Positions 1-61,272 of a stretch of 61,272 nt of DNA are shown here, piece by piece. The stretch is from Marinobacterium profundum (lineage in GTDB: Bacteria; Pseudomonadota; Gammaproteobacteria; Pseudomonadales; Balneatricaceae), in contig NZ_BCNS01000103.1 of assembly GCF_001528745.1 (NCBI RefSeq), positions 1 to 61,272 of the forward strand. The letters run 5' to 3'. The stretch's first letter is position 1, and each line of letters starts with the position of its first letter. The notes beneath the pieces are model-generated. The model saw nothing but the letters and a program-made list of their open reading frames with translations. It was not told where the DNA came from and searched no databases. Both the position numbers and the translations under genes were made by a program.

Positions 1-2
1 CC

Positions 3-51
3 TAGCTCCTAGCTCCTAGCCCCTCGTACCTCGCCCCTAGCCCCTCGCTTT
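3..51 (-). repeat. heptamer repeat array 1
   Basis: Seven consecutive 7-bp units (TAGCTCC, TAGCTCC, TAGCCCC, TCGTACC, TCGCCCC, TAGCCCC, TCGCTTT) run without a phase break into the stop codon of the DUF4139 gene at 51-53. Read on the minus strand the units fit GGNGNNA, the same family as the arrays at 23704, 26812 and 29982. The array may continue beyond the left window edge. Confidence 0.85.
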
Positions 52-1448
52 CAAGGCGTCGGGTTTTTCAGTTTGACGCGAAACCGCAGCATGGTTTTGT
101 CTTTGGCGGGAATATCCAGCGTCCAGTGCGCACGGCCTCCAAGGCTTTCGCCCATGGCCTGGCTGGCGTGCTCCAGCGTCCAGGGCTGGGCAAAATTGAC
201 GGCCAGATTCAGCTGTTTGGCGTCGCTGCCGCTGTTGCGCACCAGTACTTCGTACTCGGCCACGTAGCTGTCGTAGTCTTTGGTGAGCAGCGTTTGCTGG
301 CGCTCAACGCTCAGATCAAAAGCTTCGCCAAGCATCAGCTCCACTGTCTGGCCTGTGGCGGTATGATCAATCTGGCTGCCGCCGATAAACTGCAGGCGGC
401 CGTCTTCATCGGGTGCAAAGGTGCGCACGGCACCGCCGGGAAGCGGGGTTGCATCGCCATTCTGGAAGCTGAGCCAGGTTTGCGGTGCCGAGCTATGGCG
501 CTGGTTGTCCGGGCGTGGCATGGCGAGAAATTCGTGGCGGTATTCCCGTTTGACCGCCAGCGCGGCAGTGCTGACCAGCGGCAGCTGTTTTTGCTGCTGG
601 TCCAACAGGCTGGTGCTGTTGGGCAAGGTATAGAGCTGGTAGTCCTCAAAGGCGGCAGGCGCTGCCCCGCCATCGGCAGCCATGGAAGCCATGGCGACAT
701 TGGCCTTGCGGTAGGACTCGGGTGCCGGCTGATTCAGGGTGCCTGCCATCAGCTGGAAGCGAGCGTTTTCAAAGTCGACGCCGCTGGAATTGTGCAGCGT
801 AGCAAGACCTTCGAGCGACATCTGACTGCCGCCTTTATTGAGGGTCATAACATAGTCCATCTGCCAGCTCAGGCCGCCGGTGAGGTAGCTGAACGTAGCC
901 TCGGCGGGGCTATCTGTGCCCTGGGTACGAAACTCAAGACTGGGTTTGCTGCTCAGGTGCGCGGGCAGAGACGGGAAGATAAAACGCCAGTCGGTATTTA
1001 GCGGGATACTTTCAATCTGGCTGTCACTTCGTACCAAAGCGCGATCGCCCTCGATGCTCAGCAGGGTGACTGTGGTGATGCTTTCGTCACCACTGGCGGG
1101 ATTGCGCCTGGCCAGCTGCAGTTCCTGGCCCAGGTAATATTGCAGCAGGGATTGATGGGACAGCAGGTTGGTGTTCAGATTCTGCTCCAGGATCTGGCCG
1201 GCGCCCTTGATGGACAGGGTTTCGGTCTGCATTTGGCGGCTTACATCCTGAATGATAACGGCCTGGCCGGGTGCCAGAGCCGGCAGGGCTCGGCTATCGC
1301 GCACCAGCCCGAGGTTCTGGGTATAGACGGTCAGGGTCACGCCCTTCTGGGCGCTGGCATCAATGCTCAGCGGCGAGGGTGTTGCAGCGTACAGCTGAGC
1401 GCTCAGGGTCATCAACAGAGCGACAGGGGCGCTATGGCGGGCTTTCAT
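51..1448 (-). CDS. DUF4139 domain-containing secreted protein
   Basis: A 465-residue protein with an N-terminal signal peptide (hydrophobic stretch about residues 8-21, cleavage likely after AYA). The rest resembles DUF4139 proteins, beta-rich proteins sometimes labelled mucoidy-inhibitor-like. Recognisable parts are the segment TFSYLTGGLSWQMDYV near residue 185 and a C-terminal half with repeated beta-strand patterns. The molecular role is unknown; envelope or periplasmic location is inferred from the signal peptide. It is monocistronic or follows the kinase/FGE gene upstream at 1538 with about 90 bp between. Its stop codon touches heptamer array 1. The family call is moderately sure, the function is not known. 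Confidence 0.75.
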   Translation of the reverse strand: MKARHSAPVALLMTLSAQLYAATPSPLSIDASAQKGVTLTVYTQNLGLVRDSRALPALAPGQAVIIQDVSRQMQTETLSIKGAGQILEQNLNTNLLSHQSLLQYYLGQELQLARRNPASGDESITTVTLLSIEGDRALVRSDSQIESIPLNTDWRFIFPSLPAHLSSKPSLEFRTQGTDSPAEATFSYLTGGLSWQMDYVMTLNKGGSQMSLEGLATLHNSSGVDFENARFQLMAGTLNQPAPESYRKANVAMASMAADGGAAPAAFEDYQLYTLPNSTSLLDQQQKQLPLVSTAALAVKREYRHEFLAMPRPDNQRHSSAPQTWLSFQNGDATPLPGGAVRTFAPDEDGRLQFIGGSQIDHTATGQTVELMLGEAFDLSVERQQTLLTKDYDSYVAEYEVLVRNSGSDAKQLNLAVNFAQPWTLEHASQAMGESLGGRAHWTLDIPAKDKTMLRFRVKLKNPTP

Positions 1449-1537
1449 TAAACATGCTCCATGTTATGCAGGGCAGAGGCGGGGATCTCCCGCCAATCTG
1501 AGCCTGGGTGTATTTGCTATCGCATTCTTACCTGTTA

Positions 1538-3541
1538 TCACTGCGAGGGCAGGTCTACCGCAACCCGAAAGCCCCAGCTGGATCTCCGCCCGGCTGGCGG
1601 ATTGCGGTAACGGCTGGAGGACCTTACCAGGCGACCTATATCGAACCAGGAGCCCCCGCGCATAACGCGGTAGTCACAGCCGCTTTGCTGGCGTGCAGAG
1701 CCATCGCTGGGCGCACCCTCATGGTTGTCTGCATAACAGTCCTGCACCCATTCATCGACATTGCCGTTGAGATCAAACAGTCCCCAGGGGTTGGCATCGA
1801 GGCTGCCAACCGGCGCGGGCTGTTTGCCATCCCATTCACTGCCGCACTCGTCACAGACCGCAAAACCGCGGCCAAGTTCATCCCCCCACCAATACGGACT
1901 CTGGGTGCCAGCGCGAGCCGCATATTCCCATTCGGCTTCGCTGGGCAGCCGGTAGGGCTGGCCGGTTTCGTCGGCGAGCCACTGGGCATAGGCTCGGGCA
2001 TCGGACCAGCTGACATTGATCGCCGGCTGTCGACCGCGGCCCCAGCCATTGTCGTCTGGCAGATCCCGTCCGGTGGCGGCGGCAAAGAGGTCATAGTCTG
2101 CAAAAGTGACTTCGTGGCGGGCCAGGGCGACGCCGTGGCTGATGGTGACTTGGTGTACAGGCTTTTCATTGTCATCACTCTGGCGCGACTCTGAGCCCAT
2201 CAAAAAATCCCCGCGGGGAAGGTGTACCATCTCAGGCCCATAGTCACCCTGTGCAAGCTCATCGAAAAAGAAGCCGCCGGGGGTTGTGCGATCACCGCGA
2301 AAGCGATCATTTGTGGGCTCGCCCGCTTGCTGCACAGTGTTATTGGCCAAGGCCGGCTGAGAGTAGGCAGGGGACTGATTCTTCAATACCTCAAGCGCTG
2401 TCGACAGCTCGGCGTTTTGTTCGGCCAGGCGCTGCAATTGCTGTTGCAGTGGATTAACCGGCGGTTGGCCAAGCCAGAGCCCGAGCCATATACCCAGCAC
2501 CAGCCCGCCGGCAAAGAGCGCGCTGCCTGCGATACGGCCGGGGGTCAAAAAGCCGCTTAGGCGCTGGCGCAGCGTTTCAAAATGGCTGTTTGGTGCTGTG
2601 CTCTCGGTGCCTTGGTGCAGAGCCTTGGCTCTGTCCTGTGGTGGGGCCTCCACAGGCTGTTCCGGTGGCGTGAATAACTGCTGCACCCAGCGGGTGGCGC
2701 CCTTGGGGCGCTTGCCAGGTTCTGTGGCGAGCGCCTGCTGTAGCAATGGCCACTGGGCTGCGGTAATTTTGCCGGGCCTGGCCTGGCTTTCGATGTTAAG
2801 GGGTTCTCCGGGGGCCTGTGCCGGCAGGTTGCCGCTGAGTAGCTGCAGGCTGATCAGGGCGAGGGAGTACTGATCCGACATTATGCTTAGCCGGCTTGGA
2901 ATGTCGGTTTCCGGGGCCTGGTAAGGTGCTGCCCTGTCATCCGGGTTGCCGGCGGCCTGCAGGGCTTCCTGGCAGGCGAAGCCGAGCAGCTTCACGCCGC
3001 CCTGGCGATTGATAAAAATTTGGGCCGGGCTCAGGGCGCCGTGGGGTTGTCGCAGTACCTGGTGCCCGGCGTCCAGTGCCTGCGCCAGCTGGCCAAGCAG
3101 TGCCCGCTGTTTGGCCTGGGAGAGCTTGCGCGCCTGACCGCGGCTGAACAGTTGGGCCAGGGTGAGGCCATCGACGGCTTCATGGGCGCTGAATAGCTGT
3201 CCGGTCTTATCCAGGAAGTAGCCGTAGCTCGCAAGTACATGGGGATGCTTTAGCGCCTTGCTTAATAGCATCTGCTTCTTGAAGGCGTTCACAAAGGCGC
3301 TATTGCCCAGGAGTGCAGGGGCTATTAATAGCAGGGTGACCGGGGTTTCCGGCCGGGTGCTCATATCTCGGGCCTGCCAGAGTTCGCCCAGAGGGTGGGT
3401 ATCAAGCGGTGCGCCGAGCTGAAAGCGATGATGATCAGGACCCAGCGTCAGGCCTTGTGTCAGCAGTGGGTTGGTTCTGTCCAGAAGCGCCTCCGTTTCG
3501 CCATTCTGTGTCGTAGTTTGTGCCAAATACAAGCTACCCAT
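1538..3541 (-). CDS. membrane pseudokinase fused to FGE-sulfatase-like (SUMF1) domain
   Basis: A 667-residue protein, starting at the ATG of MGSLYLAQ; a longer in-frame start at 3664 exists but adds an atypical leader. Residues about 20-290 have the layout of a Hanks-type Ser/Thr kinase. The catalytic-loop HRD is replaced by HGA (HGALSPAQIFIN), the DFG by GFA, and no VAIK-type lysine is visible, so it should be inactive. A transmembrane helix (about 337-358) and a short Gln/Leu-rich coiled coil follow. Residues about 435-667 form an FGE/SUMF1 fold with GDFLMGSE, RLPSEAEWEYAARAG, NGNVDEW and RGGSW. The C-terminal domain is therefore probably extracytoplasmic. Such FGE-like domains often bind ligands rather than make formylglycine; the metal-binding cysteines of true FGE are not evident. 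The substrate is unknown. Confidence 0.8.
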   Translation of the reverse strand: MGSLYLAQTTTQNGETEALLDRTNPLLTQGLTLGPDHHRFQLGAPLDTHPLGELWQARDMSTRPETPVTLLLIAPALLGNSAFVNAFKKQMLLSKALKHPHVLASYGYFLDKTGQLFSAHEAVDGLTLAQLFSRGQARKLSQAKQRALLGQLAQALDAGHQVLRQPHGALSPAQIFINRQGGVKLLGFACQEALQAAGNPDDRAAPYQAPETDIPSRLSIMSDQYSLALISLQLLSGNLPAQAPGEPLNIESQARPGKITAAQWPLLQQALATEPGKRPKGATRWVQQLFTPPEQPVEAPPQDRAKALHQGTESTAPNSHFETLRQRLSGFLTPGRIAGSALFAGGLVLGIWLGLWLGQPPVNPLQQQLQRLAEQNAELSTALEVLKNQSPAYSQPALANNTVQQAGEPTNDRFRGDRTTPGGFFFDELAQGDYGPEMVHLPRGDFLMGSESRQSDDNEKPVHQVTISHGVALARHEVTFADYDLFAAATGRDLPDDNGWGRGRQPAINVSWSDARAYAQWLADETGQPYRLPSEAEWEYAARAGTQSPYWWGDELGRGFAVCDECGSEWDGKQPAPVGSLDANPWGLFDLNGNVDEWVQDCYADNHEGAPSDGSARQQSGCDYRVMRGGSWFDIGRLVRSSSRYRNPPAGRRSSWGFRVAVDLPSQ

Positions 3542-3990
3542 AATAGCGCAGTTTAAGTATGCGAATTCAATAGCGGATCTGGGTGGCCGGCACGGGTATT
3601 TAGGCATTACGCCTATGCCGGTCCGGCGGCCGCTGTGGTACTGTTCCGGCTCTATAGTAGGCAAGGCATTCTGCAGACAAGGAAACCTTGCTTTGATATC
3701 GGCACATTGAGGTGCCGGTGTGTATTCAATCCGGTACCCAAGGGCTGCTATCGCAGGTTTCCTGCCGGAGTTACAGGGATGTAGCGCAATGAATCACATT
3801 TGTTTCGGCATCAGTCCGAGGCGCTCTTTGTGTACGCTGGTGTTTTGTGCAAACACACGGGTGCCTATGGGGAGGTCATGGCAAGCGTTAAGCCGCTGTG
3901 CACTCTTTATACCCCTGACCAGATCCACGACGACTTCCGGATATTCCCTCCCTGCAGCACGAGATCTGAGCCTCTGGCACAGAGGCCACC
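3542..3990. other. intergenic region, divergent starts
   Basis: About 450 bp lie between the divergent starts at 3541 (minus) and 3991 (plus). Short open frames occur on the plus strand (for example 3720-3998 and 3800-4288), but they overlap the recognised gene or have no domain signal. I see no convincing promoter or repeat. Confidence 0.4.
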
Positions 3991-4530
3991 ATGCGTAATT
4001 TATACATGGGCTGCATCGCTGTCGCGCTGTTTTTCTCGGGGCTGTTCTATTTTAATGTGCCCGATAACCTGGTTGGCATTTATGGGCCGTCGGAATCTTT
4101 CGATGTGCTGGGTGAGCAGCACGCTCTTGCATTGGCTGAGGCGGAGGCTCTGCAGCAGCGACTGTTACAGGATGCGCAGCTTGATCCTACCGATGAACAG
4201 GAGCCTGCGGCGGCAGGGGCTTTGCTCTATGGCTGTGACAATTACAATATTGTGCTGGGCGCTAATGGCCATTTCGCCAAGGAGTTGACCGATACGGGTG
4301 TTATCTACACTGTTTTTGCGGGGGGCAATACGACCTATGGCGTGGTGGATGTGGCTGACTCTATCATCAACTTTTTGCCGCGGGATGAATTGCCGATAGC
4401 GGTCAGGCACAGGCTGGACAGTTTTCTGCCAACGCTGGAAATGTGTCGCCTGGCGCCCAACGCCATTGCGGCGCCGAGTCCCTATCTGTTAAGTGCAGCC
4501 TTGCAGGATATATTGCAGCGCAAGCTTTAG
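3991..4530 (+). CDS. hypothetical membrane-anchored or secreted protein
   Basis: A 179-residue protein that I do not recognise. It starts MRNLYMGCIAVALFFSGLFY, a single N-terminal hydrophobic segment acting as signal or anchor. An Ala/Glu/Gln-rich helix (residues about 38-65) and a C-terminal domain follow, with cysteines near residues 84 and 152 that could pair outside the cytoplasm. GAGGCC precedes the ATG as a weak ribosome-binding site. It is followed by a strong bidirectional terminator and converges with kdsA. Confidence 0.6.
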   Translation: MRNLYMGCIAVALFFSGLFYFNVPDNLVGIYGPSESFDVLGEQHALALAEAEALQQRLLQDAQLDPTDEQEPAAAGALLYGCDNYNIVLGANGHFAKELTDTGVIYTVFAGGNTTYGVVDVADSIINFLPRDELPIAVRHRLDSFLPTLEMCRLAPNAIAAPSPYLLSAALQDILQRKL

Positions 4531-4567
4531 GTTTTAAATTCACAAGACGGACAGGGCACTAATCCCT

Positions 4568-4605
4568 AAAACAATAAAGCGCCTCTCGGGCGCTTTATTG
4601 TTTTA
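4568..4605. terminator. bidirectional intrinsic terminator
   Basis: A 15-bp perfect stem (AAACAATAAAGCGCC paired with GGCGCTTTATTGTTT) with a 5-nt loop and A/T tracts on both sides. It sits between convergent genes (3991-4530 plus, kdsA minus) and can terminate both. Confidence 0.9.
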
Positions 4606-4646
4606 GGCTGTGGCTCTCGCCCTGGTTCTCAAACCGCCCTGGCGAC

Positions 4647-5501
<855 letters not shown>

Positions 5502-5619
5502 CTACCATAGCCGGAGTTCTTTGGAAGACGTTACTGATCCGTGTAGCCGTAACCTTTGGAGGCGAGCCTCAATAAGACGTCAGGGATCCGAGTTTGATCA
5601 GTCTGCCTGAAAGGCCCGA

Positions 5620-6036
5620 TTATAAGTTATTCGATGGGAAAAGTGCGGCATATTTGGCGATCCATTCCAGCGCGGCTTCGTCCTCGCTCAGGCTGCGGCC
5701 CTGCTGATCCTGCACCCACTGGCGGTAACGGCGGATATGACAAACCTGCTCGAACATGCGCATGCGCTGGGCGTGCTCGTCGCTGGCGAAGCGAATATGC
5801 AGCTCATAATGGTCCTGGTGGGCACGACACCATTCAATCTTGCCTGATATGGCCGTTTCATGGGCAAAATCACCGGTGCTGATGCTGACTTGCTGCCCGC
5901 TGGCGAGCATGGCGGCCGAGCGGCACAGCAACCCAAGTGGCATGGGCAGAGGTGTGGTATCGCAAACGGATTCGACAACCTGAAGTTCGAGTGGGATCTC
6001 GTCGGGGTGGCGGATAAAACGTTGTTGGTTGCGCAT
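5620..6036 (-). CDS. PilZ-like domain protein
   Basis: A 138-residue protein. The start at MRNQQRF is chosen because GGAGG lies five bases upstream; a longer start at 6063 has none. The N-terminus RRFIRHP-like sequence (QQRFIRHPDEIPLEL) fits the RxxxR part of PilZ domains that bind cyclic-di-GMP. The second motif (DxSxxG) is not clear; PLPMPLGLL occupies its place. A C-terminal helix (SLSEDEAALEWIAKYAALFP) follows. If it binds c-di-GMP it would act as a cytoplasmic effector, but the degenerate motif leaves that open. Confidence 0.55.
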   Translation of the reverse strand: MRNQQRFIRHPDEIPLELQVVESVCDTTPLPMPLGLLCRSAAMLASGQQVSISTGDFAHETAISGKIEWCRAHQDHYELHIRFASDEHAQRMRMFEQVCHIRRYRQWVQDQQGRSLSEDEAALEWIAKYAALFPSNNL

Positions 6037-6203
6037 AACAACCTCCGCAATCAGATGACTCAAGGCCCTTGTATCAGCACTCAGGGAGTCTGTTTTTCCC
6101 TGTGCTTGTCCAGTGGCGCCCTTGTACCTAGAGTATATCGGCCAGGGTGAAAGTAACCTGAACAGGTTTTTTTAGTAATAACTCAATAATTGCGGACGGA
6201 CAG

Positions 6204-6734
6204 ATGGACTCAGCACAACAGCAGGCGGCCGTCGAGGCGGGCTACGCGGCTCTGATCGATTCTGTGGCAACGCTGTCACTGGCTACGGTGGCGGCGGATG
6301 GTCGGGCGGACATCAGTTATGCGCCCTTTGTACGGGATGAGCGTGGGCGCTTTTGTATCTTTATCAGTGCGCTGGCGGCCCATACCGGCAATCTGCTGCG
6401 TGAGCCTGCGGCCTCGGTGATGCTGATTCAGCCGGAAGCGCAGGCGAGCAATCTGTTTGCCCGCGAGCGCCTGACGTTACGCTGTCGCGCCGAAGAAGTT
6501 CAGCGCGATCATGCCGACTACGAGCCAATACTGCAGTGCATGCAGGCGCGTTTTGGCCCGCTGATCGCTCAGTTGCGCAGCCTGGCGGATTTTCATCTGC
6601 TGGCGCTGGTGCCACTATCCGGCACTTACGTTGTGGGCTTTGGGCGCGCCTATGAGCTGGATGTGCACAGTGGCGAACTGCGTCATATAGATGCCGACCG
6701 CTTGCGCCGACGCTCAGCAGGGGAAGCGGACTAG
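6204..6734 (+). CDS. HugZ-like pyridoxamine 5'-phosphate oxidase-fold protein
   Basis: A 176-residue protein of the flavin-reductase-like split beta-barrel fold. The segment ATLSLATVAADGRADISYAP, the HTGNLLREPAASVMLI region and the conserved end LVPLSGTYVVGFGRAYEL are typical of HugZ/HutZ-family heme-utilisation proteins. These bind and may degrade heme in the cytoplasm. No heme transport genes are nearby, so the heme role rests on family resemblance only. It is a single gene, followed by a dispersed repeat element. Confidence 0.75.
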   Translation: MDSAQQQAAVEAGYAALIDSVATLSLATVAADGRADISYAPFVRDERGRFCIFISALAAHTGNLLREPAASVMLIQPEAQASNLFARERLTLRCRAEEVQRDHADYEPILQCMQARFGPLIAQLRSLADFHLLALVPLSGTYVVGFGRAYELDVHSGELRHIDADRLRRRSAGEAD

Positions 6735-6807
6735 GAGGCTGTCCGAGAATGCTGGCCGTAGCGAGAGCCGACTGATTTGCGCGTGCAAATAAAGTAACAC
6801 GACCATC

Positions 6808-6995
6808 CTATCCACCCGGTGGACAAATAGGTTCCCTCCCTATTTGTCCGTCACGCCAGAACTCTTTAGCTTAAAAGAATGGGCGCAAGTGCATGGACTT
6901 GCTGGCCTTCTTGGGGGGGGCGAAGAGATGGCGTTCGCATTGGCCTGTGGCCAATGATGAAGCATCCCTGCTTCATGTATTAACCAGGTTAATAG
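6808..6995 (+). repeat. dispersed multi-hairpin element, copy A
   Basis: It shares long identical blocks with 23547-23706. These include the hairpin GGACAAATAGG/CCTATTTGTCC, GCAAGT/ACTTGC, ATTGGCC/GGCCAAT and ATGAAGCA/TGCTTCAT, ending in TTAATAG. The terminal repeats here are degraded (CTATCCACCCGG at the left). It fills the gap between hugZ-like and GIDE genes. No protein is encoded. Confidence 0.85.
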
Positions 6996-7015
6996 TCACG
7001 CATCAAGCGGCTGCG

Positions 7016-7942
7016 TTAGAGCGCCTGCAGCATTTCGCCGGCGATCCAGCTGGCACCCAGCAGGGCTACGAAACAGCCGTAGGCGAACCAGCGATAGCGC
7101 TTGGCCAGCTTTTCTTCGTCGTAGGTGGATAGCAGGTAGGGCTGATCCGATTCTTCCGGGCGCATCAGTACATGCACCGTGGGCAGTTTGTGCAGTTCTT
7201 TCTGGCGCTGCATGATTTCGTTGCGGGCCTGGGTTTGCACCTGTTGCCATTCATCCGGATCCAGCTGACCGTTGCGGTTGCCGTCAAAGCGCGCCAGCAG
7301 TTGCTGAAAGTCGGCCTTCCACTGGCGGATAAGCTCGCCAACTTCCAGGCTCTGATCCAGTTGATCGCGCCCGCCCCCCAGGCTGTGGAATCGGCCCAGG
7401 GCATAAACGCTTTCGTATTCCAGTATCAGTTCTTCCAGGTAGCGATAGCGGCTGCCGCCAAAGCTGATATTAAATCGAATGCGGGGGCTGTGCTGTGGTG
7501 GCCCGCCTACAGGGCTAGGGGTGCGGCCATGCCAGCGCTTGCGCACCTGAGCCTTGACTTCGGCTCCCTCGGGATCGATCTGGCAGATACCGCTGGGATC
7601 ACTGAGCTGGAACCACTCGTCCGAGGTGCCCTCGCGCTCGCACACCCAGCGGCGGTTCTTGCCGCTGCCCTTTTCCCGTTCCACCTTGTAGTGATACCAG
7701 ACACATTCACGCCCGGTGAGAGGGGAGTGGAGCAGGCCGCCGGGGCTTGGCAGAGCCTGGCCCTGCAGTTCGACATACCCCTGATGTGCCGACTGCACCC
7801 GGGCGGTCGGCGTGTCTGCGATCAGGCGATAACGTTTGAGGCAGCGAAAGCCAAACCAGAAGCCGGCCAGAACCACCGCGCAGCTAATCCCAAGAGTAAT
7901 CAATACTTCGTGCTGTTCCAGCGCATTTGTATCCAGCAGCAT
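7016..7942 (-). CDS. GIDE-domain membrane protein with EF-hand
   Basis: A 308-residue protein resembling bacterial proteins annotated as E3 ubiquitin ligase/GIDE domain (the MULAN type). An N-terminal transmembrane helix (about 12-34) precedes the GIDE-like region with HSPLTGRECVWYHYKVERE. A canonical EF-hand loop DGNRNGQLDPDE sits near residues 220-231, and a C-terminal hydrophobic hairpin (about 285-305) ends the protein. No RING finger is visible. The start codon overlaps the stop of lemA by one base (TGATG), so translation is coupled. LemA plus GIDE is a recurring bacterial pair of unknown membrane function. Confidence 0.8.
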   Translation of the reverse strand: MLLDTNALEQHEVLITLGISCAVVLAGFWFGFRCLKRYRLIADTPTARVQSAHQGYVELQGQALPSPGGLLHSPLTGRECVWYHYKVEREKGSGKNRRWVCEREGTSDEWFQLSDPSGICQIDPEGAEVKAQVRKRWHGRTPSPVGGPPQHSPRIRFNISFGGSRYRYLEELILEYESVYALGRFHSLGGGRDQLDQSLEVGELIRQWKADFQQLLARFDGNRNGQLDPDEWQQVQTQARNEIMQRQKELHKLPTVHVLMRPEESDQPYLLSTYDEEKLAKRYRWFAYGCFVALLGASWIAGEMLQAL

Positions 7943-8514
7943 CAGCCGAAGAGCGCCTTGATGTTAACGTCGGCTTTCTGTTCGTCTTCGAATTCCAGCA
8001 GATCCGCGGCCTTGAAACCGAATTTTCCGGCAATCAGGGTATCGGGAAACTGCTCGATGCGGATGTTGTTGAGGTTTACCGATTCGTTGTAGAACTCGCG
8101 CCTGTCGGCAATGCCGCTTTCAAGGCCGGTGATGCGGCCCTGCAGGTGCTGGAAAGACTCGCTGGCTTTGAGGTCGGGGTAGGCTTCGGCGACGGCAAAC
8201 AGATTGCCAAGGCCGAAGCGCATCTGTGTTTCGGCCTTGCCAACGGCTTTTATGTCCTGGGCTTCGCGCGCCTGGGCGACGGCGTTGCGGGCTTTCATCA
8301 CGGCTTCCAGCGTCTGCTGTTCGTAGCCCATGTACTGTTTGCAGGTTTCGACCAGCTTGGGCAGCTCGTCATGGCGCTGCTTGAGCAGCACATCGATATT
8401 GGCCCAGGCCTTGGACACATTGTGTTTGAGGCGAACCAGATTGTTGTACAGCGAGATACCGTAGAGCACCAGTAACACGGCGGCGGCCAGCAGAATCAGA
8501 GTCATCGGATCCAT
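7942..8514 (-). CDS. lemA: LemA family protein
   Basis: A 190-residue membrane protein with an N-terminal helix (ILLAAAVLLVLYGISLYNNLV) and the conserved LemA body: AWANIDVLLKQRHDELPKLV, AVAQAREAQD, FNESVNLNNIRIEQFPDTLI (here FYNESVNLNN) and the hydrophobic C-terminal motif IAGKFGFK. The family forms long helical bundles on the outer face of the inner membrane; its role is poorly defined. AGGAAGACTTTC precedes the ATG. It overlaps the GIDE gene downstream by one base. Confidence 0.95.
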   Translation of the reverse strand: MDPMTLILLAAAVLLVLYGISLYNNLVRLKHNVSKAWANIDVLLKQRHDELPKLVETCKQYMGYEQQTLEAVMKARNAVAQAREAQDIKAVGKAETQMRFGLGNLFAVAEAYPDLKASESFQHLQGRITGLESGIADRREFYNESVNLNNIRIEQFPDTLIAGKFGFKAADLLEFEDEQKADVNIKALFG

Positions 8515-8605
8515 GAAAGTCTTCCTAGCTTGATGAGGTGATCACTATAGCGCACCCCTTTGCCGGAATGGGCGCTGCGGCTGCTGTGAATCCGGGTGAC
8601 GAGGC

Positions 8606-8800
8606 TTAGATGTGCCCACTGCCCATCATCTCGACGACCAGAGTCTTGACGAGAAATGCGGCCAGCCCAAGGCCGAGGGCACCAAAAAGGATGAAAGTGC
8701 CAAATTTGCCGGCGTTGGACTTCTTTGCCAGGTCATAAATGATGAAAAACACAAAGGCTGCGAACATAACCAGACCAATGTTCAACGCAAGAGATTCCAT
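8606..8800 (-). CDS. DUF2788 family small membrane protein
   Basis: A 64-residue protein starting MESLALNIG. A longer open frame begins at 8935 but the extra residues do not match the family. Two hydrophobic helices (about 8-24 and 35-55) flank the conserved DLAKKSNAGKFGTFILF segment typical of DUF2788. The function is unknown. It is upstream of lemA with about 90 bp between and may share its transcript. Confidence 0.8.
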   Translation of the reverse strand: MESLALNIGLVMFAAFVFFIIYDLAKKSNAGKFGTFILFGALGLGLAAFLVKTLVVEMMGSGHI

Positions 8801-9075
8801 TTCAGCCAGACGCACGTACTTGCTCCTTGAGGCCAGGGCCATAATTTGGTCGCAGATTGTACAGCATGAAAGGGCGCCAGAAAACGCATCGGTAATTGCT
8901 TTTGCGCGGGGTTGGATCGCGCTGCACCAAGGCAAAGTAAAGGGCCCAAAAAGAGTGCAAGGTCAGGCCAGTTGCGGCGCACTTTTGCTGTGAAGGGGCC
9001 GAGCCCCGTTGTGGGGCCGGGTCGCAATGCAGAATGCTTCTTTGTGGTGCGGCGGCCTGTTGGGGCGAAAAAACG

Positions 9076-9092
9076 TGCGCGATGAGGGCGCA
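9076..9092. promoter_or_regulatory. possible NtrC-type enhancer site
   Basis: TGCGC-N7-GCGCA matches the spacing of the NtrC consensus TGCAC-N7-GTGCA with a symmetric substitution in both arms. It lies about 90-105 bp upstream of the sigma-54 core, the usual enhancer distance. The base change weakens the call. Confidence 0.35.
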
Positions 9093-9179
9093 TTGTGGCG
9101 CAGGGATGGCGCTTTTCTGGGTCTGGACAGGGCTGGTTTTCGGGCCGCCTGGCCCCGTATCTGGGCGTTATTTTAAAAC

Positions 9180-9195
9180 TGGCACCACCTTTGCA
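9180..9195 (+). promoter_or_regulatory. sigma-54 promoter of urtA
   Basis: TGGCACCACCTTTGCA has GG at 9181-9182 and GC at 9193-9194 with exactly 10 bases between, matching the -24/-12 sigma-54 consensus TGGCACG-N4-TTGCA. Transcription would start near 9206, about 48 bp before the urtA ATG. This implies NtrC-dependent induction under nitrogen limitation, as known for urea uptake in many bacteria. Confidence 0.85.
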
Positions 9196-9253
9196 GTAGG
9201 TCAGGTCGCATGTTTCAGACTGACACACTTTAAATGGCAAGGGGTGACTGTAG

Positions 9254-10552
9254 ATGAAAACCAAGGCTTCCAAATCCGCTGTGATCGGGACTCTGTCCGC
9301 GCTGGCACTGGCTGTGTCCATGAATGTGGCGGTTGCAGCTGAAGACACGATCAAGGTCGGTATCCTGCATTCCCTGTCGGGCACCATGGCGATCAGCGAA
9401 ACCACGCTCAAAGACACCATGTTGATGCTGATTGAAGAACAGAACAAGAAAGGCGGTCTGCTGGGTAAACAGCTCGAAGCGGTGGTGGTGGATCCCGCTT
9501 CAAACTGGCCGCTGTTCGCTGAAAAGGCCCGCGAGCTGATTTCCAAGAACGGGGTAGACGCTATCTTCGGTGCCTGGACCTCGGTATCACGCAAGTCCGT
9601 ACTGCCGGTGGTGGAAGAACTCGACAGCATCATGTTTTACCCGGTGCAGTACGAAGGTGAAGAGTCCTCCAAAAACGTCTTCTACACCGGTGCTGCACCC
9701 AACCAGCAGGCCGTGCCTGCCGTGGACTACCTGATGAACGATCTGGGGGTTGAGCGCTGGGTACTGGCGGGTACCGATTATGTTTACCCGCGCACCACCA
9801 ACAAGATTCTGGAAGCCTACCTCAAGGCCAAGGGCGTGGCGGCTGAAGATATCATGATCAACTACACGCCTTTCGGTCATTCCGACTGGCAGTCCATAGT
9901 GTCTGATATCAAGAAATTTGGCGCCGAAGGCAAAAAGACCGCAGTGGTATCCACCATCAATGGTGATGCCAACGTGCCGTTTTACAAGGAACTTGGCTCC
10001 CAGGGTGTTGCTGCCGGCGATATCCCGGTTGTTGCCTTCTCCGTGGGTGAGGAAGAGCTTTCGGGTATCGACACCGCGCCCCTGGTCGGCCACCTGGCGG
10101 CCTGGAACTATTTCATGAGCGTGGACAGCGAAACCAACGACAGCTTTATCGACGGCTGGCATGCCTACACCAAGGATGACAAGCGCGTCTCAAACGACCC
10201 TATGGAAGCCCACTATATCGGCTTTAACATGTGGGTTGAGGCCGTGAAGAAAGCGGGCACCACCGACCCTGCCGCGGTGCAGGAATCCATTATCGGTGTG
10301 GCCGTGCCGAACCTGACCGGTGGCTACTCCACCATGATGCCTAACCACCATATCACCAAGCCGGTAATGATTGGCGAGATTCAGGATGATGGTCAGTTCG
10401 AAGTGGTTTGGCAGACCTCGGGTACCGTGGCGGGTGATGCCTGGTCCGACTACCTGGAAGGCTCCAAGGACATCATCTCCGACTGGCGCGCACCGCTGTC
10501 TTGCGGCAACTACAACACCAAAACCGCCAAGTGCTCGGGTCAGAATTTCTGA
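9254..10552 (+). CDS. urtA: urea ABC transporter substrate-binding protein
   Basis: A 432-residue periplasmic binding protein with a clear signal peptide (residues 1-28, MNVAVAAED at the cleavage zone). The mature part matches the branched-chain-amino-acid-type family: TIKVGILHSLSGTMAISE, DPASNWPLFAEKA, FGAWTSVSRKSVLPVVEE and LFYPVQYEG-like FYPVQYEGEESS, which are diagnostic of UrtA. It delivers urea to the UrtBC permease. It is the first gene of urtABCDE behind a sigma-54 promoter, followed by a hairpin that may let it be made in excess over the permease genes. Confidence 0.97.
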   Translation: MKTKASKSAVIGTLSALALAVSMNVAVAAEDTIKVGILHSLSGTMAISETTLKDTMLMLIEEQNKKGGLLGKQLEAVVVDPASNWPLFAEKARELISKNGVDAIFGAWTSVSRKSVLPVVEELDSIMFYPVQYEGEESSKNVFYTGAAPNQQAVPAVDYLMNDLGVERWVLAGTDYVYPRTTNKILEAYLKAKGVAAEDIMINYTPFGHSDWQSIVSDIKKFGAEGKKTAVVSTINGDANVPFYKELGSQGVAAGDIPVVAFSVGEEELSGIDTAPLVGHLAAWNYFMSVDSETNDSFIDGWHAYTKDDKRVSNDPMEAHYIGFNMWVEAVKKAGTTDPAAVQESIIGVAVPNLTGGYSTMMPNHHITKPVMIGEIQDDGQFEVVWQTSGTVAGDAWSDYLEGSKDIISDWRAPLSCGNYNTKTAKCSGQNF

Positions 10553-10572
10553 TTTGAACTGAAGTGCCGTGA

Positions 10573-10598
10573 CGGGGCCTGGCACTAGCCTGGCCCCG
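10573..10598 (+). promoter_or_regulatory. intergenic hairpin between urtA and urtB
   Basis: CGGGGCC-T-GGC-ACTA-GCC-T-GGCCCCG forms a near-perfect stem without a following T-run. It is probably a stability or processing element at the urtA 3' end rather than a full terminator, as is common downstream of binding-protein genes. Confidence 0.7.
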
Positions 10599-10624
10599 CT
10601 TGATTGAACTGTTGGGAGAACAGC

Positions 10625-12259
10625 ATGCCCATCCCCAAGTCTGTAGTCAGACTGCTACCCTTTATTGCGCTCTGGATGCTCGTGACGCTCGTGCTGACAT
10701 TTTCGCTGGATGCCAAATCCGCCGAAAAGGACGGGACTTTGGCAGAAGCCAGTGCGTTGCTGGTGAAAAAATTCGACGACAAGGCCCGCGCGGTAGCGCT
10801 GCTGGTCGAATCGGCTCATCCGCGCACCGAGGAAATCCTGAGTCTGATCCAGGAAGGCGAGCTTTACTACCGCAAGGATGACGATCGGCTGTTCAAGATC
10901 CCAGTGGCCGAGACCGGGGCCCAGGCAGTCGACCTGCTGGATGCATCGGCCCTCACAATCGAGAAAACCCGCGATTTCAAGAAGGTCACGCTCAACAATC
11001 TGATGCGTGGCCAGATAGGTCTGGCACTGGCGGAGATCGGGCTCAAGTCCGAGGACCCTGCCCAGCGTGAGGCTGCAGTACGCAAGTTGCTCGGCGAGCT
11101 GAGTGATGAATCCGTCGCCGTGCTGCGCAAGCGCATAGGTGCGGAGCCGGTTGCCGCCGTGCGCGACCTGATACAGGTCGCCCTGGCGGTGAACGATTTA
11201 AGAAACGGTGATGAAGCCGCCCGCCTGCAGGCGGTTGAGCGCGTTGAAGGGTCACTGGAACCGCCGGTGCGCACGGCTCTGACCCAGGTGGCGGAGTCCG
11301 ATGTCAGCCCGGTGGTCAAGCAGAAGGCACAGCTGGCACTTAACGGCATAGACGAGCAGATTCGCCTTTATGGCATGGTTGAAACCCTCTATTTCGGTAT
11401 TAGCCTGGGGTCGGTACTGGTATTGGCGGGTATCGGTCTTGCCATCACCTTTGGCGTTATGGGCGTGATCAACATGGCTCATGGCGAACTGATTATGCTG
11501 GGGGCTTACACCACCTACGTCGTGCAGCAATTAATGCCCAATCATCTGGGCGCTTCTATCCTGGTGGCGATTCCGGCGGCCTTTATGGTATCGGCGCTGG
11601 TGGGTGTAGCCATCGAGCGCGGTGTTATTCGATTTCTTTACGGCCGCCCGCTGGAAACCCTGCTGGCAACCTTTGGTATCAGTCTGATTCTGCAGCAAGC
11701 CGTGCGCTCGGTGTTCTCACCGCTGAACCGTTCCGTCTCCACGCCTGAGTGGATGAGCGGCATGGTTGAGATCAATCCGGTGCTGTCCCTGACCCTGAGT
11801 CGGCTTTATATCATCCTGTTCTGCCTGCTGGTGTTTGTGGCGCTGGTGATGGTGCTCAAGCGCACACCGCTGGGTTTGCAGGTGCGTGCTGTATCGCAGA
11901 ACCGTGCCATGGCGCGGGCCATGGGGGTGCGCTCCAAGTGGGTCGATGCCATGACCTTTGGTCTGGGTTCGGGCGTGGCGGGTGTCGCCGGTGTGGCACT
12001 GTCGCAGCTGACCAACGTGGGGCCCAACCTCGGCCAGGCCTATATCATCGACTCATTCATGGTGGTGGTGTTTGGCGGTGTCGGTAACCTCTGGGGCACC
12101 CTGGTGGCGGGTCTGAGCCTGGGTATTGCCAACAAGGTACTGGAGCCCTGGGCCGGTGCTGTGCTGGCGAAGATTCTGGTGCTTGTGTTCATCATTCTGT
12201 TTATACAAAAACGACCGCGTGGGCTCTTTCCGCAACGCGGCCGTGCAGCGGAGGGCTGA
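10625..12259 (+). CDS. urtB: urea ABC transporter permease UrtB
   Basis: A 544-residue inner-membrane permease. The ATG at 10625 is preferred since GGGAGAACAGC precedes it; an ATG seven codons earlier lacks this. The N-terminal ~250 residues are a signal/anchor and an Ala/Glu-rich helical periplasmic domain typical of UrtB. The C-terminal half is the LivH-like membrane domain (LAGIGLAITFGVMGVINMAHGELIMLGAY, split here by helices). It ends with IQKRPRGLFPQRGR. It forms the membrane channel with UrtC; urtC follows after five bases. Confidence 0.97.
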   Translation: MPIPKSVVRLLPFIALWMLVTLVLTFSLDAKSAEKDGTLAEASALLVKKFDDKARAVALLVESAHPRTEEILSLIQEGELYYRKDDDRLFKIPVAETGAQAVDLLDASALTIEKTRDFKKVTLNNLMRGQIGLALAEIGLKSEDPAQREAAVRKLLGELSDESVAVLRKRIGAEPVAAVRDLIQVALAVNDLRNGDEAARLQAVERVEGSLEPPVRTALTQVAESDVSPVVKQKAQLALNGIDEQIRLYGMVETLYFGISLGSVLVLAGIGLAITFGVMGVINMAHGELIMLGAYTTYVVQQLMPNHLGASILVAIPAAFMVSALVGVAIERGVIRFLYGRPLETLLATFGISLILQQAVRSVFSPLNRSVSTPEWMSGMVEINPVLSLTLSRLYIILFCLLVFVALVMVLKRTPLGLQVRAVSQNRAMARAMGVRSKWVDAMTFGLGSGVAGVAGVALSQLTNVGPNLGQAYIIDSFMVVVFGGVGNLWGTLVAGLSLGIANKVLEPWAGAVLAKILVLVFIILFIQKRPRGLFPQRGRAAEG

Positions 12260-12264
12260 TAGCG

Positions 12265-13353
12265 ATGTTTATTATGAATGCTCTCAAGGGTGATCGTGGT
12301 GGCCAGATTCTGCTGGGGGTACTGCTGGTGCTGGTCATCGCGGTGCCGCTGCTGAACCTGATGGTACCGGCGGGCCATGCGTTGCATATTCCCACCTACA
12401 CAGTGACGCTGATGGGCAAGTATCTGACCCTGGCGCTGCTGGCGGTGGCGGTGGATCTGGTCTGGGGCTATCTGGGGATTCTGACCCTGGGCCACGCAGC
12501 CTTCTTCGCCCTGGGTGGTTATGCCATGGGCATGTACCTGATGCGCCAGATCGGTGATAGGGGTGTTTATGGCAACCCCGACCTGCCGGACTTCATGGTG
12601 TTCCTGAGCTGGGATCAGCTGCCCTGGTTCTGGAACGGTTTTGATCAGTTCTGGTTCGCGGCCCTGATGGTGCTGCTGGTGCCGGGTCTGCTGGCCTTTG
12701 TTTTCGGTGCCCTGGCGTTCCGGTCCCGGGTGTCGGGGGTCTATCTGTCGATTATTACCCAGGCGCTGACCTACGCGCTGATGCTGGCGTTCTTTCGCAA
12801 TGAAATGGGCTTTGGCGGCAACAACGGCCTGACCGACTTCAAGGAACTGCTGGGCTTTGATCTGCAGTCGGACGAGACCCGCATCGGCCTATTTGTTGCC
12901 TCCGCGGTGGCGCTGATGCTGGGATATCTGCTGTGCCGGATACTGATGAACGGTCGCCTTGGGCGTGTCTGTGTGGCGGTGCGTGATGCCGAGTCCCGTG
13001 CGCGCTTTATCGGTTACAGAGTCGAGAACGTAAAGCTCGGTGTCTTTACCGTATCCGCCATGCTGGCCGGTATTGCCGGTGCGCTCTACGTGCCTCAGGT
13101 CGGCATTATCAACCCCGGCGAGTTCTCACCGCTGAACTCCATTGAAGTGGTGGTCTGGGTGGCTGTGGGTGGCCGGGCAACCCTGTACGGCGCCGTGGTG
13201 GGCGCTCTTGTGATCAACTACGCCAAGACCTACTTCACCGCCGAGCTGCCGGAAGTCTGGCTCTTCGCCCTGGGTGGTCTGTTTGTGCTGGTTACGCTGC
13301 TGCTGCCGCGTGGCATCACCGGTCTGTTGCGTCGCAAGGAGGCCAGCGCATGA
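12265..13353 (+). CDS. urtC: urea ABC transporter permease UrtC
   Basis: A 362-residue LivM-like membrane permease with about nine hydrophobic helices. It includes VDLVWGYLGILTLGHAAFFALG near residue 58 and the conserved coupling segment VAVRDAESRARFIGYRVENVKL. A second ATG three codons in (MNALKGD) is an alternative start. It pairs with UrtB. Its stop overlaps the start of urtD (ATGA), indicating translational coupling. Confidence 0.97.
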   Translation: MFIMNALKGDRGGQILLGVLLVLVIAVPLLNLMVPAGHALHIPTYTVTLMGKYLTLALLAVAVDLVWGYLGILTLGHAAFFALGGYAMGMYLMRQIGDRGVYGNPDLPDFMVFLSWDQLPWFWNGFDQFWFAALMVLLVPGLLAFVFGALAFRSRVSGVYLSIITQALTYALMLAFFRNEMGFGGNNGLTDFKELLGFDLQSDETRIGLFVASAVALMLGYLLCRILMNGRLGRVCVAVRDAESRARFIGYRVENVKLGVFTVSAMLAGIAGALYVPQVGIINPGEFSPLNSIEVVVWVAVGGRATLYGAVVGALVINYAKTYFTAELPEVWLFALGGLFVLVTLLLPRGITGLLRRKEASA

Positions 13354-14189
13354 AGGTGGCTACTGTTTTTGAACAAATGCTGGACCGCGAACATGTGTAC
13401 CCCTTTATGCAGGGGGCGCAGTATCGCAACATTGATGTCAGTCACAACGTGCTGCTGTATCTGGAAGGTATTTCGGTCAGCTTTGACGGCTTCAAGGCCA
13501 TCAATGACCTGAACCTTTATATCAACGATGGCGAGCTGCGCTGCATTATAGGCCCCAACGGCGCCGGCAAGACCACCATGATGGACATCATCACCGGAAA
13601 AACGACGCCCGACAGCGGCTCGGCCTGGTTTGGCCAGAGTATTAATCTGCTGGAGCTGGATGAGCCTGCTATTGCCCAGGCGGGTATAGGGCGCAAGTTC
13701 CAAAAGCCCACGGTGTTCGAGTTTCTGTCAGTGGCGGAAAATCTGGAATTGTCGATGGAAGGAGACCGCGGTCTCTGGTCGATCATCAGCAGCAAGCTGA
13801 CCGGTGAGCAGCGGGATCACCTCGACAAGGTGGCGGAAATGATTGGTCTGGTTGAGCAGCGCGGGCTGCGTGCCGGCAGTCTGTCCCACGGTCAGAAGCA
13901 GTGGCTTGAGATCGGCATGCTGCTTATGCAGCGACCGCGTCTGCTGCTGGTGGATGAACCCGTAGCCGGCATGACGCACCAGGAAATGGACCGCACCGCT
14001 GAGCTGCTGATCTCCCTTGCCGGTGAGCATTCGGTGGTGGTGGTGGAGCATGATATGGACTTTGTACGCAACCTGGCGGGCAAGGATCGTACCGTGACGG
14101 TGCTGCATCAGGGATCGGTACTGGCCGAAGGCACCATGGAGCAGGTACAGAATAATCGCAAGGTTGTTGAAGTTTACCTCGGGGAATAA
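13350..14189 (+). CDS. urtD: urea ABC transporter ATPase UrtD
   Basis: A 279-residue ABC ATPase on the cytoplasmic face. Walker A is GPNGAGKTTMMD, the signature motif is the variant LSHGQKQWLEIG typical of UrtD, and Walker B is LLLVDEPVAGM. The N-terminal ~35 residues before LEGISVSFDG are a leader usual for UrtD. The gene ends VVEVYLGE; a second diverged copy of this 3' end occurs again at 14291-14312 just before urtE. Confidence 0.97.
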   Translation: MKVATVFEQMLDREHVYPFMQGAQYRNIDVSHNVLLYLEGISVSFDGFKAINDLNLYINDGELRCIIGPNGAGKTTMMDIITGKTTPDSGSAWFGQSINLLELDEPAIAQAGIGRKFQKPTVFEFLSVAENLELSMEGDRGLWSIISSKLTGEQRDHLDKVAEMIGLVEQRGLRAGSLSHGQKQWLEIGMLLMQRPRLLLVDEPVAGMTHQEMDRTAELLISLAGEHSVVVVEHDMDFVRNLAGKDRTVTVLHQGSVLAEGTMEQVQNNRKVVEVYLGE

Positions 14190-14192
14190 GGC

Positions 14193-14315
14193 ATGTTGAA
14201 TGTGACAGTTCTAAACCCGCCTTACGGTGAGGTGCATCGCCTGTGGACTCTTGGCCAAACTGGGCCCGGTGCAAAGCAATCGGCTCACGTTTTTGAAGTT
14301 TACCTCGGGGATTAA
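14193..14315 (+). CDS. 40-aa micro-ORF mimicking the UrtE N-terminus
   Basis: The gap between urtD and urtE is one open frame of 41 codons. It begins MLNVTVLNPPYGEVHRLW, with 12 of 18 residues identical to the start of UrtE (MLKVTGLNQFYGESHTLW). It ends VFEVYLGD, a copy of the UrtD C-terminus (VVEVYLGE). GGGGAATAAGG is a good Shine-Dalgarno before its ATG, and urtE starts three bases after its stop. It is therefore a diverged tandem duplication of the urtD/urtE junction that has stayed open. Translation is plausible, function unknown. Confidence 0.5.
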   Translation: MLNVTVLNPPYGEVHRLWTLGQTGPGAKQSAHVFEVYLGD

Positions 14316-14318
14316 CGC

Positions 14319-15014
14319 ATGCTCAAAGTTACAGGTCTTAACCAGTTTTACGGTGAAAGCCATACCCTTTGGGATGTGGAGCTGGACGTTCCCAAGGGCA
14401 AATGCACGGTACTGATGGGCCGCAATGGCGTGGGCAAGACCACACTGTTGCAATGCATCATGGGGCATCAGGCGGTCAAGAGTGGCCAGATTGAGCTGGC
14501 GGGCCAGGATCTTCTGGCGCGCTCGGTGGAGCAGCGTCCGCGTCTGGGCGTGGGCTATGTGCCCCAGGGACGGCAGATCTTTCCGCTGCTGAGCGTGGAA
14601 GAGAATCTGCAGGTGGGCTTGCCGGTTCGCAAGCGTGGCGATCGCAAGATACCGGATTACATTTTCGAGCTGTTCCCTGTGCTCAAACAGATGCTGAACC
14701 GGCGCGGCGGTGATCTGTCGGGCGGTCAGCAGCAGCAGCTGGCGATTGGTCGGGCGCTAGTGGTGGATCCGCAGCTATTGATACTGGATGAGCCTACTGA
14801 AGGCATTCAGCCGAATGTGGTGCAGGAGATCGGCGATATTATCCGTCACCTGAACCGCGAGTTCGGCCTGACTGTGTTGCTGGTGGAGCAGAAGCTGCCG
14901 TTCGCCCGCAAGGTTGCGGATCATTTCTGCATCCTTGATCGCGGCCGCAGTGTGGCAACAGGCGCCATGGACAGGCTGGACGATAGCCTGATACGCAAAT
15001 ACCTGACGGTGTGA
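14319..15014 (+). CDS. urtE: urea ABC transporter ATPase UrtE
   Basis: A 231-residue LivF-like ABC ATPase. It has Walker A GRNGVGKTTLL, the diagnostic GYVPQGRQIFPLLSVEENL, signature LSGGQQQQLAIGRAL and Walker B LLILDEPTEGIQPNVV. It works with UrtD to power urea uptake. A pseudo-start of this gene lies immediately upstream (14193-14315). The next gene, ureD, begins about 50 bp downstream, linking urea import with hydrolysis. Confidence 0.97.
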   Translation: MLKVTGLNQFYGESHTLWDVELDVPKGKCTVLMGRNGVGKTTLLQCIMGHQAVKSGQIELAGQDLLARSVEQRPRLGVGYVPQGRQIFPLLSVEENLQVGLPVRKRGDRKIPDYIFELFPVLKQMLNRRGGDLSGGQQQQLAIGRALVVDPQLLILDEPTEGIQPNVVQEIGDIIRHLNREFGLTVLLVEQKLPFARKVADHFCILDRGRSVATGAMDRLDDSLIRKYLTV

Positions 15015-15063
15015 TCGCGGACATGCATAAAGTGAACCCAGTGGCAGGGAGAGGGAAGTGAGT

Positions 15064-15900
15064 ATGCAGATGGCGGCACAGGCAGAGCGCGGCTGGCAGG
15101 CCCGACTGGAGCTGGGGTATGAGTCCCGCGGTGGCAAAACCCGCCTGGTGCATCGCAGTATGCATGGGCCCTTGGCGGTGCAGCGGCCTTTTTATCCCCA
15201 GGATGGGATCTGCCACAGCTACCTGCTGCATCCCCCCGGCGGGGTGGTGGGAGGTGATGAACTGGAGATCGATGTGCGGGTTGGGGATGGCGCCCATGCG
15301 CTGCTGACCACCCCTGGTGCCACCAAATTTTATCGTTGTGCAGGACTCACCGCACATCAGTGCCAGCACTTCTGGGTAGAGGATGGCGGTATTCTGGAGT
15401 GGTTGCCGCAGGAAAATATCTTCTTTCCCGGCGCATCGAGTCGTTTGCGCAGCCGTATTGATGTGGCGGCAGGCGGGCGCTTTATCGGCTGGGAATTCCA
15501 GTGTTTGGGGCGCCCCGCCAATAATGAAAATTTCAGTTTTGGCAGCGTCGACAGTCGCTGCGAACTGCGTTTTGATGGCAAGCGCGTGCTGATTGATCAG
15601 TTGCAGGTGCGGGGGCTGGATCAGTTTGGTGCCGCAGCCGGTATGCGCGGTCATTCAATGGCGGCCAGCCTCTATGCCTTGCCTGCCACCGAGGCTGCGC
15701 TGGAAAGGGTACAGTCACTGATTGACGAGCATTTTGCCAAGCATGCCATTGGAGCAACTCTGGTGGATTCGGTGCTGGCCGTGCGCATGCTGGGGCAGAA
15801 TACCGAAGACATTCAGGCGGTGCTGATTCCCTTGTGGGAGCTGCTGCGCCGAGAATTGCTGGAGCTTGAACCCTGCCCGCCGCGTATCTGGTCGACCTGA
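15064..15900 (+). CDS. ureD: urease accessory protein UreD
   Basis: A 278-residue chaperone that, with UreF and UreG, inserts nickel into the urease apoenzyme in the cytoplasm. Family features are RHSMHGPLAVQRPFYP (here VHRSMHGPLAVQRPFYP), HPPGGVVGGDELEI, LTTPGATKFYR and the WLPQENIFFPGA segment. I take the ATG at 15064, eight bases after GGGAGAGGG; a GTG at 15058 is possible. ureD is separated from ureABC by two opposing genes, an unusual break in the cluster. Confidence 0.95.
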   Translation: MQMAAQAERGWQARLELGYESRGGKTRLVHRSMHGPLAVQRPFYPQDGICHSYLLHPPGGVVGGDELEIDVRVGDGAHALLTTPGATKFYRCAGLTAHQCQHFWVEDGGILEWLPQENIFFPGASSRLRSRIDVAAGGRFIGWEFQCLGRPANNENFSFGSVDSRCELRFDGKRVLIDQLQVRGLDQFGAAAGMRGHSMAASLYALPATEAALERVQSLIDEHFAKHAIGATLVDSVLAVRMLGQNTEDIQAVLIPLWELLRRELLELEPCPPRIWST

Positions 15901-15946
15901 ACGCGACGGGTTCTCTCGCTGTTAGCGCTTCGGGTACTTAGCCTGG

Positions 15947-17035
15947 TTAGTTGTTACGGCCATCATGTCGCAGCAATCGGTGGTCTTCATCGCTGGGGGC
16001 CTCGCCTTCGTTGCGTCGGCGTACGGGGCCTGGGTCCTGCCGATCTGCCCGTCCTTCTGCCCTTGCTTCAGTACGGCGGGCCCTGTCGTTAGCGGGCTGT
16101 GTTTCGTTCCTTGCGGCCTGGCGCCCTTGATCCCTTCTTTCTGCGACTCTTTCGGCTTTTTTCTCTAGCTGTCTTTCTGCCTGTCTTTCAGCCTTTTTAT
16201 CCATTCGGCTCTCTGCCTGTATGGCTTCGCGCCGTTCGCTGCGCGAGGTTTTGCCGTCTTGGCGCTCCTGCCGTTCCCGCTGGCGAGTCTCGTGACGCCG
16301 TAGGTCTGGATGCTCAGCGCGGCCTGAGTTGCGGTTCACTCTGTTATCAGACTGGCGGTTCTCCTGCCGACGCCTTAACTCCTGCCGACCTTGTGCCTCC
16401 TGAAACTGCGTCCGGCGTCTTTCAGTGGTGTTAGCCTCATTTATTCGCTGAAGCATCTCCGCCCGACGCCGGTCATCACCTGAGCGCTCGGCGCGCACAC
16501 GCCTGTCGTCCTGGGTACTGCGTTCGAAGCGGCGTGGGTCACTCTGGGTATCGACGGATGAGTGGCGTTCTTGCCGCTCGCGACTATCGTTGCGGTCTGA
16601 GCGACGACGATCAGAGTCCCTATGGCCCCGACCGTCGTTGCGTCCATCATGCTGGCGCCAGCGATTGCCGTCACCGCGGTAATTCTGGCTGTGTTTCTGG
16701 TAGTCGCGGTAGGGATGATCGCGGTGAGCTTTCATGCGCACACGGTGATCGGGGTGCAGTTGGTAATGACGCGGCAGCGTGCGAGTACGGACCCAGCGAT
16801 GCTCATGCTGATAGTAGTAATAGCCGGAGTGGATATTGAAATAGATACCCACGCTCGGATAGTAATAAAAATCATCATAGTAGCGATCGCTAATATAGCG
16901 ATCGTTAAAGCCGCTGTTGCTGGAGCCGTAGTCGTAATTCCTGACCGCGCCATCGCTGTGGTAGGGCTCATAGGCGCAACCTGCCAGCACAGTAGCGGCT
17001 AACAGCGTCATTACCTTGAAAATCCTGGCCGACAT
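15947..17035 (-). CDS. Arg-rich putative lipoprotein
   Basis: A 362-residue protein with a lipoprotein signal: VMTLLAATVLAGCAYEP with lipobox LAGC. A Tyr-rich stretch (DDFYYYPSVGIYFN, YYYYQHEHRW) follows and then a long low-complexity tail rich in Arg, Glu, Gln and Asp (from about residue 115) that should be highly charged and disordered or helical. GGAGGTGCTCC precedes the ATG. The Tyr-rich start resembles short conserved regions of other proteobacterial lipoproteins of unknown role; the tail is not recognisable. It lies antiparallel inside the urease cluster. Confidence 0.65.
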   Translation of the reverse strand: MSARIFKVMTLLAATVLAGCAYEPYHSDGAVRNYDYGSSNSGFNDRYISDRYYDDFYYYPSVGIYFNIHSGYYYYQHEHRWVRTRTLPRHYQLHPDHRVRMKAHRDHPYRDYQKHSQNYRGDGNRWRQHDGRNDGRGHRDSDRRRSDRNDSRERQERHSSVDTQSDPRRFERSTQDDRRVRAERSGDDRRRAEMLQRINEANTTERRRTQFQEAQGRQELRRRQENRQSDNRVNRNSGRAEHPDLRRHETRQRERQERQDGKTSRSERREAIQAESRMDKKAERQAERQLEKKAERVAERRDQGRQAARNETQPANDRARRTEARAEGRADRQDPGPVRRRNEGEAPSDEDHRLLRHDGRNN

Positions 17036-17382
17036 GGAGCACCTCCGGTGTTATCAGTTGTGTAGGAACCTCCGTTGTTCCGGGATGCGGGCGCGTCCCT
17101 GAGCCTTGAGCAACTGTTTTGTGCAATGTTTCAGCGCCGGTCATGTATCCATGCTGCAGTGACTGCAAATGGGCGCCATGACGGGGGCGGGTTATATCCA
17201 TTAAGACAGCGAACAACTGAATCAATGCTGAAAGAGTCGTTGCAGGCGTGAAATGAACATGTGGGCGCGGATTGCCGGGGCGTGAATTCCTGTGGTAGGG
17301 GTTATTGCGATGGATGCGATTGCAGCGGTAGTGATGAATGCGGTAGCGGCAGCTTGGTGCAGGCTCCTGGAATAAAGGCGTA
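17036..17382. other. intergenic region with no recognised feature
   Basis: About 350 bp upstream of the lipoprotein gene and downstream of the hemolysin III gene. Apart from the ribosome-binding site of the lipoprotein gene I see no promoter, repeat or convincing small gene. Confidence 0.4.
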
Positions 17383-18039
17383 TCAGAATGCGTGCCAGAG
17401 CACGGCGAAGTAGTGGCAGGTGGTGCCGGCCATGACAAACAAATGCCAGATGAAGTGCCCGTACAGCAGGCTGGAATCGAGTACAAAAAACAGTACCCCA
17501 ACCGTATATGCCAGACCACCGCCGACCAGCCAGGCGAGTCCGGTGCCTGACAGGGATTCACTCAGCGGCTCTATCATCAGCACAATCAGCCAGCCCATCA
17601 GCAGGTAGAGCCCTGTGGACAGCGCTGGGCGTGACAGCCGCTGGGTGATTTTCAGTACAACGCCTATGCCCGCCAGTAACCAGATGGTTGTCAGCAATAT
17701 CCAGCCGCCGGGGCCATCCAAAACGCCCAGCATAAAGGGTGAGTAGGTGCCGGCAATCAGCAGGTAGATGGCGGAGTGCTCTATAACACGCATCAAGCGT
17801 TTGGCCCGGCCCGGGGGCAGGGCGTGGTAGAGGCTCGAACTGAGATACAGCAGCACCATGCTGAGGGCAAAGAGGCTGACGCCGATAATGATGCCGATAT
17901 CGCCGCGCTCCACGGCCTGCAGGATCAACACCGGTGCTGCGACCAGGGTGGCGATGAATCCCAGGCAGTGGCTCAGGCTGTTGGCCAGTTCCTCTGTGCG
18001 GGACTGGGGTCTGCCGGGGATCTGGGGTGGGTTGCGCAT
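17383..18039 (-). CDS. hemolysin III / PAQR family membrane protein
   Basis: A 218-residue seven-helix membrane protein of the YqfA/hemolysin III group. It has the conserved EELANSLSHCLGFIAT start, SSLYHALPPGRAKRLMRVIEHSAIYLLIAGTYSPFML and the C-terminal HFIWHLFVMAGTTCHYFA. The Ser/His/Asp residues in these motifs are the putative metal-binding hydrolase site of the PAQR/CREST superfamily. The physiological role is unclear, and true haemolysis is doubtful in such proteins. It is oriented against the urease genes. Confidence 0.92.
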   Translation of the reverse strand: MRNPPQIPGRPQSRTEELANSLSHCLGFIATLVAAPVLILQAVERGDIGIIIGVSLFALSMVLLYLSSSLYHALPPGRAKRLMRVIEHSAIYLLIAGTYSPFMLGVLDGPGGWILLTTIWLLAGIGVVLKITQRLSRPALSTGLYLLMGWLIVLMIEPLSESLSGTGLAWLVGGGLAYTVGVLFFVLDSSLLYGHFIWHLFVMAGTTCHYFAVLWHAF

Positions 18040-18490
18040 GATGATTACCTACTCCCTGAGTACGCGAGAATTCCGCCGGCTGCCGAGCCTTGCCCTGCAG
18101 TTTAGTCCAGCCAGGGCTGAAGCCGCTGTATTTGGATGATGAGGTCCGTGCAGGAGCACTGTCGTTGTTGGTGCCGTTTGGCGTTCTGGGTGTTCGCAAT
18201 TTACTGCTGTCATTTTGGTGCGCTGAGCGCACTTCTTTTGTGCATTCCTGTTCGTGGCGCTCTCTTATGGTGCGCATTTGTACGCCCGGATCATGTTGGG
18301 TGCCGAGTGAGAACAGTGTGCAGTCATAAATGGACGGTGAGAGTCGCGCGCTTTGGTGGCTGGCGGCTGTGATGTGCCAGATTGGTCTGGGTATTGCATT
18401 CATAATTTCACACTTTAGGCGGGTGGCTGCACCGCAAGGCTTTGCTGCGGTAAACGGTCTGCTTTCTACCAATCTTTATGGGGTTCCTGC
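18040..18490 (+). promoter_or_regulatory. regulatory region upstream of ureA
   Basis: A 450-bp divergent region between hemolysin III and ureA. It contains a perfect dyad GTGCGC-TGA-GCGCAC at 18218-18232 and a sigma-54-like core at 18383-18398. It also has GGTGCGCA near 18270. The arrangement (possible activator site about 165 bp upstream of a sigma-54 core) fits nitrogen control, but only the core spacing is well supported. Confidence 0.5.
18383..18398 (+). promoter_or_regulatory. candidate sigma-54 promoter of ureA
   Basis: TGGTCTGGGTATTGCA keeps GG and GC exactly 10 bases apart and a perfect -12 box (TTGCA). The -24 box is weak (TGGTCT instead of TGGCAC). Transcription would start near 18409, about 80 bp before ureA. 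Because ureABC is cut off from the urt promoter by opposing genes, a separate promoter is needed here. Confidence 0.55.
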
Positions 18491-18793
18491 ATGGAATTGA
18501 CACCACGGGAAAAAGACAAGCTGTTGCTGTTTACCGCCGGCCTGCTGGCGGAGCGTCGCAAGGCGCGGGGGCTGAAACTCAATTACCCGGAAGCGATTGC
18601 CTATATCAGTGCCGCCATTCTGGAAGGCGCCCGCGACGGCCGTACCGTAGCCGAACTGATGGACTACGGACGCACCCTGCTCAGCCTGGATGATGTCATG
18701 GATGGGATTGCCGAGATGATTCACGATGTTCAGGTCGAAGCGACCTTTCCCGATGGCACCAAGCTGGTCACGGTGCACGATCCAATTGTCTGA
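18491..18793 (+). CDS. ureA: urease gamma subunit
   Basis: A 100-residue structural subunit of urease. It matches the gamma family throughout: [64 protein letters not shown]. It assembles with UreB and UreC in the cytoplasm. A micro-ORF copying the ureB start follows immediately (18803). Confidence 0.98.
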
Positions 18794-18802
18794 GGGGGCG
18801 CT

Positions 18803-18892
18803 ATGCCAGTAAATGAAATGAAGGCACAAGGATACGGCGCTATTGGGCTCTGTGTTTGCGGCCCAGCCCTGCCACTGGAGAAAGCGTCATGA
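18803..18892 (+). CDS. 29-aa micro-ORF mimicking the UreB N-terminus
   Basis: [16 protein letters not shown]... starts nine bases after the ureA stop, behind a strong GAGGGGG Shine-Dalgarno, and stops with TGA overlapping the ureB ATG (ATGA). Its first 16 codons align in frame with ureB ([15 protein letters not shown]) with one extra codon. DNA blocks GAAATGAA and ACGGCG-TATTG-GCT are shared. It looks like a diverged duplication of the ureB start, kept open. No database check was possible. Confidence 0.4.
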
Positions 18893-19194
18893 TCCCGGGT
18901 GAAATGAAAGTGATGGACGGCGATATTGAGCTTAACGTGGGACGCCCCGTGGTGACGCTCAAGGTGGCCAATACCGGAGACCGCCCCATCCAGATCGGTT
19001 CCCACTACCACTTTTATGAAGTCAACGATGCACTGCAGTTCGAGCGTGAACAGGCGCGGGGCTTTCGTCTCAATATTGCCGCCGGCACCGCCGTGCGTTT
19101 TGAGCCGGGGCAGAGCCGCACCGTCGAGCTGGTGGGATATGCCGGCAATCGCAAGGTTTACGGCTTTCAGGGCAAGGTGATGGGGGACTTGTAA
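18889..19194 (+). CDS. ureB: urease beta subunit
   Basis: A 101-residue structural subunit starting [16 protein letters not shown], the standard UreB N-terminus. It also has [38 protein letters not shown] and the end [20 protein letters not shown] precedes the ATG. An in-frame start 11 codons earlier would add residues not found in UreB. Its stop overlaps the next ATG (TAATG), which belongs to a micro-ORF and not to ureC. Confidence 0.98.
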
Positions 19195-19289
19195 TGGCAC
19201 AAATATCAAGACAGGCCTATGCGGAGTCCGTTACGAGAGCGGCCCACGGGGGGCTTTTTGCCGCGTGTAATTCAGGGAGGTGTAACTGA
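19194..19289 (+). CDS. 31-aa micro-ORF mimicking the UreC N-terminus
   Basis: It starts on the last base of ureB (TAATG) and ends on the first base of ureC (TGATG), so it exactly bridges the two genes. [13 protein letters not shown] shares 10 of 13 residues with UreC ([13 protein letters not shown]). The rest ([18 protein letters not shown]) is unrelated and holds two cysteines. GGGGGA precedes its ATG and GGGAGG precedes ureC. It is a third junction duplication of the same design in this cluster. Confidence 0.5.
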
Positions 19290-20992
19290 TGGCCAGAATT
19301 TCACGACAGGCCTATGCGGAAATGTTTGGGCCCACCACCGGAGATCGGCTGCGACTGGCGGATACCGAACTCTGGCTGGAGGTCGAGAAGGATTTCACCG
19401 TTTACGGCGATGAAGTGAAGTTCGGCGGCGGCAAGGTCATCCGTGATGGCATGGGGCAGGGACAGTTCCCCAGCAGCCAGACCATGGACCTGGTTATCAC
19501 CAATGCGCTTATTCTGGATCACTGGGGTATCGTCAAGGCGGATGTGGGCATCAAGGCCGGGCGTATTGCGGCTATCGGCAAGGCGGGCAATTCCGATGTG
19601 CAGCCGGGCGTCGACATTCTGATTGGCCCTGGCACCGAGATACTCGCAGGCGAAGGCCAGATTCTTACCGCAGGCGGCATCGATTCCCATATTCACTTTA
19701 TCTGCCCGCAGCAGATCGAAGAGGCGCTGTGCTCCGGCATCACCACCATGCTGGGCGGCGGTACCGGGCCTGCCACCGGCACCAATGCCACTACTTGTAC
19801 GCCAGGGCCCTGGAACATGCATCGCATGCTGCAGGCCGCCGATACGCTGCCCATGAATATCGGCTTTCTCGGCAAGGGCAATGCCAGCCAGCCAGAAGCA
19901 CTGCGCGAGCAGGTCGCCGCCGGTGCCATTGGCCTCAAGCTACACGAGGACTGGGGCACCACACCGGCCTCGATCAACTGCGCGCTCAGTGTGGCCGAGG
20001 AAATGGACGTGCAGGTGGCCATTCACACCGACACCCTGAACGAGTCGGGTTTTGTGGAAGAAACCCTCAAGGCCATCGGCGGGCGCACCATTCATACCTA
20101 TCACACCGAGGGCGCTGGCGGCGGCCATGCACCGGATATTATCAAGGCGGCGGGCTATGCCAATGTGCTGCCCTCGTCGACCAACCCGACGCGGCCCTAC
20201 ACCGTCAATACGGTGGATGAGCACCTGGACATGCTGATGGTCTGCCATCACCTGGATCCGAGCATCGCCGAGGATGTGGCCTTTGCCGAGTCGCGCATCA
20301 GGCGCGAAACCATCGCTGCCGAAGACCTGCTGCACGACCTGGGTGCCTTTTCGATGATTTCATCCGACTCCCAGGCCATGGGGCGGGTGGGCGAAGTGAT
20401 CACCCGCACCTGGCAGACGGCGCACAAGATGAAGGTCCAGTTTGGCAGCCTGGCAGGTGATCCGGCCGGGCACGACAACACGCGCCTCAAGCGTTATATC
20501 GCCAAGTACACCATCAATCCGGCGCTGGCTCACGGTATTGCCCATGAAGTGGGTTCTATCGAAGTCGGCAAACTGGCGGATCTGGTGCTGTGGCGGCCGG
20601 CGTTTTTTGGCACCAAACCCAGCATCATCCTCAAAGGGGGTCTGATTGCTGCGGCGCCAATGGGGGACCCGAATGCGTCTATCCCCACGCCGCAGCCGGT
20701 GCACTACAGGCCGATGTTTGGTTCCTATGGCGGCGCCTGTCAGGCGACCTCCATGCTGTTTATGTCCCAGGCCGCCATTGCCGCCGATGTGGCAGGGCAG
20801 GTGGGGCTCAAGAGCCTGATCGGTGAGGTGCGCAACTGTCGCAGCGTGACCAAAAACGACATGGTGCATAACAGCTATCAGCCGGTGATCGAGGTGGACT
20901 CGCAAACCTATCAGGTGCGCGCCGATGGTCGCTTGCTGATCTGTGAGCCGGCCGCGGTACTGCCAATGGCGCAGCGCTACTTTTTGTTCTGA
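19289..20992 (+). CDS. ureC: urease alpha subunit
   Basis: A 567-residue catalytic subunit hydrolysing urea to ammonia and carbamate at a two-nickel centre. All active-site residues are present at the standard numbering: His134 and His136 (DSHIHF), carbamylated Lys217 (GLKLHEDWG), His246, His272, the Cys319-His320 flap (VCHHLD) and Asp360 (SSDSQAMGR). GGGAGGTGTAACTG precedes the ATG. The length equals that of the usual bacterial alpha chain, and nothing is missing. Confidence 0.99.
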
Positions 20993-21021
20993 CGGCCAAT
21001 AACAAGACACAAGGGATACCC

Positions 21022-21534
21022 ATGATTCATCTGACCAAAGTGCTGGATTCACCCCAGCCACACAGCGCCGAGCTGCGGCTGCCCATCGACAAGCGCATCA
21101 AGAGCCGGCTGCGTGCCGAGCTTGAAGATGGTCGCGAAGTCGGGCTCTTTCTGCCCCGCGGATTGACGCTGCGCAACGGCGATCTGTTGCAGTCCGACGA
21201 TGGCCTGGTGGTGCGCATAGAAGCGGCGCCGGAACCTGTTTCCACCGTGCGCAGCAATAATGCCCTGGCGCTGGCGCGGGTCTGCTATCACCTTGGCAAC
21301 CGCCATGTGCCGCTGCAGGTCGAGGCTGGCTGGGTACGCTATCTGCATGATCATGTACTGGACGACATGGTGCGCGGTCTTGGATTGGAGGTGGCATTTG
21401 AGGAGGCACCTTTTGAGCCCGAAGCCGGTGCCTATCAGGGCGGATCCCATGCTGGTTCCCATGGTCATTCCCACGGCCATTCACATGCTGGTGACGGTAA
21501 TGACGAGAGTGCTCATGCCGGGCACAGCCACTGA
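21022..21534 (+). CDS. ureE: urease nickel chaperone UreE
   Basis: A 170-residue metallochaperone donating nickel to the urease maturation complex. The N-terminal domain carries [29 protein letters not shown]. The C-terminal domain has the conserved [14 protein letters not shown] with the interfacial nickel His. The tail is His-rich ([12 protein letters not shown] and HAGHSH), the type that stores several nickel ions. It follows ureC by about 30 bp in the same operon. Confidence 0.97.
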
Positions 21535-21560
21535 ACTGTATTTTTAAAGGAGTCTTACCC

Positions 21561-22112
21561 ATGAGAATCACGCACAAGGCAGCCGCGGCGACCCTGCTGG
21601 CACTGACATCGCCCCTGACACTGGCCCACACCGGGTCAGACATGGCGGGTTTTGCCGCCGGAATGCTGCACCCGCTGACAGGTCTTGATCATTTGGCGAT
21701 GCTGCTGGGTGTCGGTGCCCTGGGGGCCAGCCAGGCGCTGCGCGCCCGTGTCGGTATGTACGGCGCCGCATTGGCTGCACTGCTGGGTGGTGCGCTGCTG
21801 GGGTTGGCCACAGGCTGGGCTTACGGTATCGAACTGATGATTGGGCTGTCGCTGTTTGTGGCGGCGGCGGGCCTGTGGTTCGGGCGTGGCAAGGCCCTGG
21901 CGCTAATGGCATCGGTCGTGCTGGTGTTGTTTCATGGTTGGGCCCACGGGCTTGAAGTGGCGCCGACGCAGATGGCGTTGTTCCTGCCAGGCATGTTGCT
22001 CACGGCCTGTGGCCTGCTGGGAGCGGGCTACGGGCTGGGTCGCTTGATGGCGCCAAAGGCGCTGGGTGCCAGCAGTGCGCTGACCGCAGTTGCGCTTGCG
22101 TTCTTTGCCTGA
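21561..22112 (+). CDS. ureJ: HupE/UreJ nickel permease
   Basis: A 183-residue membrane protein with a cleavable or anchoring N-terminal segment (ALTSPLTLAHTG) and five to six further helices. The motif HPLTGLDHLAMLLGVG is diagnostic of HupE/UreJ secondary nickel transporters, and HGWAHGLE near residue 130 is a second His-containing motif. Placement between ureE and ureF fits nickel supply for urease. Confidence 0.93.
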   Translation: MRITHKAAAATLLALTSPLTLAHTGSDMAGFAAGMLHPLTGLDHLAMLLGVGALGASQALRARVGMYGAALAALLGGALLGLATGWAYGIELMIGLSLFVAAAGLWFGRGKALALMASVVLVLFHGWAHGLEVAPTQMALFLPGMLLTACGLLGAGYGLGRLMAPKALGASSALTAVALAFFA

Positions 22113-22121
22113 GTCCGGCTG

Positions 22122-22787
22122 ATGCTGCCGGATCTGCGCCTGTATCAGCTTACCAGCCCATCGTTGCCGGTGGGCGGTTTTACCTACTCCCAGGGGCTTG
22201 AGTGGGCTATCGAACGTGGCTGGGTTACTTCAATCGAGAGCCTTGGTGACTGGCTTGAAAGTGTGCTGCACCACAGCCTGGTCACACTGGAGTTGCCGCT
22301 GCTGAGTCGGCTCCATACTGCCTTTGGGCAGCAGAATTGGGTGCAGGTGGATGACTACTGCCAGTGGTTGCTCTGTTGCAGGGAAACCCGTGAGTTGCGC
22401 CAGGAAGAGCGCCAGCGCGGTGCGGCCCTGGCAACGCTGTTGCCGAACCTGGGAATCGAAATCTTGCCGGAGATGGCTGAGTCGGTACGCAGTACCCAAT
22501 TGGCGGGCTTTGCGCTGGCTGCGGTGCGCTGGGACATAGCGCCCCGAGATGCGCTGCTGGGGTTTTGCTGGAGCTGGCTTGAAGCCGGTGTCATGGCAGG
22601 GGTCAAGCTGGTGCCGCTGGGGCAGACGGCCGGTCAGCAACTGCTGCTGCGACTGTCCGAGCGCGTGCCAGCGGCACTGGAGCGAGCCCTTGGCATCGAT
22701 GATGATCATATCGGCAGCTCGACACTGGCGCTGGCGATTGCCAGCAGCCGGCACGAGACGCAGTACACACGCCTGTTCAGATCCTGA
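22122..22787 (+). CDS. ureF: urease accessory protein UreF
   Basis: A 221-residue all-helical accessory protein that bridges UreD and UreG in the nickel-insertion complex. Conserved parts are YQLTSPSLPVGGFTYSQGLEWAIERGWV, the ETRELRQEERQRG segment and a C-terminal KLVPLGQTAGQQLL region. The start is ATG at 22122, nine bases after the ureJ stop. Confidence 0.97.
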   Translation: MLPDLRLYQLTSPSLPVGGFTYSQGLEWAIERGWVTSIESLGDWLESVLHHSLVTLELPLLSRLHTAFGQQNWVQVDDYCQWLLCCRETRELRQEERQRGAALATLLPNLGIEILPEMAESVRSTQLAGFALAAVRWDIAPRDALLGFCWSWLEAGVMAGVKLVPLGQTAGQQLLLRLSERVPAALERALGIDDDHIGSSTLALAIASSRHETQYTRLFRS

Positions 22788-22841
22788 TTGAACGGCTCCG
22801 GTTCTGACTGGGTTCACGAATATTTGTTTTTGAGGTGAAAA

Positions 22842-23462
22842 ATGAACGACTACAAATCTCCGTTGCGTATCGGTGTAGGCGGCCCGGTGGGCTCCGGCAA
22901 GACGGCGCTACTGGAAGTCCTGTGCAAGGCCATGCGTGATCAGTACAACATCGCGGTGGTCACCAATGATATTTACACTCAGGAAGATGCCAAGATACTC
23001 ACCCAGGCTGAAGCTTTGGCGGCGGATCGCATTATCGGTGTTGAGACGGGCGGCTGCCCGCATACGGCGATCCGTGAAGATGCCTCCATGAATCTGGCGG
23101 CGGTAGAAGAGCTGGCGCGGCGCCACAAGACGCTGGATCTGGTCTTCGTTGAAAGCGGTGGTGACAACCTCAGCGCCACCTTCAGCCCGGAACTGGCCGA
23201 CCTGACCATCTATGTGATTGATGTGGCGGAAGGCGAGAAGATCCCGCGCAAGGGCGGCCCTGGCATTACCCGTTCCGATTTGCTGATTATCAACAAGATC
23301 GACCTGGCGCCTTATGTCGGAGCAGACCTGAACGTGATGGATCAGGACACCAAGCGCATGCGCCCCGGCAAGCCCTATGTGTTTACCAACCTGAAGATCG
23401 GCACTGGGGTGGATGAAATCATCGCCTTTGTGATCAAGCAGGGCATGCTAGACGCCGCCTGA
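22842..23462 (+). CDS. ureG: urease accessory GTPase UreG
   Basis: A 206-residue GTPase driving nickel delivery. It has the P-loop GGPVGSGKT (13-21), [10 protein letters not shown], the metal-binding [10 protein letters not shown] motif, [16 protein letters not shown] and the guanine-specificity motif NKIDL. It is the last gene of the ureABCEJFG run and is followed directly by a strong terminator. Confidence 0.98.
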
Positions 23463-23480
23463 AGCCAGGCCAGCATAAAA

Positions 23481-23520
23481 AAAACGCCGGGCCAGGAGTG
23501 AATCCCTGGCCCGGCGTTTT
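23481..23520. terminator. strong terminator after ureG
   Basis: A 16-bp perfect stem (AAAACGCCGGGCCAGG with CCTGGCCCGGCGTTTT) and an 8-nt loop, with A-run before and T-run after. It ends the urease operon and is symmetric enough to act in both directions. Confidence 0.93.
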
Positions 23521-23546
23521 CGTGATCAAATGAAATTTTCTAGCTT

Positions 23547-23706
23547 CTATTAACCCGGTGGACAAATAGGTTCCCTCCCTATTTGTCCGTCACGCCAGAA
23601 AAACTAGCGCAAGTGCATGGACTTGCTGGTTTTTCTGGCGTTCGCATTGGCCTGCGGCCAATGATGAAGCATCCCTGCTTCATGTATTAACCCGCCGGGT
23701 TAATAG
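23547..23706 (+). repeat. dispersed multi-hairpin element, copy B, with 12-bp TIRs
   Basis: It is bounded by CTATTAACCCGG (23547-23558) and its exact inverted copy CCGGGTTAATAG (23695-23706). Inside are four hairpins: GGACAAATAGG/CCTATTTGTCC, GCAAGT/ACTTGC, ATTGGCC/GGCCAAT and ATGAAGCA/TGCTTCAT. It has no coding capacity, like a MITE. Copies of the heptamer TAGCTTC abut both ends, so it appears inserted in heptamer array 2. Confidence 0.85.
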
Positions 23707-23811
23707 CTTCTAGCTTCTAGCTTCTAGCTTCTAGCTTTTAGCCCCTAGCCCCTAGCCCCTTTCACCTTGCTCTTCCTCGTACCTCGTACCTCGCCCCTCG
23801 CACCTTTCACC
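23704..23811 (-). repeat. heptamer repeat array 2
   Basis: Fifteen 7-bp units (TAGCTTC x4, TAGCTTT, TAGCCCC x3, TTTCACC, TTGCTCT, TCGTACC x2, TCGCCCC, TCGCACC, TTTCACC), broken once by a 3-bp insertion TCC at 23774. The last unit contains the stop codon (TCA on the plus strand, 23807-23809) of the reductase gene. On the minus strand the units fit GGNGNNA. Confidence 0.9.
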
Positions 23812-25996
23812 GCGACGCGGGCTTCTGGCTTGCCGTTAGCTGTGAGTTCGCAGGCGCCTGGCTACCGCGCATCCAGCGGTGATAGCGGCCGACCCACTGC
23901 AGCAGTTTGTGTGGGGTATGGGCGCGTTTCCATTCGCCGGCGGCGTACTTGTTGGCCTCACTCATGGTGGGGTAGATGTGGATGGTGCCCAGAATTTTGT
24001 TCAGCCCCAGCCCCTGTTTCATGGCTTGTACGTATTCGGCGATCAGCTCGCCGGCATGGATACCGACAATGGTTACGCCCAGAATGCGATCCTTGCCGGG
24101 TACCGTAAGTACCTTGACGAAACCCGCTTCCTCTCTTTCGGTGATAGCCCGATCCAGCTCCTTCATATGGAAGGTGGTGACTTCATAGGCCACCTGCTGC
24201 TCCTGTGCTTCCCGTTCATTAAGTCCCACGCGTGCCACTTCAGGGGCGGTGAAGGTACACCAGGGAATGACGCGGTTATCGACTCGAAAGCTGCGAAAAC
24301 GGCCGAAGAGGGCGTTTACCGCGGCGTACCAGGCCTGGTGTGCGGCGGTGTGGGTAAATTGGTAGCCGCCGGTGACATCGCCCACACCGTAGATATTCGG
24401 AATGTTGCTGCGCAGGTAATCATCCACCTGCAGGGCGCCACGCTTGTCGAGTTGCACGCCGATTTCTTCCAGCCCAAGGCCTTTGGCATTGGGAGTGCGG
24501 CCGAGCGCCACTAGCAGGGTGTCGAATTGGATACTGACATCCTTGCCGTCGTGTTCGCAGATCAGGTGTTGCTTGCCGTCAATGGATTCGAAGCGGCGCA
24601 TATCGTGACGGGCCAGTACCTGGATACCATCTTTGGCAAAGCTGCGGCTGACCACTTCCACGGCGTCGGCGTCTTCGCGCGGCATCAGACGTTCACCGCG
24701 CAGTACCTGGGTGACGTTGGCACCAAGGCGGGCAAAGGCCTGGCTCAGCTCGCAGCCAATAGGGCCGCCGCCCAGCACCAGCAGGCGGCCAGGGTGTGCG
24801 CGCAGCTCCCAAATGGTATCAGATGTGTAATAGGGGATATCTTCAAGTCCCGGAACCTCGGGCACCAGCGGGCGGGCGCCGGTGGCAATAACGATGTTGC
24901 GCGTGGTCAGGCGCTCGCCATTGACTTCTACCTCGTAGGGCGAGATGACTTTGGCTGTACCGCTGATACACTCGACGCCAAGGCCGCTGTAGCGTTCAAC
25001 CGAGTCGTGGGGTTCTACCTTGCGGATAATATCCTGTACGGATTCGAGCACACGCTCGAAGTCCACCTCGGGGGCAACGGCCTCAATACCAACATCGCCC
25101 GCTTCGCGCATATCATGTACTCGCTGGGCCGAGCGGATCAGCGCCTTGCTGGGTACGCAGCCGGTATTCAGGCAGTCGCCGCCCATGCGGTGTTTCTCAA
25201 TCAGTGCCACCCGCGCCTTGACCGCCGCCCCAATGTAGGTGCTCACCAGGCCGCCAGCGCCGGCGCCTATGGCTACCAGGTTGTAGTCATAGTGGGCGGG
25301 TTTTTCGAAGTGGCTCAGGGCGCGACGCTGTTTGACGATATCGATTAGCTTGCGTGCCAGCAGCGGGAAGATTCCCAGCAATACAAAGGAGGTGAGGATC
25401 GCTGGCGACAGTATGCCGGACAGGCTTTCGAGCTGGCCCAGCTGAGTACCGGCATTGACGAACACGGCGGTGCCGGCAAGCATGCCGACCTGGCTGATCC
25501 AGTAGAAGGTACGGGCCTTGATGGGCGTCAGCCCCATCAGCAGGTTTATCATGAAGAACGGGAACAGTGGCACCAGGCGCAGGGTAAAGAGGTAAAAGGG
25601 GCCATCGCGTTCAACACCACGGTTGAAGGCGCCCAGCTGATTGCCAAAGCGGCTCTGCACCGCATCCTGGAACAGGTAGCGGGACACCAGAAACGCCAGG
25701 GTGGCGCCAATGCTGCTGGCGAAAGATACCAGTATCAGGCCGGTTGCAAGACCAAAGAGAGCACCGGCGGCCAGGGTCATAATGACGGCGCCCGGCAGCG
25801 ACAGGGCTGCGACCAGGACGTAGAGCCCAAAGAAAATCCCCAGCGTCTGCAGCGGGTTCTCCTGGTAGTAGATGTTGAAGCTGGCCTGGCGCGACTTGAG
25901 CTCAGCCAGACTCAGGTATTGCTGCAGGTCTAGGGCGAAGAAGAGCGCGATAAGCGCTGCAACGACCAGAATGATAATCAGTTTGGTATTTTTCAT
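23807..25996 (-). CDS. TVP38/TMEM64 membrane domain fused to a pyridine nucleotide-disulfide oxidoreductase
   Basis: A 729-residue fusion. Residues 1-225 form a DedA/TVP38-type membrane domain with an N-terminal helix, LPGAVIMTLAAGALFG, FASSIGATLAFLVSRYLF and LRLVPLFPFFMINLLMGLT. From about residue 236 a mercuric-reductase/dihydrolipoamide-dehydrogenase-like flavoprotein follows: FAD-binding GAGAGGLVSTY, redox-active GGDCLNTGCVPSKA, NAD-binding GGGPIGCELSQAFARLG and YGVGDVTGG. The C-terminal dimerisation domain has HIYPTMSE. MerR-style metal cysteines at the end are absent. The substrate is unknown; such fusions recur in gammaproteobacteria. The stop codon lies in heptamer array 2. Confidence 0.9.
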   Translation of the reverse strand: MKNTKLIIILVVAALIALFFALDLQQYLSLAELKSRQASFNIYYQENPLQTLGIFFGLYVLVAALSLPGAVIMTLAAGALFGLATGLILVSFASSIGATLAFLVSRYLFQDAVQSRFGNQLGAFNRGVERDGPFYLFTLRLVPLFPFFMINLLMGLTPIKARTFYWISQVGMLAGTAVFVNAGTQLGQLESLSGILSPAILTSFVLLGIFPLLARKLIDIVKQRRALSHFEKPAHYDYNLVAIGAGAGGLVSTYIGAAVKARVALIEKHRMGGDCLNTGCVPSKALIRSAQRVHDMREAGDVGIEAVAPEVDFERVLESVQDIIRKVEPHDSVERYSGLGVECISGTAKVISPYEVEVNGERLTTRNIVIATGARPLVPEVPGLEDIPYYTSDTIWELRAHPGRLLVLGGGPIGCELSQAFARLGANVTQVLRGERLMPREDADAVEVVSRSFAKDGIQVLARHDMRRFESIDGKQHLICEHDGKDVSIQFDTLLVALGRTPNAKGLGLEEIGVQLDKRGALQVDDYLRSNIPNIYGVGDVTGGYQFTHTAAHQAWYAAVNALFGRFRSFRVDNRVIPWCTFTAPEVARVGLNEREAQEQQVAYEVTTFHMKELDRAITEREEAGFVKVLTVPGKDRILGVTIVGIHAGELIAEYVQAMKQGLGLNKILGTIHIYPTMSEANKYAAGEWKRAHTPHKLLQWVGRYHRWMRGSQAPANSQLTASQKPASR

Positions 25997-26173
25997 GACG
26001 TGCGCCGTCCTCGTGCAACAGTCCGTTCAGTATGGGGACCCATTGTCCAGAGTAAACTGAACTCAGTGTGAATACTGGCATTGCTGACAATGAGCCGTGC
26101 CCTTGATACAGGGCAAGGTCGGCAAAAAGTATCGGGTTTATACTCATGGGCACCGTTAACGATTGGACTGGCG

Positions 26174-26632
26174 ATGAACACAGAGCAGCTGTTTGATCAG
26201 AGTCTGGCGCGGGTGCTGGCCTGCCAGCGCGGCGGACGGGCGTTTTTCGAAGCTTTCTACGATGCCTTTGTTGCGGCCTCGCCCGAGGTGGCGCAGAAAT
26301 TTTGCAACACCGACATGGCGCGGCAACAGGCAATGTTGAGCAAGTCCTTCTATCACCTGCTGAGCTTTTATGCCTCCAGCAATGCCGATTACTACCTCGA
26401 CCGGGTGGCCATCAGCCACAACAGCCGTCACTACGCTATAGGTCCTGAACTCTATGATCTGTGGCTGGAAACCCTGATCGCCACCCTGTGGCGCTTTGAC
26501 TCCGGCTGTGATGATGCCACTGAACTGGCCTGGCGCCTGGTGATGGCGCCCGGCATTGTGTATATGAAGTTCCATTACGAACGAACAGGCATTGTCGGCC
26601 TGGATAGCGGTACGGTTTCGGGTGATGCCTGA
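26174..26632 (+). CDS. globin-like protein
   Basis: A 152-residue protein starting MNTEQLFDQSLARVL; a longer in-frame start at 26081 adds a non-globin leader. The pattern of helices with F-F-E-A-F-Y-D-A-F-V near the start, FYHLLSFYASS, and SHNSRHYAIGPELYDLWLETLIATL (with a likely proximal His in SRHY) matches single-domain bacterial globins. It would bind heme and sense or detoxify O2 or NO in the cytoplasm. It is divergently transcribed from the TVP38 fusion. Confidence 0.8.
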   Translation: MNTEQLFDQSLARVLACQRGGRAFFEAFYDAFVAASPEVAQKFCNTDMARQQAMLSKSFYHLLSFYASSNADYYLDRVAISHNSRHYAIGPELYDLWLETLIATLWRFDSGCDDATELAWRLVMAPGIVYMKFHYERTGIVGLDSGTVSGDA

Positions 26633-26811
26633 GGCCTTAGTCGCTGCTGAAACTTAGCAGCAGGAGGCGCGCCCCGCGCCGAACGTCGAGCGTCGAATGC
26701 CCCGCGACCAATGGTTGGGCCTGGAGAACCTTGCCATCGCCCTCAAAAGCTTTGCAACTCGTAGCCTGGAATGAGCGCAGCGAATTCCGGGTACAACGGC
26801 ACCCTTTCAGC
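26633..26811. repeat. intergenic region with REP-like hairpin
   Basis: Between the globin gene and heptamer array 3. At 26761-26790, GTAGCCTGGAATGAGCGCAG begins with a GTAG foot and pairs GGAAT with ATTCC across the loop, a layout like that of REP sequences. The remainder holds nothing I recognise. Confidence 0.45.
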
Positions 26812-26902
26812 TTGCCCCTCGCCCCTCGCCCCTCGCCCCTAGCCCCTTTATTCTCGCACCTCGCACCTCGCACCTCGCACCTCGCTCCTTTCACCTAGCC
26901 GC
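26812..26902 (-). repeat. heptamer repeat array 3
   Basis: Thirteen 7-bp units in strict phase: TTGCCCC, TCGCCCC x3, TAGCCCC, TTTATTC, TCGCACC x4, TCGCTCC, TTTCACC, TAGCCGC. It ends 13 bp from the lutC stop codon, with the consensus GGNGNNA again on the coding strand of the adjacent gene. Confidence 0.9.
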
Positions 26903-26915
26903 TGCTCCTATTCAT

Positions 26916-27581
26916 TCACTCTTTAATCAGCAATATCACCAGGGTACGCGGGCCGTGGGCACCCATCTGCAGTTTTTGTTCGATATCGGCGCTGCGCGAG
27001 GGGCCTGTAATCAGGTTGACGGTACGGGGTATTTGGCCTGCGGTGGCGCTGCGCAAGCGCTTCCAGGCCTCTTCGTAGACCCCGACGATGTGTGATTCAT
27101 GCAGGATCACCAGATGATTATCCGGCAGGAAATTCAGTGTGGTCGGGCTGCTGGAACCTGAATGCAGCATCAGCGTGCCGGTTTCGGCGATGCCGGCAAA
27201 GCTACCGGTAAGGCTCGCCATGTCCCCGGCCTGGGCTACGCGCTCAATTCGATTGATAGTGCCCAGCGCTGACCAGTCGAGCGCCTGCAGTGCTGGGTCA
27301 CTGGCACACACTAGCTCGGATATCTGCTGCGCTGCCAGCCAGTCGGCGATGGCCGCCGGGGCCTGCTCGATACTGTCCAGCTCAATCAGTTCGGCGGCGG
27401 CGTCCAGCGCCATGGTCTTGAACAGCGCGACCTGCTCAGGCCGGGGCAGCTGGGCCCTTTGCGGGATCAGGTTGTCGGCCCGCGCTTCGATGCGTGCCAA
27501 CGCTGCGGCGCGCTGCTCCGGGGAGGCTTCGCCACGGCCGAGGCCCCGGCGGATATTGTTCATAATCTCGGCCCGGCTCAT
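26916..27581 (-). CDS. lutC: lactate utilisation protein LutC (LUD domain)
   Basis: A 221-residue LUD-domain protein starting MSRAEIMNNIRRGLGRGE. Longer open frames run upstream into lutB and are artefacts. It has the conserved core SFAGIAETGTLMLHSG, PTTLNFLPDNHLVILHESHIVG, and LITGPSRSADIEQKLQMGAHGP near the C-terminus. It is a subunit of the LutABC (YkgEFG) iron-sulfur complex oxidising L-lactate to pyruvate. Its ATG overlaps the lutB stop (ATGA). Heptamer array 3 lies immediately downstream. Confidence 0.95.
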   Translation of the reverse strand: MSRAEIMNNIRRGLGRGEASPEQRAAALARIEARADNLIPQRAQLPRPEQVALFKTMALDAAAELIELDSIEQAPAAIADWLAAQQISELVCASDPALQALDWSALGTINRIERVAQAGDMASLTGSFAGIAETGTLMLHSGSSSPTTLNFLPDNHLVILHESHIVGVYEEAWKRLRSATAGQIPRTVNLITGPSRSADIEQKLQMGAHGPRTLVILLIKE

Positions 27582-29023
27582 GATTGCTGCTCCTGTGGCG
27601 ATTGCTGCTGTTTTTGTTGTACCTGTTGTTTGGCCTGCCACTGCTGCATAAAGGTTTTGCCGCTGGGGGCGGGCATGTCGCGACCGTCGGTCCAGCCGGC
27701 ACCCAGTGGCAGTCGGTGGATCAGGCCTTTCTTGCCGCCCAGCAGGCGCAGTGCCAGGTTGGAACCCTGGCTCAGCAGGCGGTACAGCCTGGGTCTTTTT
27801 GCAAAGAAGGCCCAGCCGCCGATGCCATAGCGCACGGCTTTGGGGCTCAGGTGGCGTTCGAATTCCTTCTCGCGCCAGTGACGCATAAGCTTTGGCAGTG
27901 GAATGCGCACAGGGCAAACGGATTCGCACTTGCCGCAGAAGGTGGAGGCGTTGGGCAGCAGTGCGGCCTTATCGATGCCGATCATCTGGGGGGTGAGGAC
28001 TGAGCCCATGGGGCCAGGATAGACCCAGCCATAGCTGTGGCCGCCCACTGCGCCGTAGACCGGGCAATGGTTCATGCAGGCCGAGCAGCGGATGCAGCGC
28101 AGCATCTCCTGAAGTTCGCCGCCCAGCATGTCGCTGCGACCATTGTCGACCAGCACAACGTGAAAGTTTTCCGGCCCGTCCTGGTCATCGCTGCGCTTTG
28201 GTCCACTGGACAGGGTGTTGTAAACGGTAAATTCCTGACCGGTGGCCGAGCGGGCCAGCAGACGCAGAAATAGCGTCATGTCTTCCAGTGTGGGCACGAC
28301 CTTTTCGATGGATGTGACCACTATATGGGTTTTCGGCAGTGTCTGGGTCAGGTCGCCATTACCTTCATTGGTGACGATCAGGGTTGAGCCGGTTTCGGCC
28401 ACGAGGAAGTTGGCGCCGGTAATACCTACATCGGCCGCGACGAACTGCTCGCGCAGCACTTCCCGCGCTTCCTGCATCAGCACGGCCGGGTCACTGGATT
28501 TGGGCCTGTGGTGGTGCTGGTGGAAGGCTTCGGACACGTCTTCCAGATTCAGGTGTATGGCCGGAGCTATGATGTGGCTGGGGTGGTCACCGCGCAGTTG
28601 CAGTATGTATTCACCCAGGTCCGTTTCTACCGGCGTTACGCCGTTCTTTTCCAGGTAGTCGTTGAGGTTGATCTCCTCCGACACCATGGACTTGCCCTTG
28701 GTGACCGTTTTGGCGTCTACCTGTTGGCAGATATCGAGAATGGTTTTGCAGGCGTCGTCGCTGCTGCGACACCAATGCACATGGCCGCCCTGTTGCAGCA
28801 CCTTGCTCTCGAACTGCTCCAGGTATATATCGAGGTTTTCGAGGATATGGTTTTTCAGATCGCGGGCTTCATCGCGCAGCGCATCGAACTCCGGCAGTCG
28901 GGCGACGGCCTGGGCGCGCTTGACTGGAAATCCGGCCTTGAGGTTGCCAAGGGCTTTTTGCAGGCTGGCATCCTTTAGGGCAATGCGGGCACTTTGCTTG
29001 AAAGCGGGGCTGGTAATTTGCAT
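27578..29023 (-). CDS. lutB: lactate utilisation iron-sulfur protein LutB
   Basis: A 481-residue protein with an N-terminal LUD domain (ETGSTLIVTNEGNGDL, PKTHIVVTSIEKVVPTLEDM) and a ferredoxin-like region with two 4Fe-4S motifs, CIRCSACMNHCPV (about 305-317) and CGKCESVCPV (about 355-364). The C-terminus is Gln-rich (QQWQAKQQVQQKQQQ), which is unusual and may be a low-complexity tail. It forms the electron-carrying core of LutABC. It lies 15 bp downstream of lutA and overlaps lutC by four bases. Confidence 0.95.
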   Translation of the reverse strand: MQITSPAFKQSARIALKDASLQKALGNLKAGFPVKRAQAVARLPEFDALRDEARDLKNHILENLDIYLEQFESKVLQQGGHVHWCRSSDDACKTILDICQQVDAKTVTKGKSMVSEEINLNDYLEKNGVTPVETDLGEYILQLRGDHPSHIIAPAIHLNLEDVSEAFHQHHHRPKSSDPAVLMQEAREVLREQFVAADVGITGANFLVAETGSTLIVTNEGNGDLTQTLPKTHIVVTSIEKVVPTLEDMTLFLRLLARSATGQEFTVYNTLSSGPKRSDDQDGPENFHVVLVDNGRSDMLGGELQEMLRCIRCSACMNHCPVYGAVGGHSYGWVYPGPMGSVLTPQMIGIDKAALLPNASTFCGKCESVCPVRIPLPKLMRHWREKEFERHLSPKAVRYGIGGWAFFAKRPRLYRLLSQGSNLALRLLGGKKGLIHRLPLGAGWTDGRDMPAPSGKTFMQQWQAKQQVQQKQQQSPQEQQS

Positions 29024-29038
29024 GGTCGGGGCTCCGCG

Positions 29039-29860
29039 TCAAAGTTGCTTGGCAAGGTCATAGGGGGATGCAGCTGCCGTGGCGGGCCTTCGCACTTCGG
29101 ATTCGCCGATGGCGGCCAGATCGTTCTGGCCTGCGAGAATTTCAACTACGTGGCGGGTCTGGATTTCGTGACCCTGACGCTTGAGTTTGCCGGCCATGTT
29201 CAGCAGACAGCCGAGGTCCCCACCCACCAAAGTACCTGCGCCGCTGGCGGCGGTATTGGCAGTCTTGTTTTCCACCATGCGGTTGGAAATGTCCGGGTAT
29301 TTCACGCAGAAGGTGCCGCCAAAGCCGCAGCAGGTTTCGGACTCGTCCATTTCGCTGAGCTGCAGCCCGGCCACCTGGCTGAGCAGGGCTCGTGGCTGGG
29401 TCTTGATGCCCAGTTCGCGCAGGCCGGCGCAGGAATCGTGATAGCTGATACTGCCGTCGAATTCGCTCTGGATGCCGCGAAACTGCAGTACATCCACCAG
29501 AAAGCTGGTGATCTCGAAGGCGCGGGCTTTCAGATCCTGGGCTCTTGCGTGCCAGGGATCGGTAGCCTCGAACAGTTCGGGGTAATGGTGCAGCATGCCG
29601 ATACACGAGCCCGAGGGGCCGACCACATATTCATAACCATCGAAGGCTTCAATGGTTTGGCGGGCAATGTCCTGAGTGCTGGCACGGTCACCGGAGTTAA
29701 ACGCGGGCTGACCACAGCAGGTCTGGCGTTCGGGTACTTCGACGCTGCAACCGGCCTGTTGCAGCAGGCTGATGCTGGCAAAACCTATTTCGGGTCTGAA
29801 CATGTCGACCAGGCAGGTGACGAACAGGGCGACCTGGGGCGAGCGCTCGGCATTGGGCAT
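29039..29860 (-). CDS. lutA: lactate utilisation protein LutA (CCG domain)
   Basis: A 273-residue protein with two cysteine-rich CCG domains, TCCGQPAFNSGD (about 47-58) and TCCGFGGTFCVKYPDIS (about 180-196), as in heterodisulfide-reductase-like subunits. It is the first gene of lutABC. AGGTAAATCC precedes the ATG. The leader holds a hairpin GCGGGG/CCCCGC at 29891-29907, and the probable promoter overlaps a GntR operator at 29963. It is divergent from its regulator. Confidence 0.95.
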   Translation of the reverse strand: MPNAERSPQVALFVTCLVDMFRPEIGFASISLLQQAGCSVEVPERQTCCGQPAFNSGDRASTQDIARQTIEAFDGYEYVVGPSGSCIGMLHHYPELFEATDPWHARAQDLKARAFEITSFLVDVLQFRGIQSEFDGSISYHDSCAGLRELGIKTQPRALLSQVAGLQLSEMDESETCCGFGGTFCVKYPDISNRMVENKTANTAASGAGTLVGGDLGCLLNMAGKLKRQGHEIQTRHVVEILAGQNDLAAIGESEVRRPATAAASPYDLAKQL

Positions 29861-29890
29861 GGATTTACCTGTTGTTTTTTATACGCGGTG

Positions 29891-29907
29891 GCGGGGTTGT
29901 TCCCCGC
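29891..29907 (-). promoter_or_regulatory. hairpin in lutABC leader
   Basis: GCGGGG-TTGTT-CCCCGC is a perfect 6-bp stem with a 5-nt loop in the untranslated leader of lutA, about 30 bp before its start. It may stabilise the transcript. No T-run follows on either strand. Confidence 0.5.
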
Positions 29908-29962
29908 AAGCTGGATCAACAATAGAAGCCGGTGGCGAAAAAGGAAATGCTACAGTGTTCAC

Positions 29963-29973
29963 TGGTCTGACCA
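29963..29973. promoter_or_regulatory. FadR/LldR-type GntR operator
   Basis: TGGTCTGACCA is a perfect dyad matching the TNGTNNNACNA consensus of FadR-subfamily GntR repressors, including lactate regulators. On the minus strand it overlaps a plausible -35 TTGGTC, with TAGCAT 16 bp downstream as -10 for lutA. The adjacent gntR gene is the likely source of the repressor. Confidence 0.65.
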
Positions 29974-29981
29974 AGTCTTAA

Positions 29982-30243
29982 GGGGCTAGGGGCTAGGGGC
30001 TAGGGGCTAGGGGCTAGGAGGTGCGAGGTGCGAGGAGTGAGGAGTGAGGAGTGAGGAGTGAGGAGTGAGGAGTGAGGAGTGAGGAGTGAGGAGTGAGGAG
30101 TGAGGAGCGAGGTGCGAGGTGCGAGGTGCGAGGTGCGAGGTGCAAGAAGATAGGTGCGAGGGGCAAGAAGATAGGAGCGAGGTGTTAGGGGCTAGAAGAA
30201 AGGGGCGAGGTGCGAGAGGCGAGGTGAAAGATGAAAGATGAAA
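29982..30243 (+). repeat. heptamer repeat array 4, reaching into the lutR start codon
   Basis: Thirty-seven 7-bp units in one phase apart from a 3-bp insertion GGA at 30017. They are GGGGCTA x5, GGTGCGA x2, GGAGTGA x10 (30034-30103), GGAGCGA, GGTGCGA x4, then degenerate units such as GAAGATA, GGTGTTA and GGGGCGA, ending GGTGAAA, GATGAAA, GATGAAA. The ATG of the regulator at 30231 is part of a GATGAAA unit. The array fills nearly all of the space between the lutA operator and the regulator gene. Confidence 0.92.
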
Positions 30244-30932
30244 CGGACAAGGCGCAGCTTTTGGTGACGCAGCTCAGCCAGGGCATCGTTGAGGGTCGCT
30301 TCCTGCCGGGCGAGCTGCTGCCTTCGCAGCGCAGCCTGGCGCAGGGCTGTGGCGTTTCCCGCGCCACGGTGCGTGAAGCCATTACTCAGCTGGAACTCGG
30401 AGGCCTGATTCAAACCCGTCAGGGCGATGGCAGTCGCTGCCAGAACCTGTTGGAGCCGCACTTTGAAATGCCCGCCGGTGGCACGGGGGATAACCTGGCC
30501 TTTCAACTGCAGGTGTTGGAAATGCGCGCAGCGCTTGAGGGTGAGGCGGCCTATAACTGTGCCCGGCGTGCCAGCGACGACGAACTGGCAGGCATAGCGC
30601 GGGAATACGAGCGTATGGTGCAGCGAAGTGAGGGCCAGAGCACCCTGGCCAAGGCCAAGGCGGATTTGAAATTCCACATGATGATTGCGCAATCGAGCCA
30701 CAACCTGCTGCTTATTTCTTTCAGTCAGCTGTTCTACAGTCGCTATTTCAATGCCATTTACGGTGTGCTTGACCGTACTCTCAAGCGTTATGGCCGTTAC
30801 CCTGATGGTATTCGGGCGCAGCACGCCGGAATTCATCAGGCGCTCATGACACGTGACGCCGAGCAGGCCAGGCGCCTGGCCACCGAACACATTCTGTTTA
30901 CGCATCGGTTGCTCGAAGATAGCGACTCTTAA
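30231..30932 (+). CDS. GntR/FadR-family regulator of the lut operon
   Basis: A 233-residue DNA-binding repressor. The N-terminal winged helix-turn-helix is clear: IVEGRFLPGELLPSQRSLAQ, GVSRATVREAITQLELGGLI, QGDGS. A helical FCD effector domain follows with ALEGEAAYNCARRAS, KADLKFHMMIAQSSHN and HAGIHQALMTRDAEQARRLATEHI. The Asp and His residues of a metal/effector pocket are present. It faces the lutABC operon, so lactate-responsive repression is the natural reading (an LldR/LutR equivalent). Its ribosome-binding region and start codon are made of heptamer repeats. Confidence 0.9.
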   Translation: MKDETDKAQLLVTQLSQGIVEGRFLPGELLPSQRSLAQGCGVSRATVREAITQLELGGLIQTRQGDGSRCQNLLEPHFEMPAGGTGDNLAFQLQVLEMRAALEGEAAYNCARRASDDELAGIAREYERMVQRSEGQSTLAKAKADLKFHMMIAQSSHNLLLISFSQLFYSRYFNAIYGVLDRTLKRYGRYPDGIRAQHAGIHQALMTRDAEQARRLATEHILFTHRLLEDSDS

Positions 30933-31399
30933 CTAGAGCACTTTCACGAAACACTTATCTGTCGCTCGAGGTTGCTTTGAGTGCTTCCTGACTTCGAGGT
31001 GGCCGGATATGGGTCGAGGTAAGATGAAAGGGCTCTAGTTGCCAACGAAACATCAGAGCGGTTCTTGTTCCCCCTTATGAAGCCGGCGAGCACTGAGGTC
31101 ATTCGGCGATCAGGCCCGAAGGGGCGCAACAGGGACTGATGCGCTTGCGATGAGGTACATGGATGTACCGTCAGCGCAGCCCGCTGAATGATCTCAGAGC
31201 GCAGCGGAAAGGCCTCATCGGGGGCTGTTGTGCTTTCTTTGGTTACTTTCTTTGCACGAGCAAAAAAAGTAACGCGCCAGCAGGCGCAATAACAACCATC
31301 AAACCGCTCCGATACCCCAGCCTGCACAGGCTCCAACACGGCCATCTTAATCTCGTCTCAACTACCGCAATGGGCCGATGTAAGATGAAAATGCTCTAG
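30933..31399. repeat. non-coding element with CTAGAGC inverted ends
   Basis: CTAGAGCACTTTCA at 30933-30946 is mirrored by TGAAAATGCTCTAG at 31386-31399. A third copy, TGAAAGGGCTCTAG, lies at 31025-31038 in the right-hand orientation. The interior has many dyads (for example GGTACATGGATGTACC near 31155) and the stretch around 31240-31280 with CTTTCTTTGCACGAGC and AAAAAAAGTAAC. A spurious frame spans it. It may be a MITE-like or dispersed repeat. The remaining bases to 31621 show only the ribosome-binding site of tctC. Confidence 0.5.
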
Positions 31400-31621
31400 T
31401 GGATATGTGCCGTGAACTTTATGACCAGAATGCCCGCAAAGGTTTGAAAACCCAGTATCTCCGCAAACTGGCCACTTTAGAGGTGCTCGCCTAGTCTGCA
31501 TCTGCCCCTGTATGGATGGCGCTGCAGTTTTACTCAGCCCAGCAACAGCAGGCGCAGAATTCACAACACAGCGGTGCCGCCTGGTACGGCTGATTACAAA
31601 AAGAAAGACGGAGAGTGCTGA

Positions 31622-32611
31622 ATGAAATTCCCTGTAGCCAAAACACTGCTCGCGACAGCGACCCTCACGCTGGCCGCCCAGGCTAGCGCGTTTGAACAAT
31701 CCCGTACTGCAGAATGTATAGCTCCGGCCAACCCCGGCGGCGGCTGGGACTTTACCTGCCGCAGCGTAGGCAAGGTACTGACCGATCTGGGTTACATCAC
31801 TGGCAATGTTCAGACCGTTAACATGCCGGGTGCCGGTGGTGGTGTTGCTTTCGCCCATACCATTTCCAAGCGTGGTGACGACAGCGCGCTGATCGTTGCA
31901 GCCAGCACCGCGACTACTACCCGTCTGGCCCAGGGTCAGTTTGTTGGCATGGATCAGGAAATGGTTCGCTGGGTCGGTGCCCTGGGTGCTGACTACGGTG
32001 TTATCGCCGTATCCAAGGACTCTCCGTTCCAGTCGCTGAATGACATGATGGATGCGCTCAAGGCAGATCCGAACTCGGTCAAGTTTGGCGGCGGTAGTGC
32101 AGCCGGCGGCTGGGATCACCTCAAGGTGCTGATTGCTGGCCGTTCCGCCGGTATCGAGAAAGCCAACCTGCCCAAGGTTAAATACCTGGCCTTTAACGGT
32201 GGTGCCGAGGCTATTACCCAGGTTGTGGGTGGCCATCTGGATGCCTTCACCGGTGATATCTCCGAAGCCCAGGGCTTTATGGCATCTGGCGACCTAAAGG
32301 TTCTGGCTGTTCTGTCTGAAGAGCGTCTGCCAGCACCGCTGGATAACATTCCGACAGCGCGTGAGCAGAATGTCGATGCTGTAGCGCCTAACTGGCGTGG
32401 ATTCTACGTACCCAAGGATGTTTCCGACGAAGCTTACCAGTGGTGGGTTGATACCGTAGACAGCGTTTACAGCAGTGACAACTGGCAGGATGTGATGCAG
32501 AAAAATGGCCTGATGCCATTCCACAAGACCGGTGCCGAATTCAGCACCTTTGTGAAAGGCCAGGTCGACAGCATCAAAGAAATTTCCACTGAGATCGGAC
32601 TGATTAAATGA
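31622..32611 (+). CDS. tctC: TctC-type tripartite tricarboxylate transporter binding protein
   Basis: A 329-residue periplasmic receptor with a signal peptide (1-23, AAQASAFEQ). It resembles Bug/TctC proteins: APANPGGGWDFTCRSVGKVL, VNMPGAGGGVAFAH, VKFGGGSAAGGWDHL and FNGGAEAITQVVGGHLDAFTGD. It captures a di- or tricarboxylate or similar anion for TctAB. GGAGAGTGCTGA precedes the ATG. The stop overlaps the tctB start (ATGA). The exact substrate cannot be read from the sequence. Confidence 0.92.
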   Translation: MKFPVAKTLLATATLTLAAQASAFEQSRTAECIAPANPGGGWDFTCRSVGKVLTDLGYITGNVQTVNMPGAGGGVAFAHTISKRGDDSALIVAASTATTTRLAQGQFVGMDQEMVRWVGALGADYGVIAVSKDSPFQSLNDMMDALKADPNSVKFGGGSAAGGWDHLKVLIAGRSAGIEKANLPKVKYLAFNGGAEAITQVVGGHLDAFTGDISEAQGFMASGDLKVLAVLSEERLPAPLDNIPTAREQNVDAVAPNWRGFYVPKDVSDEAYQWWVDTVDSVYSSDNWQDVMQKNGLMPFHKTGAEFSTFVKGQVDSIKEISTEIGLIK

Positions 32612-33054
32612 TAGGGGATCGAATCCTCGGTGTAGTTCTGCTCCTCCTGGCCGTAGTTTACGGCTGGGAGGCCGCCATGTTTCCAGAGCCCTTTGGTGGA
32701 TCCGAGGCTGTCGGGCCGGAAACATTCCCGCTAATACTGGCGGTGATACTGGGGTTGAGCAGCATCTATCTGCTGGTGCGCCCAGATGAAGACGAAGAAT
32801 GGCCGCATATGAAAATGCTGGCTGAACTCGGCTTTGTACTGATGGTACTGGCGGTCTTCACCCTGATGTTGCAGCCGGTGGGCTTTATCCCTGCCACTAC
32901 CCTGATGGTCAGCGTGCTGTGCTGGCGCATGGGCGCCAAGCCGTTGCCTTCCGTATTTACCGGTGTCGGCAGCGCTGTTGTGGTGTACGTGCTGTTCAAC
33001 TTCCTGCTGGAGCTGCACTTGCCGGCCGGACTCTTGAAGCTGAGCGGGGGCTGA
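32608..33054 (+). CDS. tctB: TctB small membrane subunit
   Basis: A 148-residue four-helix membrane protein (hydrophobic segments about 4-20, 39-55, 72-100 and 115-138). FGGSEAVGPETFPLILAVIL in the first loop is typical of TctB. It works with TctA as the membrane part of the transporter. It overlaps tctC by four bases and precedes tctA by five bases. Confidence 0.9.
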   Translation: MIGDRILGVVLLLLAVVYGWEAAMFPEPFGGSEAVGPETFPLILAVILGLSSIYLLVRPDEDEEWPHMKMLAELGFVLMVLAVFTLMLQPVGFIPATTLMVSVLCWRMGAKPLPSVFTGVGSAVVVYVLFNFLLELHLPAGLLKLSGG

Positions 33055-33059
33055 TCTAA

Positions 33060-34589
33060 ATGGAAACATTGAATTTTCTGCTGCAGGGGTTTGCCGTCGC
33101 ACTGACGCCGGAAAACCTGATGTTCGCAGCCATAGGCGCCATTCTTGGCACCGTGATAGGTGCGCTGCCGGGCCTGGGTCCTGCCAATGGCGTTGCCATT
33201 CTGATTCCGCTGGCCTTTAGCCTTGGGCTACCAGCGAGCTCCGCCCTGATTCTGCTGACGTCTGTGTATGCGGGGGCCATGTATGGCGGCCGTATCTCTA
33301 GTATTCTGCTGAATATTCCGGGTGACGAACCCGCGATGATGACCTGTCTTGACGGCTACCCCATGGCCCTCAAAGGCCGGGCGGCCGAAGCGCTGGCGAT
33401 CTCGGCGATTGCTTCTTTTATTGGCAGTCTGCTGGCGACCATCGGGCTGGTAATTCTGGCACCTATACTGGCGAAGTTTGCGCTGCGTTTCGGCCCTGCT
33501 GAGTACTTTGCGCTTTTTACCCTGGCGTTTGCGACCCTGGGTGGTATTACCGGCAAGAACCAGGTTAAAACCGTCGTGGCGGCCTGTCTGGGTCTGATGA
33601 TTGCCACCGTGGGGGTTGATATCACCACCGGTAATCAGCGTTATACCTACGACATTCTGGAGCTGTACGAAGGGGTGGATTTCATCATCGCCATCGTCGG
33701 TCTCTTTGCCATTAGTGAACTGCTGTTTTTTATTGAAATGCACGCTGGCGAAGGCTTCAAGAAGGTCTCCCTGAACAAGCTCAATCTGAGCATGAAAGAC
33801 ATTATTCAGGTACTGCCGACCAGCCTGCGCGGCTCTGTGCTGGGCTTTATCGCCGGTGTTCTGCCGGGTGCCGGCGCATCCCTGGGCAGCTTCCTCAGCT
33901 ATACGATGGAAAAGAAAGTCGTCGGCAAGAGTGGTTATTTCGGTGAAGGTGATCCACGCGGTGTGGCGGCGCCAGAAGCCGGCAACAACGCAGCGGCCAA
34001 TGGTGCTCTGGTGCCGATGCTGACCCTGGGCGTGCCGGGCAGTGGTACCACTGCGGTGCTGCTGGCCATGCTGATCTCGCTGAATATTCAGCCTGGCCCT
34101 ATGCTGTTCACTCAGAACGCAGAGTTGGTATGGGGCGTGATCGCGGCGCTGTTTGTCGGCAACCTGATCCTGCTGCTGCTGAACATCCCGATGATCGGTA
34201 TTTTCGTCAAGCTGCTGAGCATTCCACCCAAGTATCTGATGCCGGTAGTGACCCTGGTGGCGTCGGTGGGCATCTTTGCCATCAGCAACAGCCCGCTGGA
34301 TCTGTATTTCATGATTGGGTTTGGTCTGCTGGGCTACCTGCTGCGCAAGCTGCATATCCCGCTGGTGCCGGTCATCCTTGGTATGCTGCTGGGCCCTGAA
34401 ATGGAAAAGAGCCTGCGTCACGCTCTGACTATTTCGGACGGTGACTGGAGCATCCTCTGGAGCAGTGGCCTGTCGGTAGGTATCTGGGCGGTAGCGATTA
34501 CCGGTCTGGTGCTGCCGTACCTGATTGGCCCTGTCCTGCGTCGCCGCATGGCGGCCGCCCAGGACAAGGATCACAGCATCGTAGACTGA
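33060..34589 (+). CDS. tctA: TctA large membrane subunit
   Basis: A 509-residue permease with about 11-12 helices. The family signatures are present: GALPGLGPANGVAILIPLAF (residues about 32-51), GAMYGGRISSILLNIPGDEPAMMT, FIAGVLPGAGASLGSFLSY and PEAGNNAAANGALVPMLTLGVPGSGTTAVLL. It completes tctCBA. A tandem-hairpin terminator region follows at 34657-34710. It is probably induced by the two-component system encoded at 35933-38264. Confidence 0.96.
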   Translation: METLNFLLQGFAVALTPENLMFAAIGAILGTVIGALPGLGPANGVAILIPLAFSLGLPASSALILLTSVYAGAMYGGRISSILLNIPGDEPAMMTCLDGYPMALKGRAAEALAISAIASFIGSLLATIGLVILAPILAKFALRFGPAEYFALFTLAFATLGGITGKNQVKTVVAACLGLMIATVGVDITTGNQRYTYDILELYEGVDFIIAIVGLFAISELLFFIEMHAGEGFKKVSLNKLNLSMKDIIQVLPTSLRGSVLGFIAGVLPGAGASLGSFLSYTMEKKVVGKSGYFGEGDPRGVAAPEAGNNAAANGALVPMLTLGVPGSGTTAVLLAMLISLNIQPGPMLFTQNAELVWGVIAALFVGNLILLLLNIPMIGIFVKLLSIPPKYLMPVVTLVASVGIFAISNSPLDLYFMIGFGLLGYLLRKLHIPLVPVILGMLLGPEMEKSLRHALTISDGDWSILWSSGLSVGIWAVAITGLVLPYLIGPVLRRRMAAAQDKDHSIVD

Positions 34590-34656
34590 TCTGTAGGTTG
34601 ACCGGTTGCGGTGCCCAGCCCTGGAGGTTGGGTTCCGTCAATCGAAACTCCACCCC

Positions 34657-34710
34657 GGCAGGAAGGGCCTTCCTGCCAGTGTGTTTCCACCGCCTTCGGG
34701 CGGTTTTTTT
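34657..34710 (+). terminator. tandem hairpin terminator after tctA
   Basis: A first hairpin GGCAGGAAGG/CCTTCCTGCC (34657-34677) is followed by CCGCC-TTCG-GGCGG (34690-34703) and seven T residues, a textbook intrinsic terminator for the tctCBA transcript. Confidence 0.88.
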
Positions 34711-34739
34711 GTACATGGATGTACGGTATCGGGGCGGAG

Positions 34740-34988
34740 CCGGTTGGAATGCAGGTTGGGTGCAGGCCCGAAGGGCCGTAACCCAACAATGGTCGTAGCC
34801 CAGCAATCTGCCTCCGGCGGTTGATGGGTTTCGCTGCGCTGCACCGCATCCTACTTGGTGAAAGTGATGTCCGGGAAACGCCGAACGTGCCGGTTGGAAT
34901 GTAGGTTGGGTGCAGGCCCGAAGGGCCGTAACCCAACAATCTGCCATCCGCCGGTTGATGGGTTTCGCTTCGCTGCACCACATCCTAC
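34740..34988. repeat. REP/BIME repeats left of the RAYT gene
   Basis: Two pairs of oppositely oriented repeat units. Forward units begin (G)TAGGTTGGGTGCAGG with an internal GGCCC/GGGCC hairpin, at about 34749 and 34902. Reverse units end GCACCGCATCCTAC, at about 34856 and 34988; read on the other strand they also begin GTAGGAT. A GTAG foot plus hairpin is the hallmark of REPs mobilised by RAYT transposases. Confidence 0.85.
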
Positions 34989-35076
34989 GGGGACGTGGAG
35001 CAAGCGCCCCCTCTGTACCTTCGGTACGTCTATGCTGAAACGACGATAAGGTTCTGTGGATTCAAGGATCGACACT

Positions 35077-35598
35077 ATGGAATACCGGCGAATAAGGAAA
35101 CCCGGTGGAACCTATTTTTTCACGGTGGTGCTGGCTGATCGCTCCTCGATGCTGCTGGTAGATAATATTGAGCACCTGCGTCAGGCTTTTCGGCAGGTCA
35201 GGGGTGAAATGCCGTTCAGGCTGGAAGCGGCTGTGGTTTTACCTGAACATCTGCATTGTATTTGGACACTACCCGAAGGTGATGTCGACTATCCGCGCCG
35301 ATGGCAGCGGATCAAGGCTAGTTTTTCGCGCCAGCTGCCCAAGGTGGCTCCAGGATCTGCCAGCCAGGTTGCGAAGCATGAGCGGGGCATATGGCAGCGG
35401 CGTTATTGGGAGCATCTGATCCGCGATGAGCATGATTTTCACCGGCATCTCGATTATATCCATTACAACCCGGTCAAGCATGGGCTGGTTGCGAGGCCTT
35501 GTGACTGGCCGTACTCGAGCTTTCATCGGTTTGTAAAACGGGGGTATTACACCGCTGACTGGGGCGATGAACCTGAAGCCGTCAATGCCGGTGAGTAG
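35077..35598 (+). CDS. REP-associated tyrosine transposase (RAYT)
   Basis: A 173-residue Y1/HUH transposase starting MEYRRIRKPGGTYFFT. An in-frame ATG seven codons upstream does not match the family. It shows the HUH-type metal motif in LPEHLHCIW, the catalytic tyrosine region DYIHYNPVKHGL, and the common C-terminal DWPYSSFHRF. RAYTs nick single-stranded DNA at GTAG-footed REP hairpins. REP pairs flank the gene on both sides, making a complete REP-RAYT unit inserted between tctA and its regulators. Confidence 0.93.
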   Translation: MEYRRIRKPGGTYFFTVVLADRSSMLLVDNIEHLRQAFRQVRGEMPFRLEAAVVLPEHLHCIWTLPEGDVDYPRRWQRIKASFSRQLPKVAPGSASQVAKHERGIWQRRYWEHLIRDEHDFHRHLDYIHYNPVKHGLVARPCDWPYSSFHRFVKRGYYTADWGDEPEAVNAGE

Positions 35599-35599
35599 T

Positions 35600-35937
35600 G
35601 GTGCAAATGAAGGGTTTCGCTTCGCTACACCGCATCCTACTTGGTGAAAAGTGACCGGTGGCCGGAGGATATCCGGTTGGAGTGTAGGTTGGGTGCAGGC
35701 CCGAAGGGGCGTAACCCAACAATGGTTGTAGCCCGGCACCGAATTCGCCGGTGATTGATGGGTTTCGCTTCGCTGCACCACATCCTACTTGGTGAAAGTG
35801 ACCGGTGACCGGATGATATCAGTTGGAATGTAGGTTGGGTGCAGCCCCGAAGGGGCGTAGCCCAACGATGGACGTAACCCAACGATGGTTGCACCGCCAG
35901 TTGATGGGTTTCGCTTCGCTGCACCGCACATCCTAGG
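35600..35937. repeat. REP/BIME repeats right of the RAYT gene
   Basis: Reverse units (GCACCGCATCCTAC type) end near 35634, 35788 and 35935; forward units GTAGGTTGGGTGCAG start near 35680 and 35829. TTGGTGAAA-GTGACCGG spacers repeat between pairs. The last reverse unit overlaps the 3' end of the response-regulator gene. Confidence 0.85.
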
Positions 35938-36637
35938 TTGTCGTGCGGGGCAGGCGGTAGCGCCGTTCGGGGCGTCCGACGCTGCCGTAGGCGACATCGG
36001 CGGTGAGTTCCTGGGTGCCAACCAGGTATTCGAGATAACGCCGTGCTGTGGTGCGGCTGGAGCCTATGCTATCGCCCACCTGTTCGGCGCTCAGGGCCAG
36101 GCTTTCATCACTGCGAAACACCTTGCGGATTTTCTCCAGCGTCAGCATGTCGATGCCCTTGGGCAGGGATGTCGCCGTGGCTTTGGGGGCGGATGCGCCG
36201 GTGCGGGGCAGCAGACCGTCGACTTCCTGCTGCGACAGGCTTTGCAGCTGCAACAGGCGTTCGCGGTGCTGACGGTAGTTGCTCAGTGCCTGTTGCAGGC
36301 GGTCGAACACCAGCGGCTTGAGGATATAGTCGAACACACCCCAGCGCAGCGCCTCGGTAAGGGTTTCAACTTCCTTGGCGGCGGTGACCATGACCACATC
36401 GGTGGCGCTGTTTTCGGTACGCAGGCGCCGCAGCAACCCCAGGCCACTGCCATCGGGAAACTGTATATCAAGCAGCAGCAGGTCGGGGCGCATCACTTCC
36501 ACCAGATCCGCCGCATCCTGGGTGCTATGGGCGATGCCGCGTACCTCGAAGCCCTCGATACGCTCAACAAATCGACGTTGAATCTCTGCAATTTGCGGGT
36601 CATCTTCGGCGATGACGACGCTAATTTTCTCAGTCAT
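35933..36637 (-). CDS. CitB/DcuR-type response regulator
   Basis: A 234-residue regulator starting MTEKISVVIAEDD; an upstream in-frame ATG at 36724 runs into the kinase gene. The receiver domain has the acidic pair EDD, phospho-acceptor LLLLDIQFPDGSGL, Thr region VTAAKE and Lys in DYILKPL. The C-terminal part (LTLEKIRKVFRSDESLALSAEQVGDSIGSSRTTARRYLEYL) is a CitB-like helix-turn-helix. It pairs with the sensor kinase upstream and probably activates tctCBA. Its stop codon lies at the edge of a REP unit. Confidence 0.93.
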   Translation of the reverse strand: MTEKISVVIAEDDPQIAEIQRRFVERIEGFEVRGIAHSTQDAADLVEVMRPDLLLLDIQFPDGSGLGLLRRLRTENSATDVVMVTAAKEVETLTEALRWGVFDYILKPLVFDRLQQALSNYRQHRERLLQLQSLSQQEVDGLLPRTGASAPKATATSLPKGIDMLTLEKIRKVFRSDESLALSAEQVGDSIGSSRTTARRYLEYLVGTQELTADVAYGSVGRPERRYRLPRTTT

Positions 36638-36680
36638 GCATAACGTCCTGTAGAGCCTGATTGTTCTTGTTGTATGGGGG

Positions 36681-38264
36681 TCATACTGCGGCCTCCTTGG
36701 GAATGTAGGCGGTAAAACGTGCACCGCCGCCTGTGGCTTCAGATACGGTGATCTCGCCGCCGAGCTGGGTTAGTGTCTGGCGTACCAGGTGCAGGCCTAT
36801 GCCGCGATCGCCGGACTTGCCGCTCACGCCGCGCTGAAAGATACGTTCGCGCTCGGCTGGCGGAACGCCGACGCCCTCGTCTTCGACTTCAAATATCAAA
36901 TCCGATCCCAGGTCTGTCATCGACAGCTGCACCTGCTTGCCCTGGGCGGCCAGGGTCGCCTCGAAGGCGTTGTCCAGCAGGTTGCCGAGCAGGGTGACAA
37001 TGCTCTCGGGGGCAACATGGGAGGGCAGGGCGCCCATATGGCTGTCGGGGTCGATCAGCAGTTGCAGGCCCAGTTCGTGGGCGCGATTGTACTTGCCCAG
37101 CAGGCAGCCGGACAGTACCGGCTCGGTTACCGAGGCGACCAGCCAGCGCAGCAGTTCCTGGTGTTCACGGGTTTCCTGGCCAATGATGTCCAGCGCCTGG
37201 TCACTGGCGCCAAGCTGAATCAGACCGGCGATGGTGTGCAGCTTGTTGGCATATTCGTGGGCCTGGCTGCGCAGGGTCTCGGCGTATTGCTGAATCTGGG
37301 TGAGCTGGCGGCTGACCTGATCCAGTTCGTCCTTGCGCCTGAAACTGGCTACGCCGCCGATGAGTTTCTGACCGTCGCGAATCGGAATGCGGTTAACAAT
37401 CAGGGTCTGACCTCGAAGAATCAGTTCACGGTCGAATTCTGGCTCCCCACTGGCGAGCAGGTCAGGCAGGCGGCTGTCGGGCAGTACTTCCTGAATCGGT
37501 CGGCCGATCAGGGACACCGTATCCGACAGGCCCAGGGTTGATGCGGCCGCCTTGTTGACGGTACTGATCAGGCCCTCGGTATTCACCGCTATGATGCCTT
37601 CGCGCACCGACTCCAGGGTCGCGTTGCGTTCTTCAAACAGGCGTGCAATCTGGTGTGGTTCGAGCCCGAAGATGGCGGCCCTGAAGCGGCTGGAAATCCA
37701 TACGGCCAGCAGCACGGACAGCGCCAGCAGCGCCAGGGTGACGCCGATCACGATGCGCTGATAGCGGTGAATTACGTTGTCCAGGCTGATGGTGAGATAG
37801 CCCACAGACACCACACCGAGGATATCGCCTTCCTCTGAAAAAATCGGCGCCTTGCCGCGCACTGAGGGCCCAAGACTGCCGATCGCCTTTGATATGTAGC
37901 TCTGGCCCTGCTCCAGTGCGCGCTCATTGTCACCGCCCACCATCGGCAGGCCTATGCGCTCCGGCAGCGGGTGCGCCAGGCGCAGACCCTGCTCGTCGCC
38001 GACCGCAATAAAGCTCGCATCTGTGGCCTCGCGCAGTTCCTCGGCCAGCGTCTGCATGCGCACGCTGTCATGTGCAAGGGCGGCCTCGCGAACCGCTGGT
38101 GTCTGGGCAATCATGGAGGCCAGCTGCAGCGCCCGCAGGCCGATCTGTTCCTCCAGTGAGGTCGCCAGGTAGCGCAGCGCAAAGCCGCCGAGCAATCCGG
38201 CCTGCAACAGCACCAGCAGACACATCATGAGCATCAGCCGGGTGCTTATCTTGAATTTGGTCAT
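36681..38264 (-). CDS. CitA/DcuS-type sensor histidine kinase
   Basis: A 527-residue inner-membrane sensor. A first helix (about 10-30) and second helix (about 170-190) enclose a periplasmic sensor domain with FIAVGDEQGLRLAHPLPERIG and GVVSVGYLT, typical of carboxylate-binding CitA/DcuS domains. A PAS domain (about 210-310), the phospho-acceptor His in SQAHEYANKLHTIAGLIQLG and an ATPase domain (NLLDNAFEAT, DEGVGVP, GDRGIGLHLV) follow. It likely senses the tricarboxylate carried by TctCBA, which is encoded on the other side of the RAYT locus. Confidence 0.93.
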   Translation of the reverse strand: MTKFKISTRLMLMMCLLVLLQAGLLGGFALRYLATSLEEQIGLRALQLASMIAQTPAVREAALAHDSVRMQTLAEELREATDASFIAVGDEQGLRLAHPLPERIGLPMVGGDNERALEQGQSYISKAIGSLGPSVRGKAPIFSEEGDILGVVSVGYLTISLDNVIHRYQRIVIGVTLALLALSVLLAVWISSRFRAAIFGLEPHQIARLFEERNATLESVREGIIAVNTEGLISTVNKAAASTLGLSDTVSLIGRPIQEVLPDSRLPDLLASGEPEFDRELILRGQTLIVNRIPIRDGQKLIGGVASFRRKDELDQVSRQLTQIQQYAETLRSQAHEYANKLHTIAGLIQLGASDQALDIIGQETREHQELLRWLVASVTEPVLSGCLLGKYNRAHELGLQLLIDPDSHMGALPSHVAPESIVTLLGNLLDNAFEATLAAQGKQVQLSMTDLGSDLIFEVEDEGVGVPPAERERIFQRGVSGKSGDRGIGLHLVRQTLTQLGGEITVSEATGGGARFTAYIPKEAAV

Positions 38265-38364
38265 GGTGCTTCCGGGGTCGGGTGTTGCTGTTTTTATTGT
38301 GAGCCCAGCGGCTTATCCGCCAGTGTAACGTGAATTGGCGGTAGTCGCTGCGATTGCGTTGGAG

Positions 38365-38370
38365 TATAAT
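38365..38370 (+). promoter_or_regulatory. possible -10 element upstream of thrS
   Basis: TATAAT is a perfect -10 hexamer 112 bp before the thrS ATG, but no good -35 lies 16-18 bp upstream. The leader between it and thrS may carry control of thrS; I see no clear threonine operator. Confidence 0.4.
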
Positions 38371-38481
38371 TTCACCCCCTTATATGCTGTGCGTCGTCTG
38401 TGCAGCTTTATTTTCACGACATTTTTTGATCACTTAAGTGGCCTGTCGTAAGGGTCACCACTGAGCCAACTAGGGACTTTC

Positions 38482-40398
38482 ATGCCTGTTATTACACTCC
38501 CGGATGCTAGCCAGCGCAGCTTTGAAACCGCGGTTACCGTACATGACGTTGCGGCGTCTATCGGTGCCGGTCTTGCCAAGGCCGCTCTTGCCGGCAAGGT
38601 TAACGGTACGCTGGTGGATACCAGCTATTTGATCAGCGAAGACGCTGAGCTGGCAATCATCACGGCGCGCGATGAAGAAGGCGTGGATATTATCCGCCAT
38701 TCTTGCGCGCACTTGATGGCCATGGCGGTGCAGCAGCTGTTCCCGGGTGCCCAGGTGACCATTGGTCCTGTGATCGACAACGGCTTTTATTACGACTTCG
38801 CCTACGAGCGGCCCTTTACACCGGACGATCTGACGCTGATCGAAAAGCGCATGCAGCAGCTGTCCAAAGAGAACCTGGCGGTAAGTCGTTCTCTGATGGG
38901 GCGTGAAGAAGCCGTCGCCATGTTTGAAAAAATGGGCGAGAAGTACAAGGTGCAGATTATCGAGGCCATTCCCGGCGACGAAGATCTGTCCTTCTACGGT
39001 CATGGCGACTTTCTCGACCTGTGCCGTGGCCCGCACGTACCTGCTACAGGCCATATCAAGGCATTCAAGCTGATGAAAGTCGCAGGTGCCTTCTGGCGCG
39101 GCGACTCGAACAACGAAATGCTGCAGCGCATTTACGGTACGGCATGGGGCGACAAGAAAGAGCTCAAGGAATACCTGCACCGCCTCGAAGAAGCGGAGAA
39201 GCGTGATCACCGCAAACTCGGCAAGCAGCTGGACCTGTTCCACCTGCAGGAAGAAGCGCCGGGCATGGTGTTCTGGCATCCGCCGGGCTGGATTCTGTAT
39301 CAGGAAATCGAGCAGTACATGCGCGCCAAGCAGCGCAAGCATGGCTACCAGGAAATCAAGACACCGCAGGTGGTGGAACGCTCCCTGTGGGAGAAGTCCG
39401 GTCACTGGGACAAGTTTTCCGAGCAGATGTTTACCACGCACTCGGAACACCGCGACTTTGCCATCAAGCCCATGAACTGCCCCTGCCACGTGCAGATATT
39501 CAATCAGGGTTTGCGTTCGTACCGCGAAATGCCGTTGCGTCTGGCCGAGTTCGGTGCCTGTCACCGCAATGAGCCCTCTGGCGCGCTGCACGGCATCATG
39601 CGTGTGCGTGGCTTTGTGCAGGACGACGCGCACATCTTCTGTGCCGAGGCAGACATTCAGAGCGAAGTGGCGAGCTTTATCGACTTCCTGCACGAAGTCT
39701 ACGCCGACTTTGGCTTTACCGAGGTTATTTACAAGCTGTCGACCCGGCCTGAAAAGCGTGTCGGTTCAGACGAAAGCTGGGACAAGGCGGAGAAATCCCT
39801 GGCCGAAGCACTGGACGCAGCAGGCCTCGATTGGCAGGAATTGCCGGGCGAAGGTGCCTTCTACGGACCCAAGATTGAATTTTCTTTGAAAGATTGTCTC
39901 GGTCGTGTCTGGCAGTGCGGTACTATACAGGTCGATTTCTCGATGCCGGGCCGTTTAGGTGCCCAGTTCGTGAACGAAACAGGTGAGCGAGAGACACCGG
40001 TCATGCTACACCGTGCTATCCTCGGTTCGTTCGAGCGATTTATCGGCATACTGATCGAAAACTATGCCGGCGCATTGCCGGCCTGGTTAGCACCACAGCA
40101 GGTTGCGGTACTTAACATTACCGACAAGCAGGCTGAATATAGTAAAAAAGTGGCGCAACTTCTTGAAGATAAGGGCTTCCGAGCACAAGCGGACTTGAGA
40201 AACGAGAAGATCGGCTTTAAAATCCGCGAGCGCACATTGCAGAAGGTTCCATATCTTCTGGTAGTGGGCGATAAGGAAGTAGAATCAGGTTCCCTGGCAG
40301 TGCGAACTCGCTCGGGCGAGGACCTGGGTACCTTGTCAATCGAAGAGTTCGTAACCCTCCTGTCACAAGACGTGACTCGGAAGGGACGCCAGCATTAA
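38482..40398 (+). CDS. thrS: threonyl-tRNA synthetase
   Basis: A 638-residue class II synthetase charging tRNA-Thr. It has an N-terminal TGS domain (1-62), an editing domain with [16 protein letters not shown], the catalytic domain with Zn ligands in [10 protein letters not shown] and the [21 protein letters not shown] region, and a C-terminal anticodon-binding domain ([24 protein letters not shown]). It is the first gene of the thrS-infC-rpmI-rplT-pheST-ihfA order common in gammaproteobacteria. Confidence 0.99.
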
Positions 40399-40418
40399 TC
40401 TGAGCAGGAGATAGTACC

Positions 40419-40952
40419 ATCAGGCGCGATAACAGACGCGGCGAGAAACGCCCAGCTATCAACGACAATATTCGAGCTAACGAGTGTCGGCTGATTGGCC
40501 CAGACGGTAGCCAGATTGGAATAGTAACGATTAAGGAAGCTCTTGAGGCATCTCAAGAAGCGGGCCTTGACCTCGTACAGATCGCGGACTCCGACCCCAT
40601 CGTTTGTAAAGTGATGGATTACGGCAAGCATCAGTACGAAGCGAAGAAGCAGCAGAACCTGGCCAAGAAAAAGCAGGTTCAGATGCAGGTCAAGGAAGTG
40701 AAATTCCGTCCTGGGACGGAAGAGGGGGATTACCAGGTAAAACTGCGCAACCTGGTACGTTTCCTAGAAGCCGGAGACAAGGCGAAAGTGACCTTGAGAT
40801 TTCGTGGTCGCGAGATGGCTCATCAGGAACTGGGCATGCAGCTGATGTTACGGGTCGAAAAAGACCTGGAAGAGCTGGGTGTCGTTGAACAGCGTCCTAA
40901 GATGGAAGGCCGTCAGATGACCATGGTCATTGCTCCGAAGAAGAAAAAGTAG
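40419..40952 (+). CDS. infC: translation initiation factor IF-3, ATC start codon
   Basis: A 177-residue factor that blocks subunit joining and proofreads start codons. No ATG lies near the true N-terminus: the first in-frame ATG (40611) would delete the N-domain. Reading from ATC at 40419, eight bases after GGAG, gives [17 protein letters not shown]..., [19 protein letters not shown] and VCKVMDYGK, as expected for full-length IF-3. infC is known to use rare AUU/AUC/AUA starts that IF-3 itself disfavours, giving autoregulation. It ends in IAPKKKK. Confidence 0.93.
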
Positions 40953-41054
40953 TCTGAACGATGCAGCGCCCGTGATTGCTTCTGTATGGAAGTGGTTACG
41001 GGTAGTGCGGTTGTTCAGGTGAACACAACTTAACAATGCGTGGGGATTTTGGAA

Positions 41055-41249
41055 ATGCCTAAGATCAAGTCAAACCGTGGCGCTGCCAAGCGCTTCAAGA
41101 AAACTGCCAATGGCTTCAAGCACAAGCAGTCCTTCAGAAGTCACATTCTGACCAAGAAAAGCACCAAGCGTAAGCGTCAGCTGCGTCCAATGCTGCAGGT
41201 TCATGCAGCGGACAAGGCACTCGTTAAGCGCATGTTGCCGTACATCTAA
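41055..41249 (+). CDS. rpmI: ribosomal protein L35
   Basis: A 64-residue basic protein [17 protein letters not shown]... ending MLPYI, of full standard length. An in-frame ATG five codons earlier is not the start, because the family begins MPK. It sits 100 bp after infC and 50 bp before rplT; in related bacteria L20 represses this pair through the rpmI leader. Confidence 0.98.
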
Positions 41250-41298
41250 GTCTTTTTTTAGACTCTTGGTATTAACAGAATTTTAGGAAGGTATTGCA

Positions 41299-41655
41299 AT
41301 GGCTCGTGTAAAACGTGGTGTGCAAGCACGTCGTCGTCACAAGAAGATATTGAAGCAGGCAAAGGGTTACTACGGAGCTCGTAGCCGTGTATTCCGTGTT
41401 GCCAAACAGGCTGTCATCAAGGCAGGTCAGTACGCGTACCGCGACCGTCGTCAACGTAAGCGTCAGTTCCGCGCTCTGTGGATTGCCCGTATCAACGCGG
41501 CAGCCCGCATCAACGGCGTTTCTTACAGCCGTCTGATCGCCGGTCTGAAAAAAGCTAGCATCGAAATCGACCGTAAGGTCCTGGCTGATCTGGCTGTACA
41601 CGAGCAGGGCGCGTTTACTGCTATCGTCGAAAAAGCGAAAGCTGCTCTGGCGTAA
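41299..41655 (+). CDS. rplT: ribosomal protein L20
   Basis: A 118-residue basic 50S protein: [76 protein letters not shown] precedes the ATG. It is needed for early 50S assembly and is the likely autoregulator of rpmI-rplT. A hairpin terminator or attenuator follows before pheS. Confidence 0.99.
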
Positions 41656-41683
41656 GGCAAACCCGCCTCTTGTAGGTAATTGA

Positions 41684-42724
<1,041 letters not shown>

Positions 42725-42820
42725 CGCGCTGCCCGGTTTGGCTGCGGCTGGGCCTGGCGGGGTGTGCGAGCGCGCTCGCGGTGTGGAAGCGATATTTAAC
42801 AGATTTGGCAGGACAGCAGA

Positions 42821-45199
42821 ATGAAATTCAGTGAACAGTGGTTGCGTGAACTGGTTAACCCGGCGATCGACACCGACACCCTGGTGGCGCAGATCACCAT
42901 GGCGGGGCTTGAAGTTGACGAAGTTGTGCCGGTTGCTGGCGCTTTCTCCGGCGTTATTGTGGGCGAGATCCTGAGCGCGGAGCCTCACCCCAATGCCGAC
43001 AAGTTGCAGGTGTGCGTCGTTTCCGACGGCCACGAGCAGATTCAGGTTGTGTGCGGTGCGCCTAATGCCCGCGCAGGGCTCAAGACCTCTTTCGCCAAGG
43101 TGGGTGCGGTTCTGCCCGGCGACTTCAAGATCAAGAAGGCCAAGCTGCGCCAGGTCGAGTCCTTCGGCATGCTGTGCGCCGAAGACGAGCTGGGTCTGTC
43201 GCAGGATCACGGCGGTATCATGGAGCTGGCGGCCGATGCGCCAGTGGGCCACTGTCTGCGTGATTACCTGGGCCTGAACGACAAGATTATCGATGTTGAT
43301 CTGACCCCCAATCGCGGCGATTGCCTGAGCATCACCGGCCTTGCCCGTGAAGTCGGCGTGCTGAACAAGGTGGCGGTGAAGTTCGTTGAGCCCGCCCCGG
43401 TTGAACCCGTTATCAAGGATGCGTTCGCCGTTGTGCTGGAAGCCAAGGCTGCCTGCCCGCGTTACGTCGGTCGTGTGATCCGTCGCATCAACCCGCAGGC
43501 CGTAACGCCGCTGTGGATGGTCGAGAAGCTGCGCCGCGCCGGTGTCCGTTCCATAGATCCGGTGGTGGATGTCACCAACTATGTGCTGCAGGAACTCGGC
43601 CAGCCGATGCACGCCTTTGATCTGGCCAGGCTCAGCGGCAGCATTCTGGTGCGCGAAGCGCAAGACGGCGAAAAGCTGACCCTGCTGGATGGCCAGGATA
43701 TTGAGCTCAAGGCCGGCACCCTGCTGATTACCGACGAGAAAGGCCCGCTGGCCATGGCCGGTATCATGGGTGGCCAGAGCAGCAGTGTTACCAGCGAAAC
43801 CCGCGATATCTTCCTTGAAAGCGCCTTCTTTGCGCCCCTGGCCATCGCTGGCCGTGCGCGCTCCTACGGCCTGCACACCGACTCCTCACACCGCTTCGAG
43901 CGTGGCGTGGACTGGCGTCTGCAGCGCAAGGCGATCGAACGCGCCACCGAGCTGCTGCTGGAAATCGTTGGCGGTGAGCCGGGCCCGGTTACCGAAGTCA
44001 AAAGCGAAGAAAACCTGCCGGAAGTCGCACGTATTCGTCTGCGTCATGCACGGGTTAATCAGCTGCTGGCATTCGACATGCCCGCCGCCGAGATCGAAGA
44101 AATTCTTACCCGTCTGGGGCTGCAGCTGAACGCGAGCGAGGCCGGTGTCTGGGATGTGTCTGTGCCTTCTTACCGCTTTGATATCGAGATCGAAGTCGAT
44201 CTGATTGAAGAGCTGGCCCGCGTCTATGGTTACAACAACCTGCCGGTGAAAACGCCGATGGCGGCACTGCCGATCAAGCCGATCGTCGAGTCCCGCGTTG
44301 AAACCCGCGTTATGCGCCGTACCCTGGTCGCGCTGGGTTATCAGGAAGCGATCACCTACAGCTTCATCGAAGCCGGGCTGCAAAAACAGTTTGACGATCA
44401 GTACGACGCCATCGCTCTGGCTAACCCGATTTCGGCTGAAATGGCGGTGATGCGCACCAGCCTGTGGCCGGGTTTGGCCAAGGCCCTGCAGTACAATCAG
44501 AACCGTCAGCAGGATCGTGTACGCCTGTTCGAGAGCGGTCAGCGCTTCCTGCCCCAGGGCGGGGAGCTGGTACAGGAAAACGTGATTGCCGGTGTAATTG
44601 CCGGTAGCCGCGAGCCCGAAGGCTGGACCGGCAAGGCGCAGAAGGTCGATTTCTATGACCTCAAGGGCCATGTTGAATCCCTGCTGGCTCTCGGTGGCGC
44701 TGCGCAGCAATACAGCTTCGCGTCCGCCAGTCATGTGGCGCTGCACCCGGGTCAAAGCGCAGCTATCCTGCGTGATGGCGAGGTTGTAGGTTTCATGGGT
44801 GCGCTGCATCCCAACCTGATCAAGTCACTGGATCTGGACGGCCCCGTCTACCTGTTCGAGCTCAAGCTCGAAATACTGGCCGATGGTCGCCTGCCTCGCT
44901 TCAGTGAATTGTCAAAATTCCCCGAGTCGCGGCGCGATCTGGCGCTGATCGTTGATGAAAAAACCGCCTTTGATGCACTGCGTAAAGTGGCGCTCAAAGA
45001 GGGTGGCGACTACCTTAAAGAGGTCACACTGTTCGACGTTTATCAGGGCCAAGGTATTGAAGCAGGACGAAAAAGTCTGGCCATCGGCTTGACCTGGCAG
45101 CATCCATCACGCACTCTTAATGATGAAGAGATTAACGGAACTATCCAGGCTGTAGTCGGTGCGTTGAAATCCGGGTTCGGCGCAACATTGCGAGAGTAA
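42821..45199 (+). CDS. pheT: phenylalanyl-tRNA synthetase beta subunit
   Basis: A 792-residue subunit of full length. It has an N-terminal tRNA-binding (EMAP-like) domain with [16 protein letters not shown]3/B4 editing domain with [16 protein letters not shown]5 domain, synthetase-like core ([21 protein letters not shown]) and C-terminal FDX-ACB anticodon domain ([15 protein letters not shown]). AGGACAGCAG precedes the ATG; the 96-bp gap to pheS is longer than usual. Its stop is 17 bp before ihfA. Confidence 0.99.
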
Positions 45200-45216
45200 T
45201 GACAGGGGTGAAAGGC

Positions 45217-45522
45217 ATGGGCTCTTTGACAAAAGCTGAAATGGCAGAGCGTTTGAACGAAGAGCTCGGTCTTAACAAGCGTGAAGCCAAGGAAATGGTC
45301 GAATCCTTCTTTGACGAGATTCGTGCCAGCTTGTCGTCAAATGAGCAGGTGAAGTTGTCGGGCTTCGGCAACTTCGACCTTCGTGACAAGCGACAGCGCC
45401 CAGGCCGCAACCCCAAAACCGGTGAAGAGGTCCCCATCTGTGCACGGCGGGTGGTGACCTTTCGTCCGGGTCAGAAACTCAAGGATCGAGTAGATACTTA
45501 TGCCGACAGCCGGTCTGAGTAA
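45217..45522 (+). CDS. ihfA: integration host factor alpha subunit
   Basis: A 101-residue DNA-bending protein starting [13 protein letters not shown]; six extra codons upstream are in frame but not part of the family. It has the signature [22 protein letters not shown] and the Pro-tipped arm with [14 protein letters not shown]. It dimerises with IhfB and would also assist the sigma-54 promoters of this window. It overlaps the MerR gene by 23 bp. Confidence 0.98.
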
Positions 45523-45859
45523 TCCCCGGCTGGAGCCTATCCCCAATAAGCGTTATTTCACCATCGGCGAGGTAGCAAAGCTCTGCGACCTCAAGACCCA
45601 TGTCTTGCGTTACTGGGAACAGGAATTCGACCAGATCAGCCCGGTCAAGCGCAGTAACCGCCGCTATTACCAGCGTCAGGATGTACTGGTAATCCGCCAG
45701 ATACGCAGCCTGCTGCACGAACAGGGCTACACCATCAGTGGTGCCCGTCAGTGGCTTTCCGGTGAGCAGGCAGGGGATGATGCCGCCCGCTACAAGCAGC
45801 TGGTGCGCCAGACCATTACCGAACTTGAAGAATTGCTCAGTACGCTTAAAAGTTTTTAA
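45500..45859 (+). CDS. MerR family regulator
   Basis: A 119-residue protein with the MerR winged helix: [27 protein letters not shown], then [34 protein letters not shown]. The C-terminus is a short helix and has no metal-binding cysteines. A MerR gene directly after ihfA is a conserved arrangement in gammaproteobacteria; its targets are unknown. Its start lies inside ihfA. Confidence 0.9.
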
Positions 45860-45942
45860 GAAAAAACTTCACAGTATCAAAACCTTAGGGTATATTACCC
45901 ACCACTTGAAACGCAGCAGCAATTGCCGCAGTTCAGGTACAG

Positions 45943-46020
<78 letters not shown>

Positions 46021-46035
46021 ATATTCAAAAGTCAG

Positions 46036-46068
46036 AGGCCGGTTTGCGAAAGCATCCGGCCTTTGTTG
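46036..46068 (+). terminator. terminator after tRNA-Pro
   Basis: AGGCCGG (46036-46042) pairs with CCGGCCT (46056-46062), followed by TTGTTGT. A related hairpin with the same CGGCCTTTGTTG end recurs at 47241. Confidence 0.8.
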
Positions 46069-46169
46069 TATCTGGGTTTTGGGGTTTCCAATTGATATTG
46101 ACTAGCGATACTGTCTCAATAGAGAATTGTACGGTAATTGAGGTAATCTCCTTAAAGGGGTGAGATACA

Positions 46170-47102
46170 TTGGATTGGCTTTATACCACAGAGAAGTTAG
46201 TGGCAATTGCCAGCAGTATTGTCGTTATTGTTGGCGTAGTTATCGCGTGGAGTAAACAAGTCCAAAAGCCGGAAAAAGAAGATGCATCTTCTGATATCCT
46301 CGCTGAACGCTTTATTGCTCTATTTGAAGCCCATGGCGTTCACCGGAATCAAATTCCCGGCTTCTTCGGAAAAGGGATAAGCTTGGCGGACGTCAGCAGC
46401 CCAGAAAGCCTACTGAGTAAGCTATCACCGGAACTGCTTTCGGACGCAGCTGAGCTTTTCGCTGTAAACCTTGAGTGGCTGCAAGGATCTATCGACTCCC
46501 CCTATCCAACACATCAATTTTATAAGCAACCAGATGAGTTCGAGCGCTTTATTGATGAGCTAATCTCTCGCGGAAACTCGTTAGATGGGTATGTATTCAA
46601 TGCCATACTCCCCGGTCATGTGCCTGATGAGTACGATGCGGCTATTGTTCTCACCGAGGAGATTGGGCATGTAAACGATCGCCCTGTTTTCAGGGTTCAC
46701 ATCTGTAATGGCTGGGTATTCCGCTACTGGAAATGCCGTGGTTATTTGGCCGCTTGCATTGCGACAGCGTGGCGCAAGGGCGTTCGCCTCATCGGCAAGC
46801 AGGTTACCTCTGATTGGTTGGTCAAGTTTGGCGGCGGCAACGAGCTTATCGAATATGACTACGATGTTGGTTACCTAAACTATCCCGCATGTTCAACGTG
46901 GTATGCAGATGAGCTTGTAGAGTGTCCTGAAAAATTTCTATATGGGGTCGATCCTGAGCAGAACAAGTTTGGTTTGCAGGCGGCTCTTGGGCTCTGGTTA
47001 GAGCTGGATAATGAGGGTTATATGCAGATGTATGCCGATGGTACACATACAGCTGTAAGAGCAGGTTATACGAAAGCACTATCCGACCTGTATGGGCCCT
47101 AG
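46170..47102 (+). CDS. hypothetical membrane-anchored protein in AT-richer patch
   Basis: A 310-residue protein of unknown family, apparently starting at TTG (46170) after AAAGGGGTGAG. One N-terminal transmembrane helix (VAIASSIVVIVGVVIAW, about 11-27) precedes a soluble cytoplasmic domain rich in aromatic residues: NGWVFRYWKCRGYLAACIATAW, and GLWLELDNEGYMQMYADG near the end. Base composition is visibly more AT-rich than neighbouring genes, and the gene sits next to a tRNA, which suggests transfer. No mobility function is recognisable. Confidence 0.6.
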   Translation: MDWLYTTEKLVAIASSIVVIVGVVIAWSKQVQKPEKEDASSDILAERFIALFEAHGVHRNQIPGFFGKGISLADVSSPESLLSKLSPELLSDAAELFAVNLEWLQGSIDSPYPTHQFYKQPDEFERFIDELISRGNSLDGYVFNAILPGHVPDEYDAAIVLTEEIGHVNDRPVFRVHICNGWVFRYWKCRGYLAACIATAWRKGVRLIGKQVTSDWLVKFGGGNELIEYDYDVGYLNYPACSTWYADELVECPEKFLYGVDPEQNKFGLQAALGLWLELDNEGYMQMYADGTHTAVRAGYTKALSDLYGP

Positions 47103-47409
47103 ATATCAAAAGGGCCCTCGGTGCTTTGATTTAAATGAAACTGATCAGACGTCAACTACCCTGACACCGGGGGATAGTATGCGGACCAGGCATCGCTGAT
47201 ATCTTCGCATCACAGCAGATTGCGCCGGAATACTGAAAGAAACAAAGGCCGGTAGGATATTTCTGTCGGCCTTTGTTGCATGCGGTTTTTGGCGGGTTTT
47301 TGGCGGGTTTTAGCGGTTTTTGTCCGCCTTGCTTGGAGGAAGCTATCCGGCAATACCGCACCCACTGCAGGTACAATGATGCTTCGCCATCAGTTCACAG
47401 GAAATTGAA
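47103..47409. other. intergenic region with second terminator hairpin
   Basis: About 300 bp between the two accessory genes. The only clear feature is the hairpin AACAAAGGCCG/CGGCCTTTGTT at 47241-47277, whose right arm and following TTGCAT repeat the sequence after the tRNA-Pro terminator. GGCGGGTTTTTGGCGGGTTTT at about 47290 is a short T-rich repeat. Confidence 0.5.
47241..47277. terminator. terminator resembling that of tRNA-Pro
   Basis: An 11-bp perfect stem AACAAAGGCCG/CGGCCTTTGTT with a 15-nt loop. The segment CGGCCTTTGTTG matches the one at 46058-46069 and may be one side of a direct repeat bounding a small insertion. Confidence 0.7.
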
Positions 47410-47670
47410 ATGACACAGGATACATCGTCGAAGTCATGGGCCGTCACAGGTAGCGTTGGCTGGCATAACAGCCAGGCATCAAGCTACTGGGATCGTATGC
47501 TGTCTATCGAAGAGGTTGCCTGTGTCCTGGGTGTCAGGATCACCGACTTGAAACATGCGGTGCAGCATAACCTGCCGCTGAAGGGGAAGAATCCGCCGGC
47601 CCTGAATCGTGTGACGAACGGGCGAATGTACTTTGAAGGGCACGCGGTTAAGGCCTATATCGATAGTTGA
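47410..47670 (+). CDS. small putative DNA-binding protein (excisionase-like)
   Basis: An 86-residue protein. LSIEEVACVLGVRITDLKHAV has the look of a MerR/AlpA-type helix-turn-helix at residues 31-51, and NGRMYFEGHAVKAYIDS at the end resembles the wing and last helix of excisionase-like proteins. CAGGAAATTGAA precedes the ATG. With the tRNA-adjacent setting it may be a remnant of an integrative element. The family call is tentative. Confidence 0.5.
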   Translation: MTQDTSSKSWAVTGSVGWHNSQASSYWDRMLSIEEVACVLGVRITDLKHAVQHNLPLKGKNPPALNRVTNGRMYFEGHAVKAYIDS

Positions 47671-47774
47671 TCAGGAATATGTATTAGCAGACCGCCAAAC
47701 GGCGGACTGAAGTGTATTCCTCGCTCAACATGACGGATCAGCTCGCAGTGAGTGGCGGCAACTTCACAGAGCCA

Positions 47775-47803
47775 CCCTAAGGCTGCCGCCAACAGCCTCA
47801 GGG
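47775..47803. terminator. hairpin downstream of the dioxygenase gene
   Basis: CCCTAAGGCTG pairs with CAGCCTCAGGG with one mismatch and a 7-nt loop, between the convergent small gene (47670 plus) and dioxygenase (47858 minus). The T-run is weak on both strands. Confidence 0.45.
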
Positions 47804-47857
47804 TGTTTCGTTCGCTTGGTAAATGTCAAAAAATTGAAAATCGAAAGTCTTCTGTTT

Positions 47858-49024
47858 TCAGCTGCCCTGCCCCTGAGTGCGGCGCAGTACGCGCAGGCGG
47901 CTTCTGAACTCGGTGCGGTCGACGTAGGTGCCGCGCAGGTGGCGCAGGCCGGTGCTTGGATCGAACTGGCGGCGGCCGTGCAATACGCGGCGGTTGTCGA
48001 ACACGACCATATCACCTCCGCCCAGGCGCAGCTGGATCATGTAGCGGGGATCGCGCAGCTGGCGCATGAGCAGGCGGTAGGCCAGGTAGTACTGGTGCAT
48101 TACGTCTTCTGGCAGATCGAAGATATCCGCCAGGTGTGCGTTGTACTTGAGCTCGGTTACTTCACCCAGATAGTTCAGGCTTATGACGGGCCTGTGCTCG
48201 CGGATATCGTAGTCATCATCGTGAAAGCGGAAGGGGATCTGCTGGTTTGCCAGCAGTTCGAAGGCCTCAGGCGCGTTTTCACGAATATCTTCAAGTACAC
48301 GGAAACCATCGACGAAAATTGATTCTCCGCCGCTGCTCTCGTTGTTCAGGCAGTGCAGAAACTGGTAGCCCGGTGGAGTTTCGTGGTTGGGCAGGTCTGT
48401 GTGCAGCGGCAGCGCGTCGGCGGTGTAGGCCTGGTTGCTGGGTTTGGGCACCGAGCGGACGTCGAAGGTGAGGCCGAAATTGGTGCGCCTGAGGTAGCCA
48501 ATGCGTTCTGCGGTCTTGACCACGGCTTCGTTCGTCGACGGCATATTGCGTACCAGTGCCAGGCCGTAGCGGGCCAGGTCTTCCATCCATGTCAGTAATG
48601 CGGCGTCGCTGTGCATTATGGCTTCATGGTCACCCTGGGGGATAACGTCGACAAAGTGTTTGTCCCAGCTTTCGACACGGCCCGAACGATCCTGTGCGAA
48701 GTCTTCAGAATAGGCATACTGGCGCAACCAGTTGAAGGCGTAGGTGCTGCGGTGTTCTCCTTCGGACCAGTCGATATGCAGCTTGTCACCGTCGATGCTG
48801 ACCGCGGTGGGCCTTATATCATCGCTGACACTCAGCAGGTCGAATGTGCGCTCTTCGGTAATGGCGTGAAATGCACTGGAGCAGTTGTCGCGCAACCACA
48901 GGTAATGGTACTTGGAGCCTTTGCCGTCGGACCAGGTGATATGCAGTACCCGCTCGTCCAGGTAATGGTCCTGAATACCGATGCTGTCAGAGGGTGCCGG
49001 TACTTCCACTACTGCTGTTGTCAT
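47858..49024 (-). CDS. gamma-butyrobetaine dioxygenase-like 2-oxoglutarate oxygenase
   Basis: A 388-residue Fe(II)/2-oxoglutarate oxygenase. The N-terminal ~100 residues form the BBOX-type zinc-binding domain (ITWSDGKGSKYHYLWLRDNC). The TauD/TfdA catalytic domain follows, with the iron ligands HTD in ALPLHTDLPNHETPPGYQ and the distal His in NRRVLHGRRQF, plus an Arg for 2-oxoglutarate shortly after. It should hydroxylate gamma-butyrobetaine to carnitine or a close analogue. Neighbouring BCCT carrier and LysR genes support a role in betaine or carnitine metabolism. Confidence 0.88.
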   Translation of the reverse strand: MTTAVVEVPAPSDSIGIQDHYLDERVLHITWSDGKGSKYHYLWLRDNCSSAFHAITEERTFDLLSVSDDIRPTAVSIDGDKLHIDWSEGEHRSTYAFNWLRQYAYSEDFAQDRSGRVESWDKHFVDVIPQGDHEAIMHSDAALLTWMEDLARYGLALVRNMPSTNEAVVKTAERIGYLRRTNFGLTFDVRSVPKPSNQAYTADALPLHTDLPNHETPPGYQFLHCLNNESSGGESIFVDGFRVLEDIRENAPEAFELLANQQIPFRFHDDDYDIREHRPVISLNYLGEVTELKYNAHLADIFDLPEDVMHQYYLAYRLLMRQLRDPRYMIQLRLGGGDMVVFDNRRVLHGRRQFDPSTGLRHLRGTYVDRTEFRSRLRVLRRTQGQGS

Positions 49025-49090
49025 GACGTCGATCTCGTTTGAACTGAAATTTACTGGCTACAGGGTTTGTGTGTGATGCTTGCAACTATT

Positions 49091-49110
49091 CAGATAACCG
49101 CAGTTATCTG
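49091..49110. promoter_or_regulatory. dyad upstream of the dioxygenase gene
   Basis: CAGATAAC-CGCA-GTTATCTG is a perfect 8-bp inverted repeat 67-86 bp before the dioxygenase start, in the 300-bp gap between it and lysR. It may be an operator; TCTTTT after it on the plus strand could alternatively make it a weak terminator. The rest of the gap shows nothing clear. Confidence 0.5.
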
Positions 49111-49331
49111 TCTTTTGACTTAGACGCCTCGACCTTCCCGATCAGGCCTTGGGGGCCGCGCGATGGAGGTCTGCGTGCAGCCTGTTGGCGAGGGAGGCAG
49201 GCGATAAGGCTATGTTACTGAAGCGCTGAATGAACGAATAGCGATTTATAACTGTCATATTAATCGCAAAAAGTGATTGAATTGGCAGTGCTTCTCTTGC
49301 GCAAAAACTCGTGGCGCCAATGAAATCTGGC

Positions 49332-50222
49332 TCAACTGCGTTCTTGCAGGGGGGCGAGTTCGTCCATCATCCAGTCTATAAATGCTTTGGCCGCGCTGGA
49401 CAGGGGGCGTCCTTCTGGGTAGGTCAGGTGATAGTTTTCCACAGTGTCTATCCAGATATCGAAGGGCGCGTGCAGTTTGTCCCGCAGGCTGGTGGTGCTG
49501 ATCAGATCCTCGTATCCTAAAAATACGCCCAGACCAGACTGCGCCATATTTATCGCTATGGCGACGCTATCTACTCTGTGTTTGAGCGCGGCTGAGTCAT
49601 CCACACCGACTTTAAGGAACCAGTCTGTCCACCCCTGGTGATTGCCGAGTATATCGATCAGCGGTAACGACAGCAGATCCATCGGATCATGTACCAGCTT
49701 GGAGAGTGAGGCGGCGCAATATGGCTTGAGGCGAGGTGTCAGCAGTGGTCTGCTAGCCTGCCCGGGCCAGCTGCCTCGGCCATGCCTGATGGAAAGGTCG
49801 ACTGGCTCCTTGTCAAAGTCCTGATCCCAGTTTGAATGTCGGATCTCCAGCCTGAGCCCTGGATAGCGGCTACAGAAATTATTCAGCCTGGGGGCCAGCC
49901 AACCCAAACCAAACGCCATGTTGACTTCAATAACGAGCTCGCCGCTGGAAACCGGAGAAAAAATATCGGCCGTACTGCGTCTAAGGCCGTTAATTGCACT
50001 CTGCACGACGGGCAGATAGGACATGCCTTTATTGGTGAGGGATACGCGCCTGTGCTTGCGGTTGAACAAGGGTTCGCCCAGATGATCCTCCAGCAGGCGG
50101 ATCTGCTGGCTGACGGCTGACTGGGTCATGTTGATTTCCCGCGCAGCTGCACTGAAATTGAGCAGCCGTGCCGCAACTTCGAACGTTTTGAGCCAATTCA
50201 ATGGAGGTAGGCCTGATTTCAT
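49332..50222 (-). CDS. LysR-family regulator (GcvA type)
   Basis: A 296-residue regulator with N-terminal helix-turn-helix (LNWLKTFEVAARLLNFSAAAREINMTQSAVSQQIRLLEDHLG) and a periplasmic-binding-like effector domain (ELVIEVNMAFGLGWLAPRL, DLSIRHGRG). It lies between the dioxygenase (same strand) and the BCCT carrier (divergent), so it probably controls one or both. A T-N11-A dyad eight bases before its start suggests autoregulation. Confidence 0.92.
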   Translation of the reverse strand: MKSGLPPLNWLKTFEVAARLLNFSAAAREINMTQSAVSQQIRLLEDHLGEPLFNRKHRRVSLTNKGMSYLPVVQSAINGLRRSTADIFSPVSSGELVIEVNMAFGLGWLAPRLNNFCSRYPGLRLEIRHSNWDQDFDKEPVDLSIRHGRGSWPGQASRPLLTPRLKPYCAASLSKLVHDPMDLLSLPLIDILGNHQGWTDWFLKVGVDDSAALKHRVDSVAIAINMAQSGLGVFLGYEDLISTTSLRDKLHAPFDIWIDTVENYHLTYPEGRPLSSAAKAFIDWMMDELAPLQERS

Positions 50223-50229
50223 CTTATCT

Positions 50230-50244
50230 ATAAGCTCAGCTTAT
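50230..50244. promoter_or_regulatory. LysR-type T-N11-A operator
   Basis: ATAAGC-TCA-GCTTAT is a perfect inverted repeat containing T-N11-A (50231 to 50243), the LysR recognition pattern, in the 405-bp divergent region between lysR and the BCCT gene. The remaining region up to 50627 contains no other feature that I can support. Confidence 0.55.
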
Positions 50245-50627
50245 TATTATTGCCTGAATAAGTTGTTAGAATAACTTTTCATGACAATCTAGCATAGGTT
50301 TCCGATGAGATTGGGGCCAATAATGCACTCAGGGCTGGGGCACCGATTCAGAGAATGCGAGGGTGCGACGAGTCGCCGAATTCGGGGTTAGAGCGCGCGC
50401 TCAGCTGGCCGGTACTGCATACACGAAGTATTAGTGCTTAAAAGTGGGGAGCTTAATTATTGGGCGGTTCCATAACGACAGACCCAATACGAGCGACAAA
50501 ATGCATGCCTGTGTATCTGTGCCCGGTACTTTGGGTTCAAGGGTTTGTGGCGTGATTTACAGGCAGCCAGACGACGAAGCAACCTGTCCGCCAGGTTCAT
50601 AAAGCAATTCATAATGGAGGTGAGGGT

Positions 50628-52361
50628 ATGCTGAGAGCCGATCAGTTAGACGCTCTTATAGAGCAGCGTGGGGTGTTAAAGGGGTTGAACTCGACGCTCG
50701 GAATAACGGCGATCGTTATGGTCGTGTTCTTTATTTTGTATGCGGTGCTGTTGGGCAAAACAGCCAGTGATCAGTTTCTGGGTCTCAAATCATGGATTGA
50801 GAGCACGCTGGGCTGGTATTACGTGCTGGTGATGTTCTCGACCTTCGTGGTGTGCATGTATGTCATGTGCTCCAGGGTTGGCAAGATCCGCCTAGGCCGT
50901 GATGATGACCGGCCGGAATTCAGCAATTTTGCGTGGTTTTCAATGCTTTTTGGCTGTGGAACCGGGGCCGGAATGCTGTTCTTCTCTATGTCCGAGCCGA
51001 TGATACATTTTGCCAGCGGCTGGAGTGGCGGTAACCCATTCCTCAGTGCAGACGTCAAAGCTGCGGTCGCGGTCTTCTTCGAAGCCAAACAGCTGGCGCT
51101 GAATAATGGCCTGCTGCCGGGAGACGCAGGTTTTCCTGTGCCTAGCAGTCAGGTTGCAGAGGCCGCGGCAGGCGGGCTCAAACTAACCATTTTCCATTGG
51201 GGCACCGTCGCCTGGGCCATGTACGGCATCGTCGGTCTCTCGCTGGCGTATTTTTCGTTCCGCAAAGGTCTGCCGCTCTCGATGCGTTCAGCCCTCTATC
51301 CGCTGATTGGCAACAAGATCTATGGTCCTATTGGGCACACGGTCGATATCCTGACCGTATTTGGTACCATTTTCGGGATAGCGACAACACTTGGGCTTGG
51401 GGTCGAGCAGATAGGCTCTGGCCTGATTTCGCTGGGCTTGCTGGAAGAAAAATCCCAGACTGTCACAGTCGTCTCCATTGTGCTGATCAGTGCTATCGCT
51501 ACGGCATCGGCCACCAGTGGTGTCGCCCGCGGCATCAAGGTGCTGTCGACTTTCAACACCTGGGTTTGCATTGCCATACTGGCGTATTTCCTGTTGGCCA
51601 GTAATACCAACTATATGATCTCAAGCACGGTCACGGCCTTGGGCGATTACGTTTCAGATGCCGTGTCCATGTCCCTCTGGACGGCGCGCAGCCCTGAAGA
51701 GCGGGTTTGGCAAGGTGGCTGGACGATATTCTACTGGGGCTGGTGGATCGCCTGGGCTGGATTCGTCGGCATGTTTATCGCCCGGATTTCCCGTGGCAGA
51801 ACGATCCGTGAGTTCATGATGGGTGTGATGATTATACCTTCCCTGGTGGCGCTGCTCTGGTTTGGCGTTATTGGGTCGGCTGGCATTTATGAATCCATTT
51901 ATGGCGCCGATATGCAGATATATAATGCCGCCGTGAACAACTGGGACTATGCGGGCACCATATTCCGCTCCTTTGATGTGTTGACGCCAGGCCCTATTGC
52001 AACCATCGCCAAGGTTGCGGCATTGATTGTGGTGGTGATTTTCTTTGTGACCTCCGCGGATTCCGGCACTCTGGTGTTGGGGCGTCTGCTGGCCTTTGGT
52101 CAGCGGCCTCCGATCCAGCAACGGATTATCTGGGGCATGGTGCTGGGCGCAGTGACTCTGGTGGTACTGCTGCTGGGTGGAGACCAGGCGCTGAAGTCCC
52201 TGCAGGCTGCTTCGATTGCGGGCGCTTTGCCGTTCAGCTTCGTGTTGATCGCGATGATGATTGGCTTGCTAAAATCCCTGCGCAAAGACGGGGAAAGCGT
52301 GATTGATAATGAGGAGCAGGTTAAGAAACTCATCGAGCGGGAGATGCGCGACCTTTCGTAG
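50628..52361 (+). CDS. BCCT family betaine/carnitine/choline transporter
   Basis: A 577-residue carrier with 12 predicted helices. It shows the BCCT hallmarks: GCGTGAGMLFFSMSEPMIHF near residue 105, FHWGTVAWAMYGIVGLSLAYF, and the Trp-rich segment WTIFYWGWWIAWAGFVGMFI before the motif ARISRGRTIREF. GGAGGTGAGGGT precedes the ATG. Next to a gamma-butyrobetaine dioxygenase, carnitine, butyrobetaine or glycine betaine are likely substrates. The C-terminal tail is short, so osmotic regulation is uncertain. Confidence 0.95.
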   Translation: MLRADQLDALIEQRGVLKGLNSTLGITAIVMVVFFILYAVLLGKTASDQFLGLKSWIESTLGWYYVLVMFSTFVVCMYVMCSRVGKIRLGRDDDRPEFSNFAWFSMLFGCGTGAGMLFFSMSEPMIHFASGWSGGNPFLSADVKAAVAVFFEAKQLALNNGLLPGDAGFPVPSSQVAEAAAGGLKLTIFHWGTVAWAMYGIVGLSLAYFSFRKGLPLSMRSALYPLIGNKIYGPIGHTVDILTVFGTIFGIATTLGLGVEQIGSGLISLGLLEEKSQTVTVVSIVLISAIATASATSGVARGIKVLSTFNTWVCIAILAYFLLASNTNYMISSTVTALGDYVSDAVSMSLWTARSPEERVWQGGWTIFYWGWWIAWAGFVGMFIARISRGRTIREFMMGVMIIPSLVALLWFGVIGSAGIYESIYGADMQIYNAAVNNWDYAGTIFRSFDVLTPGPIATIAKVAALIVVVIFFVTSADSGTLVLGRLLAFGQRPPIQQRIIWGMVLGAVTLVVLLLGGDQALKSLQAASIAGALPFSFVLIAMMIGLLKSLRKDGESVIDNEEQVKKLIEREMRDLS

Positions 52362-52387
52362 CGGTGTAGTGCCAGCTTGATCTGAGG

Positions 52388-52420
52388 AAAGGCCTCTGCA
52401 GGAATTGTAGAGGCCTTTTT
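52388..52420. terminator. terminator after the BCCT gene
   Basis: AAAGGCCTCT/AGAGGCCTTT is a 10-bp perfect stem with an 11-nt loop and a T-run, ending the BCCT transcript before lysR. Confidence 0.9.
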
Positions 52421-52471
52421 GCTATTGGGTGCTCGATGATGGGTGTCACTCGAGCACAACCGGAGATATAG

Positions 52472-53365
52472 ATGAATATTGCCCAGATTGAAACATTTCT
52501 CGATGTGGCCAACAGTCAGAATTTTAACCGTACAGCGGAAAATTTGTCAGTCACCCAGTCCGCCGTGAGTACACGCATAAAAGCACTGGAAGAGACTCTG
52601 GGTGTCACGCTTTTTACGCGCGGGCGGTTCGGCGCAGAACTGACCAGCTCGGGTGCAAAATTCCGCCAATATGCGCTGCAAATCAGCGAGGTCTGGCGCC
52701 AGGCAAGGCAAGAGCTGTCATTGCCCCGTGGTTACGAGGGCGTGCTGCGGATGGGAACCCAGTTCAGTATCTGGGAAAAATTCGTCAACAGCTGGATCAT
52801 CTGGATGAGCGAACGCTATCCCAACATAGCTCTGCATGTTGAGTCTGACTACTCCATCTCGATGATGGAGCAAATCGTGCAAAGGGAGTTGGATATCGCT
52901 GTGATGTACCAGCCCCGGATATTGCTGGATATCGAGATTACCAAATTGTTCGATGATGTCTTTGTGCTTATTTCGACCGAAGCCTGTGACTTGGCGGGGC
53001 TTGATCGGGACAAGTACGTCTATATCGACTGGTGCCTTGGATTTCGTCATGCCCATGCTCAGGCGATCCCCGAGCTAAAGGCACGCAGGGTGACCATGGG
53101 CCTGGGTACCATGGCTATCGATTATCTCAATACCAAGGGCGGATCGGCCTACCTGCCGGCCTGGCGTGCCCGCAAGCTGATCGACGACGGGGGCTTTTTT
53201 CGTGTGGCAGGCGCGCCCGAAATTCTGCAGCCTGTTTATGCCGTCTATCGCAAGGATGCATCCAGAAACGAGAGTTACGAAGGTGCCATTGAGAGCCTGC
53301 GCGCCTTTGCCCCCAGTTATAGCGAAATGATGGCGTCATGTCTGTCGGCACCCGCTGTTGTGTGA
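52472..53365 (+). CDS. LysR-family regulator
   Basis: A 297-residue regulator. It has helix-turn-helix MNIAQIETFLDVANSQNFNRTAENLSVTQSAVSTRIKALE, followed by an effector domain (GVLRMGTQFSIWEKFV, ELDIAVMYQP, AIDYLNTKGGSAYLPA). GGAGATATAG precedes the ATG. It follows the BCCT gene in the same direction behind a terminator, and its target is unknown; the BCCT gene or the EamA exporter are candidates. Confidence 0.92.
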   Translation: MNIAQIETFLDVANSQNFNRTAENLSVTQSAVSTRIKALEETLGVTLFTRGRFGAELTSSGAKFRQYALQISEVWRQARQELSLPRGYEGVLRMGTQFSIWEKFVNSWIIWMSERYPNIALHVESDYSISMMEQIVQRELDIAVMYQPRILLDIEITKLFDDVFVLISTEACDLAGLDRDKYVYIDWCLGFRHAHAQAIPELKARRVTMGLGTMAIDYLNTKGGSAYLPAWRARKLIDDGGFFRVAGAPEILQPVYAVYRKDASRNESYEGAIESLRAFAPSYSEMMASCLSAPAVV

Positions 53366-53391
53366 ACCTGGTTGAGGCACGCCCTTATGAG

Positions 53392-53421
53392 GCGGTATAT
53401 CGGGGTTTGCTGGTATACCGC
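53392..53421. terminator. bidirectional hairpin between lysR and eamA
   Basis: GCGGTATA (53392-53399) pairs exactly with TATACCGC (53414-53421) in the gap between convergent genes. There is no strong T-run, so it may be a weak terminator. Confidence 0.5.
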
Positions 53422-53438
53422 GGATATCCACTACGGCA

Positions 53439-54368
53439 TCAGATACCTTTCAGGTAGGTGCCGGCCTGTTTCAGCAGGCCATAGCCACTCACCAGCACAA
53501 TACCGCACATGACCAACAAGGCGCCGAACAGGAAACCGGGCTCCAGGGGTTCGCTGAGCAGCCAGGCGCCCAGCACAACACCGAACAGCGGCGTGAGGAA
53601 CGAAAAGGTCCCAAGACGCGAGGCCAGGTAGTTGCGCAACAGCCAGAACCAGACCAGGAAACTGGCAAAAGACACTATCACCGACTGGAACGCCAGGCTT
53701 GCCCAAAGCGCGGGCGTCGGGTTGACGCTAATCTGTCCCTGAGCCAGGGCAAATACCAGCAGCACGACAAAGGCAATCGACAGCTGATAGAGCAGGGTCT
53801 GGGTGGCCGGCAGCTGCGAGAGGCTGGTGCTTCTGATCAATACGGTTGTTGTGCCCCAGGCCGCACCCGCCATAAGTGCCAGGGCATCGCCCCAGAGCAT
53901 GGATAGCAGGTCTGCGTTGTTGTTCGAATCCCGTCCCAGAAACGCCACCGCAATGCCGCCAAATGCCAGCAGGATACCGAACCACTGCAGGGGCGCTAGG
54001 CGTTCTGATGCAACCTTCCAGTGCAGCCCCAGGGCTGCAAATATAGGTGCGCTGTACATGAAGGTAATCACATGGGAGGCGCTGGTGTGGCGCAGGCTTT
54101 CCCCCATCAACAGATACTCGGTGGCAAACAGGGCGCCAATAAGGAGGCCGGGCTTCCAGCTGCCATCGGCAAAGTGCAGGCGCTCACCGCGGGCCTGCAT
54201 AAACAGCCAGACCAGCAGGGCGCTGATACCGGAGCGCAACGCTATCTGCAGCACCGGCGACATGTCCTCGGCCGTGGCCTTGAGGGTGATTTGCTGCAGG
54301 CTCATGATCAGGCAGAACATGAGCATCAGGCTGGTGGCTTTGGTATCAAGCGGCTGTCGAGCGTCCAA
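53439..54368 (-). CDS. EamA/DMT family transporter
   Basis: A 309-residue membrane protein with ten helices in two EamA repeats (about 10-140 and 150-295). FATEYLLMGESLRHTSASHVITFMYSAPIFAAL and LTPLFGVVLGAWLLSEPLEPGFLFGALLV are typical ends of the repeats. It is a drug/metabolite-transporter protein, often an exporter of amino acids or metabolites. It is 70 bp downstream of the SDR gene on the same strand and may share its transcript. Confidence 0.92.
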   Translation of the reverse strand: MDARQPLDTKATSLMLMFCLIMSLQQITLKATAEDMSPVLQIALRSGISALLVWLFMQARGERLHFADGSWKPGLLIGALFATEYLLMGESLRHTSASHVITFMYSAPIFAALGLHWKVASERLAPLQWFGILLAFGGIAVAFLGRDSNNNADLLSMLWGDALALMAGAAWGTTTVLIRSTSLSQLPATQTLLYQLSIAFVVLLVFALAQGQISVNPTPALWASLAFQSVIVSFASFLVWFWLLRNYLASRLGTFSFLTPLFGVVLGAWLLSEPLEPGFLFGALLVMCGIVLVSGYGLLKQAGTYLKGI

Positions 54369-54436
54369 GGGTGGCTCCCGGTTATGTATCCATATAAAGA
54401 GAAAGGCGATGGTCGCGTCTGCGTTTTACCACGGCT

Positions 54437-55141
54437 TTAAACCGAGCGGGTAATACCGCCGTCGACGCGCAGGTTCTGGCCGGTGATATAGCCACCGCCA
54501 TCGGAGGCGAGAAAGCCGATAACATCGGCGATTTCCTCTACCTTGCCGTAACGCTGCATCGGTATGCGGTCACGGAACTCCGCTTTTTCGGGCAGGCTGT
54601 CGATAAAGCCCGGCAGTACATTGTTCATGCGGATGTTGTTGGCGGCGTACTTGTCGGAAAACAGCTTGGTGAAGGCCGCCAGGCCCGCCCGGAACACGCC
54701 CGAGGTCGGGAAAACCGCGTCCGGCTCAAAGGCGGCGAAGGTCGAGATATTGATAATAACGCCAGCGCCCTGTTCAAGCATGAATGGGGTTACCAGTCGG
54801 GTGGGGCGCACGGCACTGAGAAAATAGACGTCCATGCCGCTGTGCCAGTCGTCATCGCTGAGTTCGAGTACCGGCCCCCGCGGGCCGTGACCGGCGCTGT
54901 TAACCAGTACATCAATGCGGCCCCATGTGGCGATGACCTTGTCGATGAGCCGTTGCAGGTCGTCGTTGCACAGGTTGGATCCGGTTACACCTATGCCGCC
55001 CAGTTCTTCGGCCAGGGCCTCACCCTTGCCAGACGATGAAAGAATGGCGACGCGAAAACCCTCTGCTGCCAGTTTGCGTGCTGCCGCTGCGCCCATGCCA
55101 CTTCCGCCTGCTGTTACAATGGCTACTTTCTGGTGTGACAT
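54437..55141 (-). CDS. short-chain dehydrogenase/reductase
   Basis: A 234-residue SDR enzyme starting MSHQKVAIVTAGG (GGGAGATCAAG precedes it; upstream in-frame codons are not part of the family). It has the Rossmann motif TAGGSGMGAAAARKL and the NSAGHGP motif. The usual active-site Tyr-x3-Lys is not obvious: the segment reads FPTSGVFRAGLAAFTKLFS, with Val/Phe at the Tyr place. It still has the Lys, and catalysis may be altered. It is divergent from a lysR gene 98 bp away, a common regulatory pairing. Confidence 0.85.
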   Translation of the reverse strand: MSHQKVAIVTAGGSGMGAAAARKLAAEGFRVAILSSSGKGEALAEELGGIGVTGSNLCNDDLQRLIDKVIATWGRIDVLVNSAGHGPRGPVLELSDDDWHSGMDVYFLSAVRPTRLVTPFMLEQGAGVIINISTFAAFEPDAVFPTSGVFRAGLAAFTKLFSDKYAANNIRMNNVLPGFIDSLPEKAEFRDRIPMQRYGKVEEIADVIGFLASDGGGYITGQNLRVDGGITRSV

Positions 55142-55239
55142 CTTGATCTCCCGTGTTTGTTTCTGTTGCCTATCAAGCCTGACTTGCGGAAGATCGACCA
55201 ATCATGATTGAGCAACAAAGACAGTAGGAAAACTACAGG

Positions 55240-56169
55240 ATGAGAAGATGGGGAGCCGGTCGTGGACTCTTGCCAACACTGAATCATCTGATCGCGCTTG
55301 AAGCAACCGCGCGCCTTGGCAGCTTTCGTGCCGCCGCCGAGGAAATGTCGCTAACCCAGGGGGCAGTGGCGCAGCAGGTGCGGGCGCTGGAAAAGGAATT
55401 TGACTGTCCGCTGTTTGATCGCTTGCCCCGCGGGCTGAGCGCAAACCGGCAGGGCCGCGAATATATCACCCGGCTGCGTCTGGCGCTGGGCATTATCGAC
55501 GAGGCCACGCGGGAGCTATTGCATCGGGATACGCCGGACGAGGCTGGGCGGCTGATTGTCAGCACCACATCGACCTTCGCCAGTCGCTGGCTGATTCCGC
55601 GTTTGCCGGAGTTCTCCCGCGCCAACCCGGATATCGCCGTGATGATTGACGCCTGCGATACTGCCCGGCCACTCAGTGGCAAGGGCTGCGTTGATATGGC
55701 GATTCGCTGGGGCGCTCCGCCTTTTGCCGAAAGCCATGCCCGCTTCCTGCTACCGGCCAGTTCCATTCCTGTCTGTGCCCCGGCTCTGCTGAGCAACAGC
55801 AAGGCACTGAGCCCTGACAATCTGGATGAGTTGCCACTGATCTCAGACAGTCACAAGAACTGGCAGCGCTGGTTCGAGTCCTGCGGGCGGCCGGGCGTGA
55901 AAATATCGGGCCCGGTATTCTCCCAGACGAGTCATGCGATAGAGGCGGCGGAGCAGGGGATGGGGGTTGCGCTGGTGCCCTGGCTGTTTGTTGAGGCGGC
56001 ATTGCATGCGGGCACTCTGGTGCATGCGCTCAATAATCAGTTGCAACTCGATACAGATGCGGGCTTCTACATTATGACTGCGCAGCCGAGTGGGCCCGAG
56101 TCAGCCTGCGGCCGTGTGATTGACTGGCTGCTGGCCCAGGGAAGGGCAATTGAGCCTGCGGGCCCTTAA
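55240..56169 (+). CDS. LysR-family regulator (GcvA type)
   Basis: A 309-residue regulator with N-terminal helix-turn-helix (LPTLNHLIALEATARLGSFRAAAEEMSLTQGAVAQQVRALE) and effector domain (LIVSTTSTFASRWLIPRLPEF, VDMAIRWGAPPF). It is divergent from the SDR/EamA pair and convergent with the mlrC operon, so it most likely controls the SDR and exporter, possibly also the D-amino-acid-type operon downstream. Confidence 0.92.
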   Translation: MRRWGAGRGLLPTLNHLIALEATARLGSFRAAAEEMSLTQGAVAQQVRALEKEFDCPLFDRLPRGLSANRQGREYITRLRLALGIIDEATRELLHRDTPDEAGRLIVSTTSTFASRWLIPRLPEFSRANPDIAVMIDACDTARPLSGKGCVDMAIRWGAPPFAESHARFLLPASSIPVCAPALLSNSKALSPDNLDELPLISDSHKNWQRWFESCGRPGVKISGPVFSQTSHAIEAAEQGMGVALVPWLFVEAALHAGTLVHALNNQLQLDTDAGFYIMTAQPSGPESACGRVIDWLLAQGRAIEPAGP

Positions 56170-56225
56170 TTTGGGAGAGAAGGGGTGTAGTTGTGTGGGC
56201 AGGCTGGCCTTATTCTCGGGAGGGG

Positions 56226-56288
56226 TATTCGCATTGGACCTCCTGTGCCAAGGAAGGCCCAATGATGAAGCATCCCTTCTTTAAATAG
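56226..56288 (-). repeat. fragment of the dispersed multi-hairpin element, copy C
   Basis: TTCGCATTGG and CCAATGATGAAGCATCCCT match the right half of the elements at 6808 and 23547, with a diverged central stem. It ends in TTAAATAG, close to the TTAATAG terminus of the full copies. The TTA at 56281-56283 is the stop codon of mlrC on the minus strand. Confidence 0.7.
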
Positions 56289-57789
56289 TGATCGGACGAG
56301 TCGATAGCTCCATATCCTTGTCGAGCGGAAAAATGGGTCGCGGTACGTTGCGATAGGGCAGCAGGTCATAGCGGGGGGTGCAGAGGGCGCCGCTGTCGCA
56401 CACGATGACGTGTCCGGCAATGGGTTCGAATGCGGCGCGAAAGTGCTGCATCGACTTCAATGCGACGACGTTTTTGTGCTGCGGGTCTATGCCGAAGGCT
56501 TTGAATTGCTGCAGATCGAGTATCTGCCGGGCGATGCTGACCACCAGTATCTCGATACCGGCTACCCGCAGCACAGCACTGGGGCCGAAACTGCCGTGAA
56601 GTCCGTGGATCATGGGACCGTCACCAATAAAATGCCCATCGCTGACGGATACCAGCTCGCCTTCCAGGGTCAGGGGACCGCCGCCGAAGCGGGGATCGGT
56701 AACGCCACCCAGAGTGATCTGAACGGATTGACCGATCACAGCGTCGCGCAGTTTCTTCACAGCGCTGGAATCGACCAGGGGGCCAAAACAGGCGTTGCCG
56801 ACATCGGCGTCAAGCAGCGCCCGCAATAGCTCGGTGGCGTCACCGTAGCCTCCGGCACCCGGGTTGTCGGCATAGTCGGCGATCACCAGCGGACCCTCGG
56901 TCGGCTTATACTGGGCAGCGATATTCGCCGCTTGTTCCACGCTGAGATAATCGTTCAGCACCTCGAAGCGGCGGTTCCAGATATCATCGGCCAGGGTTTC
57001 GGCGAAGGCACTGTGGGCGCTGAAATCGCCCTGTGCCGTTACCAGCACCGTGGGCCCGACCTCCACCACATCGGCACTGGCAAAACCTGCATTAATACTG
57101 ACCGCGAAAACATCGTCCGTCTCTTCATAAGCCCGTGCAATTGCCATGCGCTCGATCATGGGGCCTATATCGGTGCGCCCGCCATTGACCTCTTCCAGCA
57201 TTGGCCGGCTCACGCGGATCGTGCGGGGGTGAATCTCGCCCGCCATGGTACGTTGCAGAATTTCGCCTGCATGGCGACCCGCTTTGCGCATATCAATATG
57301 CGGGTAGGTTTTGAAGGACACAATAATGTCGGCGAGCGCACACATCTGGCGGCTGACATTGGCGTGTGGATCCAGGGTGATAGCGATGGGCAGATCCGGG
57401 CCGACCAGCGTGCGGATACGTGCAAGCAGCTCGCCTTCACCGTCTTCGCAGAAATCGAGCCCCATGGCACCGTGGAGCCCGAGCAGAATTCCGTCGAAGC
57501 GCTTGAGCCTGATGGCCGCGAGTATGGGTTCGCAGAGCCAGTCAAACGCCTGGCGTCTGACCTTGCCGCTGGGCCCTGCCGCCGCGCTCAGTACATGCTC
57601 AAGCTGCCAGTGATGTGCCCGCCCGGCGTCGAGAAAACCGGCGAGTTCGGTATTCTCATCGCCGCGCTCGGCAAGGGCGGCTTCACCCTTCAGCACATAG
57701 CGGGCCATGAAGGCCTCTCTGCCTGTTTTGTGCAGGCTGAAGGAGTTGGTTTCGTGGGAAAACTCAGCCGTAAGAACGTTGAAACTCAT
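56281..57789 (-). CDS. MlrC-type M81 family metallohydrolase
   Basis: A 502-residue protein of the M81 (microcystinase C-like) family. It has the N-terminal motif EFSHETNSF with putative metal ligands, GILLGLHGAMGLDFCEDGEG, ITLDPHANVS, and the C-terminal MlrC domain with DYADNPGAGGYGDATELL and GGVTDPRFGGGPL. Members cleave peptides or amide bonds; real substrates are mostly unknown. Its ATG overlaps the racemase stop (ATGA). Its stop codon lies in a fragment of a dispersed repeat. Confidence 0.88.
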   Translation of the reverse strand: MSFNVLTAEFSHETNSFSLHKTGREAFMARYVLKGEAALAERGDENTELAGFLDAGRAHHWQLEHVLSAAAGPSGKVRRQAFDWLCEPILAAIRLKRFDGILLGLHGAMGLDFCEDGEGELLARIRTLVGPDLPIAITLDPHANVSRQMCALADIIVSFKTYPHIDMRKAGRHAGEILQRTMAGEIHPRTIRVSRPMLEEVNGGRTDIGPMIERMAIARAYEETDDVFAVSINAGFASADVVEVGPTVLVTAQGDFSAHSAFAETLADDIWNRRFEVLNDYLSVEQAANIAAQYKPTEGPLVIADYADNPGAGGYGDATELLRALLDADVGNACFGPLVDSSAVKKLRDAVIGQSVQITLGGVTDPRFGGGPLTLEGELVSVSDGHFIGDGPMIHGLHGSFGPSAVLRVAGIEILVVSIARQILDLQQFKAFGIDPQHKNVVALKSMQHFRAAFEPIAGHVIVCDSGALCTPRYDLLPYRNVPRPIFPLDKDMELSTRPITI

Positions 57790-58928
57790 GCGATCTTCCG
57801 TGGGTTATTGATCGTTGGGCTCGCAGCCGCGGGCGCTGTCACAGGGATTGCTGTGCCGCCTGGGCGAGATGCGTGCAGTACCTTGGTGACAAAGGGTGAG
57901 GTCATGCTGCGCACAGTCGCGCTGTAATTGAGCTGAAAGCGCACCTCGGCACCGACGGCCAGGGGATGGTCGCCGCAGTCGATGATGAGGTGATCGCTAC
58001 TGGCGTCGATAATATCGATCCCCGCGGGGCTGCTGAGGCCGTCGGGGTCCACGTCCTGTCGGCCGATGGCCAGAATCGCCTGGGCAATGTCACCCCGATC
58101 CGCCGGCGGGGCCTTTTCGCCGAAGGCGGTCTGGGCGATCTCCCCCCAGGGCTGGGTTGGCTTGATCTTCGATTCGATCACTTCGGCGACCAGGGTAATG
58201 GCATCGGTATAGAGACCATCAATCGGCTGGCGGTGCAGGGGTTCACATCCCAGCAGAATGGATTCACCCAGCCGCAGGTTGTTGATGCGGCCGCTGTCGG
58301 CATCGCTGAAGGCCCAGTTCAAGTTGGCTGAGTTGCCGCCTGTCACTATATCCAGGGAAATGCCGAAGGCGGTTTCCACCGAGCGCGCCAGTGCGGACAG
58401 CTGATCCATATTGCGGCTGTCCGGAGACACGCCGCAGTGACACGCCAGATTGGCGCCTATACCCTTTAACTCGATATTTGGCATATCAAGTACCAGGCCT
58501 GCGGTGCGTTCAAGGTCGGCCGGCATAATCCCTTCGCGCAGGTCGCCAAGTTCAACCATCAGCACGACAGCGTGCGCCTTTCCGACAGCTCTGGCTGCGT
58601 CTGAAAGGTGGCGAATGACGTCGAGCTCGCTGTTGAGGCTTATATCAGCGTAATGAATCACCCGCTGCACATCGCTGATCATGGGGGCGCGTATCAGCAT
58701 CATTGGTGCGCTGATGCCTGCGCGGCGCATGGCTTCGATGTTCTCCATGCGCGAGTCGCCGATCATGCACACACCTGCCTGCAGCATAGTACGAGCGATT
58801 TCGGGTGAGCCGAGGCTTGCCTTCATCACCGCAGTAACCGAGATACCGCGGGCGGCTAATCGCGTGACCAGTGTGCGGGCATTGTGATGAATCTTGTCGA
58901 GATCGACTTCAAGGCGCGGCGCACTCAT
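57786..58928 (-). CDS. alanine racemase-fold PLP enzyme (ornithine racemase-like)
   Basis: A 380-residue fold-type III PLP protein. The PLP lysine is Lys36 in VTAVMKASLG. Other conserved parts are DSRMENIEAMRRAGI, MLIRAP, VELGDLREGI, GIGANLACHCGVSP and a GGNSANL phosphate-binding motif. This layout is closer to ornithine/basic amino acid racemases (YhfX-like) than to classical alanine racemase. The C-terminal ~40 residues (Pro/Ala-rich) are extra. It is coupled on both sides by ATGA overlaps to DUF1611 and mlrC, so it probably interconverts the D- and L-forms of an amino acid used by the same pathway. Confidence 0.85.
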   Translation of the reverse strand: MSAPRLEVDLDKIHHNARTLVTRLAARGISVTAVMKASLGSPEIARTMLQAGVCMIGDSRMENIEAMRRAGISAPMMLIRAPMISDVQRVIHYADISLNSELDVIRHLSDAARAVGKAHAVVLMVELGDLREGIMPADLERTAGLVLDMPNIELKGIGANLACHCGVSPDSRNMDQLSALARSVETAFGISLDIVTGGNSANLNWAFSDADSGRINNLRLGESILLGCEPLHRQPIDGLYTDAITLVAEVIESKIKPTQPWGEIAQTAFGEKAPPADRGDIAQAILAIGRQDVDPDGLSSPAGIDIIDASSDHLIIDCGDHPLAVGAEVRFQLNYSATVRSMTSPFVTKVLHASRPGGTAIPVTAPAAASPTINNPRKIA

Positions 58929-60265
58929 TGTGCGTGCGCGTTGAGCTTTTCCCCAAGTTCAGGAAATGCCCTCAGCACTATGTCTACAAGGCGATCCGGT
59001 GAGCGGGTCAGCGCATCTGTGGCCGGTATGCCCAGTTCGAGCTCGTAGGCATCGACGGCCGTGCTGACTTCATCATCGGTCATGTTTTCATGGTTGAGAG
59101 TCAGTCCAATGACCCGGGTATCGGAAAAGGTCTGGATCAGATTAATCTCGGCGGCCGGCAGCGGCATGGGCATCCGGTCGAAGTCGCAACGGTAGGTGCG
59201 GCCCGGTGCATGCTGCAGGATGACGCCGGTGGGGCAGCTGCCACGCAGGATAAATGAGGTGGTCGAAAACGCCGGGTGGCTCAGCGCTCCCTGTCCTTCA
59301 ATAATGATCACATCGGGTTGTTCAGCTTCAAAGGCATCAAAAATGATCGCTTCCAGTTCGCCGGCGCAAAACTGCGAAGGCACTGCGTCCAGGGCGATAC
59401 CGTAACGTGCGCCCTGTATCAAGCCCGTTTGGCCGGTGCCGACCATCACCACGTTCAGACCACGATCCCGCAGTGCACGGGTGAGGATGGTTGCCGTGGT
59501 GCGTTTGCCAATGGCGCAGTCAGTGCCCAGCACGGCAATACGCGGGCAGGTCACCTGTGCGATGCGACCGCTGAACATCCGCAGGTCTTTACTGGCGCGG
59601 GGGCGGCGGACATCCAGAATAGTTACGCCATTAGCGCTGCTTGCAGAAACAAATTCTGGGTCGTCGTTCAGAAACTCATGCAGGCCGTTGACTATATTCA
59701 TGCCCAAACCAATGGCATCGAGCACCAGACTGCGCTCAGCGGCCGATAGCATGCCGCTGGATGGCGCCATTCCGAAGATGAAAAAGTCGGGCAGTGTGTC
59801 AGTTCGTGACAGTGCATCAGCCAGATCCCGGCAGATAGGAATGGCATTCGCTATTCCGTCAAGCACCATACCGGCGTCTTGTCCGGCCTTCTGGCTGTCG
59901 ATGATCGACAGGATCTCGTACTTTTCCGAGTGTCGTACGAGGCCGTTGGCGGTCTTGCCGTCGATGGCGCCGAAGTTCGCTTCACAATAAACAATGGCCG
60001 TTGTGAGCCGCTTGGGTTCACCAGGGGATTGTGAGGGTGCTGCACGCTCAAAGGTGGCCGTGGCGGGGGAGGTCAAGTGTGCAGGCGTAGGTTGGAAAGA
60101 GGAAACTCGGGTGTCGTTCGGGGCAGTGCTGGAAAATGGTGTGTCTGGTGAAGGATGAAGCGGTAAAGCGGACCTTGGCGTGGCTAAGGCTTGGTCATCA
60201 GTGGCGGGCGGGCCCTGGGGTGAATAGAAGCGGGCCTGTGGGGGATGTTGCGGAATATCAGACAT
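58925..60265 (-). CDS. DUF1611 (DgcN-like) protein with Pro/Ser-rich N-terminal extension
   Basis: A 446-residue protein. From about residue 86 it matches DUF1611 (DgcN family): AIVYCEANFGAIDGKTANGLVRHS, FIFGMAPSSGMLSAAER, the P-loop-like GTDCAIGKRTTATIL, IIEGQGALSHPAF and IGLTLNHENM. DgcN homologues are acyl-transferases of D-glutamate catabolism, usually paired with an enolase-type racemase DgcA. Here the partner is a PLP racemase. Residues 1-85 are low-complexity and Pro/Ser/Thr-rich. AGAGGTTATTTC before the ATG supports this start, and no other start lies nearer the domain. Confidence 0.85.
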   Translation of the reverse strand: MSDIPQHPPQARFYSPQGPPATDDQALATPRSALPLHPSPDTPFSSTAPNDTRVSSFQPTPAHLTSPATATFERAAPSQSPGEPKRLTTAIVYCEANFGAIDGKTANGLVRHSEKYEILSIIDSQKAGQDAGMVLDGIANAIPICRDLADALSRTDTLPDFFIFGMAPSSGMLSAAERSLVLDAIGLGMNIVNGLHEFLNDDPEFVSASSANGVTILDVRRPRASKDLRMFSGRIAQVTCPRIAVLGTDCAIGKRTTATILTRALRDRGLNVVMVGTGQTGLIQGARYGIALDAVPSQFCAGELEAIIFDAFEAEQPDVIIIEGQGALSHPAFSTTSFILRGSCPTGVILQHAPGRTYRCDFDRMPMPLPAAEINLIQTFSDTRVIGLTLNHENMTDDEVSTAVDAYELELGIPATDALTRSPDRLVDIVLRAFPELGEKLNAHAQ

Positions 60266-60465
60266 GAAATAACCTCTGTATGACGGAGGCTCAGAAGGGC
60301 AGCTGGATCGTGCCGACCTGGGTCGGATGTCAACAAGAGGTCCCCACTAAGCGGTGGGGTGAAAGTACATACTAACATAGTTGGGCCCCGGATTACGGAG
60401 CAAGCCCGTTGAGTACCGAACGGCGGCTAGCAACCTTCCGCTCCAATCGGCTCTATTTCCATCAC
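60266..60465 (-). promoter_or_regulatory. structured leader candidate of the DUF1611 operon
   Basis: Read toward the operon, this 200-bp region holds the hairpins CCCCAC-CGCTTA-GTGGGG (around 60340-60360) and CCGAC-CCAG-GTCGG (around 60321-60334), then CCTC...GAGG next to the ribosome-binding site. They do not fit a riboswitch class that I know. No clear promoter hexamers were found. Confidence 0.4.
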
Positions 60466-60850
60466 CTAGGATGCAGCGAAGCGTCAACCCATCAATGGTT
60501 CATTGTTGGGTTACACCCCTTCGGGCCTGCATCCAACCTACATTCGTTCCAACCGGCTCTGGGCCCGACCTCCACAGGTAGGATGTGGTGTAGCGAAGCG
60601 CAACCCATCAATGGTTTATTGTTGGGTTACGGCCCTTCGGGCCTGCACCCAACCTACATCCGTTCCAACCGGTTCTGGGCCCGACCTCCACAAGTAGGAT
60701 GCGGTGCAGCGAAGCGAAACCCATCAACCGATGGTTCATTGTTGGGTTACACCCCTTCGGGCCTGCACCCAGCCTACATCCGTTCCAACCGGTTCTGGGC
60801 CCGACCTCCACAAGTAGGATGCGGTGCAGCGAAGCGAAACCCATCAATCC
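60466..60850. repeat. second REP/BIME cluster
   Basis: Four units of the GTAGGATG-GGTG-AGCGAAGC type (starting about 60468, 60581, 60691, 60811) alternate with units of the reversed GTAGGTTGGGTGCAGG type. They are the same two sequences as around the RAYT gene but with the pair order inverted. CTCTGGGCCCGACCTCCAC recurs between pairs. Apparent open frames here are artefacts of the repeats. Confidence 0.88.
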
Positions 60851-61029
60851 ACGAACTCTCTATATAGATAAGAGAGTCCAGAGCATGGATTGTCTATTTA
60901 TTAACCAGGGCGTAATGATTTAAATGTGCACTGCTGGTTGTCGGGTGATCTATATTGCCGTCGATCAGCCGTTTTAGAGTTTGATTAGCCTCTTTTTGCA
61001 CTTATTCGTTATTAAATTCAAAGGGGCTG

Positions 61030-61057
61030 TTGACTCTGATCGGGGGCAATGTAGAAT
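61030..61057 (+). promoter_or_regulatory. rRNA-type promoter P1
   Basis: TTGACT, 16-bp spacer, TAGAAT, followed by a GC-rich discriminator GCGCACC. This combination is typical of stringently controlled promoters. Confidence 0.65.
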
Positions 61058-61226
61058 GCGCACCTCGCTTAGGGAAAGCGGCTTTAACAGCCACCGACCA
61101 AAGCGAGCAAGTCGGAAGTAAGTGGTTGATTTTCAAGTGTTTAGCTTGATAAATTGGCCGGCTGTATCGGCTTGTGAGTCACTCGTTTTTCTCCTCGGCT
61201 TCGGTCGAAAATGTTGAAAATAAGAG

Positions 61227-61254
61227 TTGACTTAAAACACCGAGACGCTAAAAT
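61227..61254 (+). promoter_or_regulatory. rRNA-type promoter P2
   Basis: TTGACT, 16-bp spacer, TAAAAT, followed by ATGCGCCTCACTT, which resembles the start region of P1 (ATGCGCACCTCGCTT). A-rich sequence (GAAAATGTTGAAAATAAGAG) upstream could be an UP element. Confidence 0.65.
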
Positions 61255-61272
61255 ATGCGCCTCACTTGAGAC

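Follow-up and report, generated by a model that had tools for sequence, protein, structure and literature searches.

The stretch of DNA analysed here, hereafter the window, comprises 61,272 nucleotides of Marinobacterium profundum and carries a cluster of urea transport (urt) and urease (ure) genes. Three junctions of this cluster hold short open reading frames between the flanking genes, and the features concerned are the following:

urtD, 13350..14189, + strand, its last ~50 nt copied downstream
micro-ORF 1, 14193..14315, + strand, 40 aa, MLNVTVLNPPYGEV...HVFEVYLGD, a copy of the urtE start joined in frame to a copy of the urtD tail, 126-nt unit
urtE, real start, 14319..15014, + strand
ureA, 18491..18793, + strand
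micro-ORF 2, 18803..18892, + strand, 29 aa, a diverged ureB start copy, the ureA tail not recognisable
ureB, 18889..19194, + strand
micro-ORF 3, 19194..19289, + strand, 31 aa, ending GRCN, a ureC start copy, the ureB tail not significant
ureC, real start, 19289..20992, + strand

Each micro-ORF follows a G-rich run resembling a Shine-Dalgarno sequence, as judged by eye, and lies very close to its neighbours. The stop of micro-ORF 1 ends 3 nt ahead of the urtE ATG at 14319, the TGA of micro-ORF 2 overlaps the ureB ATG at 18889 as ATGA, and micro-ORF 3 overlaps the ureB stop with its own ATG (TAATG) and the ureC ATG at 19289 with its TGA (TGATG). According to one review, translational coupling is most efficient at stop-start spacings of -4 to +3 nt (PMC12548453). 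The links at the ends of the three micro-ORFs (+3, -4 and -1 nt) all fall inside a range of about -4 to +3 nt, as do two of the three at their starts (+3, +9 and -1 nt).

Local alignment of each gap with the downstream start, scored against 1000 dinucleotide shuffles, confirms that the micro-ORFs noticed at first are real and copy the start of the next gene, the ureB copy being weak. The start copies scored 44 at both urtD-urtE and ureB-ureC (0/1000 shuffles in each case) and 31 at ureA-ureB (1/1000, with a weak peptide-level match, 61/1000). The urtD-urtE gap also matches the urtD tail over 55 columns (score 52, 0/1000), a feature overlooked at first. This tail copy lies with the start copy on one 126-nt diagonal, so that the unit duplicates the junction rather than the start alone. 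No significant tail was obtained for ureB in the ureB-ureC unit (355/1000) or for ureA in the ureA-ureB unit (710/1000), and the probable origin of these two units by duplication is therefore argued from their start copies and by analogy. Start copies are lacking at the five further gapped junctions tested (urtA-urtB, urtE-ureD, ureC-ureE, ureE-ureJ and ureF-ureG; 119-938 of 1000 shuffles), as had been described for the last three, a set that leaves out urtB-urtC, urtC-urtD and ureJ-ureF, with gaps of <10 nt. The ureC-ureE gap gave a tail score reached by 17/1000 shuffles, but the tail of another gene scored higher there.

Seven species of the genus Marinobacterium were compared (G000 to G006, G000 including the window), and across them the units come and go and are not restricted to urea genes. 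At urtD-urtE, G001, G004 and G005 have no unit, G002 and G003 show short ORFs that lack fusion to the tail and terminate 13 nt into urtE, and in G006 there are two additional units of 222 bp, both encoding 72-aa fusions of start and tail that end 3 nt ahead of the next start. At ureA-ureB, the unit is missing from G003, G004 and G005, the G002 gap has no ATG-initiated ORF, and the micro-ORF of G006 has 13 aa. The lack of units at several junctions of sister species indicates that they are dispensable there. Absence or randomness in close relatives, which would have counted against a role for the micro-ORFs, was thus found in part at urtD-urtE and ureA-ureB and not at ureB-ureC. An assembly error, the other misgiving raised at the outset, is unlikely, since units recur in separately assembled species, including the single-contig genomes G001 and G002. 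Long gaps as such are nothing special at these positions, exceeding 60 nt in 18/79 outgroup loci at urtD-urtE, 15/36 at ureA-ureB and 7/37 at ureB-ureC.

The ureB-ureC junction retains both frame and linkage. Its unit is open in all seven species, G002 harbouring five tandem copies of 95 bp in a single-contig genome, and each of the 11 units keeps its start, stop and frame (10 of them ending as TGATG), while seven concatenated genes of the cluster differ at 27-56% of their synonymous sites. Among the 8 of 11 units that are gap-free, at least 75 substitutions have accumulated and none is breaking, when about 9.4% of random ones would be (P about 6e-4); a test restricted to premature stops at this junction was not significant (P 0.057). 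Reading-frame conservation, for which dN/dS had been proposed, shows in frame-specific constraint on the start-copy codons, with a pN/pS for codons 2-11 of 0.35 in frame 0 vs 1.07 and 1.19 for the two alternative frames (8 units, whose pairwise counts are not independent). Moreover, the middles of the units are more diverged than their ends, a pattern that plain neutral decay does not produce.

Similar arrangements occur in other operons. Between murG and murC, the translations reveal chains of 2-6 micro-ORFs in five of the seven species, several of them consisting of the MurC start followed by the MurG tail; the distance from the MurG stop to the MurC motif is 139-469 nt in 6/7 species, versus 16-56 nt in each of the 20 members sampled from other genera of the family. 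In the G002 array, one link reads through, and the gap of G004 is longer and contains no linked micro-ORF. At the junction of an ABC transporter ATPase and its permease, fusions were found in two of the five species read (one unit in G000 and two in G002, TGATG-linked, with the ABC tail identified by eye), and G001, G003 and G006 have a bare TGATG. In G000, the copied permease start matches its own gene at 97% identity and those of four relatives at 81-94%. The urtB-urtC junction of G005 carries a significant tail copy, and its start copy falls short of significance, with a score of 23 and a null maximum of 29. Junction duplication involving both flanking gene ends is documented by alignment against shuffles at urtD-urtE and by reading of the translations at murG-murC and the ABC junction. 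Wherever the tail could be read (urtD-urtE, murG-murC, ABC and urtB-urtC of G005), the fusion is in frame, 4/4 against a chance of one third, in a tally limited by ascertainment, as their openness was part of the reason for noticing these junctions, and counted by junction rather than by species, as the urtD-urtE units of G000, G006, G002 and G003 may share one origin, and the ABC units likewise.

Wider scans gave a more mixed picture. A diagonal scan, whose sums cover the classes start, end or both, excluded partial cases (4 in G000, 2 in G002 and 1 in the outgroups), REP-like sequences (by our own word list of known motifs), tRNA, periods of <24 and matches inside genes or classed as intergenic. 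It returned 6 cases in 461 kb of G000 (window included), 3 in 418 kb of G001, 7 in 419 kb of G002 and 1 in 400 kb of G005, together with 1 in 419 kb and 4 in 400 kb of the controls G017 and G019, none in 200 kb from 11 loci of the family and 3 in 1.36 Mb from 80 outgroup loci (58-69% identity). By eye, the G019 cases are intergenic repeats rich in palindromes or a region of repeated hairpins and that of G017 is a long 63% repeat; the genus counts also include one case of low complexity in G000 and one multi-copy protein repeat in G002. Start and tail copies above the 99.9% null in a junction scan numbered 3 and 3 of 146 junctions in G000, 1 and 1 of 138 in G001, 2 and 1 of 149 in G002 and 2 and 2 of 129 in G005, with 1 and 0 of 141 in G017 and 2 and 1 of 120 in G019; with counts so similar, the raw scan separates genus from controls weakly before inspection by eye. 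Inspection traced the control matches to tRNA genes, a gene missing from the gene list, a repeat between genes and a single AT-rich gap of ordinary character, whilst those of the genus included junction copies at urtD-urtE, ABC, murG-murC and urtB-urtC, several others being repeats or unclear. Finally, a peptide scan yielded 3, 4, 3 and 6 matches with a score of at least 22 in G000, G001, G002 and G005 and none in G019 or in G017, the latter a weak control with 47 sites after the composition filter; only the matches at ABC, urtD-urtE, murG-murC and ureB-ureC are taken as genuine. Genes were called as longest ORFs, a procedure that missed ureB-ureC in G000.

At the level of sequence, these data demonstrate a duplication architecture that recurs at several operons, and the suggestion that repeated duplication left the micro-ORFs as scars finds good support in the start and tail copies and in their recurrence across junctions and species. 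The explanation we consider likely is that recurrent junction duplications persist where stop-start translational coupling is kept, frame and linkage being what matters and peptide sequence being minor. Short tandem duplications would arise repeatedly in Marinobacterium, with one breakpoint in the upstream and the other in the downstream gene, leaving both genes intact and inserting a mini-cistron made of the start of the downstream gene followed by the tail and stop of the upstream one. If stop and start remain adjacent, a ribosome leaving the upstream gene could initiate again on the mini-cistron and, after it, on the real gene, so the micro-ORFs, to judge from their sequence, probably hand ribosomes on from one gene to the next. 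Operon expression would hardly be disturbed and the unit would persist, after which it could expand in tandem, have its sequence rewritten from the gene that flanks it or disappear cleanly. We infer that such reinitiation actually occurs, together with the recombination mechanism, the rewriting from the gene and the reason why this genus is concerned. A bolder extension, which we hold tentatively and at somewhat less than even chances, is a lineage-wide mode of genome growth, where operon junctions would copy themselves and coupling would act as the filter that makes persistent, expandable ribosome-relay arrays, even in murG-murC, with small fused proteins as a by-product.

The same scars could also be neutral, common tandem duplications surviving since both genes stay whole, with an openness that is inherited from coding DNA and unselected. 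Tail copies without a start copy, such as a thiolase-like tail in G002, the bare junctions of sister species, the tendency of frames to stay open by chance in GC-rich DNA and the stop-only test at ureB-ureC all speak for this account, which we nevertheless regard as rather unlikely given the intact start, stop and frame of every ureB-ureC unit despite the synonymous divergence of the cluster, the constraint confined to one frame of the start-copy codons and the in-frame fusions at the tail-readable junctions, partly noticed as these were for being open.

The location of three units among urea transport and urease genes and the retention of the ureB-ureC unit throughout the genus would fit dedicated regulatory devices setting subunit ratios or sensing nitrogen, through a leader peptide or a decoy N-terminus. 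This is very improbable, as murG-murC and the ABC junction have the same anatomy, which disfavours a urease-specific dosage device in particular. Folding of the units is not unusual either (z 0.43; further z 0.90, -0.14, 0.59 and 1.75), which offers no stable structure for a constrained RNA feature or a leader-peptide attenuator. Of the translational-coupling devices originally envisaged, coupling as a survival filter stands, backed by linked codons and open frames, but units lost in close relatives and peptides relaxed beyond the start copy argue against dedicated dosage control; decoy N-termini found no positive support. A small mobile family targeting stop-start overlaps has a precedent in the mycobacterial interspersed repetitive units (MIRU), reviewed as inserting between stop and start with coupling retained, and yet it is hardly credible here: the units match their own flanks instead, and the gaps of the five junctions share no clear sequence (9/10 pairs at 46/300 mononucleotide shuffles or more, the tenth, ureA-ureB with murG-murC, at 15/300).

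In function, MIRU elements are the closest known system (PMC12548453), which qualifies the earlier claim that no system of this kind has been described; junction-copy micro-ORFs themselves were not found in the open-licence literature searched, as far as its accessible text goes, and a paper on the genus (PMC10868613) has no mention of tandem, repeat, urease, duplication, intergenic or genomic island. Both systems have an internal ORF whose stop overlaps or lies near the downstream start (with exceptions at murG-murC of G004 and urtD-urtE of G002 and G003), but MIRU form one dispersed, apparently mobile family, whereas the Marinobacterium units match the two genes that they separate. Ordinary translational coupling (NTGA, TGATG/TAATG) likewise uses spacings of -4, -1 and small positive values, other species here offering exceptions, but normally joins two functional genes, whereas in this genus as many as 6 duplicated fragments, with one link broken, lie in a row between them at a single junction. 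Intergenic smORFs of Enterobacteriaceae are similarly short, co-directed and near an adjacent gene, with which some of them overlap by 1-4 nt; they are reported to lack detectable homologs for the most part, compatible with a de novo origin (PMC11188072), whereas the Marinobacterium micro-ORFs copy neighbouring gene ends. Sister species with between 0 and 6 mini-cistrons at a given junction form a natural series that could serve to measure how far termination-reinitiation chains extend, and these duplications would offer a route to the birth of small chimeric ORFs without gene breakage, as well as a testable reason why operon spacing grows in one genus while relatives stay tight. A further match in the window, Rfam 5_ureB_sRNA at 19441-19724 on the minus strand, is antisense to the ureC coding sequence and lies outside the micro-ORF units.

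The three micro-ORFs that the original prediction placed in the urea/urease cluster are present as claimed, at 14193-14315 (urtD-urtE), 18803-18892 (ureA-ureB) and 19194-19289 (ureB-ureC), each beginning like the next gene. Their stop codons lie 3 nt ahead of urtE, overlap the ureB ATG as ATGA and overlap the ureC ATG as TGATG, respectively. These copies of the downstream gene's beginning (start copies) are beyond chance at urtD-urtE and ureB-ureC (0 of 1000 dinucleotide shuffles in both cases) and at ureA-ureB (1 of 1000), where the peptide level gave just 61 of 1000. Five further gapped junctions of the cluster are ordinary in this respect (119-938 of 1000 dinucleotide shuffles), in line with the prediction that other junctions lack such copies. 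In the case of urtD-urtE, the gap also holds a copy of the urtD end (tail copy; 55 alignment columns, 0 of 1000 dinucleotide shuffles), and because both copies share the gap and one 126-nt diagonal, this unit is a duplicated junction, laid out as urtD, urtE start copy, urtD tail copy, urtE. Alignment against shuffles revealed no recognisable tail part in the ureB-ureC or ureA-ureB unit. Downstream, at 19441-19724 on the minus strand, an Rfam 5_ureB_sRNA match (89.1 bits) lies antisense to ureC, for which conserved urease coding sequence may be the sole reason.

The same junctions were compared among seven species of the genus.

Gap lengths (nt) in the window's own genome (G000) and six congeneric species (G001-G006)
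urtD-urtE: G000 129, G001 3, G002 83, G003 32, G004 1, G005 1, G006 447
ureA-ureB: G000 95, G001 93, G002 59, G003 9, G004 9, G005 10, G006 63
ureB-ureC: G000 94, G001 94, G002 474, G003 94, G004 85, G005 89, G006 88

The urtD-urtE gap of G006 contains two additional units of 222 bp, both of which encode 72 aa, join a UrtE start to a UrtD tail and stop 3 nt ahead of the next start; at this junction, short ORFs in G002 and G003 stop 13 nt within urtE. Relatives of the ureA-ureB micro-ORF measure 28 aa in G001 and 13 aa in G006, and the G002 gap has no ATG ORF. At ureB-ureC, G002 carries a tandem array of five 95-bp units, every one of them a 31-aa ORF with a TGATG end. A significant UrtB tail copy was found in the urtB-urtC gap of G005, where an ORF (MQATRQ...DRAAEG) is in frame with that tail at its end, 3 nt before the urtC start; its start copy is below significance.

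The expectation that the micro-ORFs recur in relatives was thus borne out for the ureB-ureC unit, found in 7/7 species, but only in part for those of urtD-urtE and ureA-ureB, broken or absent in some. All 11 ureB-ureC units are open, ending in TGATG in 10 cases and 3 nt before the start in the other, while seven genes of the cluster, taken in concatenation, show differences at 27-56% of synonymous sites. Eight gap-free units (those of G004, G005 and G006 omitted) differ by at least 75 substitutions, none of which breaks start, frame or stop; about 9.4% of random substitutions would do so, giving a P of about 6e-4 for no break (0.057 for premature stops alone). The predicted reading-frame constraint holds at codons 2-11 (pN/pS 0.35, against 1.07 and 1.19 in the other frames) but hardly at codons 12-27 (0.85). 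Therefore, the units retain their start, frame and links, and the remaining peptide is nearly free. RNA folding of the units showed nothing unusual, and comparison of units from five junctions gave no clear common sequence.

This anatomy is not peculiar to urease, since frame-blind scans for close direct repeats pointed to further junctions of the same kind. Between murG and murC, the window's genome carries three chained micro-ORFs (locus L260, G000:C210 near 21926-22522) of the kind seen in the window, with chains of three in G001 and G006, two in G003 and six in G002. Several join a MurC start to a MurG tail (e.g. MHKSPTVFEVPGSVARICLDTMK), the rest being start copies alone, and one G002 ORF reads beyond the next start. 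The G005 junction is tight; in G004 the gap is longer and contains a frame that runs into MurC but no linked micro-ORF. An ABC ATPase-permease junction, read in G000-G003 and G006, holds one unit in G000 (56 aa) and two in G002 (74 and 71 aa), all TGATG-linked, and is a bare TGATG in G001, G003 and G006. Units are thus absent or broken in places (urtD-urtE of G002 and G003, murG-murC of G004, several bare junctions), so that genus-wide presence is shown for a ureB-ureC unit only. Gene-end copies lacking a start copy also exist, such as a thiolase-like tail in G002 (named by eye), which suggests a general duplication process on which coupling acts as a filter.

A duplication spanning a junction leaves both genes whole. 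A fused mini-cistron that ends at the copied upstream stop would rebuild the local stop-start geometry on either side, so that coupled translation could continue through it by reinitiation. A fusion is in frame at the four junctions with a readable tail (urtD-urtE, murG-murC, ABC and urtB-urtC of G005), against an expectation of one third, open fusions being easier to notice. In a review (PMC12548453), the efficient stop-start range for coupling is given as -4 to +3 nt, and MIRU elements are described as inserts exploiting that geometry.

Permease start copies are 97% (G000) and 94% (G002) identical to their own gene, the corresponding values against other species being 81-94% and 74-83%. The urtE start copy of G006 is 98-100% identical to its own gene and 73-93% to others; for ureC start copies, the own gene is not nearer than all others. 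These identities fit copying that is recent or concerted at some junctions, with the ureB-ureC units being old and evolving separately. Divergence is faster in the middle of units than at their ends, perhaps because the ends have been rewritten repeatedly from intact genes.

Long gaps also occur among 80 outgroup urt/ure loci, with medians of 3 nt (urtD-urtE), 41 nt (ureA-ureB) and 3 nt (ureB-ureC) and gaps above 60 nt in 18/79, 15/36 and 7/37 readable cases; therefore, the special feature is the copies, not gap length. In a diagonal scan, boundary repeats numbered 17 across 1.70 Mb of the genus (G000, G001, G002, G005) and 5 across 0.82 Mb of two control genomes outside it (G017, G019), whereas other loci of the family had none in 0.20 Mb and outgroup loci had 3 in 1.36 Mb; four control matches inspected by eye, all from G019, included no junction copy. 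The junction scan by itself separated genus from controls weakly, and none of four inspected control matches was a junction copy. The clean contrast is murG-murC, where 6/7 genus species have 139-469 nt between the MurG stop and the PEMRRI motif of MurC (35 in G005) versus 16-56 nt in 20/20 family members from 13 other genera, hand-picked among 53 other-genus genomes with a match.

Further repeats were also noted. Locus L204 of the window's genome (G000:C100:6480-6888) is a 214-bp tandem copy, 97% identical, of a gene 3′ end plus terminator-like hairpin. In the window, repeats at 34739-35930, which we take to be REP-like, lie on both sides of an ORF (around 35080-35600) presumably resembling a REP-associated tyrosine transposase; tandem REP-like units of 116-120 bp occur near the contig end (60485-60850), and a 7-nt-period array at 29981-30213 (distances 28, 35, 42 and so on) is a simple sequence repeat.
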